A DNA stretch of 64,000 bases from Calocera cornea HHB12733 (taxonomy: Eukaryota > Basidiomycota > Dacrymycetes > Dacrymycetales > Dacrymycetaceae), in assembly GCA_001632435.1 (NCBI GenBank), contig KV424045.1:1-64000 (forward strand). Reading direction: 5' to 3'. Below the pieces are notes generated by a model that worked only from the letters and a program-made list of their open reading frames with translations, was not told where the DNA came from and did not search any database. Shown here in pieces: positions 1 to 64,000 of the stretch (within the stretch, counting starts at the first letter, position 1; each line of letters opens with the position of its first letter). The translations under genes and the position numbers were made by a program.

Positions 1-199
1 ATATTTCGTCATAGCCATGAAGACTGGAGGTTGTACTACGTCATGCGGTGTGTCTAATGGTTTGTCCGCTGCTTCCGATGCTGAAGGTTTCCTTCGGCAG
101 CTTCAGTGACCGTGATATGTTCATGCGCTATGCCGGGGGAGGGGTGGGCCACGGACAGGCCGGTACAACCACAGCTGACAAGACGCAGGACCAGATGTC

Positions 200-994
200 T
201 CACGTCGTCAGCCATGCAGATATTGATTCCTCTGCGGTATTGGAGGGAGGGGTACCTTCCCTCGGAACCTCGGACGAACTACCCAGTGGGCCCCCAAGAG
301 GTCTGCCCCCAGAAGAAGAGGAGGAGTGGGGTGCAGGAAGTGAGGAAGAAGGGGAGAGAGACTGGGTGAGCGATGGGGATGACGTTGAGTAGACGTATTG
401 TATTCTGGGTAGCGAAGAGTAATGAGCAGGGGTGAGAAGATCCTCAACTATCACCCCGGCATCACTTAGAAGATGTTGTGAGCGCGTGCGCGCCGCTGAG
501 CTCGGATGAGACGAACGCAAGGGAACGACCGGGTTATCGACAGGTCGACCTATTGAGTTAACTTGTGCGCCGAGAGCGTCCCGTGCGGCTTCAAGCGCTG
601 TCTGAGGCGGTCTTCCTCGTCGTTTGGGGAGGACAGGCACGGAGGTAGACAGCGCGGGTTTGGTGGATGTCTGAAGAGAATCATAGTCAGATATACACTC
701 TTACTTGAGAGATATCTTACGAGCCTTTTGTCGTTTAGCGAGTCCAGTCCACAGTCCGCCACTGGAGAGCAACCCAGCCTCGTCATCCAGAGAGCGCTTT
801 CGCGGCGTGAGCGTAGATTTCGCAGGCGAGCTGGATGAATGAAGCCTCGAGATCATAGCACGAGCTGCCGCCAACTCCTTCTGTTTCACGAGTGCCCGGA
901 GTTTGGCTTCTCTCAAGCCTCGCATCACAGCATCGAGTGTTTCATCATCTTCGCTTGGCTCCTGAATCCGGTAATGCACCTTCTGGATTCTCAT
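200..994 (-). CDS. AT-hook protein, reading frame split by one in-frame TAA
   Basis: One frame is open from an ATG at 994 to a stop at 200 except for a single TAA at 701-703. The first part (about 97 residues) has a charged helical stretch rich in Glu, Arg and Lys. The second part carries a classic AT-hook core, KRRGRPP, followed by a Ser/Pro-rich tail, so a DNA-binding role is likely. I found no canonical intron that removes the TAA and keeps the frame. A 34-nt GTAAGA...CAG intron (671-704) is possible, but it shifts the frame and loses the AT-hook. The gene is therefore either a recent pseudogene, two genes, or wrongly modelled. It is divergent from the JmjC-like gene at 1777. Confidence 0.4.
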
Positions 995-1402
995 TTCTCG
1001 CTCAGGACCAAAACATAGAGCTCAGGAGCGTCGTCTCCGTGAATGTATTGCTGGCATCTGGATGGAAACCGGACGAAGTTTCATCTCCAGGTGTCCTGAA
1101 GGCTGCTGAAGATCCATGTCCTCGGCCCGTTCTGGACTGTATCACCTCGGACGACCCGACGGTGAGTAAACTGTCTCGTTTGGGTACCTCATATAGAATG
1201 TTACTGACGGTGCTTTGCTAGATTGGATGGCTGAAGTAGAACCCGGGTGCTATATCTTGCTTGCAATGGCTTACATGCAGGAACCTCGTCTGTGTGTGAT
1301 TCAATGGACATGAGAGGCAAGGGAAATAGTATGTATGCTCTGAAGGCACGGCACGATCACTCGGTCTTTGGGGTGGCCCTAAGGAAGTTGGTATTCGGAA
1401 CC

Positions 1403-1454
1403 TCAACCGTCACTCAACCGTCACTCAACCGTCACTCAACCGTCACTCAGCCGT
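1403..1454. repeat. 11-bp tandem array (TCAACCGTCAC)n
   Basis: Four perfect copies of the 11-bp unit TCAACCGTCAC and a partial fifth follow directly after a TCGGAACC octamer at 1395. Confidence 0.9.
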
Positions 1455-1558
1455 GAATTCCATAGTGACTATACCTCAAAGATAGATCTATGAATATAAA
1501 TGGGTTCATTCTTCCCCATTGCGGAGCGCGGGCCCAATGGAAACATGGTCTCGGAACC

Positions 1559-1615
1559 TCAACCGTCACGGAACCGTCACGGAACCGTCACGGAACAGTC
1601 ACGGAACAGTCACGG
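1559..1615. repeat. 11-bp tandem array (GGAACCGTCAC)n
   Basis: One TCAACCGTCAC unit is followed by two GGAACCGTCAC and two GGAACAGTCAC units. It starts 156 bp after the first array and shares the same 19-bp lead-in, TCGGAACCTCAACCGTCAC. Confidence 0.9.
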
Positions 1616-1776
1616 TCCGTGGTGAGTGACGAGGCAGTGAATCTTCCGAGATATTCCAAAGCTTCCGTGGGTGTGTATACGCGTGCTGATAACGCAACGT
1701 GGGCGTCGAGTGCAACTGTCCGTTCACTCCCTCTGTGATACTGCCTAGCTGCACGGTTGCTCCTCATTGCTTCAAC

Positions 1777-3446
1777 ATGTCTCAGGCTGCTTCATGTGAG
1801 TAGCATGTACCTGACTGATTCAGGTACCTGTGCTAATTCTGACCAGTCAAGGCGTATCCAGCCAGTGTCAAGGACCTGGTCTACACCATCTGGAACCCCA
1901 AGAACAACCAACCGGTGGTCCATTCCCCTCCTGATGCTATGGGCTCCTCTGGTGACCTTTGCTTCCTACCTGGTGACGCCAATCTGTGGATCAAGGACAC
2001 CCAGGGTTGGAGACGGTCGAGCGGCAGATATCATGGCCATGGGATTGAGCATTATCCCACGGCACCCTACGGCGCCTTGCGCATTCAAGATGCCGATTAC
2101 CGGTTCCGATGGACGACAGAGACGGCTTACAGGAGCAAGAAGGGACGGGAAAATGAGAAAAGCAAGAAGCTTGCCAGCGCAGCAGGTGAATTCGCCATAC
2201 ATGTGAGACGAATGCTGAGAACTAACTCTGACTTGCAGGTTCAACATCGAGAATGCCAGGGGGCACCCGTGACGCAGACTACGATGCAGCGGCTGCTACG
2301 CACAGCGAGAGGGCGTCGGAACCTCCTGAAGACCATGATCCATGGCGTCAGCATGCCATTGATCAAGGAAACGGATGGATCTTGCCCGTGCTCGATCGAT
2401 GGGAGAAAACCTTTGGGGACGAGTCGCTCAGCACGAAGAATGGCGCGGAGATTCTGCGTGCCCTCCTCAGGGTTCCGTACACCATCGAGGAGCGAGAGAC
2501 GTATTCTCAGGATGAAGTGCTTCAACCTGGCAGTATCAAGCCCAGCTATGCGCATGTCAGCATCGATTTGCAGATGCTGTCAGAGGACACCACACTGGCC
2601 GTCAACAACCTGGATACTTGCACCGGCGAAGAGGTACCTCCGTCGGTACTTATGCACTCCCTGACCGCCCATGCTCGTGGTCGACATCCTACCGCCATAG
2701 TCGCTCAGTACGGAGTTTCGGATGTTCCCGCATCCCCCAATGGCATTGGACGCTGCCAATGGAAGGTTCCGAGCTCAGCGGGTTCCGTGCCTCAGGGGTT
2801 CCAGCCCTTTGTGACAACCTGCGTCATGCCTGCCGGAGGATCCTGCGACTTCCACCAGGACGGAATCGGAGCCTCATGGATTCATCACCATGTTGGCATG
2901 AAGGATTTGGGTGGACCGGACAAGCTGTGGCTGCTGGCGAAGAACACGACTCACAACAGGGAGATTCTGCAGCCTCACGGAAGAGTTCGCCTTGTTTGGT
3001 TTGACGCCAACCAAGTGATCCCTCGGCTAGAAGGCCTCCAGTACTACCTCGCCAAGCCAACTTTCCATCCTTGCGCACTGTATTTCGAACCGGGCTTATG
3101 GCACTTGGTGCTGACGATGAGTCTCTCAGCACATTGCAGCTTCCGATTTGCCGATCCTAGCAAGTTCCAGGAAGCAGTGCTGCACTTCAGCCGGGCGATC
3201 AAGTCTGCATGGACGCTGCCCACCCAGCCTGAGCGTCGGGTGCGCGCTGTAAATCTGCGGGAGGACTGGGACTACTGGAGGATGATCCCCGAGGTTCCGA
3301 AACGCTGGTTGGCCGACGTGGATAAGGCCGTGAAAGCGCTGGAAGCCGAGTTTGAGGAAGATGAGCGCATGGGTTCGCCGGAACCAGTTGATGATGAGGG
3401 TGATGATGGTGATGATGATGATGATGGCGATGAATACATACCTTAG
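1777..3446 (+). CDS. JmjC-like 2-oxoglutarate/Fe(II) oxygenase domain protein
   Basis: The exons are 1777-1795, 1847-2185 and 2239-3446, with introns of 51 and 53 nt in correct phase, giving 521 residues. The C-terminal half resembles a JmjC/cupin fold. An H-x-D iron motif is visible in DFHQDG (His325, Asp327), and a distal His408 lies in GLWHLVL, the usual spacing for the iron triad. The N-terminal third (Trp/Pro-rich) is not recognised. The protein ends in an Asp-rich tail coded by GAT repeats (3390-3440). JmjC enzymes demethylate histones or hydroxylate proteins, but divergent fungal members mostly have unknown substrates. It faces an AT-hook ORF and converges on a cysteine-cluster gene, so a chromatin role is plausible but inferred. 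Confidence 0.6.
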
Positions 3447-3706
3447 CTTAGACAGTTGGTTGTAACTTTGCCCCTATAATACAACATGTGCTCCCCTCTC
3501 CCCTCATTATCAAAAGAGATCGGCATGTGACCCTGGGACCAGTGACATATCATGATGAGCAGTGAGGCAAGTGTTGCTGAGGATCGTGCTGTTACCAGAG
3601 CCGTCGGAACCTCGGACTGGGTTTTCACGCCTTTTCATTCCACAAATGACTATGTACAAGCTATCTACGAGGTAGGGGTTGGTACCCTAATACGGACGTC
3701 TAACTA

Positions 3707-6616
3707 TTACCTCTCTCTGCGGGACCTCTTGACCGCAGCCCGCATAAGCGCTCCAGCAGACTCATCTGAGCTGGTCTCGCCCTCCTCACTCTCGATTTCA
3801 GGCACCAGGACGTTCCAGCCGTGCCTCGAGACCTCCCGAGGCCTGGAAGGTCCGGCGTCTGCATTGGTGGGACCGGCAGACGGACCGACACGCCGAGGAC
3901 GAGGAGGACGACGAGGTTCGGTTCCGGAAGGACGGGGAGTGACACCAGGAGGGGGTTGAGCAATGATCATGTCCCCCATAGTCTGCGGGGGCAATGGGTT
4001 GAACGAGTGGCGAAGCGCCAGAGGGGGGCGTCCGGATGCGGGAGGGCGGTTAACAGGCCGTTCAACGTTGGTCTGCAACGTTGAGGCACTCTGGCGGGAG
4101 CGCAGTGCATACGGGCCGCTTGGCCGAGGTTCCGAAGTAGGAGGAGGACGAGCCGAGCGAGAGACGGGCGCGGGAGACGTAGTCGTGGGAGGAGGCTGCG
4201 CGGTGCGAGACGAGCGGGAGGAGGCCGGAGCAGTCGAGACGGAAGCAGGGGCGGCCGCAGAGACAGGCTTCTTCGGGAACACAACTTCCACCTCGAAGGC
4301 CCCGGGGGGGAAGCCCTTGCTCCTCCGAGGAACATATCGAGGGTCGAATTTCTCCAATGAAATGCCCCTCGGAACCGTGGGGCCATCCCAGGTGATACGA
4401 GGGGCCGCAGACCTCCAGTCGTTGCGGTACTCGCTGGCACGATCCGCATGCGGGCTGAGAAACTCGTCGGAGCAGATCCTCCAATCCGAGTAGAATGAGG
4501 CAATCTTGTCCTGCCAACCTGGTCATGTATGAGTAATGAATGCTTGGGTACATAAAGAACGGGTGCTTACCGGAACCACCTTTTCCACCACCCTTGACGG
4601 CGCCGCCCTTGACACCATAGGTGCACTTGATCTTGGAGAGTTTGCACGGCCAGCAAACTTGTTGAAACTCGCGCCCACAGGAAAATCGTCCAGCCTTGAT
4701 GCAGTTGTTGCATCGGCCAGGACCGGTTTCGAGCTGTAATGAAGGTTAGGCAAGGTCGGAACCTCGGGATAGAAGAAACTGACCCTGCAAATGATGCCCG
4801 CGCGTCCCGTCCATTCGAGGTAGCGATGTTCAGCAGGCCACTCGTCCTGAGGAGTAATCCCGGGAGGGACAATCGCATATCGGTCTTCAGTCTGGTTTGG
4901 GAGTTAGGGTGATACTTCAGCCATCTGGTATTAGAAGACTTACCTCAATTCGGAACCCTCCTTCCCCGTCACGGTTGCGCACAGGACCAGTGTAGCCGGG
5001 AGGAATAATCTCCTCGGGAAGCTCAAGAGACTGGAGACAAATTAGAACCAAAATAGAAAGCAGAATGCTGAACTAACCTCTTCACTCGTACTGGGAGAAG
5101 GAGCACGTGGCGGGGGAGGAGTCGAGGTTGCTTTCCCCTTGCCCTTGCCCGTATCCTTCTCCTTCCCCTTCCCCTTTGCGTTCTTGTCCTGTTCTTGCCC
5201 CTTGGGATCCTGTACATCCCAGCCGCTCTCACCCCATCCGGCCGGTTGCCCCCAGCCGCCCTGGTTGTCGTCTGGGACATCTGCTGGCTTCTGCTGTGGC
5301 AGCGTGGCCCGTCCCTTGCCCTTGGCAGCCCGTCTCTTGAACAACTGGGCGACACCAGTGACCAGCTTGTCGACCACTCCGGGAGCATCACCGAGCTCAG
5401 GCGAAGGGGGAGGTTCCGAAGAGTGATGAGGTTCCGGAGAGGGAGGGAAAGTCTCGAGAGGTGGGCGAGAGGTGGCCCTGGACGACGGGTACGCAGAGGG
5501 AGGCAGTGAGGGACCCCTGGAAAGGGGTGCAGCCGATGGGGAGCGGGCAGGAGGCCTAGACGGGGGAGCAGCCGATGGGGAGCGGGCAGCAGGTGGGACG
5601 GAGCGACTGGCGGAGGGAGGGGCTGAGCCGTCTCGACGGGAAGGCGGCTGGGAGGCACGAGTGGGAGGAGGAGTCTCTGAGGGGCGCCGAGTCGAGGCAG
5701 GGGAGGTGGGGCCAGAAACCGCGCCAGGGAGCGCCGACTGCAAACCCTAGATCACACTGGTAAGTCTCGGAACCTCGGAAAGAAGTGACCCACTCACCAC
5801 AGGCTGCATGAGAGGAAGCAGCCGGAGACGATTCATCAACGGATCGTCCTCCCAGCGGCAGCGCGGAACAGGGTGCGGATCGGGGAGACACAGCGTGACG
5901 GCCTCCATCCGAGGAAAAGGGTTCTCGCCGTCGATCCACGCATTCAACTGCCGAGCCAGTTCCGTGGGAGATTGAGACGTGGGTCGCAGGGCCCAATTGT
6001 TGCCGTCATCGGTAGCACCGTCGGGGTTCCGAAGGATGAGGTTGCCTTGGAGAAACATCTCGGCTGTGGCGGGTGTACGAATGTACGCCTGATACCACAG
6101 AGGAAAGCCGTCGTACAGGCTGACCACGCGTTCGTCGATCATGATCTCGATATTCGGGTAGGCCAGGACGATTTGCCGAATGGCGAGCTAAGGGGCCATG
6201 AGCAAAGGGAAAGGGAGGAGAACGTCGAACATGCGCACTGTAGGTTCCGCATACCGACGGAACATCAGCCGGGCCCAGGCCGAAGCAGTGTCTGCACCGC
6301 GCTGTTCCATCAAGTCTCCCGTGAGATCAAGCAGGTCGTGTGCCTCAGCGAGGTTCCAGCGACGTGCATATCGAATGACACGTTCATTGGGGTTGAGGTC
6401 GATATAAGCGGGAGGAGCCGGATAGAATCGACGAGCAGTCGGATTGGCGAGCTGTTGAAAGTCGGGGACGGTTCCGAGCCATTCGGAACCGTCGACGAAG
6501 CCGGGAAACTGCCAGTCGAGGACATAGTCGAACGCGTACCAGAACTCGTCGGCGTTTTCGGAACCTTCAGCCCAGTCGTTCGAGGTGGGATTGCGGTAGG
6601 GGGTGGGTGTGGCCAT
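3707..6616 (-). CDS. Large hypothetical protein with a six-cysteine cluster
   Basis: Seven exons join in phase: 6616-6239, 6187-5798, 5746-5078, 5030-4944, 4891-4784, 4733-4571 and 4518-3707, giving 868 residues. The intron at 6188-6238 is 51 nt and holds the TAG that would otherwise break the frame. Residues 1-256 look globular, 257-480 are Pro/Ser-rich, and residues 552-581 have the pattern C-x2-C-x7-C-x7-C-x2-C-x6-C. This resembles the atypical Zn2Cys6-like clusters of many agaricomycete proteins of unknown function. The C-terminus is again Pro/Arg-rich. DNA or RNA binding is possible. An in-frame ATG at 6772 is an alternative start. It converges with the JmjC-like gene, leaving 260 bp. 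Confidence 0.65.
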
Positions 6617-7509
6617 CTTGGTGGACAAGGGAAGCAGTAGGAAGGCGAGAGGGCAGAGTGAGGGTTGCTGTGAAGCGAGACGGTTAGTTGACGCTTTATG
6701 CGAGGGAGCGAAAGGAGGGGGGAGCGCACCGACAGGGGGGATGGCAGCGAAAGGGGAGAGCGGTGATCGCAAGCCCTCGGAACCAAGCCGCGCGAGGAGA
6801 ACGCGTGTTGGACAGCCTTGGAAGCGTTGAGAAGACGTGCCGTCCGCCGTCCTTGCCGAGGGGAACGACCGGGAAGACGTCAGAAGATGGGAGATGATGG
6901 CCGACGGCCATCACTTCGGAACCGAAATCAGGAGTAGAAGCCATCAGGAACGGTCCCAAAGCCGGCAGGAAGGCTAGGGGGGGTGTCAGAGGCATGTTAG
7001 GAGAAAGGAGAAGAAAGCCGAGGTTCCGAAGCAAAGGGGGTCGATGAGTATGGGACGGTTCCGAGGTGCAAGGGAGGAGAGGGGAAAGAAGAGAGGAAGA
7101 CGTCGGAACTCAGGGGAACCAGTTGGGCGACTCATATAAGCAGCCCCTCATGTAAACAGATACACCGGATGCAATGACTGACGCGTGTAACGCGTCCAAC
7201 CAATAAACAATCACTTATGGGATTGTAAAAAATGAAACTTGCCATTCAAAACGCTTATATATTACAAGGTAAAGAGCCTTAACAGGGCTTAAACTATCTT
7301 ACAACAGTCTTACAATGGTTCCGAAGGCTTACTTCGGAAACAGACTCATGGGAACGGCGACAGCGCGGCCCTAAGCCCCTATCAGGCCTTATCAGGGGCT
7401 ATCAGCGTCCTTGGACCCTGGCACCGCTTGCCCTTCTGCGTCCGCCTGACGGAGCCAACTGGAAGGGTCTATAACCCTACACCAGGGGCCGCCGGTTTTC
7501 GTGATGCAG
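6617..7509. other. Spacer and probable edge of the accessory island
   Basis: This stretch holds the upstream region of the cysteine-cluster gene and five TCGGAACC octamers, then turns AT-rich (about 7140-7320). Two small inverted repeats follow. CCGAAG/CTTCGG at 7321-7337 has a 5-nt loop. AGCCCCT/AGGGGCT at 7374-7400 is arranged around a central AGGCCT. Homology to an oxidoreductase gene begins right after, near 7510. I see no gene here. Confidence 0.5.
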
Positions 7510-7922
7510 GTTCACGAGCGCTATGTTTGACTATGGGTCGTTTGCGTGCACGTATGAGACGGGCGTGGACCAGGTCGGCAAGTTTGATGCATATATCGAG
7601 ATCTTCGCGGGCGACAAGAGGGTCAGGGTTGATTTTGATACCCGTAGGTTTGCACTGACAGCTGATGAACTCGGGCACTGACGGTGTGGGTTTAGCATTC
7701 ATCAAAGGGCTGCCGATCAACATCATCCTCTCGTCGAACATCAATGGCGCGTTCGTAGAGCAGAAAATCACCCCGACGTACGAAGACCCATACACGCTCG
7801 AGATGAAGGAGCTGTACGACGCGATCGTGAATAGCAAGCCATTTAAGTCTACTGTGGAGGACGCGAGGAAGGACCTCGAGATCTTCAACATGATCATAGA
7901 CGCTTTGCCTAAGTCGTCATGA
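7510..7922 (+). pseudogene. Truncated Gfo/Idh/MocA-family oxidoreductase, C-terminal part only
   Basis: Two exons, 7510-7643 and 7696-7922, join across a 52-nt intron in correct phase. The roughly 120-residue product matches the end of a Gfo/Idh/MocA NAD(P)-dependent sugar dehydrogenase: a beta-sheet segment ending VRVDFDTP, then GLPINI, then DPYTLEMKELYDAI and a final helix DARKDLEIF. The N-terminal Rossmann domain and the substrate Lys motif, normally some 200 residues or more, are absent. Upstream sequence is AT-rich and non-coding. I infer that the 5' end was removed when the island formed or inserted. Coding quality of the remainder is still good, so the loss may be recent. Confidence 0.7.
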
Positions 7923-8186
7923 ATTATGAACGTAGTACATGCCGGATACAACTAGTTGACTGAAGTGGCATGTTCTAAGTACTTTCGTTTGTGGGCAGTC
8001 GGCGTTGCGGAGAAATTAGGGCGAACGTGCATCACGGGCGCTTCTTTCATTTCGCTCACCGCCACGATCTTCCACGTCGTGAGTCAAAGGGTCCAGCGCG
8101 TCGTTACATTTCCCCTAGTACTGCGTCCCTGCCCTCTTCCTCACCGGCTCCCAAGCCGCCCTCGTCGTACCCGTCCCCGGTACACC

Positions 8187-9860
8187 ATGCCGCCGCCCCG
8201 CAGTCTCCCGCGGGCGCTGACGCTTTTCCTCATCCCCCTCGCCCTCTCCCTCATAGTCCGCCCCCTCCTCAAGGCGCCCTCGAGCCTCGTCCTCCCCGCA
8301 CTCGAGACCAATGTCGGCTTTGCCCTCCTCGCGTTCCTCACCACGGCGTACCTCATCCCCGTGCTCGGGGACAACTTTGTCAAGATCGGACTGAAGGGTA
8401 GGGACATGCTCAAGACGTATGACGATGCGATGTGCGTAGCCTTTTCGCTCTGGGACGTGCGCTGCAGGCTGATGCGCGGATGAGGAAGTCCAGAATGCCA
8501 AGGGCTCATATGCGCCGCAGTGTACATCACCCTGCTCACGCTCTTCATCCCGTTCCCATTCTCGAGCTTCTTTGCTCGGGATAGAGAATACAGTATGTCG
8601 GGCCTGACGAAAGGCGACTTTCCGCATCAACAGGTGCGTTTCCTTCAGGCCTGCACTCATTTGGGTAGATGCTGACTTACCATAGCTCGCGACGTATCTC
8701 TCTGCACTACTGTCGTTCATGGCCGCAACGATGCTCGGCCTGCTAGATGACCTCTTCGACATTCGATGGCGCTACAAGTTGCCAATACCGATCATTGCGT
8801 CCATCCCACTGCTGCTGGTGTACTACGCGGAAGAAGGGCTGACCACGGTCGTCATCCCCATTCCGCTGAGGAAGTTCTTCGGAACGATGGTTGACCTGGG
8901 TGCGCACATACACGCGCATATAAGCAATATGCAGCTGACACTCTTGTCCAGGTCCCCTCTACTATGTCTACATGTCTCTCCTCTCCACCTTCTGTACAAA
9001 CGCCATCAACATCCTCGCCGGGGTGAACGGTGTCGAAGTCGGCCAAGCACTCATCATCGCCTGTTCGGTAGCGATCAACGATCTCCTCTACCTGCCCTGG
9101 CCGTACACTCTGCGGTTGGGTTCGAGGCAGCTCGGTGGAGAGTGGGGCGCCGGCCTCGCCTTCGGCAGCAAGGAGTTGGTCGAGCGGCATCTGCTCAGCT
9201 TGTACTTCATGCTGCCGCTTATTGGCGTCTGCTCCGGCTTGATATTCCACAACTGGTAGGCGCCCCTGCCTCGCCTTATGCCAACACTCACTCGCGAATC
9301 AGGTACCCGGCAAGAGCCTTCCCAGGCGACACCCTGTGCTACTTTACGGGCATGGCCATCGCTGCAGCGGGCATCCTGGGCCATTTCTCGAAGACGCTCC
9401 TGCTCTTCTTCATCCCACAAATATTCAACTTCATCCTCAGCTGCCCACAGCTGTTCGGCATCGTGCCGTGTCCGAGGCATCGACTACCCAAGTGCGTATC
9501 CATGCCCATGCCGCTCTGGCACCCCCGCTGACTGAGGTCGGTAGGCTGAACACAATGTCGATGCTGCTCAACAACTCCGTAGCGGAGATCTCCCCTCAAA
9601 AGCCGTCGCTCCTACGCGACATCGTCCTCCGCACACTGGCCTTCCTCCGCCTCACCCGACTAACGATAGACCCGAAAACCAAAAGGATCACCGCCTGCAC
9701 GAACCTCACCATCCTCAACGTCTTGTTGATCTGGTTTGGCCCGATGACGGAGGAGGCGCTGGTCGTGCGGGTGATGCTTACCCAGTGTGCGGGGAGCGCT
9801 CTGGCTTTCTTTGTGCGCTATGGAGTGGCTGGGTTCGTGTACGATGGGGATAGAAGGTAG
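8187..9860 (+). CDS. ALG7: UDP-GlcNAc:dolichyl-phosphate GlcNAc-1-phosphotransferase (ALG7)
   Basis: Six exons join in phase: 8187-8431, 8489-8633, 8686-8899, 8952-9255, 9303-9491 and 9545-9860, giving 470 residues. The enzyme makes dolichyl-PP-GlcNAc, the first step of N-glycan assembly at the ER, and is the tunicamycin target. Family landmarks are visible in order: GLKGRDMLKTYD, PECQGLICAAVY, LGLLDDLFDIRW, NAINILAGVNGVEVGQ, FHNWYPARAFPGDT, and GHFSKTLLLFFIPQIFNF with CPQLF. Many hydrophobic segments fit a multi-pass ER membrane protein. The start ATG follows an unspliced 5' region and gives a normal hydrophobic N-terminus. Confidence 0.93.
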
Positions 9861-10445
9861 GTGCAGACGCGCGTTTTATCGTAATGCGGCAGGGAGAGCG
9901 AGACATTCATCGTTGAGATATCGTCCGCATCTGGTACGCGTAGAGACCCGTAACATAGCTGTATAGCATGGGATCCAAAAGGCGTTCCGCCGTGTCTGCC
10001 GTCATCGTCGCTTAGGCACAGTATTGATATATAGTCTGCTACGACAACATAGGAACGCTTTAGAAGCACAGGCGGGATAGAGTCGTGACTGTCGTTGGTA
10101 ATCATTGCGGAACGGGAATGAATGAATGACGTGGGTGAAACGCGGAGAACGGGAATTGAGGATGAAAGGGAATTGAAGGATGATTGCTTTAAAACTTGGC
10201 CCACGGACGATTACCCTTCCCCAAGACTCATGATATAAGACGAGATTTGCGTGCAAGGGTAGCAGAAGTTTTGGTAACATGGCTCGCGATGGAAGGCCTT
10301 TTGATCCTCTTTGAGATTGCGTTTTGGACGAGGACGGAGAGATGCAGCCGGAGGGAGGGAGTTGCGGAGAATGGAAGAGCGTGATCCTTGCAAGAGGGCC
10401 CGGAATAAAGAGACAACGAGAAAGAGAGTTTGAGATGGAAACATT
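9861..10445. other. Convergent 3' spacer
   Basis: This spacer lies between the 3' ends of ALG7 and the CENPB-type gene. It is moderately AT-rich and I see no coding sequence or repeat in it. Confidence 0.5.
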
Positions 10446-13265
10446 TTAGGCGTTCTGGCTGGCCATGAGGTCGTTCGCATGCTGCCGTTGCATGCGTTCA
10501 CGCACCTGCGAAAACATCCGCAATTCCTCTTCGCTTAGATCGCCCATAACTTGACTTATTGTATGGTCGAGCCAAGCGAGCTTGGCAACAGGATCTGTCG
10601 AAGTGGTTGTGTTCTGAGACACATAACCACCTGGCTGGCTGGCACCGCCTTGGATGGCAGCAAACTCGGCACGAGGCACTTGATCGGTCAGGTCGGGGAT
10701 CCGGAAGTCCGGTTGATGTCCATGGTCAGGAGAGACCACGGCACGGGAAGAGAATAGCACTTCTGACTGAGATCGAGAGCGCTGCAAGCGGTTCGGGCGA
10801 TTGAAACCAGTCGCGTGTGGGACGGACATCTCGCTCAGAGCGTGATGGAGAGGAGGAGGGCCACCGCGGCCAGATGACGGTTGCGCGTTCATTGAAAGCG
10901 ATGGGTGAGATTGTGACTGAGTCATTTGGCCATGCATCGCGTGGAAATCAGAGACGGCGCTCTGATAGCCATTCCCCATCGAGTTCGCATCGGCCGACGT
11001 TAATGTGAAGGGCGCTCCGAGTTGCCCATAAGCGGCATGATATGCCGACTGCGACGCATCCACGGGCGCTGGTTCCTCATCTTCCATAATGGTATCAGTG
11101 CTGGGAACGTAGGCGTGTAAGGTGGTCCGTGAAGAGTTCGAGCGAGGAATCTGCTGGGGCGGGGTGAATAGAACCATGTTGCTCAGTTGTGCACTAGGCG
11201 TCCCCGGTTGTTCTGGTGCAGGAGGCTCCTCGGCCAGCGCAGGGAACATGAATCCATCGGCCCGGAGATTCGGTGGTAGGGGCTGCACTGGCGAGGAATC
11301 GTTCGACATGGCGGCCTCAGAGTTTGCCTGTGGGAAGACAAGCTGCCCATGAAATTCGTATGAGCCAGTTGGGGATACATAGCCATCCATGTGGGCAGGC
11401 GAACTCGTGGGAGCTGACGAGTTTGAAAGTGCTCGCGGACGATGGCTGGGAGCTTGCTGAACGATGGCAGCCGGCTCTTCAACGAGCATTCCCGTCCCAG
11501 TCACCGTATCTGGCTGAGATTGCAACTTGGACGACAAGCCGTGATCCTCGGCAGCGGCATACTCCTCAAAGGAAGTATCGAATGTCGTCATTGAGCTCGA
11601 GCTCTGCGCCGAAAAACCGCTGGAGAACTGCGAAGAGTTGGCCATCGTAGAGCTCTCCTCTTCGCGCTCAGTCTCCTCCTCTGTGACATCCCCAGCCGTT
11701 GCTCGCCCAGCAGACTTCTCCGTACGCCTCCTTTTTGAGGTTGTAGGGGGCTCTTCCTCCTCGTCCATATGTTCGTCTTCAGTAGGCCCCCCGCCGACCA
11801 CGCCTTTCCGGATATGGTGTCGGTTCTTGAAGCCTGATACCCATCCGACACTCGCTTTGAACCTAGGCGTGTGGCCTAGCGACTCGGCGATCTGTAACGC
11901 CTTTTCTCGTATCATGGCATCGGTGATCTGCGTGTTTTGCTCTGTCAGTCGGGCTACCCATGGCGTCATATGCTCCTCTACGTCCGGGTATTTGGTAGGT
12001 CTACCGGAGGCAGTCAGCCCTGATGTGCTGAAGCTGGAACGAACATTTGAAACGCGCCTATTCTTGGGCCCCATCCTTCCATCCTCTAGATCCCTCATAA
12101 TCGCGTGCCGGTTCTTCAGCGTCTTGCTGACAGTGCTGCGTTCCACCTCGAATCGAATGCCAATGTCCGTTTGCGTCATCTTCGGGTATTTATCGGCAAA
12201 TTCGAGCATCTCCTTGCGCAAATGGTTCGTGAGTTTCGCCTTGCGTTTCGGAGGACGGCGCGAGGAGGAACCGGACGAACCACCGCCGCTTTCAAGGGAA
12301 GGCGGGGAGAGGGACGACGTGCTGTATGCGGACGAGTGCAATGACGGCGTCGTGGATGTCGGCGTCATGGTTCGGGAGGTTGTGGGTGTATAGGTGAGAT
12401 GGGCCCACGCCGGATGGGGTGGATGGGCGAAGGCGATTGGCGACTGGTTGGCACTGCTGACGGTCGCATGGGGACTACCCTCAGCAGGCAATGTTCCCGG
12501 GAAGATGAGCTGCCCCGGAGAGCGGTCAACGTTAACCGACAAGGGAGGTGGCTATACGAGACAAATTAGGTATAGGTATGCAAGTGGTAGATATCGCAAA
12601 CGCACCTTAAACTCGGCCTCCTTCCTCGCCCTCTGCCTGGTCTTTACACCGTGCAGACCCAGGCCAATGGGATCACTCACGCTCCTCGGTAGTGACGATG
12701 GTGCCTCCGCCGTGCCCTTCATGCTCCGCCTCATCTGACCGGACAGGGTCGATAAATTGGCACTGTTGCCGGCAAGCGCCATGACAGGAGCAGGCGCAAC
12801 GTGCTCGGGAAGCGGCGGCACCGGTGGAGGGAGCATCTGCGAGCTTGCAGTAGCTGCCGCGGCCGTCGCAGCTTGAGCATCTCGTCTCGTCTGCGAACGC
12901 GTTCTGGGACGCGCTGACGCGGAGGTGGAGGTCGACAAGTCCGACTGGAGCGATGTCGAAGAGGACGAGGCTGGCAGGTAAGTGGGTTGGGAGTGATTCT
13001 GGGGTTGAGGCTGAGAAAGCGAGTGATGGGCTTGAGGGATCATAAATGCCTGGGGCGGGAAGCCTTGCTGTGCCCATGGTCCTTGCGTATGCACTGGCGA
13101 GTGATTGATAGCGTGCATTTGGTCGTACATCATCTGCTGCTGCTGCTGCTCTGGGCTCATTTGCATGGTGACATGAGGCTGTTCATCGTGTACGGATGCC
13201 TGAGCGGGGAAAACAAAGGTTTGCAGGCGGCTGGACGAGTCGGTAGTGTGATGCCGTCGTGTCAT
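10446..13265 (-). CDS. CENPB-type HTH DNA-binding protein
   Basis: Two exons, 13265-12606 and 12551-10446, join across a 54-nt intron in phase, giving 921 residues. The first 300 residues are low complexity, rich in Gln, Ser and Pro with a CAG-coded polyglutamine near 13135. A psq-like helix-turn-helix lies at about residues 318-372 (KAKLTNHLRKEM, then RSTVSKTLKNRHAI). A second CENPB-type HTH lies at about 403-470, ending SVGWVSGFKNRHHIRKG. The rest is Ser/Gln/Pro-rich with no DDE catalytic domain. This fits a transcription factor domesticated from a pogo-like transposase; its targets are unknown. The same two HTH types occur in the transposase at 26.3-28.0 kb. Confidence 0.8.
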
Positions 13266-15641
13266 CTTGAGGTCGTTTGGGGCCGCCTACGCGGGGTAGG
13301 TACCGGCGACGGACGGAGGGCGGGGTATAAGCCTATTAGCCCTCCTCTGTCTCGTGTAGGAGATCGGCTAGAGAAACGCGTGTAAGACGCGACGTAGAGA
13401 CGCGACGCAGGTCGCCAAAGTCGGACGGACGTGGTGCTCACCCGGATGCAGAGGACGAAGCCGTGAAAGTCTCGTCTCGCCGCCCTCGATCCGCAACGTC
13501 GCGCCTTCCCCGGCAGCCTCTCCGGTCTCCTTCTCCTCTCCAACGGGTAAGACGGCCTTATCTCGAACACCAGCACGGCAGTTCAAGGAATAATCCAAGC
13601 AACGTTCGCACTGGCGCGGCCACCCCCTTTTGCTGGCCGCGGATAACCTCGCGTCCGCCTGCCCTATCCCCGTCTGTGTGCCGCGTATGGACGACGACAC
13701 AGGACAGCTGGATTTGTGCCGCAGCCCGCAGCGCGTACAGGGTATACGGTACACGAAGGGGGTGACGGTAGGGTGATGGTAGGACGAGCTACCTGGCAAG
13801 GACGAGCAAGGGGCGGGTCGCAGGTCTGCCTGCCGGTGATGCTCGGATTCTGAAGCCACTCCAGACCCGGCCACTAGCTCGAACCAGTACCTTCCGGTGA
13901 ACTTTATCTCTTCAATTCGTTCCTGGCAACATTCTTAGTCTTACTTTCCCTTCTAATATTTCCTAGCTACTATTGAGCGCAAGGCCACACCTGTAAAATA
14001 ATAATAGTATCGACGCTGCGTTTGAACAATGTGCTACAAAATGTCCAGCTGTTGAAGTGTGCAACGGAAGCCAAGAAGCAGCGCGTCAGACCAGTGCGGC
14101 TCCGGGATGTGTCGCAACGGAATCGTCCGGTCACGCTCTTGGGACTCGGTATGACGAGGTGGACATTGGGGAGAGACAACATGAATCGAGCTGCGTCCTC
14201 CAATGACCGTTCAGTTTATCCAACTGCTTCAATAACAGGGATGGCTCCTCTCTATCTTGATGGTTGCCCGACAACACACTTTCTGCTGGCCGGAGTCAGC
14301 ATCGCCTTATCTGGCTTGCGGCCCGGGCACTCTCTTCCCACGCCGCCATGCACGACAATTGTCAAGTCCCTGATCGGGGAGCAGCGCATGGCCACAACGC
14401 GTCCTTGAGTCGCGCGCAGGCCGGTCGCCGTGCCGCTTGGCCTTTTGTTCAGCTCTCCGGTCGCCACGCTCCAGTTCTTCCTCTGATTGGCCTAATTTGG
14501 AAGCTGATGCCGACGTCCCGATGACGTCCCAATGCCCGGTGGCTTCTGTTAGAGCACTGATTTACAGCGGGAGCGCAGTACAAAGTGAAACCGCTCGGCC
14601 AATCTGCATGGGGGCTGGTGCCGTTTCCGAGCCAACTGTCAGGATATGTGTTGAACCTGTCAACGACGGGTGCCTGACCCGACCCTTCAACTGGTTGACT
14701 ATCTTTGTCCTGCAACGCCGCTGCCTTGCGGTTGGCCTAAATCGTGGAAGCCCAAGTCCCTGGGTGTGAACGAGGCCCCAGCGGTCGCTGTCGACCTGCG
14801 GATACCTGTCCTGGCAATATTCCGTCGAAGATAACGACTCGTGTAAAGAAGCCTTCCGGCTTTGATCAGACGTGTCGTGCGGAAGCAGCGCCTTGAGGGC
14901 CCTGCCGAGGTTGTTCGGCCGGTCGCGTTGACCCGAACTCCGATGTCGAAGGCGGCACTGAAGGGCAGGACGCGCCTTCGCCTAATAAGGAATTTAGTTC
15001 TCGGTTTGTATACTGGAGGTCGCCGATTTCTATGCTGTTGCTTTACGTGTCAATGGCTCACAGCCTCCGTAAATAATAGACAAGGGGCCCCCGAGCATGT
15101 GTCTCATTTGATCTGGGTTTGATCTCGGTTTACCCTTCCCCTTTGTTTCCACATTCCCTTCGTACCTCTCACCATGCACTCCTTTGAGAGTCATAAGTCA
15201 TACTGTACACTGCTTACCTGGTGTGTGTTCGACGAGCACGTGTGGGTGAAAGTCGAACCTTTTTGAACAGACAAGATCGTCGTCCCCACGAACTCTATCC
15301 GCCGACGCAAGACGATGAAACGACCGCCACAGATGACTTGACTGAACGTTATATACCGCTCAACAAGGTATCTCGTCCCGGACCTTGGCGGGCGATATTC
15401 ACATCATTTCCGCAAGGGACAGTGTGTATTTTCTGCCATCCAATTGTTCAACTGCCCATCCTTTGGGTCGTGTACATGATCGCTTGACTCCAAGGCTCGT
15501 GTGACATCAGACCCCGCACCCACATCGCGTCGCGTCGCGTCCAATAAGTTATTACGGTCAGGCGCCAGACCTAGGGTGCTACTCATCGTCCGCTCGACCC
15601 CACCTCAATCCCCCTTACGTTGCCGTTTTACCACTTCAGAC
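13266..15641. other. Gene-poor spacer
   Basis: About 2.4 kb without a gene I can support. The left end must contain the promoter of the CENPB-type gene and the right end that of FEN1. One minus-strand ORF (13368-13874) contains CxxC pairs but has no further support. The middle (14.0-15.2 kb) has only short frames. Confidence 0.4.
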
Positions 15642-17305
15642 ATGGGTATCAAGGGCCTCACTGCGCTCCTCTCTGAGCATGCACCGAAATGCATGAGCGA
15701 ACATGAGATGAAGACCTTGTTTGGGCGGAAGGTCGCAGTCGATGCCTCCATGTCGATCTACCAGGTGCGCCGTGAAGCACGTGTCACAGGCAGCAGCGAC
15801 TCACATCGATCCAGTTCCTCATTGCAGTCCGACAAAAGGACGGGGAGATGCTGACCAATGATCAGGGGGAGACGACTTCGCATGTACGCATCAGTGTATG
15901 TGTCACTGGCGGGGGCACGCGACTGACATCTGGCACAGCTCATGGGCTTTTTCTACCGCACAATCCGGATGGTGGAGAACGGGATAAAGCCTGCTTACGT
16001 GTTTGATGGACGACCACCAGAGCTGAAGTCGGGTGTGGTGGGTTGTCTTTCTATGCGTTGAGGGAGGCGTGTGTTGATGTTGCTGCCTAGCTGGCCAAGC
16101 GATTTGAGCGGAAGGAGGAGGCCAAGGAGGACGGCGAGGAGGCTAAAGAGACTGGTATGCGCACTTGTAGCAGTTTTCCCATTATGGCCTCTCATCTTTG
16201 ACAGGAACTGTTGAGGACATCGCGCGTCTAGCTGGAAGAACTGTGCGAGTGACGAAGGAGCACAACGAGGAGTGTCGGAAGCTGCTGGCGTTGATGGGCA
16301 TTCCTTGTGTCGTGGTGCGTGCCATTCCCCCTTGTGAGGCAGAACGCCGTCTTATCACTATGTCCAGGCGCCCTCTGAAGCGGAAGCTCAATGTGCGGAG
16401 CTCGCACGTGGAGGCAAGGTATATGCTGCTGGGTCGGAGGACATGGACACCCTCACGTTCAACACGCCAATCCTGCTACGACACCTTACCTTCTCTGAAG
16501 CTAAGAAGATGCCGATCAGTGAGATCAACCTGAAGTTAGCATTAGAAGGACTGGAGATGGATATGAGCAAGGTATGCACCTCATTCACGGTTGGTTTGGA
16601 TATGACTCATACGCGAGTTTAGTTCATCGACCTCTGCCTGCTGCTCGGCTGCGACTACCTCGAACCCATCAAGGGCATAGGTCCTAAATCGGCACTGAAG
16701 CTGGTGCGAGAACACGAAACCATGGACGACATCCTGGAGACGCTGCGCGGGAAGATGACGGAGAAAGACTCGAAGGAGGACGGCACGCCGGCGAAGAAGA
16801 AGGGAGGCGTGCATGTGCCGGACGACTGGCCGTGGGAAAAGGCAAAGGAGCTGTTCATCCATCCGGATGTTACGCCGGCGAGCGAGCTGAATGTGCGTGG
16901 TATCATTCATGTCGGAAGTCATCCCCTCACATCACCACCGTAGATCGAATGGAAGGAGCCGGATATGGAGGGCTTGGTGGAGTTCCTGGTGCGGCAGAAA
17001 GGCTTCAAGTGCGTCCGAACGAGTCACGATGTTCAATAACGTACTGACTGCTTCGTAGTGAGGAGCGTGTGCGCAAAGGCGCCGAAAAGCTGTCCAAGAT
17101 GCTCAATGCGAAGCAACAAGGTCGGCTCGACGGATTCTTCAAGGCCATGCCCAAGAGCTCGCCAGAAAAGAAGGAAGATGCCAAGGGCGGCAAAGGGACG
17201 AAGCGGAAGGTGAGTCGTCATGCACAGTGTACATTGCTGGAACTGAGACTATTGGTACAGGGGGATGATAAAGCAGTTGGCGCGAAGAAGAAATCCAAGA
17301 AGTGA
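15642..17305 (+). CDS. FEN1: Flap endonuclease 1
   Basis: Ten exons join in phase: 15642-15764, 15815-15883, 15939-16037, 16091-16154, 16205-16314, 16368-16571, 16623-16892, 16944-17008, 17059-17209 and 17261-17305, giving 399 residues (about 380 is usual). FEN1 cuts 5' flaps during Okazaki fragment maturation and long-patch base excision repair in the nucleus. The N-terminus begins [17 protein letters not shown]. The acidic metal site is visible in [33 protein letters not shown] and [19 protein letters not shown] (H3TH). A PCNA-binding box, QGRLDGFF, precedes a Lys-rich nuclear-localising tail. Confidence 0.96.
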
Positions 17306-17501
17306 TCTCTTCCACGTGTGACGCTTCATCTCTGCGACGTTGTCATGTCTTCCTATTATACTTCTCCATAGTGTGTATCATATCCATCCGCACCGAGCAC
17401 ATCTCGCATTGTGACGGACAGGGCAAGCGGGTCATCGTGCGGACATAGGTTGGCGCAATTGCCTCTATTTTTTGGTATCTCTGCAAGGTAATGAGCCCTT
17501 G

Positions 17502-17815
17502 CTAGGGACACTGTGGCAAAGATACGCACGCAGTGGGATTGCCCTTCACGATCGTCAGCATAGAGTTCCCAGCCGCTCCTACTATTTGGTTCTCTATTGA
17601 ACGATTGATCTTGGCGGATAAGCCCTGCAACGATAGTGAGCTAACATCTCAAGGGAAGTCACTACACACCGACGCACCTTTTTGAGCTGCTCATGCTTGA
17701 CGGCATCCTTCTTCTTCGGTGCAATCACTCGCCTTCCCTTCTTCAAATTCGATGCGTTCGCTTTTCTTGCAGAAACTGCCTTCTTCTGAAGGCCTTTTGA
17801 CTGGTTTTGGACCAT
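17502..17815 (-). CDS. Small basic DUF2462 (UPF0390-like) protein
   Basis: Two exons, 17815-17678 and 17624-17502, join across a 53-nt intron in phase, giving 86 residues. The N-terminal half is highly basic (many Lys/Arg, GRRVIAPKKKDAVK). The second exon reads LSAKINRSIENQIVGAAG, typical of the conserved C-terminal helix of the family. DUF2462 proteins are small, probably nucleolar or nuclear, and of poorly known function. The gene is divergent from the YEATS-like gene with only 185 bp between the starts. Confidence 0.8.
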
Positions 17816-18000
17816 TTTCGGAGTGATGGGCAGTGCGAAAGTATTGGCAGGAGAGAGCAAAAGGGACCACGATCGGAAGCGCTCAAGTTTTCGCCACTTC
17901 TTCTGGTCCCTGAAGAACCCTACCGTTAACGCCGAACGACGATCCTCACACGACCATGGGCACCCCGCATCGACCATAGAACTCCGCATCACCCCCGCCA
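17816..18000. promoter_or_regulatory. Compact bidirectional promoter
   Basis: The 185 bp between the start codons of the DUF2462 gene (minus) and the YEATS-like gene (plus) must serve both directions. I see no clear TATA box. Confidence 0.5.
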
Positions 18001-19738
18001 ATGCCCTCTATCCTGGGGAAACGTAAAAGAGGATCAGTGCTAGCTGATCAGGGGGGAGGTCGCACTGGCGTTGTCAAGCAGGGTGCGTTAAGTCCGATGG
18101 CATCGCGGTAGGCGCTGACTCACTGAGTAGCAGATGCCCGGAAGGCGATCGTTAGAACTGTGGAGGAGCAGATAGGACTAGAGCGCAGCATGAAGCTACG
18201 GGAGATCAAGGCCACTGAGGCACGTATTGCATGGGCACAGGCTGTTGCGGAGGGAGTGGAGCGAGGTGCGTCCAATCCGTTCGTCCCATGGTGCATCGTT
18301 ACTGACGGTGTTGGGGTAGCCGCTCCTCCGTCTTCAAGCGACTGGAGAGGTATCAGAGCTGCTGCCATGCTCTCATATTGGTCCATCGGCTCTGCATACT
18401 ACTCATGGACACGTCCTCGAACATCTCCGTATACACAAGACGGCACTGGCGCGCCGATACTTCCCCTACCGCCACCAGTCGAATTTCCGCCGATGTCTGA
18501 TGAAGTACGGTCGTCTGTCCAGCAAATAATAGCGAAGGGGAACAGACCCCTTCTGGTACAATATCTGGTCGACCCACAGTTAGAGCCCGTGCTGCTGGTA
18601 CTAGCCTGTCCCGTCTGCAAGCGGGCCGATCTGTCCACCGTGCAAGGCTTCTACAACCACTGTCGACTGGCCCATCAGCTCACATATGCCGGTCATTCGG
18701 AATGCATTGAAGCCTCTGGGCAGCTTGTTTCAAAAGAGGATATCCAGTCGATTGGTCTGGACGATGTTGAGATCAAAGGCACTGGTATACCGAGCATACA
18801 AAGGCTGTTCCAGCGCGCTGTCGGCATACAACCCCCCGTAGCTTCACCTCGCCAGCCCGACCAAATAACAAAATCGCTTTCTCCGTCTCCCGCTACCGGC
18901 GAAAACGAACTAAATAAAACCCTTGGCATACACGACGAGACACCAGCACTCGCTCAGTTCCTAGGCACCACTGCCAGACGACGACAAATCAAAGTGTTCG
19001 ACACCGGAGAAGACATCGACATCACTACCGAGCTTCCAGAACCGCGTCGCTTCACATGGCTTTATAGACCTCGAAGGGGAGTGCCTCCCACGCAGGAGGC
19101 ACTCGACGATGGAATCCAAGCGACTATACCCATGGAGACATTTACTCGAGCCCCAACAACGCCCATACCCGGTTCCACTATACCCCCATCTTTGCATCCT
19201 CTTGACAAGCAATCCCGTTTTCATGTTTCTCGTCGCATCGTCTTCACCGATCGCAGTCGCTATATACCCCTGAGTAAGCGAACAATTATTCCGAGACCAG
19301 ATAGCCGTTCTGAATTCAGTTGCAGCGCATCGCCATGACCCATCTGACACCGCAACGCATGAGTGGTCTCTTACGATCACCGCTCCTTCTTATGTATGCC
19401 CCACAATCCGCCGAATTTCATGAGTTTGCGCTAATCCAGCCATGCAGATGCCCCATGTTGCGACCTTCCTGCAAAAAGCCACCATTTCGACGCCAGCACC
19501 CAACGCCCGATCTTTCACGTGCACTGATGCACCCTTTACGGCATCCGGGAAAGCAAACGCTCCCTTCCTTGCTCAAGTGCGGCTCTCTTGGGCGGGCTAC
19601 CAAAACAAGGATACAACAGCGACGCACTGGGTTCGGCTGGACTCTGGCAAGTCTGGTGGCTGGGTCCCAGGTGATGAGCAAGTTCTCGATATTCGGCTGG
19701 ACAAAGACACTGTATTTTTAGCTCGCAGTGCTAAGTAA
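18001..19738 (+). CDS. YEATS/AHC1-like chromatin-complex protein
   Basis: Four exons: 18001-18082, 18134-19273, 19320-19393 (or starting 19326; both acceptors keep phase) and 19448-19738, giving 526-528 residues. An N-terminal coiled helix (VEEQIGLERSMKLREIKA) is followed by a zinc-finger-like CPVCKRADLSTVQGFYNHCR with a later AHQLTY. After a linker comes a segment like the YEATS fold: RRIVFTDRSRYIPL, ATHEWSLTITAPSY, then a beta-rich C-terminus ending LDIRLDKDTVF. This layout resembles fungal AHC1/YEATS2-type subunits of histone acetyltransferase complexes. The canonical aromatic cage cannot be confirmed by eye, so the exact complex is uncertain. Confidence 0.65.
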
Positions 19739-19766
19739 ATCTTAATCATATCAACGATCTCTACAA

Positions 19767-22700
19767 TTACGGTACTGCCATGCACGCCTGCGGCGATGAT
19801 AGTCCGTCCTGATTTGCATTCATTATCCTCGTGAAGCGCTTCTCCGCACCTACAATCTCATGAGCTTCTGGTTCCGCCAGAAAATTTGCGTGCATACCTT
19901 GGCCACTTTCCCATTCCCCAGCCCGGTGGCCCTCACTGTTCGCTCCCAAAACACCTTCAACCTCTCTCCGACATGGGCCTTCCGTGCTGGGGGATGTGCC
20001 ACTTCAGGAACAACAGGTGAAACCACGCCTGGTTCTTCGTATTCATCGCTTGGAGAGATTACAGATTCGGGCAATGGAACCTCTGTCGGAGGCGGTTCGA
20101 AGAGCTCGCGTAGCGCTGGCCTGGGTGTTTTCTTCAAGGTAGACGGGGTGACTGGTGTCGGTATTTTGGATACGGACGTCTTGCCGCGCGTCTGACCGTA
20201 CGCGGCTTTGGTGTCTTCGACGACCTTGTCGAGCGATTGAAGCCAGATGGACATGCGGTCATCCCTGGATGCACCATGTTAATACGTGCTGAATGACTGT
20301 TATTAGACCAGTCTTACTTGGTAGCCACGTTCTCCTTCCCCGCCGGGTTCTGCATCACCCCCGTAACGGTGTTCGAATACTTCTGAAGATCATCCGTCAT
20401 CGACCGCTTGTGAGGTGAAGTAGTATGTCTAGCATTGTCAAGCAAAGACATGTCCTCGCTCTGCGATCTCGCCAAGGCAGTAGAGATCCGTTCGCTCGCT
20501 TTGCGCCCAACGGCCATGGGAATGTGCAGCGGTTGCTGGCTCACGTGCGAGTTGGCGGTTGAGGGACGTATCAAGGTATCCTTGTTGCCGACTGAGTGAC
20601 TTCGACTGAGGTTGGTCTTGACTGCGTCTTTGAGATTGTCGATCGCGCCTCCGGCTTCGGAAGACGGGTGAGGTGGAGGGATGATGACTGTTTCTGTAAT
20701 GTGGCTCAGTTCTGGTGACTGCTTCTTTCCCGCAAGCCTGGGACATACCAGGAGCGCTAAACGACACTTCCGCAGTGGACTCAATGGTCATGCTAGGCAT
20801 CGGAGGCGGGGGAGAGACGGCCTTCCTTCGCTCCTTCTTCGCCATGACGACATTCTCGACCGCTTTCTCCTTCTCCTTCTTGCTCTCAAAGTCACCCCTG
20901 GCCAGCAAGCCCTTGGTCTCGACAAGCGGCTTCCGAGCATGCGAGCTCACGACACCCGCGAGCGCAGCCTTGTTCTCTTTCCCAGCCCTGCCCCGCGTGG
21001 GGGACATAGGCATTGACTTCCTCTTGCTCTGATTCGGAGCCGCGTCGGTAGGGCTGGATAGCACTCTGTCCTCGGCGACCTCAAACGCCGGCTGCGCCGC
21101 GCGAGCGGCCTCGCGGTGCTCCTTCGGGATGGGGATACGCGAGGACTTGACATTTGACGGGGTCGGCGGGGCCGTACCTTTGGACTCGACGCGGATGGAT
21201 CGGAGGCTCGCTTTGCGCTCGCGGGGATCGTCCGGAAGAGGTACCACGAGGCTGTCTTGGGTGACTTCTTCTTGCACGACCGAGACGTCCACGATCGCTT
21301 TCGCTTTACATGCCGTCTCTGTTAGACCCGGGATATTGATGTGCGAAAGAAGTGCAACTTACGCAATGCAACTAAAGCCTTCTCCGTCGGGAACGCCGTA
21401 TGGAAGTAAGGGTCGGCCATGCAAGTCTGGGCCCACGGCCGGCCCTCCGCACTGGGGTTCATCATCCGCTTGAGCAACTTCTCCGCGCCTGCATCATATC
21501 CCGCCCATGAGTCTCGCTTCAAAGTGGTACAAAGAGAAAAGCAGACCTCGGGACATCACCCACTCGCCAACCCACTCCCCCTTGACCGTCCGCTCCCAAT
21601 ACACCTTGAGCCCCTCAGCCGTGCTCATATCCGGATCCGCCTTGACCCGCCCCTCTTCCCCGTCCTCTACACTGGCGTGGGAATCGGAAGAGGGGGCCGG
21701 GGTGTTCTCGAATGGGGTGCGCCCAGCGAGGACTTCAAAGAACGTCACGCCCAGGGACCAGACATCCGACTTGCGCGTATCGTGCTTCTGTCCACGGGCG
21801 CGTTCGGGGCTGCGAGAGTACTGTGTCAGAACTGGGCTGAGAGAAATGGAGTAAACAGCGGACCTGAGGTACTCGGGCGTGCCGTACGCTAGTTGGGACT
21901 GGAACCGCTCTTCCTTCTCCTCGGGGTGGTGCTGCGCGAACCCGAAGTCGATCAGCACGGGCTGGTCGTCCTCCGTGAGCATGATATTAGCAGGCCTGCG
22001 TAGCACAGGATCAGCGCACGTCCTTCAGCCTCAATGGCGGCAAGAAATCAGAAGAAAGGCAAGCAATACTCACTTGATATCATTATGCACCACCCCCCTC
22101 GCGTGCATCCACCCGACCGCATCCAGCACCCTCTCAAACCAGCGCCGCGCCTTCTCCTCCCGCACGCACACCGGCATCTGCCGCGAGAGCAGGGGCATGA
22201 TCATCAGCCCGCCCAGGGGGTACTCGATGAACGCGAGCGGGTCGAGCACGCCGGGGTGGCGCGGGCCCAGGAGCTCCCAGCGCTTCTCCTGCTCGGCTTT
22301 GTGCCCCTCCGCGTTAGGGCTGGTGCTAGTGCTGGAGGGGCCGTGCGAGGGCTGCGAGGAGGGCAATGAATGCGCGCTCGGCAAGTGCCCGCGCAGGATC
22401 TGGAACTCCTTCCATAGCGCCAAGAGCCGGATCTCGGCCGTCTTCCGCTCGCTCGCGAAGAGGACAAGTTTGCAGGCGTAGACTTCTGTCGGTGGGTCCG
22501 CGTCCGATCCTTCTCCATTCTCGTTCTTATCGGGGTTCTGGGCGCGGTGGGAGGAAGGCGAGCTGGTGTCTTGCTTCGGCAGGCGGAGGGACCATACGCT
22601 GCCCCAGTTGCCGTACCCGAGCTGTCGAACGCGCATCAGCATTCACCTGATTATTCCATCCAGCAGCGCACAACAGCACAGCATATAGCACGGTGCCCTC

Positions 22701-23912
22701 CCGACCGCTTGTAGACACAAGCATAGCCAGCTTAAACCCCAAAAGGAAACAACCAAAACCAAAACCAGAACCAAAAAAGGGACGCACCTCCTCCTCCAAC
22801 CGGATATACTCCCCAAACTCCTCCCCACTCCAGCGATACGCGTCCGGAACCTGCGAGAGCACCGCGCTCCTGATCAGCGCGCCTGCGCCTGGCTCCCAGC
22901 GTGCTGGGCGCGGGAGGGGCATCGGAACGGGGGCGGGCGCGGCGTTGCCGTTGGCATTGGTGTTGGGGGTCTTGACGGGGGCGAGCTTGACTGTTCGAGG
23001 GGTGGGCGTGGGCGCTACAGCGGTGGTAAGGGGGGCAGAAGGAGCAGCAACAGCAGCGGGCGGGGCCGGAGCGGGGCGCTGCCCAGCACCTGCAGAGCGG
23101 TACGCATCCTTGATCCTCTCCGCCTCGCTCTTTCCTCTCCTCACGGGCGCGTGGAGCGCAGCTCGGGCGAGCTTCTCCGCTTCTGCGTCTTTCTGCCTTC
23201 GTTGCTGCTGCTGATGCTGCTTCTGGAGACGCAGCTCATGCTGCTGCTGCTTCGCGATCTGTGCCCGACGGCCAGAGGCGCTGCCGAAGGTGCCTTCCGA
23301 CTCTGGAGGGGCGGGGTGGGGGTGGTCCGGCGTCTTGGGGTTGGGGGCGAAGGAGAAGGAGAGGGGCAGGAGGTGGCCTACCTCCAAGGCGGGGGAGGCG
23401 GGTGCGAGCGGGCGAGCTGCGGTGGGTGTTCCGGGGACGGCGGCGAGGGTGCGGGAGACGGGCCGCGAGTGCGAGCTGGAGATGTATGCCGATAGCTGGG
23501 ACACCGGCCTGCTGGGGGCGTCTTGGAAGGACGGGCGGCGGGTATGCCCAGTGGACTTTGAGAGCTGGGACGCTGGGCGGGAGGGCAGTGCCTGTGCGTT
23601 GGGGTCGGCGGTGGGATGGAGGTCTTGCTGCGAAGGAGAGCGGGACTGGGACAACCGGCGCGAGCGGCGCTGATCCTTTGATTGGGACTGCGAGTGCCGC
23701 CGTGCGCGGGTGGACATCTGCGAGAGGGGCCGGACGGGGATGAGCGATTGCGAGTCGGGGCGGTGCGGGGTGGTGCGGCCGTGCTCGGGAAGGGAGGGGG
23801 TGCTGCTGTTGTCGACGTGTGGTTGGTGGGGGTCGGAGGCGGAGACGGAGTGCTGGCTTGCGCTGAGCGGGAGGCGCGGGCGGGGGTGCGTGAGCAGGTT
23901 CAGCGCGTCCAT
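19767..23912 (-). CDS. Serine/threonine protein kinase with repeated C-lobe tail
   Basis: Nine exons: 23912-22788, 22621-22074, 21995-21864, 21809-21547, 21488-21363, 21318-20749, 20693-20318, 20264-19898 and 19856-19767, giving 1198 residues. The first intron (166 nt) is long for this window and its acceptor is the least certain join. Residues 1-375 are disordered, Ser/Pro/Gln-rich. The kinase domain has LGYGNWGSVW (about 376-385), the beta-3 Lys in VYACKL (426), HNDIKPAN (554-561), IDFGF (573-577) and GTPEYLSPER. Its alphaG-alphaI end (WERTVKGEW...KRMMNPSAEGRP) is followed by some 400 disordered residues. A second similar piece (FWERTVRA...RIMNANQDGL) closes the protein. Substrate and family are unknown. 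Confidence 0.8.
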
Positions 23913-26238
23913 CGTCCTGGCCAGTCCTTGGTACGCGGTATAACAGCTTAGATGAATGCTGGAGGCTGGAGGTGGATGGTGGATGGATGGTGGATGCTCG
24001 GTGGTTGATGTCGTTGGTCGTTAGTCGTTGGTCGTTAGTCGATGAGGCGGAGCGAGGTGTCGGGAGGACAAGAAAGAGGACCGTGGTGCCAAGATATATG
24101 CGCTGAAACGTCGTCGACCAAGGTGCAAAGGACAAGGGGACAAGGTTGGTGAACAAGCGAGCAGGGTATGACGCTCAAAGGCGGGTATAAAGGGCGGGCC
24201 GGGTCAACACCACGCCCCGCGATAGAGTGACAGGGTGCTAGAGTGACAGTGATAGAGTACAGTATGCGGGAGGAGGCGCTCTTTGGGAAATCACACACAG
24301 CCCCGGCACCCACGCTCAACTCAACAACGACGCGTCGAGCTCAGCCTGGACGCGTCCAGCGCTGCGACGGCGCGTCGAGGCACGGGAAGGACGGCCATGC
24401 GCGAGCGGGAAGACGTCAGAAGTATCTCGGCAAGGGAAGAAGCGGTCGGGGACCGTGCTGGCAGGCCACGTGCCGGAGAAGCGGTGAGCCGTGATGGCCG
24501 GTGGTCGCTCCCCTCGTCAGAGAGAAACACTGCCGGTTCAGGGCTGGGTGGCGAAAGACGCACGGACCAGCAACCCGCCACCGACCAGGTATATAAGACT
24601 CACTTTGCAGGCGATTGGGAAAGCGCATCTTGGAGGTGGACGACTATCTTCCCCTCGGTCGGCAGAGGCGCGTCCCGAACTGGGACCCTCGCGCGGGCTG
24701 TTTGCTTCCCTCCACTTCCCTCCCAACGGACTTCGTCCCCTTCCTCCCTCCTCCGTCTCTTCATTGAGGAATGCCAGGGCTGTGGTCGCTCAACAGCCAA
24801 AGCCGGCTTGTTGCCGCATCGTTTCGAGGTGCTGAGGTGTCCGCCTCTTGCTGTTCGGCACCTCCGCCCCTTCCGCCCCTCCCTACCCTTCTCTTGTCCT
24901 ACGCGCCGTCGTCCCTCCGCTCCTCACCTGGCCTGTGCCTGAGCGTCCTCACCAGACTACTTGCCCGCTTCATGCTTTCGTAGTATATGGCGAGCGCGAG
25001 TTTTAGTACCTGGTGCGCTCGCCCGGGCACACACTCAGCATCTCGGTCCTGCTTGCGACTCTGGCTCGGAGGTCGCCGGCAGCTCTCAGCAGCAGATCGC
25101 GGCTGAGGACGACGGTCTCATCCCGTCTCAGCTCGTCATCGGGAGCTTCTGCTGCTCTGAGCTGTCTGGTACAACCCTCCGTCCTCGCCGAACAACACCT
25201 TGGGCACGTCGTGCTTCCCCACCAGACGGGTTATTGGCATCATGCACAGCTATCAGTAGCGTGCATGTCATTGTCAGCAACCTCTTCTAGGGGGCTAGCA
25301 CGACCATCCCTCCCCAACCCGCACGCAACATCCTGGCGACGTCCTCCCCTCTGGCCGGGGCTGTCAGGTCTCAGCAGCATCCAGGTGAGCGAGCTGGGCA
25401 TCCACTGCCCCTAGCCAGTGCTGTTCCTGCGTGCTGCTCGGACCTGCTCTGCCCCTCACCACTTTCCTTTCACCTCCCTCTCTACGCAATGTGGTGCTAC
25501 CCGAGGTTGAGTGGGTGTGCTCCTCAGTGCTGGACAACTTCCGGGGCGGCCGGTCAATGATCGGCATGGCCTCACGGGAGATTCCCGCAACGCTGCTCAG
25601 CCCGCCCTTTCCCTCTGTGTCTCCTAGCGTCTGCCTGTCTGCTTTTGTACTACCTCTTGCGCCGTGGGCATGCCTAGGAGCTCTCATCAGCATGGCAGAT
25701 ATAGGGTCTGACCGTTCTTTCCGGTCTTCCGGGGCCGTCGTATTTGCCTGCTGCTTGGGGCTCCCTGGCTGCTGCGTCCCTAGTTCCGCTCCCGTCCCAC
25801 CTCATCTGCCTGACTCTGGTCAAAGTCTTCGTTTCCGATGTCCTGCTTCCCCACCAAAGCATCTCCCGGGCTTCATGCTTACAGCATGTGACCATGTCCA
25901 GATATGGCTTTGGTGGGCTAGCCCGAGCATTCCACTCCTCATCATCTCTCTCAAACTGCGGCACCCTTCGCACCGCCTTTGGCGGCGGGTTGGGCTTAGC
26001 AGCATGCAAAACAGCACTACGGGCATCCCCCTGGCCATACGTGGCGCCGGCCTGATCTTCAGACCTGTTCCGCCCCCTTGGCCTGTTTTTAATCTCTGGG
26101 CGCTTTGGGCAGGAAGGAGTGCGGTCGACAGCGTTCCGTCGCCTACCTGGGCAAGCTGCTATCCTCACAGCTGGGCTCCCTCTTGTGCGTCTATGGGGCA
26201 ATAGAGAATCACTCCGCCCAGTTATGCTTCCCAACATA
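23913..26238. other. Gene-poor spacer, possible unresolved minus-strand ORFs
   Basis: The left end holds the promoter of the kinase gene. Between 25364 and 26237 both strands have medium ORFs: a 257-residue one on the plus strand and 187- and 109-residue ones on the minus strand. None has a motif I recognise. The minus-strand pair could be exons of one hypothetical gene, but I cannot join them with confidence. Confidence 0.35.
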
Positions 26239-26240
26239 TA

Positions 26241-26263
26241 CAGTCAACTCTGTCTTAGAGAAT
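26241..26263. repeat. Left TIR of the pogo-type element
   Basis: This 23-bp sequence is repeated inverted at 28215-28237 with one difference (T versus C at position 11 of the repeat). Confidence 0.95.
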
Positions 26264-26305
26264 TGCGTCGAGATAGGGGTAACAGTATGCATTTAGAGAG
26301 AGTAT

Positions 26306-28006
26306 TCACGTAGGAAGAGCAAAGTATTTTGTGATCGAAGACTGCTCCAGAGACCGTGTATGGTCTCGATTAAGTGCCCGCATGATCCCAGGAAGCATGG
26401 AGAGACCGGCTTGGTACTCACAATGAGGTTTTGTGGCGAAGAGTCTTTGCAGCTCAAGGCAGGCTGCCAATGCTTGCTGGTCGGAGAACAGTGGGGAAAC
26501 CGGAACATCCTCCTCCTCTTCAGCTGTTTCAATCTGCCCGTGCTCCTCCCGTATCTCTTCTCGTACCTGCTCCAGGATCTCTCTGTCTGTCCACCTCTCG
26601 CTGCCAACTGACTCGCCAGTCACATTTACCATCTCCGTCGTGCTCATGGCTTCAAGCGGGGCAAGTGCACCCCTCTCCTGCAGGGTGACAATCACGTCCT
26701 GGAGCTCTCGTCGAATTGCAATGAGGCTGGGATCATCTTGCATGGTCGGAGTGTTGGGCTCGATTACAAGTGGGAGATCTGGAGATTGTAGACGACCATT
26801 GATGTCACGAGGGAGCTGAAGGATACCGGCACGTCGCCAGCAGTTGGCAATGGTCTCTCGGGAAATTTCTCCCCAGGCTTCTTGAGCGAGCTCCATTATC
26901 TCAAGCTGGTTGATGAGATACAGCTCCGGAGCTGCAACACCAGTAACTTGACGAAGGACGGCCCACTCGCAGAACAGACGACGGTAGTGTAGCTTGAATG
27001 CATGGATAATGCCTTGATCAAGTGGTTGGATATGGGCGGTGAGGTTGGGCTCGAAGAATTCAACACGGACATTTGTGATCCGAGTCTCATCGTATTTGTG
27101 ACCAGAAAAGTTGTCGACCAGAAGGAGAACATGACGATTCTCCTGTCGCATTTTCCGGTCAAACTTCTCAAGATATCTGTACTGTCGTCAGAGATGAGAC
27201 AACAGATACAGAAAGAATAGATCATACTGCTGGAAGATGTCGGTCTTCATCCAGGCCTTCTTGTTCCAATGGTAGTCGTAACCGTAGTAAGAACCATCAC
27301 GGCTCTGGAAACAGTGTGGACGACGGAAGCGGCCAATGATGAGAGGCTCGAGCTTCTCAGAACCATCTGCATTCACCGTGAAAGCATAGGACAGACGATG
27401 CTTCTCAGTCTTCCGACCAGACATTTGCTTTGTTGCAAGCGTACGGTTGGGCGGCATCTTGCCAAATAACCCAGTTTCGTCCATGTTGAAGATGTCACGG
27501 AGGGTGAAGGCGTCAGTGATATCCTGGATGCGCTGCCGGGCTTGGTCGACCTTGGAAGGATCCGCTGCTCCTGCTTCACCATGAAGGTGGTAGCCCTTCA
27601 GGTTATGTCGCCTCTTGAATGCTGTCAGCCAGCCTTCTGACAACTTCGGCCAATCGGGTGGGGGGATGTCTTCCTCCGTGGCAAACCAGCGCCATTGAGT
27701 ACGGATGAGCTTGCCAGAGACCGCCAAACCATCTGCTTCAGCCTGAAGAAGCCAAGCCTTGAGCATGCGCTCAACAGCAGGAAAGCCAACTTGGCGCCGT
27801 CGCTTTGTTGAAAGGTTCATGCCCTCTGCTGCCCGCTTTCGGATTGATGCCTCTTCTTTCCGGATTTTCGAAATTGTCGGCTGCTGGAGACCAAACTTTT
27901 TTGCAACATCGACCTGAGACAGTGGACCATTGTCAACGTGCTGGATGCAGTAGTCAAGGATCTCGATGCACTTTTCCAGAGAAATTGGCGGCTTAGCAGA
28001 GGGCAT
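26306..28006 (-). CDS. Pogo/Fot1-family DDE transposase
   Basis: Two exons, 28006-27228 and 27176-26306, join across a 51-nt intron whose acceptor TACAG keeps phase, giving 549 residues. The N-terminus has a psq HTH (LSQVDVAKKFGLQQPTISKI) and a CENPB-type HTH (GWLTAFKRRHNLKGYHLHGE). The DDE catalytic domain has Asp176 in FNMDETGLFGK, Asp281 in LLLVDNFSGH and Asp313 in IQPLDQGII; the last spacing (31 residues) is typical of pogo. No stop or frameshift is present, so the enzyme may be active. The ATG at 28006 is the first in frame. Confidence 0.93.
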
Positions 28007-28214
28007 GGTGGATGTTACCAAAGGCAGACGAGTCCCTGATGAAAACTTTTACCGGAAGCGGACAAGCCCAGCCTGCTCTCTAAGAGCATATCACGCCATG
28101 ATGGAAGCAGAAACTGTATTCCATTCCCATATGCAACGGACCAGCTTTTCCCACCTATCTGCAGCAGAGATCGACGGAGGCCATGCTCATACAGAGGTTA
28201 TTCTCTAAGAGCGG

Positions 28215-28237
28215 ATTCTCTAAGACGGAGTTGACTG
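28215..28237. repeat. Right TIR of the pogo-type element
   Basis: This is the inverted copy of 26241-26263. An extra ATTCTCTAAGA copy lies just inside it at about 28199-28210. Confidence 0.95.
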
Positions 28238-28456
28238 TATCCCGGATGAATGATACATATTGAGACATAGCCTATCAACATATATGTATGATGGATGGCT
28301 TGTTGCGGACTCGTTCCAAGTTCATTGCAACCTAGGGAGGTGCACAGACGGGCGGCGTGTCCCAGATACTTATAGCCTCTCGCAGGATTCCCATCAGCAC
28401 AGTCTGTTGCCCTCTGCTGCAGATTAGTCTTGTCCCACCTTGTGAGCAAGCCGAGC

Positions 28457-29060
28457 TTACGGGCTGAGCTGCTTTTGAACCCCCTGCAAGAACTTACGAG
28501 CGACCACCACTTTCGCCAACTGAGCATTGGCAGAGCGGGTAGCAAAGGCCGCGCGCTCCTGCTGTAACCGGAGCATCCCAGGAAACGGTAATAGTTTCAT
28601 TTCGCTGCTCTCAGGCGCCTTTGTCTTCACCAATGAAGTAGCGGTGCTTGGGGTTGGTTCCTGTAGTCTCGGCATCTGTTCGAGGTCTTTGCAGACTCTG
28701 GCATATGTGAGCACCAGATCCTCACATGTCTCCTGAAACAGGTCATGATGAGCGACTTCCTTGACATATGATCTTGCTTACTGTAAACAATTTCTTTGGT
28801 TCAACGTCTTGCTCTCCAAAATGCGGTGGTACATTACGCTCTGTGGCAACCCCGGCCGTTCCACGGAGTACGGAATCTGTCGCCCAGAGAACTGCCATTC
28901 GAGAGCTTGCTGCAGAAACATCTTGCACAGCGCCTGATGGCGCGGATACACCAGGAGGCAAGGATGGTAATGGTGCAGCAGAGTCAGCCGCTGCTGACCT
29001 GGTCTTCGCTTTCCTTCGCCGTCGAGGAGAAGATTCATCTTCTGTCCAGTGCATATACAT
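28457..29060 (-). CDS. Hypothetical protein
   Basis: Two exons, 29060-28782 and 28732-28457, join across a 49-nt intron (GTAAGC...TTTCAG) in phase, giving 184 residues. The first part has a basic patch (SPRRRRKAKTR) followed by an Ala/Ser/Pro stretch. The second part is a helical, charged segment (LVLTYARVCKDLEQM, then QQERAAFATRSANAQL). I do not recognise a family. It lies immediately beside the pogo insertion, and upstream exons may exist. Confidence 0.45.
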
Positions 29061-29595
29061 GATGAGTCCAGGTTGGTGGCACAGTGGAGGGTAAGAAGAG
29101 AGCGATGATAACGAGTCAGGTCAGGTGCGGCGCTACTTTATACAGTATATCGTTGGACCATCAATCAAAGCTGGCCCGTGCACCTCCTATGAACTATGTC
29201 CGGGACCGACGCGTAAGTGCTGTGCTGTTCTTTGTCGTGCGAAAGAAGCCGGGTCGGAGATGCGGAGTAGCCCCTGTGGAGCGGACCAAACGAGCAGTGA
29301 GTACGTGAGTTGCAGACTTGGCCGATGACTCGCGCAGAGTGATAGGCTCAGGTGAGGCCACCTTGCCGAAAGCCAGGGATGACTATGGTTATGATCAGAG
29401 AAACCAATTCGTTGGCCGTGCGGCGAAATGACGTTACTGTAAAGGTGCAGGGTCTGAGGTGAACCCCGGTTCTTCTATTATCCGGCTCCCCATGACCAGA
29501 GATGGGACTCGGTTCAGAACAGCTTGAAAGACGTGCAGTTTCCTCCTTCCCCCTTCCCACACGCTACTCGTCTCGCACTACTAGTTTGCATGACA
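29061..29595. other. Spacer
   Basis: Upstream region of the luciferase-domain gene at 29596. Only short reading frames are present and I see no motif worth annotating. Confidence 0.4.
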
Positions 29596-30477
29596 ATGGC
29601 GTCGACATATCTCCCCAGCTGGCTTCATCTCCCGAACATGGCGGGTTTACGGAGAATCTACAACCATCCCGTGACCCTGGGTACAGCAATCTTGGCCTAC
29701 GTGGGTTTGTCGACAGCCTGGTTCCTCATCAAGGACTATTATTCGTACTATGTCGTCCTCCCAGCGGACACACGCGGCACGCTGTCCCGCAGACCGAGTG
29801 TGTACTTCTGGAGCGGCTCCGTCAGGCTCGTACGGGCCATACGCGGGTTGGACGGGACGGACGCACGGCCGATCAGGCGGTTTGCGGAAGAGTCGACGGA
29901 CGCGATCTACAAGCGCTCTTTCTTGCAGCCCGGGGGACTGAAAGAGAGGAGGCCACCGAGGCCGGAACTGCTCATGCAGGGCATCCCGCATCGACAGATA
30001 CCTCAGGTACTGGACAAGAACCTGAGCGAGGTGAGATGGATAATACATGATTATGTGCATTCCTGACCGAATACACAGGCTCTCGAAGAGCGCTACCGTA
30101 CTCTCGCAAAGCAGTATCAGCAGCTCTCCATCGGTCCCTCGCGAATCGAGCCCAACGCGCTCGCCCTGTTCTACACTTCGCCCGCCCCACCAGCAACCGT
30201 CCACCCGGACATCGCCGCCGAGCCGACAAGCCCGATGATTGAGTTTGCGCATATTCATCACTCGGACAACTCTCAGCATATTGTGCTTGCACCGTTGGAT
30301 GCGGCAGTGGCGATCGAGAAGGGCTGGGCGGTGCGGTTCCCGTTGGCGGGAGGAGGCGGAGTTGCGGGCCAAGAGGGGAGGGTCATGGTGTATGCGCCAA
30401 GAGATGATACAGAGATTGACGTGGTTGGAATGCTTGCGGAAAGAGGTGTTCAGTGGGTCATGTCAGACGCGGTGTAG
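29596..30477 (+). CDS. Luciferase-domain (PF17648-like) membrane protein, copy A
   Basis: Two exons, 29596-30030 and 30079-30477, join across a 48-nt intron, giving 277 residues. An N-terminal hydrophobic segment (GTAILAYVGLSTAWFLI) suggests a membrane anchor. The middle carries the family motif GIPHRQIPQVLD. The C-terminal domain has FAHIHHSDNSQHIVLAPLDA, EKGWAVRFPLAG and VMVYAPRD, the signature of the fungal luciferase-domain family. Despite its name this family is not known to emit light; its role is uncharacterised. Two paralogues lie at 56-58.6 kb; this copy lacks their first intron. An ATG at 29590 is an alternative start. Confidence 0.8.
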
Positions 30478-31074
30478 TCGGGGTCGCCCGTTTCATATCC
30501 TCCAGAGAACTCCAGAATATGCATGCTGCAGTTGCCCGGGGCATGCTGTTGTCGATGCGATTATGGTATCCCGCTTATGGAAGTGGCGACTGAGGTGAAA
30601 GATGGTGCCCAATGAGTCCTGCAGATTTGAAGCGCTTACATTACAACGCCGTTGGGTCGCGTTTGGGATGCCCACGCCGTCACGGACAGAACGTGCCCAT
30701 TGATCTCTTTCCGAAGCACCGAAATGTCAATACAAAATACGATCCAACATATAATGAGGGTAAAGCAGAGTCATGCAAGAGTAAATTCAGCCGCCCGTGG
30801 TGACCCTCCCGCTGTGAAACGAGAAGGACGTGGAGGACGACAACAGCGGCAATCACGCCGCCAAACCCGCGCAATGAGGCTCCCAAATGCTTCCGCTTGC
30901 TCAGTGGCGGAGGGTGCGATGGCGAGCGGCATTCTTATCCCACACTCCTGTGCTTGCCGTCCGCCGCGTCCACGCCATTGGCAAGTCACACGCATACGTC
31001 GACCTCGCCAACGCCTCTTATACTCTCTCTATTTCTCCTCTCCAGATATCTACGATACTAGGCTCTTTACACCC
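30478..31074. other. Spacer upstream of cullin-1
   Basis: This stretch contains the 3' flank of the luciferase-domain gene and the cullin promoter. The cullin frame is open upstream to 30652 but without support for coding; I see no separate gene. Confidence 0.4.
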
Positions 31075-33910
31075 ATGGCTGATGCGAGCATGATCCCGCG
31101 ACCGGCGACCCCGCCGCAGCCAGGCGCCAATGCTGACCTAGCGACGACGTGGGCGTACCTCCTCCACGGCGTGGACGGCATCATGACCAGGTACGACCCG
31201 CGTTCCGCGCGGACGCTACCAGCAACTGACGCATATCCTGTCTCATAGGCTAAAGGATGGTGTCTCCTATACGAAGTACATGGGTCTGTATACGACAGCG
31301 TACAACTACTGTACGAGCTCTCGTATGCACGGAGGAAGTCTGGAGACGTCGATAGGGGGGACGAGGAGTACGTACACGTCCAGATCACCGATACATGCGG
31401 TATTTGGCATTCGTAGCGTGAACCATGAGTGCTGACACCGTTCTCGCTCTGTAGCAACTGGCGCTAATTTGATGGGGTCCGATCTCTATAACTCCTTACA
31501 AAGATATTTCCGAGATCATCTGCAGAGTATCCGAGGAGTAAGCGATATGCGTATATACTCGCGCCATTGATTTCTGACGCTCTTTTCATGTAGCAAACGG
31601 ACTCGTTACACGACGAGACGCTGTTGCAGAAGTATGCGGAAGAGTGGAACCGCTACACCGTTGGAGCGAACTATGTGAACCGCCTATTCACGTACCTCAA
31701 CCGACATTGGGTGAAGAGGGAAAAGGACGAGGGACGGAAGAACGTCTACACTGTCTATACCGTGCGTATATCTATGAGCCGTGCAGAAGCGCCTGTCTGA
31801 GGATGCGTGTGCTTAGCTGGCGCTCGTGGTCTGGAATGAGGAGATGTTCAAGTACATTCAGGCGAAGAACAACAAGCTCGCCAATGCTATCCTGCGTCTG
31901 ATTGAGCGACAACGGAATGGCGAGAGCATCAACACAGGCTTGATCAAGCAGGTTGTTGGCTCCTTTGGTATGTGCTCGATAAGACCACCATAGACAAGTC
32001 TGACTATTATGGTGTAGTATCACTTGGCCTCGACGAACAAGACTCCAACCGCTCGAATCTGAGTGTATACGAGTCGGCCTTCCAAACCCCCTTCCTTATC
32101 GCTACCGAGAACTACTATAAGGCCGAGTCCGAGCAGTTCCTGGCTGAGAATACCGTTTCCGAGTACCTGAAGAAGGCGGAGGCGCGGCTGAAGGAGGAGG
32201 AGGACCGGGTGGAGATGTACCTGCATTCCAGCACGAGGAAGGGGGTGAGTGTATGCCGCTTCAATCATCATATCAGTGACTGATGACACCCCTCTCAGTT
32301 GATTCTGAAGTGTGAGGATGTCCTTATCCGCGCACATGCTCAGAAGATGTGGGACGACTTCCAGAACCTGCTCGATTTCGACAAGGACGAGGATCTTCAG
32401 CGGATGTATGCTCTTCTCGCGCGCATTCCCGAGGGCCTGGAGCCGCTGCGCAAGAAGTTCGAGGATCACGTCCGGAAAGCCGGTCTGGCGGCTGTGCAGA
32501 AGCTGGTCGGCAGCGGTGGACAGGAGGCAGCAGATCAGATCGTGCGTCTTGTGAACTACTTCTGTGATCTTTCGGGAAACTGAGCATCATTCTCAGGAGC
32601 CCAAGGCATACGTCGATGCTCTTCTCGAGGTTCATCGGCGAAACCAGGAGGTCGTCAACCGGAGCTTCAAGGGCGAGGCTGGCTTCGTGGCGTCTCTGGA
32701 CAAAGCGTGTCGCGACTTCGTCAACACCAACGCTGCTACTGGCTCGAATGCTGCCAAGTCACCAGAACTGCTTGCTCGCCATACCGATGCTCTCCTTAGG
32801 AAGAGCAACAAGATGAGCGAGGAGGCTGATCTGGAGCAGGCGCTGAATGAAGTGGTACGTAAATGCAAATGCTCAGTACCAGCGGAAGTTGATCGACTTC
32901 GGTAGATGATTCTGTTCAAGTACCTCGAAGACAAGGACGTCTTCCAGACCTTCTACAGCAGCAAGCTTTCCAAGCGTCTCATTCACTCGGTATCTGCGTC
33001 CGACGAAGCTGAAGCATCCATGATCTCGAAGCTCAAGGAGGCCTGTGGCTTCGAGTACACCAACAAGCTACAGCGCATGTTCACCGACATGTCCTTGTCC
33101 AAGGATCTTACGGACCAGTTCAAGCAGAAGCAGGAGCAGAACCACGGCGAGATGGAGATCAACTTCAGCATTCTCGTGCTCGGCACCAACTTCTGGCCTG
33201 TCCAGGCACCGAAGATCGACTTCAACATCCCTGCAGACATCCTCAGCACCTACAACCGCTTCCAGGGCTTCTATCAGTCCAAGCACTCTGGTCGTAAGCT
33301 GACGTGGCACTGGAACCTGTCGCGCAACGAGCTCCGGGCCAACAAGATGAACCCCAAGTACATCTTCATGACGTCGTCCTACCAGATGTCGGTCCTCCTG
33401 CAGTACAACGACAACGACAGTATGACGATCGACGAGCTTGTTCAGGCTACCGGGATCCCGAAAGATCAACTGGAGCCCGTCATGAATGTGCTGATCAAGT
33501 CGAAGGTGCTGCTGAGTGATGAGAAGGATACGTACGACTACAACCCCAGTACGCAACTTCTGCAAGACGAATTGAAGTGACACTGACATCATTTTGTAGA
33601 CTACAAGAATAAGAAGATCCGTATCAACCTGAACATGCCGGTGAAGACTGAGAACAAGCAGGATACCAGCGAAGTGCTGAAGACTGTCGATGATGACCGC
33701 AAGTTCGTCATCCAGGCAACGATTGTCCGTGTCATGAAGTCGCGCAAGACCATGAAGGCCCAGGCCCTTATCGCCGAGGTCACTCAGATCATTGCCGCTC
33801 GTTTCACTCCCCGCATTCCGGATATCAAGAAGGCGATTGACACCCTGCTGGAGAAGGAGTACATCGAGCGTGCGGATGGTACACGGGATACCTTCAACTA
33901 CGTTGCGTAG
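31075..33910 (+). CDS. CUL1: Cullin-1 scaffold of SCF ubiquitin ligase
   Basis: Ten exons join in phase: 31075-31190, 31249-31367, 31455-31537, 31594-31761, 31817-31967, 32018-32244, 32299-32541, 32597-32854, 32906-33548 and 33600-33910, giving 772 residues. The N-terminal repeats carry the Skp1/F-box contact helices (KYMGLYTTAYNYC, then GANLMGSDLYNSLQRYF). The C-terminal cullin homology domain (ILFKYLEDKDVFQTFYSSKLSKRL, TWHWNLSRNEL) binds the RING protein Rbx1. The winged-helix end has the NEDD8 site IVRVMKSRK, with Lys716 as acceptor. Length and order match CUL1/Cdc53. The gene converges on the dehydrogenase gene at 34105. Confidence 0.95.
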
Positions 33911-34104
33911 TGGACGGACTGGGGCGCTTTTCCGAGTTTAACCTGTATTCTTTCCTGGTCGCAGCATTGATACGTAGCTTGGTTGCATGCCTGCATTCCA
34001 CTCTTCCGCAGCCTCTCCGCGCATGTTACTGTAGCATACATCTGCGAACAATGCAATAACCATACCCATAGCAGAGAATTGGTGTAAGGACTCAGTGCGC
34101 ATGC

Positions 34105-35326
34105 TTAGTTGTACTTGTAAAAGCCCTCGCCAGACTTGCGGCCCAACTTGCCCTCCTTTACCTTTTGCGACAGCAGGCCTGACGGGGCGACCAAGTCTGA
34201 TGACAGCGACTTCTCCTCGCCAGACTCCACCTTCAGGCGCCAGCCGTCCATGATATGTTGTGCTATAATACATGAGCTGATTGGAGTGGCCTTCATTATG
34301 GGTGTCACGCACCGGTATCTAATCCCACAAAGTCCAGGAGCTCGAACGGACCCATCGGGTACCCGGCACCGAGCTTCATAGCCGCGTCGATGTCCTCAGC
34401 AGTAGCGTCCTCTCGTTCCAGCATGCGGACAGCCTCGAACATGTAGGGGACGAGTAACCGGTTGACGATCTATGCAGGATGTTAGTGATAGCGCGTGCCT
34501 GCAATGATGACAGAGGAGCGCACGAAACCAGGCGTGTCCTTGCAGGACACGGCGCGCTTCTGCATACGCTTGCAGACGTCCAGCAACGTCTGAAACGTCT
34601 CGTCGCTCGTCTCCTCCGTGCGGATCACCTCGACGAGCTTCATCTGCGGGACAGCTACACATACATGAGAACAATGCGCCTGTATACACGAAAAGACACG
34701 TACGATTGAAGAAGTGGAGTCCTCCGAACTTGGCGCGCCTCGCGGGCGTGGTAGCACTCGCGATCTCCGAGATGCTCAGGCTGCTCGTGTTGCTCGCAAA
34801 GATCGTCTTGGCATCACACTCCCCATCAAGCATGTGGAACAACTCCTTTTTAACCTTAATGTTCTCCACGATAGCCTCGACGACCAGATCCACATCCTTC
34901 ACGGACGCCTGTGGGTCCGTACTGAACGTGACGTTGTCGAGCACGCCCGAGATAAAAGCCTGCTGCTCGTCCTTGCTGTCGGGGTGCTTCTTGTTCGCGA
35001 TGCGCGAAAGGGACTTTTGTATCATCGTCTTGGAGGTTGCAAGCGCTTGGTCGGTCAGGTCGCATAGCGTAACCTTGATGCCGTGCTGCGAGGCGACCTG
35101 GGCGATGCCGGCACCTGGGCCCCACGTAAGCACACCTGCAGCAGCATCTCGGTCAAGCACACCTACCCATCAGTCCTCCTCCAAACACCGTCATGTTGTT
35201 CACCGCCATCCTAGTGCTCGAGCTGGAGAGGTGGCGGCGCGTGGCGTCGAGTCTCCGTGCAGCGGTCGCGGACGTGCTCGCCAGCTTGTACACGTTGAGC
35301 GTCGAGTTGGTGATCTGGCGCTGCAT
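34105..35326 (-). CDS. Mitochondrial 3-hydroxyacyl-CoA dehydrogenase
   Basis: Five exons join in phase: 35326-35167, 35114-34704, 34654-34524, 34469-34313 and 34262-34105, giving 338 residues. The enzyme oxidises L-3-hydroxyacyl-CoA with NAD+ in beta-oxidation. The first 40 residues are rich in Arg, Ser and Thr and lack acidic residues apart from one Asp, as in a mitochondrial presequence. The Rossmann loop is [13 protein letters not shown] (about 48-59). The catalytic His187 lies in [15 protein letters not shown], and the C-terminal dimerisation domain has [16 protein letters not shown] and [16 protein letters not shown]. The protein ends [10 protein letters not shown] without a peroxisomal SKL signal. 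A TCACGTGA palindrome lies 162 bp upstream. Confidence 0.93.
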
Positions 35327-35487
35327 CGGTCGGCGAGGCAACAGGTGGATCTGATTAGGCGGCGAGTGGGAAAGGGGAGAGAGAGGAGCGTCGGGATGCA
35401 GGAACTCTCCAGAGGATGTTGCGGGGAGGTGATTGCCGGAGCCGGAGTAGACCGAACCAACCGATGACGGTCCGGCGACACTTGTTT

Positions 35488-35495
35488 TCACGTGA
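35488..35495. promoter_or_regulatory. TCACGTGA palindrome (E-box), upstream of hydroxyacyl-CoA dehydrogenase
   Basis: A perfect 8-bp palindrome containing CACGTG, 162 bp from the start codon at 35326. CACGTG is the known core for fungal bHLH factors such as Cbf1 and Pho4. The same octamer recurs in the 46-59 kb cluster. Confidence 0.55.
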
Positions 35496-35616
35496 CGGCT
35501 CAGGGATTCCCGGGGCGGCGGGTGATCGGGGGCACACTTTCGATCGATCGGCCTCTGACTGTCACTGCAACCTGTTTCTAGATTCTATCCACTGGCATTA
35601 ATGAGTACGTATACAA

Positions 35617-37314
35617 TTATGCATCTGTCCCAGGGCTAACATCCGGAACTCGCAACCCCTCCCCGGTCCATCTCCATACCCCAAACCGGTGGTTCACTCC
35701 CTTCCCCACCACCCCGCATCCTCGTCCTTCCGCCCCGCCGCACCCTCCGGTACCCGGCATGCCCTGTACGTAGAATACATCCTTCACGCGGGAGTGCACG
35801 AGCGCCATCGAGCACATGATACATGGTTCGTGCGTTGTGAACAGTGTCAGGGATGTGAGAAGATAGTCGGCACCGTTCTTCTTGCTCGCGGTGAGAGATG
35901 GTGTCCCGCTGCGCGAGACTGGTGCAGACGAAGCAGGAGAGCCTTCAGCCGATATGCGTGTAGATACGGACGTTGATGCAGAAGGCGATATCACCACGCG
36001 TATGTCGGCGATACCACGCACGGCCGCCATGACAGAGTGTCGCAGCGGGTGGTTGGCAGACAGCCTGGTGTCCACACCCACCGCTTCGATCTCCTCCTCC
36101 CCAGGAGCATTGCAGACATACGTGCCGACGGGCACCTCCCCACGCAGTCCGGCTTCTCTTGCGACACTGATCGCTCGCTTGAGCCCGCGAACGACCCAAG
36201 CGACTTCAGCCCGCGTCCACCTGCGCTCCTCTTGCGTGCGCATGATCGGCTCGACTGGCCAGACCAGGTTCTTGCGCTGCAGGTCGTCTTGGTCCTTCGC
36301 TGCGAGCCTCGGCACGGCGTAGAGATATGGCGCAGGGAGAGAGCCTGGTAACGGAGGAGGCGGCCCTGTTGAGAGGAGGAGGATCGCATGGTTATTTACT
36401 TTGCGAACACGGCGCAGGTGGTTGAGTTCGGGTGTGTCGAGTGCGTTTTCCTTAAGGAAACTGCGGCATGTGTTAGGGCAGTCTCAAGCGCGTTAACGTA
36501 GGTACGCACCGAAGCATGCTTGAGATCATGCGCGGGTCATCAACGTCCACCACCCAGACATTCACTATTCTACAGGTGAGAACAGAACTTTAGGTATAGC
36601 AGGGGCGAGCGCACTTGTCTTGATTGCATCGGTCTCCTCCTCTTCCAGCTCCTCAAGGGACTTGATACGCTGGAAAGGCAGCTCGGGTGCAGGCATAATC
36701 TCATCCGTGTTCCCGACTTCCCACATGGTCTCCTCAGCAAAGCGGTCCGGCTCTTCATCAGGAACACCGCCGATCTCTACCCCGTCAAGCCCGCCCCACT
36801 CGCCCTGGTCGCTCTCGCTCCTTCGGTCTGCATCGTCGACCACAGGGAACCATAACCGAGCAGAGTCTCCATAGCTGATGCAGAGCTCTTCTTCGGGTGC
36901 AATGTCACGGGTAGTAGTGTACTCGATAGTCTGTGCCGCGATGTTGCGATTGAAGGATACGTTCGGCCGCGAGGAATGGTTGAACATCGACCCTGCTAGC
37001 TGGTCAGTCGTCACGGTCACGAGAGTGTGGAAATCAGACGCACCGAGGCCCAAGGCTAGCGCCATGGAAGGCTTCGGCTGCCCCGGAATGCGCCAGATAA
37101 ACGTATAGTGGTCGAGCACCGTATGCCGGCCATGCTCCTCCCACTCCTGCGGGGTGAACAGCAGCACCGGCGAGACCTCTATGAGCGTGCCGCGTGCGAG
37201 CGGGGAAGTGGCATAGACACCGCGTCCTTTATCGGGAGTTGTTCGGATCCCGAGACCGAGCGTGTTCAGGTGTCGCATCGGAGCACCGGAACTGAACGCC
37301 GTCGGCGCATCCAT
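35617..37314 (-). CDS. TAD3: SET-domain / TAD3 tRNA adenosine deaminase subunit, apparent fusion
   Basis: Four exons join in phase: 37314-37044, 36992-36615, 36564-36510 and 36460-35617, giving 515 residues. Residues 1 to about 135 form a SET domain: GRGVYATSPLARGTLIEVSP, GSMFNHSSRPNVSF and EEELCISYGD. From about 200 onward the protein matches TAD3, the non-catalytic partner of TAD2 that makes inosine at tRNA wobble position 34. HPLRHSVM (His372) replaces the catalytic HAE, and HEPCIMCSMALVHSRV gives the zinc cysteines 448 and 451. The fusion depends on a 50-nt intron at 36565-36614; if unspliced, the SET frame stops at 36565. The intron at 36993-37043 is 51 nt and stop-free, so it is easily missed. 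Two separate genes remain possible. Confidence 0.75.
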
Positions 37315-37606
37315 GCATCATTAATGGATGAAGTTGACCGTGTGTCGACTTGACTGCCAAAGTGTAGTCACAAAAGTCTCATAGGGTCTTCATCATAAGA
37401 GTCAAGCGCGTGCTTCTCCGCCCAACACCGGAGCCAAAAAGCTCAGTTGCCTCCGGGGTTCGCGCTCAAGTGCAGCACGCCTCGCCACCCGCCCAGTCCA
37501 TTTCAGCACAACACGAGCAGCGCGTCTCCCCTGCGCGACGAACGACTATACCGCCCGGCTGCATCTAGTCGGCTCTACCTGCATTCCCGACGGCAGGCGG
37601 CGCTAT

Positions 37607-40600
37607 ATGGTGCACACAAGACGACAGTCTAAAGAGGCCCACCAGGAGGAGGAGCAGGCGGCGCCCGAGACGGCCGAGGAGACTAAGGACGGCGTCGAGC
37701 GGATACCCGAAGAGCAGGAGCAAGAGCCCGAACCCGCTATGGCCGCTGAAACCCCCGCTCTCGAGGTGACGGTGCCGGAGGACCTGCTCTCTACTTTGAC
37801 CCCACTCTTCCCTTCTGCCGACTTTGCCCATCCTTCGCCCGACCTCATACTCTCCCTCTACCAGAAGCTCTCCGAGGATGTTGCCCAATTTGCACAACAT
37901 GCGGAGCTCGAGGCTCAGATACACGAGCTCACCGATGCGAAGGACGCTGCCGAGGTCTCCGCACACGACAGCGAGGTCGTCATACGAGAGCATATGGAGA
38001 CTATTGCCGCGCTGGAGGAAGAAAAGAACACTGCCATTGAGAAGGCGCAGAAGGCTGATGAACGGATATCTCAGCTTGGTGAGTTTCTCATCCGGATTTT
38101 CAACCCACTACATGAGTTCTGACTTCGGCGCGGCAGAAATGGCGAACGCACAGCTGAAAGCCCAGCTAGAGGATTTGGACAACGCGACCAAAGCCAGTGG
38201 TACCAACATCCCCGAACTGAAGAAGGAGATCGAGGAACTCGATGACGCTAAGCGCCGACTGACCGAGACGAACCAGCGCCTAAACGAGGAGACCACACAC
38301 CAGAAGTGTCAGTGACCTCTTCTCCTGCGAGACTCTGTTGACTCATCTCACCTATGAATATAGCAATTATCGCCACTCTGGAGAAGTCGTTGCGCGAGAC
38401 CAACTCTAACCTCATCGACAAGGAGTCGAGGCTTGCTAGTGCGGAAGCGAAGGCGGGCATGGCGCATGCGAAGAATCAGGCGCTGGAGGACGAGATTGGG
38501 CTGCTGCGCGGGGAGGTCGGGAGACTGAAGGAGGAGGCTTCGAAGCAGATGGAGGAGTGGGGCAGGACCCGACGGGAGATGGTTCGCGCTTCTCTCTGGC
38601 TGATAACCTGCATATGCTGACCTTGGGTTGTTTAAGCACTCAAAGCAAGCTAAGACCGACGACGAAAACGCCCGGCTGAGCTCTCAACTCTCCCAGTTGC
38701 AAATCACCTACGCCCAGCTGCGCGCATCCCACGACAGCCTGACCACTGCGCACCATAAGGCGATCTCCGACCTCGCCGAAGTGAAAGCAACGCACGAATC
38801 CCTTCAATACCAGTTCCAGTCATCCATGACCAACTGGGATGACCTCCGCAAAGCGCTCGACAAACGCGCCGAGGAGCTCCGCGATGTTGTGCGGAGCATG
38901 GAAGTCGAGTGGGACCGTGAGCGCGATCAGTGGCGTGAGAAGGTGCAGTTGGCGGAGAATGAGGGCGGGAAGGAGCGCGAGTCGCTCGCAGCCGCTCATG
39001 AGCGTATACAGCAGCTCGAGCACGCCCTGGACGAGGTTGGCGGAGGCGGGCAGGAAGATGCGCAGAGCATTCTAAGCCAGTCTGCGCTGCTGGCCATCCG
39101 CGCGCAGAAATCGGGCAGGACGTTCAGCGATATCTACACCGCGCTGATCAAGACTGAAGAGCAGCTGAGGAGGGAGAAGGAGGAGCATGAGGCGTTGAAG
39201 GCGGCGTTTGACTCTGTTGTGGGTCAGCTTGCAGAGAAGGTGAGCATTGTCGCAATTAGGGCAGCTGAGATATGCACTTACCAGAGTTTACAGCAACCGG
39301 AGATACAACGACGGGCCGCCAACTACGACAAGCTCGAAGCACAACTTCTCGACCTCACCCAGCAGTTATCCCGAGCTCTCTCTGCTCAAGACGAGACTGC
39401 AGAACAACTCCGCCGCGCGAAAGCACTCGCCGCAGAAGACAAGACAACGATCGACGGTCTGCAGGCCTCCGTCTCCGATCTGAGCCGCCAAGTTCGTGCG
39501 CTCACCCGCGAAGTCGCCATCCGAGACGATCCCCTTCTTGCGAACGAAACACATCCTGAGTTCCAGGCTGGCTGGCCAGAAGACCGGCCAGCAAACGAGG
39601 GTGGCGAGACCGCCGACGACGTCGTCAATGGCGCCGTAGCCTTCACCGACCTTCGACAACTACAAGAGCGGAATGTGCTTCTGCTTCGCATGACCCGTGT
39701 TCTTGGTCAGAGGTTAGAGGCTGAAGAGAACAATTGGGAGGACCAGGAGAAGGAGGCGCTGAGGGAAGCGGAGGAAGCGATCGAGGCGCTGCAAGAGCAG
39801 GTCGAACGCAAGAACACGCTGATCGAGAGCCTGAAGTCCGAGTCGGAGAGGTGGCGGCAGATGGCCAGCAGGCAGGGGCATGGAGAAGCGTTGCAGGGCT
39901 CGCGGTCGCAGGGTCTCGTGCTTGCCCAATCTCAGCTGCGGGAAAGCGCTCTCGGCGTTTCGACCGCTTCTCACCGAACTGTCGAAGAAGATGAGTCGCG
40001 GAGAGAAGAGGAGAAGCGATGGAGGGAGGACGTCACGAAGCAGATGAACAACCTGAGGGAGGAGAATGGCAGGCTCGTGAGGGAGCAGGGAACCACCGTG
40101 GTAGAGCTTGCAAGGGCAAAGGCACAAGTGGAGATTGTGAATGGTGCGTGGATTGTTTATTGCCGCGTCTATGTCTACTGATTTGAGTCCTTTAGATCGT
40201 TTGAAGTCAGCTCAAGATGAGATCAGTCGCAAGCGGGCCGAGAACGACGAACTAGCCAAGCGTGCATCTGCAATGCAGACATCGTATGCGCAGCTCGAGG
40301 CCCATCTTACACACCTCACCGGAGAGCACGAACGGATGGAAGGGAGGATGAACATTCTGAATAATGAAGTTCATAACTTGAGAGCAGAAAAGGACAGTTG
40401 GAAGGTGCGCATCGCTATCCGCTCGCTTGTTGCATAACAGCTAACGGCTTGTCCAGCGGTATGAAGCGAATTTGCAGAAGCAAGTCGACGAATTGGCCAA
40501 GGGCAAGGTCGACCTCAATGTCACGCTTCGTCAAATGCAGTCCACCCTCTCAGGTCTCCAGGCCAGCCACGACAACACTGTGCATAGGCTGAGCACTCAG

Positions 40601-43600
40601 CTTGCCGACGCTCAGACTCGCAATTACAACTTGCAGTCAGAGTTGAACTCTGAGTCACAGCGACTTCGCGTTATTCAGGCCGAGCAGGAGCGGGGTGTCA
40701 AGGCCGTACACGACAACGTCGACCAATTGAACAAGGAGCTTCAAGAAGTCAAACTCAAGGCGGAACAAGCAGAGTTGGAGCGCAGCCAAGCAGCAGCTAA
40801 GGCCGAAGAGCTGCAGAAGACACTCGATGCCGTTAACGAGCAGTTATCTGTGTATCGGAGGTCAGAAGAGGGCGGTGCTGAGGAAGATGCTAGCAGGGAG
40901 GACAGGCTTCAGGCAGAAGTGGCCGATCTTCGGTAAGAATTCCATTCATTATGCATCCGGCGATATCATTTCTCACCCTATCCTGCAGCGCTCAACTCAA
41001 AAGTACCCAGAACAGCTTAGAAGCTGCCAGGGCGCAAGTGGAACAGTACAAGGCTATTGCACAAGCGAATGAAGAGGCGCTCGCTAGTGCGAACGAGACC
41101 GCCAAAGAATACGAACACTCCACGAGTTCGGAGATACAGAAGCGGGACGTCGAAATTCACAAGCTTCGCGACAGCCTGTCTCTCGCCACCCAGCAGCTGA
41201 GGACCACCCAGGAGGAAGCCGATACCTTGCGACACGAGCTATTGAACAAGCAGTCTCAGTGGGACGAGGAGCGCAAGCTGCTTGAGAGTATGGTCGCTGA
41301 GCATGCGCAGGATGAGGCACGGTTCCAGGAAGAGCGTGATGCGCAGCGAGAGGAGATCACAAGACTGACCGCACTTGCTGGTGTACGCACAGTTCATCCA
41401 CAATTGTCAGCAGGATCCTCTGACAGATTTGGACATACAGGAAAACGACAGCAAATATCGCAACGAACTCATTGCCCATGGAGAGTCTGAGAAGCTCGTT
41501 ATGGAGTTGCGTAGCAATCTTCGGCAGCTGCAAACCGATATAGCCAAGCATCAATCCGACTCCGCAAGCGCGATCGCTAATCTAAAGGCATCTGAACAAA
41601 GCTGGGAAGAACAACGAGCCGGTCTGGAACAGCAAATTCAAAATTTCAGTTCTCGGTATGTTCAACTTTGCACCTATTCTTTATCACTCTGCTTAACTGA
41701 GGAGCAGCGTCAAGCAGCTTAATGAGCGTAACGCTGAGCTTCAGGATCATCTTTCCACACTGAACGAGCACATCGTCGGCTTCCGCCCAGTCGATCCATC
41801 AGCTGGTACGACTGAGGGAGCCGGCGACGCTTCTATCGATGCACGCATAACGCAACTTGAAGCGGTCAACGCATACCTTCGCAGCGAGAAGGAGCTATTG
41901 GACGCGGATCTCAAGCTCCAGAAGAGCAATACTACGAGGATGGAATCCACGATAACCTGGCAGAAACATCAAATCGAGGATCTCGAAAGTCAGCTGGCTG
42001 CGGAGCGATCCAAGGCCGCCGAAGCGGCTTCCAGGGCCGCGGAGCATCAAGACCTTGTTTCTAGGGTCAACGAGCTCAGCACGTTCCAAGAAAGCAACAC
42101 CTTGTTGAGGCAACAAAAGGATGAGGCTGTACAGAGACGCAACGAAGCTGAAGAGAGGATTCGCAGTCTGCAAGCTGAACTGGAACCGCTGAAGCAGCAA
42201 GCAAGGCAAGATCAAGCCGAGTTGCAAGCGCGTGCTGCCCAGATCAAATCGCTGGAAGATGATCTTGATAGGTGGAAAACCCGAACGAATGCTATTCTCA
42301 CGAGCGTAAGGACTTGGATTATTTGATGGAAGGGAGCTAGCTAACCCCTGTTCTCTGCATAGCAAGATCGCGTGGACCCCGACGAGCATAAGCTTGCCAT
42401 CTCTGAACGGGATGAAGTCAAGGCAGCACTCGAGCAGATCAAAGCGGAAATGCAGCAGCTCAAGACGGATGCGGAGCACGACAAGTCACGAGTAAGATAC
42501 TGACGCTATCTGTCATTCTCGCGCTGACGGTAGATCCAGGCTGCTTCATTGGAGCAATCCCTACTCAATTATCGCGAGCAATATACGAAGCTGCAGAGCG
42601 ACGCTCGCACCAGATTTGAGGGCTTCCAGGCCGAGCGTGATAGGCTGCAGAGAGACCTTTCCCAGGCCCAACAAGAGGTCACTTCGTTGAATCAGAAACG
42701 AGAAGAATCAGCACAGGAAATCGATCGTCTCGACGAAGAAGTCGATGCTCTGAAATACGACAAAGGCCAAGCAGAGGAGCAAGCGGCGGCCTTAACAAGG
42801 GAGCTGGAAGGCGAGAGAGCGAAACTTGTTGAACTGCAGGCGTCGATAGCAGAATTACAGAATCGCGCCAACCAACTTGTGAGTACAGTTTTTAGATTGC
42901 AAACATGCATTCTTATATGTAACCAGGATTCGGTCACTCAAGAAAGAGATCGTCTCCAAGCACAACTGGCCGCCACCGGAGCCGTTCCGGCCGTCCCGGC
43001 AGATGGCTCAGGCATAGCACCTGCTTCCAGCGAGCAGCTGAACGTTGTCATTGCTGAACGCGACACCCTGAAGAAGCAGCTTGCAGATGGGAACGCTCGG
43101 GTAGGACGACTGGTTGCCGATAACGTGAGTTCCGATTCAGCGTGTGTGTTATCCCCTGACCTAAAATATCCTAGTTGAAGATGAAGAACAATTTGGCCAA
43201 GAAAGAGGCGGAGGCGACAGCATCCCAAGCCAGAATTGCAGCTCTCGAAGCACAGCTCGGTTCAGCGACAGCTGCAACATCCTCTGAAACTGTGCCCAAG
43301 CAGGAACAGACTGAGGCGGCTACGCCTGGGACTGAAGCTCAAAAGGCTCTCGACGATGCGCTTGCCGAAATCGAGCAGCTGAAGGCCCAGATCACGGCGG
43401 CACCATCAACAGCTGCTGTTGGTGCTTCCCCAGAGATCGAAGCCTTGAAAGCCCAGCATGCAGAAGAGTTGTCCAGACTTCAAGCGGAGCTGGAGCAGCA
43501 CAAGACGCTCGTCAAGAAAGCTGTGGATGACGCGGTCAAGACGGCCATCGCGAAGGAGCGCAGTGAGCAAGTCGCAAGAGTGCAGAACATCATCACTACG

Positions 43601-44383
43601 AACGTGGACAAGCGCCTAAAGAAGGAGTTGGAGACTGCTCGTGCCACCGCAATCGAGGAAGTCAGGGTCGCTCATGCGGCTGAGCTGCAAGAGCTCACTG
43701 CGAAGCTGGAATCAGTGCAGCGAGAATCTCAATCGCGGCAAGAGCTCAACTCAAAAGCCAACAAGACATGGAAGGACAGCGTTGCCAACCTTCGCAAGCA
43801 CCTTGTCACATGTCAACAGCTCCTTGTGCAGCACAACATACCCGTGCCGCCCGATATTCAAAAGGAAGCTATGCGGGGCGTTGCCCAGGCCGCGAGGAAC
43901 GAAACCGCTGCACAGAATGGCGCCGCCGCCGCTGCTGCTGCCGCACCTGTTGTTACACCCGCTACAGTACTTCCACCCACTCCCGTCGCTGCTCAGCCAG
44001 CTGCGGGTCTACCGGCTCGACCCTCTATTGTTCCTCCGACTGGACCTGCTGCAGCCGCTGCTGATGGTCAACAGCCCACTCCGACAGGCGGTCGATTTGC
44101 CCGTCCTACACGTGCATCCGCTGGTGGCAGCGCCTTCGCGGCTGCAATTGCTGCAGCCCAGAATTCTCAGGCCGCCCCTGCCGCTGCACCGCCGGCCGCT
44201 GTACCCGCAAATGGACAGAGCCCAGGCAAGAAGCGAGGCCGTGAAGGCGAGGAGGAGGGTGAGATCCCTGCTCAGCAGCAGGGACAGGCACCTGGTCCCA
44301 AAAGGCAGCGGATCATTCGGAATCGTGGTGGTCCCCAACAGGCGCAGCAACAGCAACAACCGCCGACGCAGCCGCATCCATAA
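37607..44383 (+). CDS. TPR/MLP1-type nuclear basket nucleoporin
   Basis: Fourteen exons join in phase: 37607-38078, 38137-38307, 38364-38581, 38637-39239, 39294-40143, 40196-40404, 40457-40932, 40989-41382, 41441-41655, 41708-42305, 42363-42491, 42540-42878, 42927-43124 and 43175-44383, giving 2026 residues. Almost all of it is heptad-rich coiled coil with Glu, Gln, Ala, Leu and Lys, as in TPR/Mlp1/Mlp2. The last 250 residues are Ala/Pro/Gln-rich with a basic KKRGRE...PKRQRIIRNRGG patch, a likely nuclear localisation signal. TPR homologues form the nuclear basket and take part in mRNA export control and checkpoint signalling. The intron 39240-39293 is in frame and stop-free. The start MVHTRRQSKE is the first ATG. 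Confidence 0.88.
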
Positions 44384-44663
44384 TGGCTTGTCTTGTTCCT
44401 TTCCAATATCGCATCTTCATCACGAAATCCCTGTCACACGATCTCCGAACTTGTCTTTTTGACTCGATCTCTTTGTCGATAGCATTTGTATTTATAGTGA
44501 GCAACATCGTAGTGTAGAATACACATCACGCCGATGCGGTCGGCTATTCTGGGCTCCTCACGCGCTGCTGCAAAGTCCAGTCAAAGCACCCAAAACTCCC
44601 TTGCCCCGAATGTACATATAAAACTAAAGTATAACTTAACCCAACCGCTTTTTGAACAAGATC

Positions 44664-45665
44664 TTACGCCGACTCCGGGAGGGCATACGCCTTGCGAAGC
44701 ACCTCAATTGCCTTCTGCCAGTTGACGTCCCGTACCGCAGCCTCTTCCGACCCGTCAGCACAGAACTGGTCGAACCCATGGCCCATGCCCTCCACCCATA
44801 CGCCCACCGGCTCCCTACCCGCCTCCTCGAGCACCTGCAGCAGCTCCCTCGACTCCGCATCCAGGTAGTCGTACTCGCAGCTCAGGATCATCGTCCTCCC
44901 TCCTCCCGGGAACTTTTCGGGTGGTGCAAAGCGGGGCGACAGCCGGGGGTCCATGAGGAACTCGCGCGGCTGCGGCGGAGGGTAGTTGAGTAGATACGAG
45001 GCGGCGATCTTCTCGCCCTCCGCTGGGGGGATGACCATGCCCTTCTTCTTCGGGAGGGGCGGGTCGGCCTTGGGCGGCGCCGGCTTGAGGTGGTACGGGA
45101 CAGTCCAGTCCAGCGGGGCGTAGAAGGAGAGCACGCCCTGCACGGGCGGCTCGACCGTTCCTGCCAGAGCCATGGCGAGGCTCGCGCCTGCGCTCAGCCC
45201 GCCGAGGGTGATCCGGGACGGATCAAACATGCCCGCCTCGTTCGCCCGCACCCAGTCGAGCACGCGCCCGGCATCGTCGTACGCCGCTGGGAACGGGTGG
45301 TCGGGCGCCATGCGGTAGTCGGCATCGACGACGTAACAGCCCAGCTGGGCGGCGACGAACGCGCACCACCGCGCGTCGAATCCGTGCATGTCGAGCGCGT
45401 ACCCGCCGCCGTGGTAGTTGATATGCACGGGCCGGGGGCCGAGCTTGTCGTGTGCCGGGTCGGTCGGCGGTGGGGAGTGCAGGAAGATGCCGAGTCGACC
45501 ATGGCCGTTCACCCCGGCGATGGTGATGTACTGGGAGGGGTATTCGACACGGAAGGTCTGCAGGCGCTTGCGTGTCGCGAACTTGATGATGAGGTTGAAG
45601 AGGCCGTAGTGGAACTTGAGCTGGATGTAGAGGATGGCTCTCTTCAGCCAGGCCAGAACGCCCAT
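44664..45665 (-). CDS. Alpha/beta hydrolase (HSL-like esterase), copy 1
   Basis: Intronless, 333 residues from the ATG at 45665, chosen because the paralogues start the same way; 45677 is an in-frame alternative. Residue numbers here count from 45677. An N-terminal amphipathic/hydrophobic stretch (LKRAILYIQLKFHYGLFNLII) suggests membrane association. The oxyanion motif HGGG is at 89-92, the nucleophile Ser162 in GLSAG, the acid Asp270 in CEYD, and the base His300 in GMGH. This is the alpha/beta hydrolase fold-3 (PF07859, hormone-sensitive-lipase) pattern, so an esterase or lipase acting on acyl or acetyl esters is likely; the substrate is unknown. The gene converges on the TPR gene and heads a tandem array. 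Confidence 0.88.
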   Translation of the reverse strand: MGVLAWLKRAILYIQLKFHYGLFNLIIKFATRKRLQTFRVEYPSQYITIAGVNGHGRLGIFLHSPPPTDPAHDKLGPRPVHINYHGGGYALDMHGFDARWCAFVAAQLGCYVVDADYRMAPDHPFPAAYDDAGRVLDWVRANEAGMFDPSRITLGGLSAGASLAMALAGTVEPPVQGVLSFYAPLDWTVPYHLKPAPPKADPPLPKKKGMVIPPAEGEKIAASYLLNYPPPQPREFLMDPRLSPRFAPPEKFPGGGRTMILSCEYDYLDAESRELLQVLEEAGREPVGVWVEGMGHGFDQFCADGSEEAAVRDVNWQKAIEVLRKAYALPESA

Positions 45666-45860
45666 GGTCGTGTGCATGCGAATGGGGGGTTAGGAGTAGA
45701 CAGGGATGTAGGTGAGCACTACATCAAATAGGAAATACAAGGCAATTTATGGCACAGGCGAGGCACGGACGCGCGCCTGCGCGGCCAAGTAACGTCAGAC
45801 TACGTGCCGGACGGACGCGCTCCATCGGCGGACGGCAGAGCAACCTTCTTATCTCCCAGT

Positions 45861-46067
45861 CAGGGTGCGCCGATGTGCGTGGATAATGCCTCGCCGATAT
45901 CGGGCGACGCTGACAATAACAACCTGGAATGCTGGGGGAGAAGGCAGAAGGACGACGACGAGGTGGTATTGTCATTGTATGGGGAATGGGCGCCTACAAG
46001 GGTGCAGGAAAGTGTATTACGAGAAGGAAGAGAGCCGAAGCGCCGGTGATCATAGTAAGTCACGTGA
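45861..46067. repeat. Duplicated promoter segment, copy 1
   Basis: About 207 bp upstream of hydrolase copy 1 aligns along its whole length with 47262-47472 upstream of copy 2. Shared blocks include CAGGGTGCGCCG, CATGCTGG-like and AAGGGTGCAGGAA-like stretches, and the end TAAG/GAAG-TCACGTGA. The promoter was therefore duplicated together with the gene. Confidence 0.7.
46060..46067. promoter_or_regulatory. TCACGTGA palindrome, upstream of hydrolase copy 1
   Basis: Perfect E-box octamer 395 bp upstream of the start at 45665, at the outer end of the duplicated promoter segment. Confidence 0.55.
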
Positions 46068-46132
46068 TCGCCATGCTTTGTGCAAGCTGATGGGATAAGC
46101 GAAGTGTGCCACGAGTAGAATCCATTAGTAGC

Positions 46133-47095
46133 TCATGCCTGCGCATGGCGTATAACCTCTACAGCCCTCCTCCACATCTCGTCCCTCGCCCTCGCCCCCT
46201 CTGTTCCATCATCGCATAATTGGTCCCGCGCGTGCCCCATGCCCTTCACCCACACCCTCACAGGCTCCCTCCCTGCGTCCTCCAACACCTGTGCTATTTC
46301 CCGCGCCTCCCGGTCCAGATAGTCATACTCGCATGAGAGGATCATCGTGCAACCATCACCCGGGAACTTCTCTGGCGGAGCAAAGCGCGGTGAGAGCCGC
46401 GGATCGGCGAGCATGGCTTGTGAAGGGAGATCGAGCTGATAGGCTGCGTGGAATCGGTCCGCTTCGCGCGGAGGGATGACGATGCCGATGGCTCTCTCGA
46501 CGCGTGTCCTCGGCGGCGGCGGCTTCTTCGAATAGAGTACGGTAAAGTCGACTGGTGGGTAGAAGGCGACGACGCCTTTCAGCTCCCCTTCTTTGGCCGT
46601 GCCCGCGACAGCCAAGGCCAAGTTCGCACCAGCGCTGTTCCCGCCTATCGTAATCTTCTCCGTGTCGAACATCCCACGCTCGTTCGCTCGCACCCACTCC
46701 AGTACACGTCGGCAATCCTGGTACGCTGCCGGCCAGGGATGGTTCGGTGCCATGCGATAGTGGGCGTCGACTACGTAGCAGCTGGCCTCGTGCGCGACGA
46801 GCGAGCAAAATCGTGCGTCTCTGCCGTGGAAGTTGAGGCAGAAGCCGCCGCCGTGGAAGTTGATGTGAACTGGGCGCTGGCCGAGCTTGTTATGCGCCGG
46901 GTCGGTGGGCGGGGGTGAGTGCAGGTAGATACGAAGCCGGCCATGGCTGTTGACGCCGGTGATGGTCATGTAATGGGATGGGTAGCCATGCGGGCGCTTG
47001 CGAAGGACAAGCTTGATGATAAGATTGAGGAGGGTGAAGTGAAACTTCAGCCGGACGTAGAGGATGGCTTTCTTCAGCCGTGCTAGGACGCTCAT
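46133..47095 (-). CDS. Alpha/beta hydrolase (HSL-like esterase), copy 2
   Basis: Intronless, 320 residues from the ATG at 47095, whose MSVLARLKKAILY matches the start of copies 1 and 5; an upstream ATG at 47131 adds 12 residues. HGGG, GNSAG nucleophile, SCEYD acid and GMGH base are all present, so the triad is complete. The array-wide motif ADPRLSPRFAPPEKFPG is present. The N-terminal hydrophobic anchor is retained. The nucleophile elbow GNSAG differs from GLSAG and GFSAG in the sister copies. Same orientation as copies 1 and 3-5. Confidence 0.88.
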   Translation of the reverse strand: MSVLARLKKAILYVRLKFHFTLLNLIIKLVLRKRPHGYPSHYMTITGVNSHGRLRIYLHSPPPTDPAHNKLGQRPVHINFHGGGFCLNFHGRDARFCSLVAHEASCYVVDAHYRMAPNHPWPAAYQDCRRVLEWVRANERGMFDTEKITIGGNSAGANLALAVAGTAKEGELKGVVAFYPPVDFTVLYSKKPPPPRTRVERAIGIVIPPREADRFHAAYQLDLPSQAMLADPRLSPRFAPPEKFPGDGCTMILSCEYDYLDREAREIAQVLEDAGREPVRVWVKGMGHARDQLCDDGTEGARARDEMWRRAVEVIRHAQA

Positions 47096-47261
47096 CGTTG
47101 TAGACTGTGAATGGGGCTTGACATTGGACAAGGATATGAGCTCTAACTGAATCGAGCGGGGTGTGGAAATCTAAGACCCAAGCCACCGAGGCGTAGACGT
47201 GCACCTGCGCGGCGGCGGAGCAAATGTCGAGTGACTGTGTGCCGAGCCGACGGGGCCCCCT

Positions 47262-47472
47262 TCGGCAGGGTGCGCCGCCTTGCGCGGAGGGAATCTCGCC
47301 GACATCGGGCTACGGCAACGATGTGAACCTGGGATGTTGAGCGCTGCCGGGGAGCAGAGAGGAACGACGATGAGGTGAAATTACTGCTGGGTGGTGGGCG
47401 CTTACCAGGGTGCAGGAAGGTGCATTGGTTGAGGAGAGATCGAACGGCCGGGATCTATAAGAAGTCACGTGA
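47262..47472. repeat. Duplicated promoter segment, copy 2
   Basis: Homologous to 45861-46067; see that entry. It ends with the TCACGTGA palindrome. Confidence 0.7.
47465..47472. promoter_or_regulatory. TCACGTGA palindrome, upstream of hydrolase copy 2
   Basis: Perfect E-box octamer 370 bp upstream of the start at 47095 and 39 bp beyond the stop codon of copy 3. Confidence 0.55.
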
Positions 47473-47510
47473 CTGCTCTGAGTTTCCAGGCGGATGGATT
47501 GGAGAACTGA

Positions 47511-48515
47511 TCACGCCTGTGCGTGGCGTACAACCTCCGCAGCCCTCAGCCACATTTCGTCCCTCACTCTCGCCCCCTCACTCCCCTCAACACACATCCC
47601 GTCCCACGAGTGCCCTTTCCCCTCCACGCGAATGGCCACAGGCTCCCTGCCCGCCTCCTCCAGCGCGCGAGCCAGCGCCTCCCCCTCAGCAGCGAGGTAG
47701 TCGTACTCGCACGTGAGGATCATCGTCCTCCCCCCGCCCGGGAACTTGTCAGGCGATGCGAAGAGGGGCGAATACCTCGGGTCGGGCAGCGCTTGCTCGC
47801 TAGCGGAGAGGGCCAGCAGGTAGGCCTTACGCGAACGCTCCTCATCACTTGGGGAGATGACCATCCCGCTATTCCGGTCCAACTTCGTTCTCGCCGGTGC
47901 AGGTTTGCGAGAATACGGTCCTGTCAGGTCCACAGGAGGGTAGAACGCTATCATGCCCTGCACTCCCGGCTCCGCCGTAGCAGCCAGGGCGAGCGCCAAG
48001 TTCCCTCCCGCGCTAAAGCCGCCAACGGTGATCCTCGACGTGTCGAACAGGCCCAGCGTGTCCTCCCGCACCCAGGCAAGCACGGCACGCGCATCGTCGT
48101 ACGCCGCTGGAAACGGATGGGACGGCGCACGGCGGTAAGATGCGTCGAGCACGTAGCACCCTGCTTCACGAGCCACCAGAGCGCAAAACCGCGCGTCGGT
48201 ACCATGTAGAGGGAGGCAGAAGCCTCCGCCGTGGAAGTTGATGTGCACCGGTTTGCGCCGTGTCTTGCCCGTCGAGCTGGGAGAGCTGGGGTTCTGAGGG
48301 CCCGGAGCGGGAGAGTGCAGGTAAGTGCTCAGCCTCCGGTCGAAAGGCAACAGAATGGAGAGATATCGGCGCGGCGCGTGCTTGTCCGGGCCGAAGAGAC
48401 GGCGCAGGAGGACGACGAGTCGGACCAGGGCGTTGACAGGAACAAAGTAGATCTGAAGCTGGAGCTGGAGGTAGAGAGGGGTGCTGCGCGCCCCCCGGTC
48501 TGGGGATGAGGACAT
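47511..48515 (-). CDS. Alpha/beta hydrolase (HSL-like esterase), copy 3
   Basis: Intronless, 334 residues from the ATG at 48515 (MSSSPDRG); the frame is open to an upstream ATG at 48611. The oxyanion motif INFHGGGFCLPLHG, nucleophile GGFSAGGNLAL, acid ILTCEYDYL and base GKGHSWDG are all present. A hydrophobic N-terminal segment (FVPVNALVRLVVLLRRLF) replaces the LKRAILY-type start of copies 1 and 2. The insert between the first strands is longer and Pro/Ser-rich (APGPQNPSSPSSTGKTRRKP). Confidence 0.87.
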   Translation of the reverse strand: MSSSPDRGARSTPLYLQLQLQIYFVPVNALVRLVVLLRRLFGPDKHAPRRYLSILLPFDRRLSTYLHSPAPGPQNPSSPSSTGKTRRKPVHINFHGGGFCLPLHGTDARFCALVAREAGCYVLDASYRRAPSHPFPAAYDDARAVLAWVREDTLGLFDTSRITVGGFSAGGNLALALAATAEPGVQGMIAFYPPVDLTGPYSRKPAPARTKLDRNSGMVISPSDEERSRKAYLLALSASEQALPDPRYSPLFASPDKFPGGGRTMILTCEYDYLAAEGEALARALEEAGREPVAIRVEGKGHSWDGMCVEGSEGARVRDEMWLRAAEVVRHAQA

Positions 48516-48921
48516 CGGGATGAAGCAGGCGCTTGGCTTTTGAGATTTGCGGTATAGGGAATATATGGTATAGGCTGAAGAGCTAGAGATCAGCGACCCT
48601 TCTGAGTTCAAGGACCAGAATCCGTGTGATAGGCTGATAGTTCCAGACGCAGGGGTGATGACGAAGTGTTATCGGCCCGATTCCTGAAGCGCCCGGAGCG
48701 TGGCGGCTAGGGCTTTATCGCGCTTTTGGCTGGTAATGGTAGGCAGATTGCTGATGGGAGCGCTCGATGCGCTCAGGCGTGGGTCGTGGTCGTTCGAAGC
48801 AGCACGGTCGTTCTGACTAGAGAGGATCGACACCGCTCCCTGTCCGATCTGCAACCGTTTCCCTCCATCCCCATCCCCCGTTGCCGACCCGGAGCCTTGG
48901 AAGCCATCAACCCTGCGCCCT

Positions 48922-49902
48922 CTAGCCCTCCTCCTCCCCCACAACCTCCCAAGCGTGCTTCAACACCTCCCCAGCCCTCTCCCAGGCCTCATCCCTCTTC
49001 CTGCCCATCTCCCCGCCCCTAGCAGCCGCATCCCACGCATGCCCCACCCCCTCTACCCTCACAACCAGTGGGTCCTTCCCCGCCTCCCTGAGCTTGTCGC
49101 CCATCTGCTGTCCCTCCAGGTCTAGACGGTCGTATTCGCACGTGAGGATCATCGTACGCCCGCGGTCGGGAAAGTTGGCGAGGGGCGCGAAGAGGGGGGA
49201 GAGGCGCGGGTCCGCGAGCGTAATCCCGAGCGCGGGGAGCGAGCGCTGGAACGAATCTCGGAAGAGCGTGGCTTGCCCGATGGGGAGGACGGTGCCTTCC
49301 TCCATCTTGAGGTTCTCGCGTGCTGGTCGCGGCTTCTGCGCGTAGGTGGTCGTGTAGTCCGTACTGGGGTAGAAGGCCAGTACGGCGCAGACGCTGCCCT
49401 TCGGCAACTGCGCAGTGACGGCCAGGGCAAGGTTGCCTCCCGACGATTGGCCCCCAACGGAAAGCCGGCGCGTATCATACTCCCCTCCAGTGTTGGCCAG
49501 CGCCCAGTGCACCGCTGCCAGGGCGTCGTCGTACGCTGCTGGGAAGGGATGCTCCGGCGCGACGCGGTACGAGCAATCGAGGACTATGCACCCCGCTTTC
49601 TTGGCGAGGGTAGCGCAGAAGAGGGAGCCCACCCCATGCAGCGGTAGGCAGAAGGAGGATCCATGCCAGTTCAGATGTACCGGCAGCGGGGAGGACGTGG
49701 GCTTGCTGTAGCCGGGTGGGCGGAAGACGTGGATCCTGATGTGCTGGTTGGCGGGCCCGCGAATCGTTATGCGCTGGGAGGGGCGCGGGTGGACGAAGTG
49801 GAGGATGAGCTTGACGAGCGGGATCCACCATCTGTGCAGGGAGACGCGCAGTCGGAGAGAGAGGTAGTAAAGGGTCGATTGGAGGGAGGTGAGGAGGGAC
49901 AT
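48922..49902 (-). CDS. Alpha/beta hydrolase copy 4 with HGSS oxyanion motif
   Basis: Intronless, 326 residues from the ATG at 49902 (MSLLTSLQSTLYYL), the start matching copy 5; an upstream ATG at 49989 is possible. The nucleophile elbow GGQSSGGNLAL, acid ILTCEYDRLD and base GVGHAWDA are intact. The oxyanion-hole motif reads LNWHGSSFCLPLHG instead of HGGG, so two of the backbone-NH glycines are replaced by serine. It also has VGSLFC where the sisters have DARFC or DSRFC. Activity may be altered or shifted to another substrate. The most divergent intact member. Confidence 0.87.
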   Translation of the reverse strand: MSLLTSLQSTLYYLSLRLRVSLHRWWIPLVKLILHFVHPRPSQRITIRGPANQHIRIHVFRPPGYSKPTSSPLPVHLNWHGSSFCLPLHGVGSLFCATLAKKAGCIVLDCSYRVAPEHPFPAAYDDALAAVHWALANTGGEYDTRRLSVGGQSSGGNLALAVTAQLPKGSVCAVLAFYPSTDYTTTYAQKPRPARENLKMEEGTVLPIGQATLFRDSFQRSLPALGITLADPRLSPLFAPLANFPDRGRTMILTCEYDRLDLEGQQMGDKLREAGKDPLVVRVEGVGHAWDAAARGGEMGRKRDEAWERAGEVLKHAWEVVGEEEG

Positions 49903-50097
49903 GCTCGTCGTTGTGTTGAGAGGGCGTAGGGATAGGCGGTGATCGTCGGCCAGGTCAATCAATGAAAAGACCCTTGCTGAAGAATGCACCGCAATAGTAT
50001 CATGCTAATCATATCCAAACATTCCAAGCAGTACTTTCCACCAAGTAATTCACAGGTCGCAAGCATCCAAGTATCCAATATAAATGTCTCTGCACAA

Positions 50098-51114
50098 TCA
50101 AGCCGGACCCTGCTGCGCCTTCCCAACAACCTCCACGGCCCTCGCCCACCACACGTCCCTCAGCCTCGCCCCCTCCGTCCCGTCTGCACACATCCCGTCC
50201 CACCCATGCCCCATGCCCTTCACCCACACCCTCTCCACCGCCCTCCCCTTCGCCTCGAGCTCCTCCGCCATCCCCCTCGCCTCCTCATCAAGGTAGTCGT
50301 ACTCCGCCGATAGGATCATCGTCCGTCCTCCATCGGGGAACTTCTCCGCCGGGGCGAAGCGCGGTGACAGGCGCGGGTCGGTGAGCATTTCGCGCGTGGG
50401 TGGGTCGGGCAAGGAGAGTAGGTACGCGGAACGGAAGAGCGACCCCTCCCGCAGGTTGATCACCACCCCCTTGTCCCTTCCCTCGAGCTTCGTCAGGGGC
50501 GGCGCCGCCTTCTCAGCATACGGCACGGTAAAGTCCACCGGAGGGTAGAAGGCCACCAGACCCTGCACGGGCTCCTCCGCCGTCCCCGCCGCGGCCAGAG
50601 CGAGGTTCGCCCCCGCAGAAAATCCGCCCATCGTTATCCTCTCCGTGTCGAACAGTCCGCCCTCGTTCGCGCGCACCCACTCCAGCACGCGCACGCAGTC
50701 GTTGTACGCCGCGGGGAACGGGTGGTCAGGGGCGGCGCGGTAGTCGGCGTCGACCACCCAGCACCCAAGGGAGCGCGCCATAAGTGCGCAGAAGCGCGAG
50801 TCGATTCCGTGCAGCGGGAAGACGAATCCGCCGCCGTGGAAGTTGATGTGCACTGGCTTTGGGCCGGGCTTGACCGCCTCGCCTGCTGCTGCCTCTGCCC
50901 CTCCCTCCCCGGAGCTCGGAGTCGCGGGAGGTGCATGCAGCCAAATCCCCAACCTCCCCCCATCCGGGCCCCGAATCGTCAAATACCTCGCCCCGTCAGG
51001 CTGGCGCCTCCGGCGGAGGAAGACGACGAGGCGGATGAGCAGGTTGCGCGGGGTGTAGTGCAGCTTGATGTATATGTAGAGCAGGGTTTTGCGCACCCAG
51101 GTGAGGAGGGACAT
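50098..51114 (-). CDS. Alpha/beta hydrolase (HSL-like esterase), copy 5
   Basis: Intronless, 338 residues. It has an N-terminal hydrophobic stretch (WVRKTLLYIYIKLHY), the oxyanion motif INFHGGGFVFPLHG, the nucleophile GGFSAGANLAL, the acid ILSAEYDYLD (Ala replacing the usual Cys) and the base GMGHGWDGMC. The region around 50870-50945 codes an inserted Ala/Gly/Glu-rich loop. It is divergent from the frameshifted copy 6, with two TCACGTG boxes between them. Confidence 0.88.
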   Translation of the reverse strand: MSLLTWVRKTLLYIYIKLHYTPRNLLIRLVVFLRRRRQPDGARYLTIRGPDGGRLGIWLHAPPATPSSGEGGAEAAAGEAVKPGPKPVHINFHGGGFVFPLHGIDSRFCALMARSLGCWVVDADYRAAPDHPFPAAYNDCVRVLEWVRANEGGLFDTERITMGGFSAGANLALAAAGTAEEPVQGLVAFYPPVDFTVPYAEKAAPPLTKLEGRDKGVVINLREGSLFRSAYLLSLPDPPTREMLTDPRLSPRFAPAEKFPDGGRTMILSAEYDYLDEEARGMAEELEAKGRAVERVWVKGMGHGWDGMCADGTEGARLRDVWWARAVEVVGKAQQGPA

Positions 51115-51490
51115 CTTGTGCTGCTGGGCTGCTGGATAGCTTACGTAGCAGGTGAAGACAGTGGGGGGAGGATAAAGAGTGAGGGGACGCCCGGGCAGCG
51201 GGGGAGGTATGTGAATGGGAGGGGTCGCCTAAACATGCATGCTTCGGACGACGCCGTTCAGGGTCTCATGACCCCCTCCGGCCGCCGAGCAGAGAAGGTA
51301 AATGTATAGTATCGTGTCGTATGATCAGCCCGAGAATGCCCGGCCCAGAGCGCATAGCCGTGAGATCCTGATGAGGTTGAGTATGGGGACAAGACGATCT
51401 CATAGGACTTCGTGCGAAATGAGAGATGGTGTAAGGAAGGAAGGGGGGAGGAGGGAGGCAGGCAGGGGACTTGCGGTTCAGCCCGGGAAG

Positions 51491-51520
51491 TCACGTGGAG
51501 TGGTGATGCGTGTCACGTGC
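51491..51520. promoter_or_regulatory. Two TCACGTG boxes between hydrolase copies 5 and 6
   Basis: TCACGTGG at 51491-51498 and TCACGTGC at 51513-51520 contain the E-box core CACGTG but lack the full palindrome. They lie about 380 bp from the start of copy 5 and 280 bp from that of copy 6. Confidence 0.45.
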
Positions 51521-51733
51521 CCGAGTAATGCCAGACTGATCTTCTTCCTTCCGTGATTGTTACGCGCCGTGTTCAACCTGCTGTTCCTATCTATCTGCCC
51601 TTATCCCTCCGTCAACAAAGGCTTGTGGATATTAGACGCTGTGACTGCGGCAACCCTGAAAACGATGCTGCGGCAACCCTAACTAATGCTCATCGATGAC
51701 TCGCCCAACCACTGATCAAGGATCTTTCTGACC

Positions 51734-51740
51734 TATAAAT
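51734..51740 (+). promoter_or_regulatory. TATA box of hydrolase copy 6
   Basis: TATAAAT lies 53 bp before the start codon at 51793, a normal distance for a fungal TATA element. Confidence 0.5.
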
Positions 51741-51792
51741 AAATGACCCCTGCTGTTCCCGCACCCGCTCCTTAACCCCTCGCTACGCCAAC

Positions 51793-52758
51793 ATGTCCTA
51801 CCATCTCTGGTCACAGAAGAGCCTGCTCTACCTCCGCCTCACGCTAGATTTCCTCCCTCTGAAACTATTCATCTGGCTTGCGCTCTTCCTTCGCCCACAG
51901 CCCTCTCCCTCCGCCGCCCAATATCTCACCATCCCAGGATCCAATGGCACCGGCCAACTAGGTCTTTACCTGCACTCCCCTCCTCCCATTGAAGGGGCCG
52001 CCAACCCAACCCCCAAACCCGTGCACATCTCCTTCCACGGCGGTGGCTTCACCTGCCCATTGTACGGCTTCGACGCGCGCTTCTGCTTTCTGGTCGCCAA
52101 GGACGCGGGGTGCTACGTTGTCGACGCGGAATACCGCTTGGCACCGGATTACCCGTTCCCGGCGGGGTACGACGACGCGACACGCGTTTTGCAATGGGTG
52201 CGGGGGAACGAGCGCGGGCTGTTCGATACGTTAAGATCGCGCTGGGCGGGTTCAGCGCCGGGGGGAACCTCGCTCTGGCGCTTGCGGAGACTGTGCAAGA
52301 GCCGGTGAAGGGCGTTGTCGCCTTCTACCCACCGGTGGACGCTACACTACCCTACCGGTTCAAGTCACCTCCGCCCGCCATGGCGCTCCCAGCGGGGAGG
52401 GCGCGGTGCTCGCTCTAGCGGAAGGCGAGCGTGTGTTTGCGTACATGCTCGACCTCCCCACCCCGCGCACGCGAGAACTACTCGCGGACCCACGCCTCTC
52501 CCGGCGCTTCGCCCCGCCCCACAGGCTCCCAGGCGGGGGACGGACGATGACCCTCTCGCGCGAGTATGACTGCCTGGGCGAGGAAGGGAGGGAGATGGGG
52601 CGGGTCCTGGAGGAGGCGGGGAGGGAGCCGGTGAGCGTTGGGGTGGAGGGGATGGGACATGGGTGGGACCAGTTCGCAAGGATGGGACGGAGGAGGGGAA
52701 TGTGAGGGACGAGATGTGGCACAAGGCCGTCAAAGTCATCCGAAGGGCACAGTCGTGA
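51793..52758 (+). pseudogene. Alpha/beta hydrolase copy 6, frameshifted
   Basis: The sequence aligns with the other copies from MSYHLWSQKSLLYL to a C-terminal VIRRAQS, but the frame changes three times: near 52229 just before the GGFSAGG nucleophile, near 52400-52415 in the segment after the sixth strand, and near 52680 after GMGHGWDQF. Each break looks like a loss of one or two bases. HGGG, GFSAG and GMGH motifs survive in separate frames. A TATA box and E-boxes upstream remain. I interpret it as a recent pseudogene; sequencing errors are less likely with three breaks. Confidence 0.85.
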
Positions 52759-52812
52759 ACAAAAGAAAGAAGGTTGGTGGAATGCCGAGAGCCTCGTCAT
52801 TCCCCTGCGCGA

Positions 52813-52820
52813 TCACGTGA
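52813..52820. promoter_or_regulatory. TCACGTGA palindrome, upstream of hydrolase copy 7
   Basis: Perfect E-box octamer 167 bp upstream of the start at 52987. Confidence 0.55.
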
Positions 52821-52986
52821 TTTATGTGATCATCAGCGCGCTCTAAATATTGACCTGGACCCTGTGGTGCACAGTCACCTCGCTGCGCTCACAACTCTGC
52901 TTGACCCTGGCAACTGCGCCTTAAGAGCACTTTGATCTTCTCGTCCTGATGGATCGCCCTGGGTTTCCCCAGGAGCTTGTTCAAGC

Positions 52987-53973
52987 ATGGACGTCCTTGA
53001 AGGGCTGAAGAATGCGCTCTTCTACGTACGACTTAGGTTCCATTGCTTGATCTTCAATCTCTTCCTCTCATCTTTCATCTACTGGCCAATCCGGGACATG
53101 CGGAAGCGCTACCCCTCCCAATACCTCACAATCACTTCAGCAGGGCGCGTCCGGCTAGGCATTTACCTGCACTTCCCGCCCCTGAACGGAAATCACGAGC
53201 GCTCTGGACCCAGACCCGTGCACATCAACTTCCACGCCGGAGGATGGTGTCTCAACATGCACGGTACTGACGCGCAATTCTGCGCTCTGATCGCGAAGCA
53301 GCTCGGGTGCTACGTTGTCGACGCGCACTATCGGATGGCCCCTGCACATCCGTTCCCGGCGGCATACGAAGATTGCAAGAGGGTGTTGGCGTGGGTGCGC
53401 GCGAACGAGGGAGGGCTGTTCGATACGAGCAAGATCACCATCGGCGGGTCGAGCTCGGGTGGAAACCTAGCGCTATCTGTAGCCGGAACGATCGAGGAGC
53501 CTGTGCAAGGGGTGGTTGCCTTCTATCCTCCGACGGACTTAACCACGTCCTACCGCCTCAAGCCGGCTCCGCCTGCCAACCTTCCGAGGAGCAAAGGGCT
53601 GTTCATCTCCGCCTCGGAGGCAGACCTGCTCGAGTCCGCGTACATCTTTGGCCATCCACGCCCATATGCATCGGGACTTCTCGCCGATCCGCGCCTCTCC
53701 CCCCGCTTTGCACCGCCAGAGAGGTTCCCGGGCAAGGGGCGAACCATGATCGTCAGCTGCGAGTATGACTTTTTGGGCGAGGAGGGGAGGGAGATGGTAA
53801 GGGTGCTGGAAGAGGGCGGGAGGGAACCGGTCGGCGTACAGGTCGAGGGGCTGGGGCATGGGTTTGATCAGATGAGGAAGGATGGAACGGAGGAGGCGAA
53901 AGTGAGAGATGAGGTGTGGAGCAAGGCGGTGGAGGTAATTGGTCGGGCTCAGGGCAGGGAGGCACGAGGATGA
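52987..53973 (+). CDS. Alpha/beta hydrolase copy 7 with HAGG oxyanion motif
   Basis: Intronless, 328 residues. The start MDVLEGLKNALFYVRLRFH aligns with the N-terminal anchor of copies 1 and 2. The nucleophile elbow is GGSSSGGNLAL, the acid VSCEYDFLG and the base GLGHGFDQM. The oxyanion motif reads INFHAGGWCLNMHG, with Ala in the second position instead of Gly. HSL-like enzymes with HAGG are less common, and catalysis may be changed. Its 3' end and flank (53680-54135) are duplicated at 55695-56175. Confidence 0.88.
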   Translation: MDVLEGLKNALFYVRLRFHCLIFNLFLSSFIYWPIRDMRKRYPSQYLTITSAGRVRLGIYLHFPPLNGNHERSGPRPVHINFHAGGWCLNMHGTDAQFCALIAKQLGCYVVDAHYRMAPAHPFPAAYEDCKRVLAWVRANEGGLFDTSKITIGGSSSGGNLALSVAGTIEEPVQGVVAFYPPTDLTTSYRLKPAPPANLPRSKGLFISASEADLLESAYIFGHPRPYASGLLADPRLSPRFAPPERFPGKGRTMIVSCEYDFLGEEGREMVRVLEEGGREPVGVQVEGLGHGFDQMRKDGTEEAKVRDEVWSKAVEVIGRAQGREARG

Positions 53974-54135
53974 GGATGCTGATTGCTAGGCATTCTTTCA
54001 CTCGCACAGCGTATGTCTTCCGAAAGCTATGCGGAGAGAGTCGCTTATGTCCTGCGCTCCCCAATATTTTGTCCTTCCTCGGGGGAGTCGAACGCTGAAG
54101 AACTGGTATTGGAGACAACACGAACTGGCCCAACA
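53680..54135 (+). repeat. Direct repeat, 5' copy (3' end of hydrolase 7 and flank)
   Basis: This segment aligns with 55695-56175 in the same orientation, including the non-coding block CTTCCGAAAGCTATGCGGAG and the block CACGAACTGGCCCA. Confidence 0.75.
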
Positions 54136-54182
54136 AAGCCACATCTCAAGGTGTCGGACTGCAGCAACACAAGAATGATTTA

Positions 54183-55612
54183 CAATAACACACCACGCCT
54201 TATGTTGAGATTTAGCAAAACAGCTGGCGCGATTCGCAGGTATAAATAACAAGCCGAATGCACAAAAGTACAATGCCTGAAAGAGTACAATGAGCGTCTA
54301 TTATCTATAGTGGTCTATCCGGTCCATCAGAGCCGGGCCCGCATGACCGCTCATTCAATATCGAAGAAGAGCACCTCTGCATTCCCCTCTCCCACATTCT
54401 TCACCTGCACCTCCCTCCCCGGAAGACCCATGACATACGCGCCATCGCCCTCCCTCAGCTCAACCTCCTTGCCCTCCCCGCTCAGGCGCACAGTCGCCCC
54501 AGTGGCAGGGCCCTCGTTGTACCCCCCAGTCTGGACGACATGCACGTACGCCTTCCTTCCTTTTCCCGCGCCTTCAACTGGGAAGGTATGCGGGAGCTTG
54601 GTCCCGGGCGTGAGGATGGCAGCCCACAGCGTGACCGGGCTATTCACGGGCGCCGGGCCCTCAGCCTCGCGTGTCTCGCTGACACCCTCGGCCCCAACGG
54701 GCGCGACGATGCGCACCCAGTTGTTGGTCTTGTCCTTATCGCTGAAGTGCCGTGTGAAGTAGGTCGGCGCGAGCCCAGCGCGGGAGGGGAGCGCCCAGAT
54801 CTGCAGGAAGTGCACGGGCTTAGACCCGTACGTCTTCTCGCTGTGCCGGATGCCCGTGCCGGCGGACGTGAGCTGCAGGTCGCCCCGCTTCAGCACCTCG
54901 ACGTTGCCCATCGAGTCGCGACTATATACACGTCAGTAGGCTGTCAGAATATCGAAGAAGAGAAAGAACTCACTGTTCAAGCTCCCCGCTAACCACATAG
55001 CTAAAAATCTCGAATTCCCTATGCGGGTGCGTCCCGAATCCTGTCCCGGGCCGCACCCGATCCTCGTTCAGCACCCTCAGTGCGCCGAAACCGTCGTGGT
55101 TCGGATCGTAGTAGCTCGCGAAAGAGAAGGTGTGGAACGTCTTGAGCCAGCCGTGGTCGGCGTTGCCCCGCTCGGTGGAGGGCCGGGGGATGATCTCGAG
55201 CAACTTTCCTGGCATGCTGCTGGTACTTTGGTCCTTAGTGGAGTTGGTGAGGCTGGACGTGGTGAAGATAGGGTGTATGGTGGTAAGAGGCGTGTACGCG
55301 GGTTTCACGGTAGGGTAGTACAGTCGCTTTGCTAAGTTGCTCGCTGCTTTGATCACAGAAGCCGTCTTGAAAGATCTCTGACTTTTCCTTCGCCGTCAAC
55401 TGGCGCATATTTATGCCTTTTCGCCGTGCGACACCTTCCACTGCAAGCCAGCATCAACCAGAACGTCTCACATAACGGCAGGGAGGGCATGACGAGCAGC
55501 ACGAGGCCGATGCGACGACCTGCCCAAAAGAGGCGGCGAGAGACTGAGGCGGGGAAGACGCGTTCCCACGCTCTTACTCAGCACCGTTGTAAGCCACAGC
55601 CACCCGATTCCT
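54183..55612 (-). repeat. Left arm of the pirin inverted duplication
   Basis: This arm contains pirin copy 1 with both flanks and is repeated inverted at about 59363-60800. Similarity is highest from about 54310 to 55575 and weaker beyond both ends. Confidence 0.85.
54351..55215 (-). CDS. Pirin, copy 1
   Basis: Two exons, 55215-54974 and 54921-54351, join across a 52-nt intron in phase, giving 270 residues. Pirins are bicupin iron proteins; in other organisms they act as quercetin dioxygenases or as nuclear transcriptional cofactors. The N-terminal cupin has [35 protein letters not shown] and [10 protein letters not shown]. These hold the His and Glu iron ligands (two His of THPHRE, His of RHSE). 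The C-terminal cupin ends EVLFFDIE. The start [10 protein letters not shown] fits other pirins; the frame is open upstream without an ATG. It differs from copy 2 by one residue (Lys versus Gln in EVQVKNVG). Confidence 0.93.
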
Positions 55613-55630
55613 CGTCATTGGGCCGCACGA

Positions 55631-55638
55631 TCACGTGA
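55631..55638. promoter_or_regulatory. TCACGTGA palindrome, upstream of pirin copy 1
   Basis: Perfect E-box octamer 416 bp upstream of the start at 55215, just outside the highly similar part of the inverted repeat. Confidence 0.5.
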
Positions 55639-55694
55639 TTGGTGGCTATCGCTGTAACCCACGGTCACTCTACTCCGTGCGTTCCGCCCCGAAG

Positions 55695-56009
55695 CTCTCG
55701 CCGACCCGCACCTGTCGCCTTGTTTTGGGCCGCCAGAAAGCTTCTATAAAAAGGGCGGATGATGCTCTTTAGCTGCCAGTGCGGCTTTTGAGGGAAGAAC
55801 GGAGTAGTAAGACTAAGCGGGCGAAGGCGCTGGAGGTGGGTGAGAGGGAGCCGAGCCAGTAGGGGAGCGGGTCGAGGGGCGGGGGCATGGGTTTGATCAG
55901 ATGGGGAAGAATGGACTGGAACTGGCGAAGGTAAGGGAGGTAATCCTAAGGTAGGAGCAAGGCGGTCGAGGTGATTGGATATGCACAGGGCAGGGAGAGA
56001 CGAACATGA
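55695..56009 (+). pseudogene. Alpha/beta hydrolase copy 8, C-terminal remnant
   Basis: The first codons read LADPHLSPCFGPPESF, matching LADPRLSPRFAPPERF of copy 7. The rest aligns at DNA level with the last 290 bp of copy 7, including GGGGCATGGGTTTGATCAGA, down to a TGA at 56007-56009. Internal stops and frameshifts are present and the first two thirds of the gene are missing. It is a relic of a segmental duplication of copy 7. Confidence 0.8.
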
Positions 56010-56175
56010 GCGCTAGACACTCCTTGTGAGTTGTGAGTCCACCCCGCAGGTCTTCCGAAAGCTATGCGGAGAGAGTCGTTTTCATGCTTTGTGCTCCGCG
56101 CGATTTGATCCTTGTTCCTCGTGCGAACCGAACCCTGCGGAATTGTATTGGAGCCCATCACGAACTGGCCCAGCA
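55695..56175 (+). repeat. Direct repeat, 3' copy
   Basis: Diverged copy of 53680-54135, lying between pirin copy 1 and the luciferase-domain gene at 56469. Confidence 0.75.
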
Positions 56176-56468
56176 ACGGGTTAAGGCGTGGAGTTCTGCA
56201 TGGACCACCAACTTTCATCAACCCACGCCTTCCCGAAGCCAGCACGGCCACGGTTTTGACATCGTTGATGTTGTCTAAATTAAGAACGCGTTCGGCAGGC
56301 ACTGACGACGCGCTCGGGACACACCGGCGAGATGTCCCTATGACTCCTCGTGGCAGTTCCCGCTGCCATCGGGCGAGCGAATGTTCTTATTGCGCGCACA
56401 ACATTCACTTTCCCTCAAAGCACCTCGCTACACTCACTATCAACACTATCAACGAGCCGTTCTGAGGC

Positions 56469-57433
56469 ATGGCAAGCACCTACCTTCCCTCTTGGATTCA
56501 TGCCCCGACGCTGGCCCACGCCCATGCGCTCTGGAACAGGCCCGTCTCGCTGGGCAGCGCGCTCCTCTCCGGCCTCGGCCTCTACGTACTCGGATTCCTC
56601 GTCTCAGACATCTACGCCTACTACCTCCTTGGTTCGTCCCTATTGTACCGATGATAACACACCAACTAACATCATGTGCCCGCAGTACCGCAAGACATGC
56701 GCGGCACCATCTCCTCCCAGCCGGCGATCTACATCCTCTCCGGACTGATCCGCTCCTTCCGCTGGCTGACGGGGAAGGACGGCACCTCCACACGCGGTCT
56801 CCGGCGGTTCGTAGCGAAGAGCAAGGAGAGGCAGCCGATCTACGGAAGGAGGTTCCTGAAGGACGGCGATGTGCCGGTGCGAAGGGGTCCCAGGGCGAGT
56901 ATACTGGTTCAGGGGCTACCGCATCGGCAGATCCCGCAGCTGCTCGATGAGGAGCTTGAAAAGGTCCGTCTCTTCCCTGCCCTTGCCGTTATCCATTCGC
57001 AGAACAAAGCTAACACCCATCACAGGAGCTGAAAGCCCGCTTTGACACCTTCGGCGCATCCCATTCCCTAACCTCGGGCGAATCGCACATCGAGCCGAAC
57101 GCACTGGCGCTGTTCCTCCCCCACACACCTCCCTCCCTCTCCCAGCACCCGGAGCTCCAGATCCCCCCCTCGCGCAAGGCCTCGTCATACGAGTTTGCAC
57201 ACATCCATGGCGGCGAGTCCTCCATGCACTTGTTCCTCGCGCCGCTTGACGCCGCAGAGGCGATCGAGAAAGGGTGGGCGGTGCGGTTCCCCCTTGCGGG
57301 TGGCCTGGGGGAGTGGGGTAGAGCCCAAGGAAGGGTGCTGGTCTATGCGCCCAGGGACCGCGGGGAGGTCGGAGTGGTTATGAGGCTTGTAGAGGCCGGG
57401 TGGGAGTACCTGAGCGCGGTGCCAAAGGCTTGA
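56469..57433 (+). CDS. Luciferase-domain (PF17648-like) membrane protein, copy B
   Basis: Three exons, 56469-56631, 56686-56963 and 57026-57433, join in phase with introns of 54 and 62 nt, giving 282 residues. The order is as in copy A: MASTYLPSW start, hydrophobic segment (LLSGLGLYVLGFLVSDIYAYYLL), RGTISSQPAIY, GLPHRQIPQLLD, EFAHIHGGESSMHLFLAPLDAAEAIEKGWAVRFPLAG, VLVYAPRD and a C-terminal helix. The function is unknown. It is convergent with copy C, 156 bp between stops, inside the pirin inverted duplication. Confidence 0.82.
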
Positions 57434-57589
57434 GTAGGTGACGCGGGTTGTGCAGGATGCTGCGAACTGGAAGGAGGATGACACGCCGCTCTGTTCTTTT
57501 CACTTGTTTATGTACGACTTCTAGATCGATTACATTATTATGTACAGTATGCTCTTCCCCAGAGCCTCGCCCCGATCAGTCCGCTTGAC

Positions 57590-58577
57590 TCAACCCTTCG
57601 GCTCGGCAGTCAGATACTCCCACCCTGCCCTCACAAGCTCCTCCACGACCTTCAACTCCCCCTCATCCCTGGGCGCATACACGAGCACCCTCCCCTCCGG
57701 CTGCCAAAGCCACCCTCCACACCCGGCCAGAGGGAACCTCACAGCCCAGCCCTTCTCGACCGCCTCTGCCGCATCGAGCGGGGCGAGAATAAGGTGCATG
57801 GAAGACTCGCCCGCGTGAACGTGAACAAACTCGTACGGGGTGGAGAAGGCCGTGGGGGAGGAATGACGCAGGTCCGGGTGGGTCTGGAGGGTGTGCGGTG
57901 GGGGTGGGGGCAGGTACAGGGCCAGCGCGTTGGGCTCCACCCGGGAGGGGGCGGTGCGCAGAGAGTTCTGGGCGCCGAAATCACACAGAAATTGGTGCAG
58001 TTTCTGGGTTGGGTTCAGCATTTACAAGGGGGGCGGAAAGGGAAGTGAGCGGCGCACCTCCTCCAGCTCGGGATCAACGACCTGCGGCACCTGCCTATGC
58101 GGCAACCCCTGGTGCAGCAATGCTGGTCTGGGGGCCCTCCGGTCCGGAAGCTCTTCTATGAAACGTCTCGCATACAACTCCTCAGCCCCATGAGATTGGA
58201 CGAAAGCCCGTATTGGCTCTGGGTGGGTGCCGTCCATCCCCCTCAGCCAGCGGTACAGGCGGATGAGGCCGGAGCGCACGTAGAGCGTGGGGGAGGAGGA
58301 GGCGGTGCCGCGCATTTCTTGTGGTACTTGGAGGTGTTAGATGAGTGGAACTGGGTAGGGACGACGAGGGAGGCATACGTTTAAGGTAGTTGTGGTAGAG
58401 GTCGTGCAGGACAAAGGTGGTGAGAGAGAGGCCAAGCCCCGCGAGGAGGACGCTTCCTAGCGGCACGGGGTTCGTCCACAATCTCTTTACGCTCCCCACT
58501 ACTTCTCCAATTCCTCCATGGACTGATCCATCCCAAGTGGGCGAATGCACCCAAGAGGGCAACGACGCGCTGGCCAT
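57590..58577 (-). CDS. Luciferase-domain (PF17648-like) membrane protein, copy C
   Basis: Three exons, 58577-58379, 58317-58058 and 58003-57590, join in phase with introns of 61 and 54 nt, giving 290 residues. Intron positions match copy B. The family motifs are GLPHRQVPQVVD, EFVHVHAGESSMHLILAPLDAAEAVEKGWAVRFPLAG and VLVYAPRDEGE. The N-terminus is longer than in copy B by a Gly/Val-rich insert. It forms the mirror partner of copy B. Confidence 0.82.
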
Positions 58578-59362
58578 GACAAGCTCGAGACCGATGCTAT
58601 GCTTCCACCTGGACCAGAAGGGCAGCTGTCACCTTATGTGCGGGACGAAGACGGATGCGGCACGCAGAGTGTCGAGGATGCGTGAGAGGCTTGTGCGGAG
58701 GAGGGTGATAAGCACGGGTCTTGGGCCGAGCAGGAGGGGGAGGAAGGAGGACAGGTTTGCTACTGCACGCCGCCCGCCCGGAGCTCCGGGGAAGCGGTTC
58801 ATATATGGTCCGGGTTATTCCTGGCGGGTGCCGAGTTTGGCAGGTGGAGCTGCTCGTCGTTTGGGACATGGCGAGCAGGTATCAAGGGCTCGCGCCAACG
58901 CGGTTTCGTAAAAATGATGCTGCAGGTTGGGCGCCAAATCAGTGCTGGCCCCAGCCACAAAGGGTAGGGGCTACGTCATCGCCCGTGATCAAGGGACCGC
59001 TATGACTGAGAGGATGCGGCCCCAGCCAATAATATCAATTCCTGCGTTCCCTTTGTGGCCAAAATGCTCCGACAACGCTCTATTAGCGAAAGGCACCACT
59101 AGTCATTAATTTCAATGGTTAGAGAGGACGTCAACTGCCGCTTCAGGTGAAAAAAGCGCCGCCGAATCGTCACGTGATTATCCTCTGGCCCCACTCACTA
59201 TCACATCTCTGCATCTTCCCAACCGAAGAACCTCCTCGCACCTTTGGCCCCTTGAACCATCATCATGGGAACCCCAGAGCCTATTCCCTACTCGCTCACC
59301 TGATTCTCCGTGGACATCGTCAACCCCGCTGACACCGTTCCGTCAGCAAGCTCCCCCACATC
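58578..59362. other. Spacer between luciferase-domain copy C and the right pirin arm
   Basis: Contains the promoter of copy C and the E-box at 59170. No gene or repeat is recognised. Confidence 0.4.
59170..59177. promoter_or_regulatory. TCACGTGA palindrome, upstream of pirin copy 2
   Basis: Perfect E-box octamer 586 bp upstream of the start at 59763; pirin copy 1 has one at a comparable place. Confidence 0.5.
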
Positions 59363-60800
59363 TCCCCGATTGGGTGGCTGTGCGCTTACACCGCCGCTTA
59401 GTAAGGGCGTGGGAACGCGTCTTCCCCGCCTCAGTCTCTCGCCGCCTCTTTTGGGCAGGTCGTCGCATCGGCCTCGTGCTGCTCGTCATACCCTCCCTGC
59501 CGTTATGTAAGACGTTCTGGTTGATGCTGGCTTGCAGTGGAAGGTGTCGCACGGCGAAAAGGCATAAATATGCGCCAGTTGACGGCGAAGGAAAAGTCAG
59601 AAATCTTTCAAGACGGCTTCTGTGATCAAAGCAGCGAGCAACTTAGCGAAGCGACTCTACTACCCTACCGTGAAGCCCGCGTACACGCCTCTTACCACCA
59701 TACACCCTATCTTCACCACGTCCAGCCTCACCAACTCCACTAAGGACCAAAGTACCAGCAGCATGCCAGGAAAGTTGCTCGAGATCATCCCCCGGCCCTC
59801 CACCGAGCGGGGCAACGCCGACCACGGCTGGCTCAAGACATTCCACACCTTCTCTTTCGCGAGCTACTACGATCCGAACCACGACGGTTTCGGCGCACTG
59901 AGGGTGCTGAACGAGGATCGGGTGCGGCCCGGGACAGGATTCGGGACGCACCCGCATAGGGAGTTCGAGATTTTTAGCTACGTGGTCAGCGGGGAGCTCG
60001 AGCAGTGAGTGCCTTCTTTCTTCTTCGTCTTGTGATGATGTACTGACGCGTATATAGCCGTGACTCGATGGGAAACGTCGAAGTGCTGAAGCGGGGCGAC
60101 CTGCAGCTCACGTCCGCCGGCACGGGCATCCGGCACAGCGAGAAGACGTACGGGTCTAAGCCCGTGCACTTCCTGCAGATCTGGGCGCTCCCCTCCCGCG
60201 CTGGGCTCGCGCCGACCTACTTCACACGGCACTTCAGCGATAAGGACAAGACCAACAACTGGGTGCGCATCGTCGCGCCCGTTGGGGCGGAGGGCGTCAG
60301 CGAGACACGCGAGGCTGAGGGCCCGGCGCCCGTGAATAGCCCGGTCACGCTGTGGGCTGCCATCCTCACGCCCGGGACCAAGCTCCCGCATACCTTCCCA
60401 GTTGAAGGTGCGGGAAAAGGAAGGAAGGCGTACGTGCATGTCGTCCAGACTGGGGGGTACAACGAGGGCCCTGCCACTGGGGCGACTGTGCGCCTGAGCG
60501 GGGAGGGCAAGGAGGTTGAGCTGAGGGAGGGCGATGGCGCGTATGTCATGGGTCTTCCGGGGAGGGAGGTGCAGGTGCAGAATGTGGGAGAGGGGAATGC
60601 AGAGGTGCTCTTCTTCGATATTGAATGAGCGCTCACGGGGGCCCGGATGTGATGGACCGGATAGACCACTATAGATAAACTTTCACTGTACTTTATTAGA
60701 CACTTGTACTTTTGTGCATTTTATTTATACCTGCCACTGGCCCCAGCTGAGTTGCTAGATCTTAACAATGTTAACATGACGCGTGGTCGGGTGTTGCAAG
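59363..60800 (+). repeat. Right arm of the pirin inverted duplication
   Basis: Inverted copy of about 54183-55612, carrying pirin copy 2 and flanks. Confidence 0.85.
59763..60628 (+). CDS. Pirin, copy 2
   Basis: Two exons, 59763-60004 and 60058-60628, join across a 53-nt intron in phase, giving 270 residues with the same cupin motifs and iron ligands as copy 1. Exon lengths are identical to copy 1 and the proteins differ at one residue, yet the introns share only their ends. A possible TATA-like ATAAATA lies near 59566, where the upstream sequence is still nearly identical to copy 1. Confidence 0.93.
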
Positions 60801-61961
60801 CCCTTGTTGTACTACCCAAGACCAACCCCTTGAGACATGCAAGTATTCTTTGTAAGATCATGCTCTGCCTGCAGTATACTTCATTACTAATCAATCCTCC
60901 GCTTTGAATCGAGACTAGAACCCATGAACCCTCGACTGAAGACGCGACTAACCGACTTCCAGCCAGCCAAGGGCAGGCCCGAACGACCGGTGCAGGGAAC
61001 AAGAACGACGTCGGGCAACATGGGCCCCACTCCTTGGAGCTGCACTATAGACCGAACCAAACCCAGGCCACAAGATCACCCATGCTGGAACAGTACGCCC
61101 GAAAGGGCCAGCTCCACACTTCTCACACAAGCACCTAGAAGTCTTCAATGAAGTAGCCTGTACTGGCTAGGAGAAGCCCTTTGGTGCTTGAGAGGGTTAT
61201 GGACGCTGGATATGGAGGAGAAATGAGGCGCGCAGCTCTGTCTAGAGGACAGAAGTCGGAGCAGGAAGAACACCGGTGAAAAATACAGACTTGGGCGTGC
61301 CTCTGATCTCCGAAGGCGGAGAACAGGCAGCTCGCTGGCCATCACCAGCTGCGTGACTGGTCACGCAGCCGTTGTGCAAGGTTTGATTGGCGTGTACGGA
61401 GAGAAGCGCGAGTCGCCCTCTGCCCTTTCCCGATACTTACGGCCAGGCACGCCCACTGTGGCTAGCCGCAAGCACGACTCAGAACAGGGGAGCTCAGCGC
61501 CCCGTCACAGGCGGCGTTGGTGCACAGAAAGGGGGCTGATACAGATGACATGGAGAGAAGCCAAAGAAGTGCGGACAAGTACCAACGAGCACATCAGCAA
61601 ATTCGCATTAGCTCATGGAGCGTGGTATTGGCTCCGTTCGATTTGGGGATGCGCAGGGAGACGCGCTTGCTGGACCCTGAGTCCAGTCAGCTGTCCTAGG
61701 CGCGTCGGCGCGTCTGTTGCCTCTTATTGGGTGGTCTGTTTACTCCCGTTGCCTCCGCGTCTGTTGTTTGGTGCTCCGCGTGGCTCCTGAGGTTCGATTT
61801 GCGGCTGTTCGATTTGCGGCTGTTCGATTTGCGTCGTAGGCAGCCTGAGACGCGTCCCTCTCTTACGCGTTCGATTTGGGGCACTGCACGCAGCCGATCA
61901 CCTCTGCATTCTCTCCTGTCTGCATCGACGATCTCTGCTTCTCGTCTCAATCTACTGTGCA
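60801..61961. other. Spacer with short GTTCGATTTG repeats
   Basis: No gene is supported. Several short frames (61353-61790, 61696-61962) have no motif. Five GTTCGATTTG decamers lie between 61636 and 61878. Confidence 0.4.
61792..61833. repeat. 15-bp tandem repeat (GTTCGATTTGCGGCT)n
   Basis: Two perfect copies and a partial third. Single GTTCGATTTG copies also occur at 61636 and 61869. Confidence 0.85.
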
Positions 61962-64000
61962 ATGCCTTCGCCTGCGAGAAAGAAACGCCGGACTAATGCT
62001 TCAAGCAAAGCTCGTCTGACGCGTGGTGGCAAGAGGGGTGCCCCGTTCCACCACTGGCAACCCCCCGACTCGGACGCCTCTGACTCTGGCCGTCGTTCAC
62101 GCAAAACCCGCAAAGAACCTGAGCCTCCCATCTCTCAGTTCGGTCCCGCTCGCTTTCCTTCAGTAATGGATCCCTCCTTGGCCGTCTCCAACCCCTTGTC
62201 TTCCTCTACCGGTCGGCCATCGTCCCTGTCAGCTCCCAGTTTGACAGAGTTTCGTTGAGAGCATTATCCAACCTACGAGCGCAACCTAGCGTTGGCAGCC
62301 GCTCCCCAGATGCCAGTCGCTCCCCAGACGTCAGTCGCTCCCAAGCTGTCAGTCGCTCCCGAGCCGTCAAGTCCTGCAAGTGACGTGCAGAACACCCATT
62401 CAAGCACCTCGCAGTCCTCCCTCTCCAATCTCTCCCAAATGTTCCAACCGCCTGCGTTCGAGCAGACTCCACCTCGCCCAGTCCCTCACGGCACGCCCGG
62501 TGACCGGCGTCGTTTGCTCCGATGGCGAGATAGGGTCGAGGCCATACATCGCCAAGCAAGAGCGATTCAGAGAACCAGAGCACAAATTAATGCTCCCCCC
62601 TCTCCTCAACAACTTGCCGTTATCATCGATCCACCGTCTGTTGGCCCACCCGCAGTCATTGCATACACAGCACCCCCCACGCCCTCTTTCTCGATATCGC
62701 AGTCGCAAGGCTCCATAGCCGGGCATATTCCTCCCGGCCATCACACTCCGTCTGAGGATGTTGCCCCTCGCCCAACCACTCCCTCTCCCACCCCCGGCTC
62801 CCTCTCACAGAATCTCCAAACCAATAGCTCGCAGCAAGACTCGCCTGACTCTCTGAATGTATCCCAACAGCAAACCACGTCATCCTCCATACAGCTTTCA
62901 AGCAAGCCAGAGGCCTCGGGTGACGAGTGGCTCCCTGATGCAGAAGACGAGAATATAGAAAATGAGGACGAGGACGAGGAGGATGAGGACGAGGAGGACG
63001 AGGACGAGGATGAGGACAATGATATGCAGGATGACAATGGCCGCTACACGGATGACGATGACGAAGTGCTCGATTTCTCAATCAATGCAGGAGAACAGTC
63101 TGAGGGGGATCACAATGAAATGGACTTGGGCGCCGGCATGGATGACACCGTGGAGGGGGATGTCGTTCCTCAGGATATTGGAGACGAGGAAGAGCAGGAA
63201 AGGGAGAATGAGGATGAGGACGACCCAATTGAACATCAGGTGCGCACGTCTCCGATTTACCATACTGTTTCTCATTCCATTTCGCAGGAGCATCTTCTTA
63301 ACATTCAGCAAGCACTCGCGCGGGAAGCCGACAAGCCGAATAGTGCTGGTTCGGCAAGTACAAGTTATAGCGAAGACATCATGCGTGAAGTCAGAGTGCG
63401 CGAGCGCGCCGTGTCCGGGCTACTCGACTTGGGCAGAGACGGATTGACGCTTGAAGCATCCGAAGAACAGTTCAACGAGTTCGAGCAGAAGCTCATGGCT
63501 TTGCAGGTGCGTACTGGTTACTGCGGGCATGCCAGTTCATGTAGCTAACAGCATCCACAGAGACAATTTACTCTATGGCATCACGAAAGTCTGGCATACG
63601 ATAATGAACGCATAGACGTTGCCATTCGCGCGGCCAAGGAACACGCGGCGGCATGGCTGCGCAATAACCGCAAGCAAAAGGGCGGTGGCGGAGGAGTCGG
63701 AAAAGAGGACGACAACGTGAGACGAACGGTGCTTGACGAAGATGAGGAAGAAGAATTTGAAGCTCTGCTTGATATCTCGCGCCTCAACATGGAACAGCGC
63801 ATAGTTCGTTGCGTCAGTGCGCAGGAGCTCATTGACGACCTCGAGCGTTGCCCTCCAGTGCCCTTGCTTCATGATCTCAACTTGGTCGACGCATTGGTTG
63901 CTATAGATGCGCGATGCTCGTGGCTTGTGAGTCCTGCAGCCATCCCCAAATCGAAAGGACATCGATCTGACACTTTCTAGTCTACTTACTTCCACCTGAT
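61962..64000 (+). CDS. Hypothetical acidic protein, 3' end beyond the window
   Basis: Coding from the ATG at 61962 to 63239 (with a probable intron), then 63288-63506, 63561-63926 and 63981 onward, with introns of 48, 54 and 54 nt in phase. A TGA at 62256-62258 interrupts the first exon; a 48-nt intron (62212-62259) with a weak GTCGGC donor would remove it and keep the frame. The protein has a basic N-terminus (ARKKRRTNASSK), an 18-bp repeat coding SVAP units (62296-62360), a Ser/Pro/Thr-rich middle, a long Asp/Glu run (62960-63070), then helical segments (ERIDVAIRAAKEHAAAWLRNNRK and DEDEEEEFEALLDISRL). No family recognised. Confidence 0.5.
62296..62360 (+). repeat. 18-bp tandem repeat coding SVAP units
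   Basis: About three and a half imperfect copies of an 18-bp unit containing GTCAGTCGCTCCC encode MPVAPQ, TSVAPK and LSVAPE in a row. Confidence 0.7.

What the first reader, a model, noticed from the sequence alone, without database searches (positions are those of the whole stretch)
262..7324. An octamer, TCGGAACC, saturates the first 7.4 kb and vanishes afterwards
I counted 22 copies (both strands) in 7.4 kb, where about 0.2 are expected, and none in the next 56.6 kb. Copies sit in exons, introns, spacers and at the head of both minisatellites. The boundary of the motif coincides with a truncated host gene, so the motif marks a distinct DNA element. It could be the target of a DNA-binding or DNA-modifying protein encoded in the element, a replication or pairing signal, or a self-spreading short repeat.
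Basis: partly seen in the sequence, partly recalled or inferred. Interest (0 to 1): 0.88.

Follow-up and report, generated by a model that had tools for sequence, protein, structure and literature searches.

The report
Transposon families tagged by private words
A jumping gene in a jelly fungus is peppered from end to end, even inside its genes, with one eight-letter DNA word; two other families of the same kind have their own words, and two unrelated retrotransposons carry one of these words each, which suggests a tag-and-reader system that shields mobile DNA from silencing.

Summary
In detail: 23 copies of TCGGAACC at 262-7324, none in the other 56 kb. The window is the start of a contig of Calocera cornea. 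The island is the right part of a 13.8-kb PlavakaB-type DNA transposon (CATCA..TGATG ends, 2-bp duplication CA, in-frame empty site) with 40 copies of the word in all. It encodes a Plavaka transposase, a DUF6698 protein, a JmjC-like oxygenase and a cysteine-cluster protein. The three oxygenase-bearing element families found in this genome are each saturated by their own word: TCGGAACC, AACTGTCA, AC[CT]TGACA. Three sampled Plavaka loci without detected oxygenase have none. Two homologous Ty3/Gypsy retrotransposons, not homologous to the transposons, carry GGAACC/TCGGAACC and AACTGTCA respectively. Between two AACTGTCA elements that differ at about 23% of sites, fourfold synonymous sites inside the word differ at 3 of 34 and outside at 193 of 413. 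Best explanation: a family-specific tag read by an element-encoded protein that directs an anti-silencing JmjC-like oxygenase, with retrotransposons copying the tag. It works like Arabidopsis VANC but is not a member of it. The reader protein is unidentified; binding and anti-silencing are inferred.

The parts
1..7506 (.). right part of a 13,833-bp PlavakaB-type DNA transposon (family F1); the left part is on contig C76:141980-148684 (378-bp overlap with the window) and, in a second copy, on C84
   Evidence: C76 and C84 ends overlap window 1-378 and 1-565 at 99-100%; termini CATCAGGG...CGTGATG; Plavaka transposase PF18759 on C84
262..7324 (.). 23 copies of the word TCGGAACC (13 +, 10 -); 37 copies of the core GGAACC in 1-7506
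81..392 (+). likely last exon of the Plavaka transposase (ends ..DMFMRYAGGGVGH...DVE)
   Evidence: ORF 48-392, after the transposase ORFs of C84; exon start is an estimate and the C-terminal motif is recalled
408..1264 (.). word-free patch 97-98% identical to two inverted pieces of a locus on C111; probably a captured host segment
   Evidence: 0 GGAACC in the patch
1402..1454 (+). minisatellite, 11-bp unit CTCAACCGTCA, headed by the word at 1395
1561..1615 (+). minisatellite, 11-bp unit AACCGTCACGG, headed by the word at 1551
1777..3446 (+). JmjC-like Fe(II)/2-oxoglutarate oxygenase gene, 521 aa (CALCODRAFT_529597); exons 1777-1795, 1847-2185, 2239-3446; conserved H325, D327, H408
3707..6616 (-). 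gene C, 868 aa, 7 exons, proline-rich, with a cysteine cluster; candidate word reader (inferred)
   Evidence: gene model by hand, introns of 47-52 bp
4623..4712 (-). cysteine cluster CX2CX7CX7CX2CX6C of gene C (residues 552-581), resembling a fungal Zn2Cys6 cluster
   Evidence: no Pfam hit for gene C residues 1-689
7492..7506 (-). right terminal inverted repeat CATCACGAAAACCGG
7507..7508 (.). target site duplication CA (the other copy is on C76 just before the left terminus)
7509..7921 (+). 3' half of the disrupted Gfo/Idh/MocA-type oxidoreductase-like gene (introns not modelled)
   Evidence: joined flanks read in frame ..RLPGSRFTSAMFDYGSFACTYETGVDQ..; PF22725 E 0.016, below cut-off

Best explanation
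The island is part of a PlavakaB DNA transposon whose whole body is tagged with a family-specific recognition word. I think an element-encoded DNA-binding protein reads the many scattered sites cooperatively and brings the element's own JmjC-like oxygenase to the element, removing silencing marks (histone or DNA methylation) from it and not from the host. Because any DNA dense in the word would be served, a Gypsy retrotransposon has evolved the same word, and a second pair (transposon F2 with another Gypsy) has done so with another word. Shown: saturation, one word per family, conservation of the F2 word at synonymous sites, co-occurrence with the oxygenase, sharing with Gypsy, CpG-type decay of older copies.
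For: Exclusive words: F1 has 23 (window) and 18 (C84) TCGGAACC in its two overlapping halves, F2 57 AACTGTCA, F3 16 and 17 AC[CT]TGACA in two pieces, each with 0-1 of the other families' octamers. Nucleotide-level selection: F2 copies L031 and L034 differ at 18 of 272 word positions against 1,071 of 4,530 others, and at 3 of 34 against 193 of 413 fourfold sites, Fisher p 7e-6. Words sit on both strands and in two (F2) or three (F1) codon phases. The oxygenase genes found in the genome fall in three families and all three are saturated; three Plavaka loci without it are not, although the F2 transposase is far closer to those three than to F1 or F3. Two homologous Gypsy families share the F1 core and the F2 word. 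Older F1 copies show C-to-T at CpG at 18-27% against at most 3% elsewhere, as expected if the host methylates the family. The oxygenase has HxD..H and its model's best structural matches are JmjC proteins.
Against: No binding, methylation or expression data. The oxygenase model is weak (mean pLDDT 43) and Pfam finds no JmjC domain. Gene C has no relative in the loci read from F2 and F3, so no single reader is common to all. In dead F1 copies the word's CpG is not clearly protected from decay (9 of 25 hit against 169 of 374 outside). Among 13 control octamers seen six times or more in the F2 pair, the median difference rate was 0.16 and 3 (with 24-32 positions each) had 0-0.063, at or below the word's 0.066, so the synonymous-site test carries the argument. 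Between two Gypsy copies GGAACC is not conserved above its surroundings (2 of 84 against 32 of 1,167). Gypsy carries words without a visible oxygenase. Only three families with and three loci without the oxygenase were compared, out of the 74 Plavaka matches.
Confidence: 0.5

Rival explanations
1. The words are binding sites of host proteins (transcription factors or chromatin openers). Each transposon family, and some Gypsy families, accumulated sites for one host factor to keep its genes on.
For: The word is shared by elements without nucleotide homology. The words are short, dispersed and on both strands, like factor sites.
Against: Words fill exons and whole bodies up to within about 0.2-0.3 kb of the ends, not only promoters. 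The co-occurrence with the oxygenase (3 of 3 against 0 of 3) is not predicted. The words occur 0-2 times each in 56 kb of ordinary DNA.
Confidence: 0.22
2. The words are cis signals of transposition, like the subterminal TNPA sites of CACTA elements, bound by the transposase or its helper.
For: Plavaka is related to CACTA/EnSpm (PMC12730594, passages). TNPA-type proteins bind family-specific repeats (PMC2613891, passages). The internally deleted copy C202 keeps word-rich ends (7 TCGGAACC in 3.6 kb).
Against: Sites cover the whole element, coding exons included, instead of the ends; Gypsy elements, which use no transposase ends, carry the same words; three Plavaka loci have none.
Confidence: 0.1
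3. The word spreads by itself (template switching, gene conversion) or is imposed by a host mutational or surveillance process, without benefit to the element.
For: Both minisatellites begin with the word, and TCGGAACC is followed by TCGG in 7 of 23 window copies (12-mer count).
Against: Synonymous-site conservation in F2. Gag alignments show words mostly differing by point changes and not as copied blocks. A C-to-T process would destroy the TCG of the word rather than make it.
Confidence: 0.1
4. Compositional, coding or chance artefact (for example Ser-Glu-Pro repeats).
For: TCGGAACC encodes SEP in one frame, and 2 of 8 exon copies in gene C and 1 of 4 in the oxygenase do so.
Against: 0.3 expected; all three codon phases, both strands, introns and spacers.
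Confidence: 0.01

Closest known systems
VANC / VANDAL sequence-specific anti-silencing of Arabidopsis (PMC5735166, passages read; PMC10398659, abstract)
   Same: A short motif at high density nearly private to one transposon family, different motifs in other VANDAL families, and one motif set (VANC6) also present in an unrelated element (AT9TSD1).
   Different: VANDAL motifs lie mainly in non-coding regions, arrayed in the same orientation, and grow by tandem repeats. Here they are in exons as well as elsewhere, on both strands, dispersed, and differ between relatives mostly by point changes. The transposon is Plavaka. Binding is shown there and not here.
TET/JBP-bearing PlavakaB transposons of fungi (PMC12730594: abstract, sections 21 and 23, part 1 of section 24 and passages read)
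   Same: CATCA..TGATG termini, 2-3 bp duplications, Plavaka transposase, and an Fe(II)/2-oxoglutarate oxygenase proposed to counter silencing.
   Different: The oxygenase here resembles JmjC demethylases in the fold search instead of TET/JBP; the host is a dacrymycete. 'Calocera', 'Dacrymy', 'JmjC' and 'subterminal' give 0 occurrences in that paper, and the 'motif' passages I saw concern protein or terminal motifs.
CACTA (En/Spm, Tam1, Tgm) subterminal repeats bound by TNPA-type proteins (PMC2613891, passages read)
   Same: Family-specific repeated sites and a diverged DNA-binding helper.
   Different: CACTA sites are subterminal; here the sites saturate the whole 13.8 kb and are shared with Gypsy.

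Membership tests
PlavakaB DNA transposon | Plavaka transposase (PF18759) | tested here: met
   E 2.3e-12, 47.3 bits against cut-off 26.3, on the C84 half
PlavakaB DNA transposon | termini CATCA..TGATG | tested here: met
   CATCAGGG..CGTGATG in F1 at C76 and window; CATCAGCA..TGCTGATG in F2. The C84 copy reads AATCA at the first base
PlavakaB DNA transposon | 2 or 3 bp target site duplication | tested here: met
   CA on both sides of the C76-window insertion; the host gene reads in frame across the empty site. No clear duplication for the F2 copy on C91
TET+ Plavaka | TET/JBP dioxygenase | tested here: inconclusive
   HxD..H present; the 50 Foldseek rows shown of 746 are JmjC-type by title, one titled only 'an oxygenase', but the model is weak and absence of TET from a list excludes nothing
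JmjC oxygenase | HxD..H iron triad in the 2OG-oxygenase fold | tested here: met
JmjC oxygenase | Pfam-detectable JmjC domain | tested here: not met
   F1: no family at E up to 0.1; F2 and F3: none at E up to 1
JmjC oxygenase | demethylase activity | not testable with these tools
   no assay
VANC/VANDAL system | family-private dense short motif | tested here: met
VANC/VANDAL system | motifs mainly in non-coding DNA, same orientation, tandem arrays | tested here: not met
   12 of 23 window copies in exons of two genes; 13 + and 10 -
VANC/VANDAL system | VANC protein that binds the motif and lowers DNA methylation | not tested
   no VANC sequence was compared; binding is not testable here
Zn2Cys6 fungal DNA-binding protein (gene C) | CX2CX6CX5-12CX2CX6-8C (recalled) and Pfam match | tested here: not met
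   CX2CX7CX7CX2CX6C, one residue off; no Pfam family at E up to 1 for residues 1-689
CACTA TNPA-type subterminal site system | sites confined to subterminal regions | tested here: not met
   sites from about 0.3 kb inside the left end to about 0.2 kb from the right end, throughout

The most novel reading that the evidence does not exclude
Mobile elements of different classes in one fungal genome form 'clubs' defined by a short DNA password. A DNA transposon that encodes a chromatin-mark eraser founds the club and recoded its own exons with the password; an unrelated retrotransposon joins by evolving the same password through point mutations. Homologous retrotransposons have joined different clubs.
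Probability: 0.42. Interest if true: 0.93.

Novelty: new variant of a known kind. Interest (0 to 1): 0.82.

Why it matters
If true, it is a fungal, independently evolved counterpart of the plant VANC system. It would involve a different transposon superfamily, probably a histone-mark eraser as effector, and password words written into coding exons. It gives a sequence-only way to find self versus other recognition among mobile elements, with cross-class cheating visible, and makes the question of how an element-encoded eraser spares the host genome directly testable with a handful of proteins and three short words.

Tried and rejected
Chance and composition: rejected by shuffles. SEP-coding artefact: rejected by phases, strands and introns. 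Genome-wide abundant word: rejected. Conservation of the F1 word in older copies: not shown. GGAACC differs less than its surroundings (3 of 203 positions against 306 of 6,320, summing C84-C124, C84-C202 and window-C202), but by my estimate this is about the rate of non-CpG sites. The full word differs at 11 of 199 positions against 298 of 6,324 (same three comparisons), because its CpG decays.

Blind word searches in gag pieces: C153 and C37 show none. C1 (AGCGAAAT, ATTTCGC, ATTTCG: 1, 3 and 17 of 53 ordinary stretches reach the same value) and C48 (TCGAGA, AGTCTCG: 1 and 4 of 61) are borderline and not claimed. The C25 gag piece is no better in a blind search (2 and 1 of 59 at 6- and 7-mers); its claim rests on GGAACC being fixed beforehand from F1 and on both ends of the element. 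The C14 gag piece (1.1 kb) alone is not significant blindly; the 2.7-kb stretch is. F3 word in other elements: dense clusters on C13, C21 and C24, but only the first 100 of 289 places were visible.

Homologues of the oxygenase in the protein database: 2 searches returned only this protein (one search scored only part of its candidates). No PDB sequence match up to E 10. TET/JBP fold: not among the rows shown, which excludes nothing. The DUF6532 match of F2 is below Pfam's cut-off (19.1 bits of 24). Paper searches: (78, 92 and 94 returned nothing). In their listings I saw no report of saturating family words in fungal transposons nor of JmjC carriage by Plavaka; most subscription papers are not held.
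Full report
WHAT WAS CHECKED. TCGGAACC occurs 23 times in the window, all at 262-7324. Shuffled sequence gives 0.3 in 1-7506. In the whole assembly (32.1 Mb, 302 contigs) the word occurs 776 times, fewer than its reversed control at 1,240, so the island stands out strongly against the background. The protein at 1777-3446 is in the databases as CALCODRAFT_529597 of Calocera cornea HHB12733, a jelly fungus (recalled).

WHAT THE ELEMENT IS. The window begins at a contig end. Contigs C84 and C76 end in sequence 99-100% identical to window 1-565 and 1-378. Both carry the word over a further 6-7 kb, and the C84 stretch encodes a Plavaka transposase (PF18759, 47.3 bits, cut-off 26.3; matched on C76 too). 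Left terminus ATCAGGGAAACC and right terminus GGTTTTCGTGATG, at window 7506, are common to several copies. Joining the flank on C76 with the flank after window 7508 restores an open reading frame of a Gfo/Idh/MocA-type oxidoreductase with a CA duplication removed (the Pfam match is weak, E 0.016). So the C76-window copy is one insertion of 13,833 bp holding 40 words, 17 of them left of the overlap. CATCA..TGATG ends and 2-3 bp duplications are the stated marks of PlavakaB (PMC12730594, passages). Other copies are C84 (left half 99.9% identical to C76), an internally deleted copy on C202 and a partial copy on C124 (93-96%).

IT IS NOT ONE ODD WORD BUT ONE WORD PER FAMILY. Searches with the three known oxygenases find only three families of this gene in the genome. 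Family F2 (C91, C78, C6, C294) is saturated with AACTGTCA: 57 copies in the 8,577-bp C91 element, from 330 bp inside its left terminus. Family F3 (C24, C153, transposase halves on C21, C13 and others) carries AC[CT]TGACA: 16 and 17 copies in two pieces of 4.5 and 3.3 kb. That the F3 halves belong together is inferred from the shared word and the contig ends. Each family has 0-1 copies of the other families' octamers. In blind searches the three families exceed each of 60 shuffles and each ordinary stretch of equal length (7-17 stretches of this window) at 7- and 8-mers. Three Plavaka loci in which no oxygenase was detected (C132:67-72 kb, C93, C27; 5 kb each) show nothing; these are three of the many places among the 74 matches. 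The F2 transposase is much closer to those three wordless loci (134-437 bits for the longest piece) than to F1 or F3 (47-49 bits; the F3 piece is cut by a contig end), so the word goes with the oxygenase and not with the transposase lineage. The sample is small.

THE WORD IS UNDER SELECTION AS DNA. L031 and L034 are F2 copies that differ at about 23% of aligned positions. Inside words they differ at 18 of 272 positions, outside at 1,071 of 4,530; 25 of 31 words are intact in both. At fourfold sites of the two genes it is 3 of 34 against 193 of 413, p 7e-6. Control octamers are a weaker contrast: 13 of them had a median rate of 0.16, and 3 small ones (24-32 positions) lay at or below the word's 0.066. 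Words occur in two codon phases and both strands in these genes, and in all three phases in the F1 genes.

THE WORDS ARE SHARED ACROSS CLASSES. A Gypsy retrotransposon (C25, with further ends on C192, C36, C64, C100 and a more diverged piece on C2; integrase tail with a chromodomain read on C192) has 25 GGAACC in 2.5 readable kb (2.3 expected), 8 of them TCGGAACC, and no nucleotide match to F1 of 80 bases or more. In its pol end all 6 Glu-Pro pairs are written NNG GAA CCT; in its gag 4 of 6 are NNG GAA CCN. A homologous Gypsy on C14 (60% identical gag; retrotransposon gag and Ty3 capsid domains) has 21 AACTGTCA in 2.7 kb against 0.1 expected, and no TCGGAACC. Aligned gag genes show that words in one family usually differ by a few point changes from the matching place in the others, with some places in gapped, poorly alignable stretches. 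In Gypsy the words are mostly on the coding strand, 36 of 46 (18 of 25 and 18 of 21); the test run used 35 of 46 and gave p 0.0005.

HOST SILENCING. Comparing C84 with C124 and C202, and the window with C202, C-to-T changes hit 18-27% of CpG cytosines and at most 3% elsewhere, with TCG the worst context in the two longer comparisons, 36% and 51%. This is the pattern expected of CpG methylation followed by deamination, so the family is probably a target of silencing. The word contains TCG, and in dead copies it is not clearly spared (9 of 25 motif CpGs hit, 169 of 374 others). The word therefore does not seem to protect by itself in cis.

MECHANISM. The simplest account is a tag-and-reader system: a reader binds dense words and brings the oxygenase to erase silencing marks on tagged DNA. 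VANC of Arabidopsis binds motifs and lowers DNA methylation, and one VANC motif also occurs in an unrelated element that responds to it (PMC5735166, passages). Differences from VANC: coding exons are tagged, both strands are used, the words are not in tandem arrays, and the transposon is Plavaka. Which protein reads the word is open. Gene C is attractive for F1 because zinc clusters of the Zn2Cys6 type bind CGG (recalled) and the word contains CGG, but it has no relative in the F2 and F3 loci read by then and no Pfam match. The N-terminal domain of the oxygenase is shared by F1 and F2 and is an equal candidate.

VERDICT. Real, strong, and more general than the finding said. Function is inferred. 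New variant of a known kind, with a part (cross-class sharing of words by homologous retrotransposons) that I did not find described in the searches named under Tried and rejected.

Noticed in passing
L018+L019 (C25:93251-100680), L027 (C192), L020 (C36), L025 (C64), L026 (C100): A Gypsy retrotransposon family (chromodomain seen on C192) with the same GGAACC core at higher density than the transposon; the inner 4.9 kb of the C25 copy reads N.
   Followed up: yes
L046 (C14:329901-332600): A homologous Gypsy family saturated with the word of a different transposon family (AACTGTCA).
   Followed up: yes
L049 (C1 gag) and L050 (C48 gag): Borderline own words (AGCGAAAT; TCGAGA) in about 1-kb gag pieces of other Gypsy families; more sequence is needed.
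   Followed up: partly
window 408-1264 and L040 (C111:55700-58900): A word-free 857-bp patch made of two inverted pieces of another locus, 97-98% identical, probably captured recently; consistent with words accumulating slowly.
   Followed up: partly
L029 (C124), L037 (C202) against L023 and the window: Decay of dead copies is dominated by CpG C-to-T, with a TCG preference in the two longer comparisons, in a dacrymycete.
   Followed up: partly
L038 (C204:42300-44689): The right end of an F1 copy carries about 1.86 kb of inserted sequence between window-equivalent 7217 and 7215.
   Followed up: no
C21:90226, C37:69612, C49:32607, C76:10624: Triplets of AACTGTCAGC with the same spacing at four places, probably short F2-derived fragments.
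   Followed up: no
window 61792-61833; L041, L042: CAAATCGA/AAATCGAA recurs weakly in the window's last 8 kb (15-bp tandem repeat) and in two wordless Plavaka loci; not significant.
   Followed up: no
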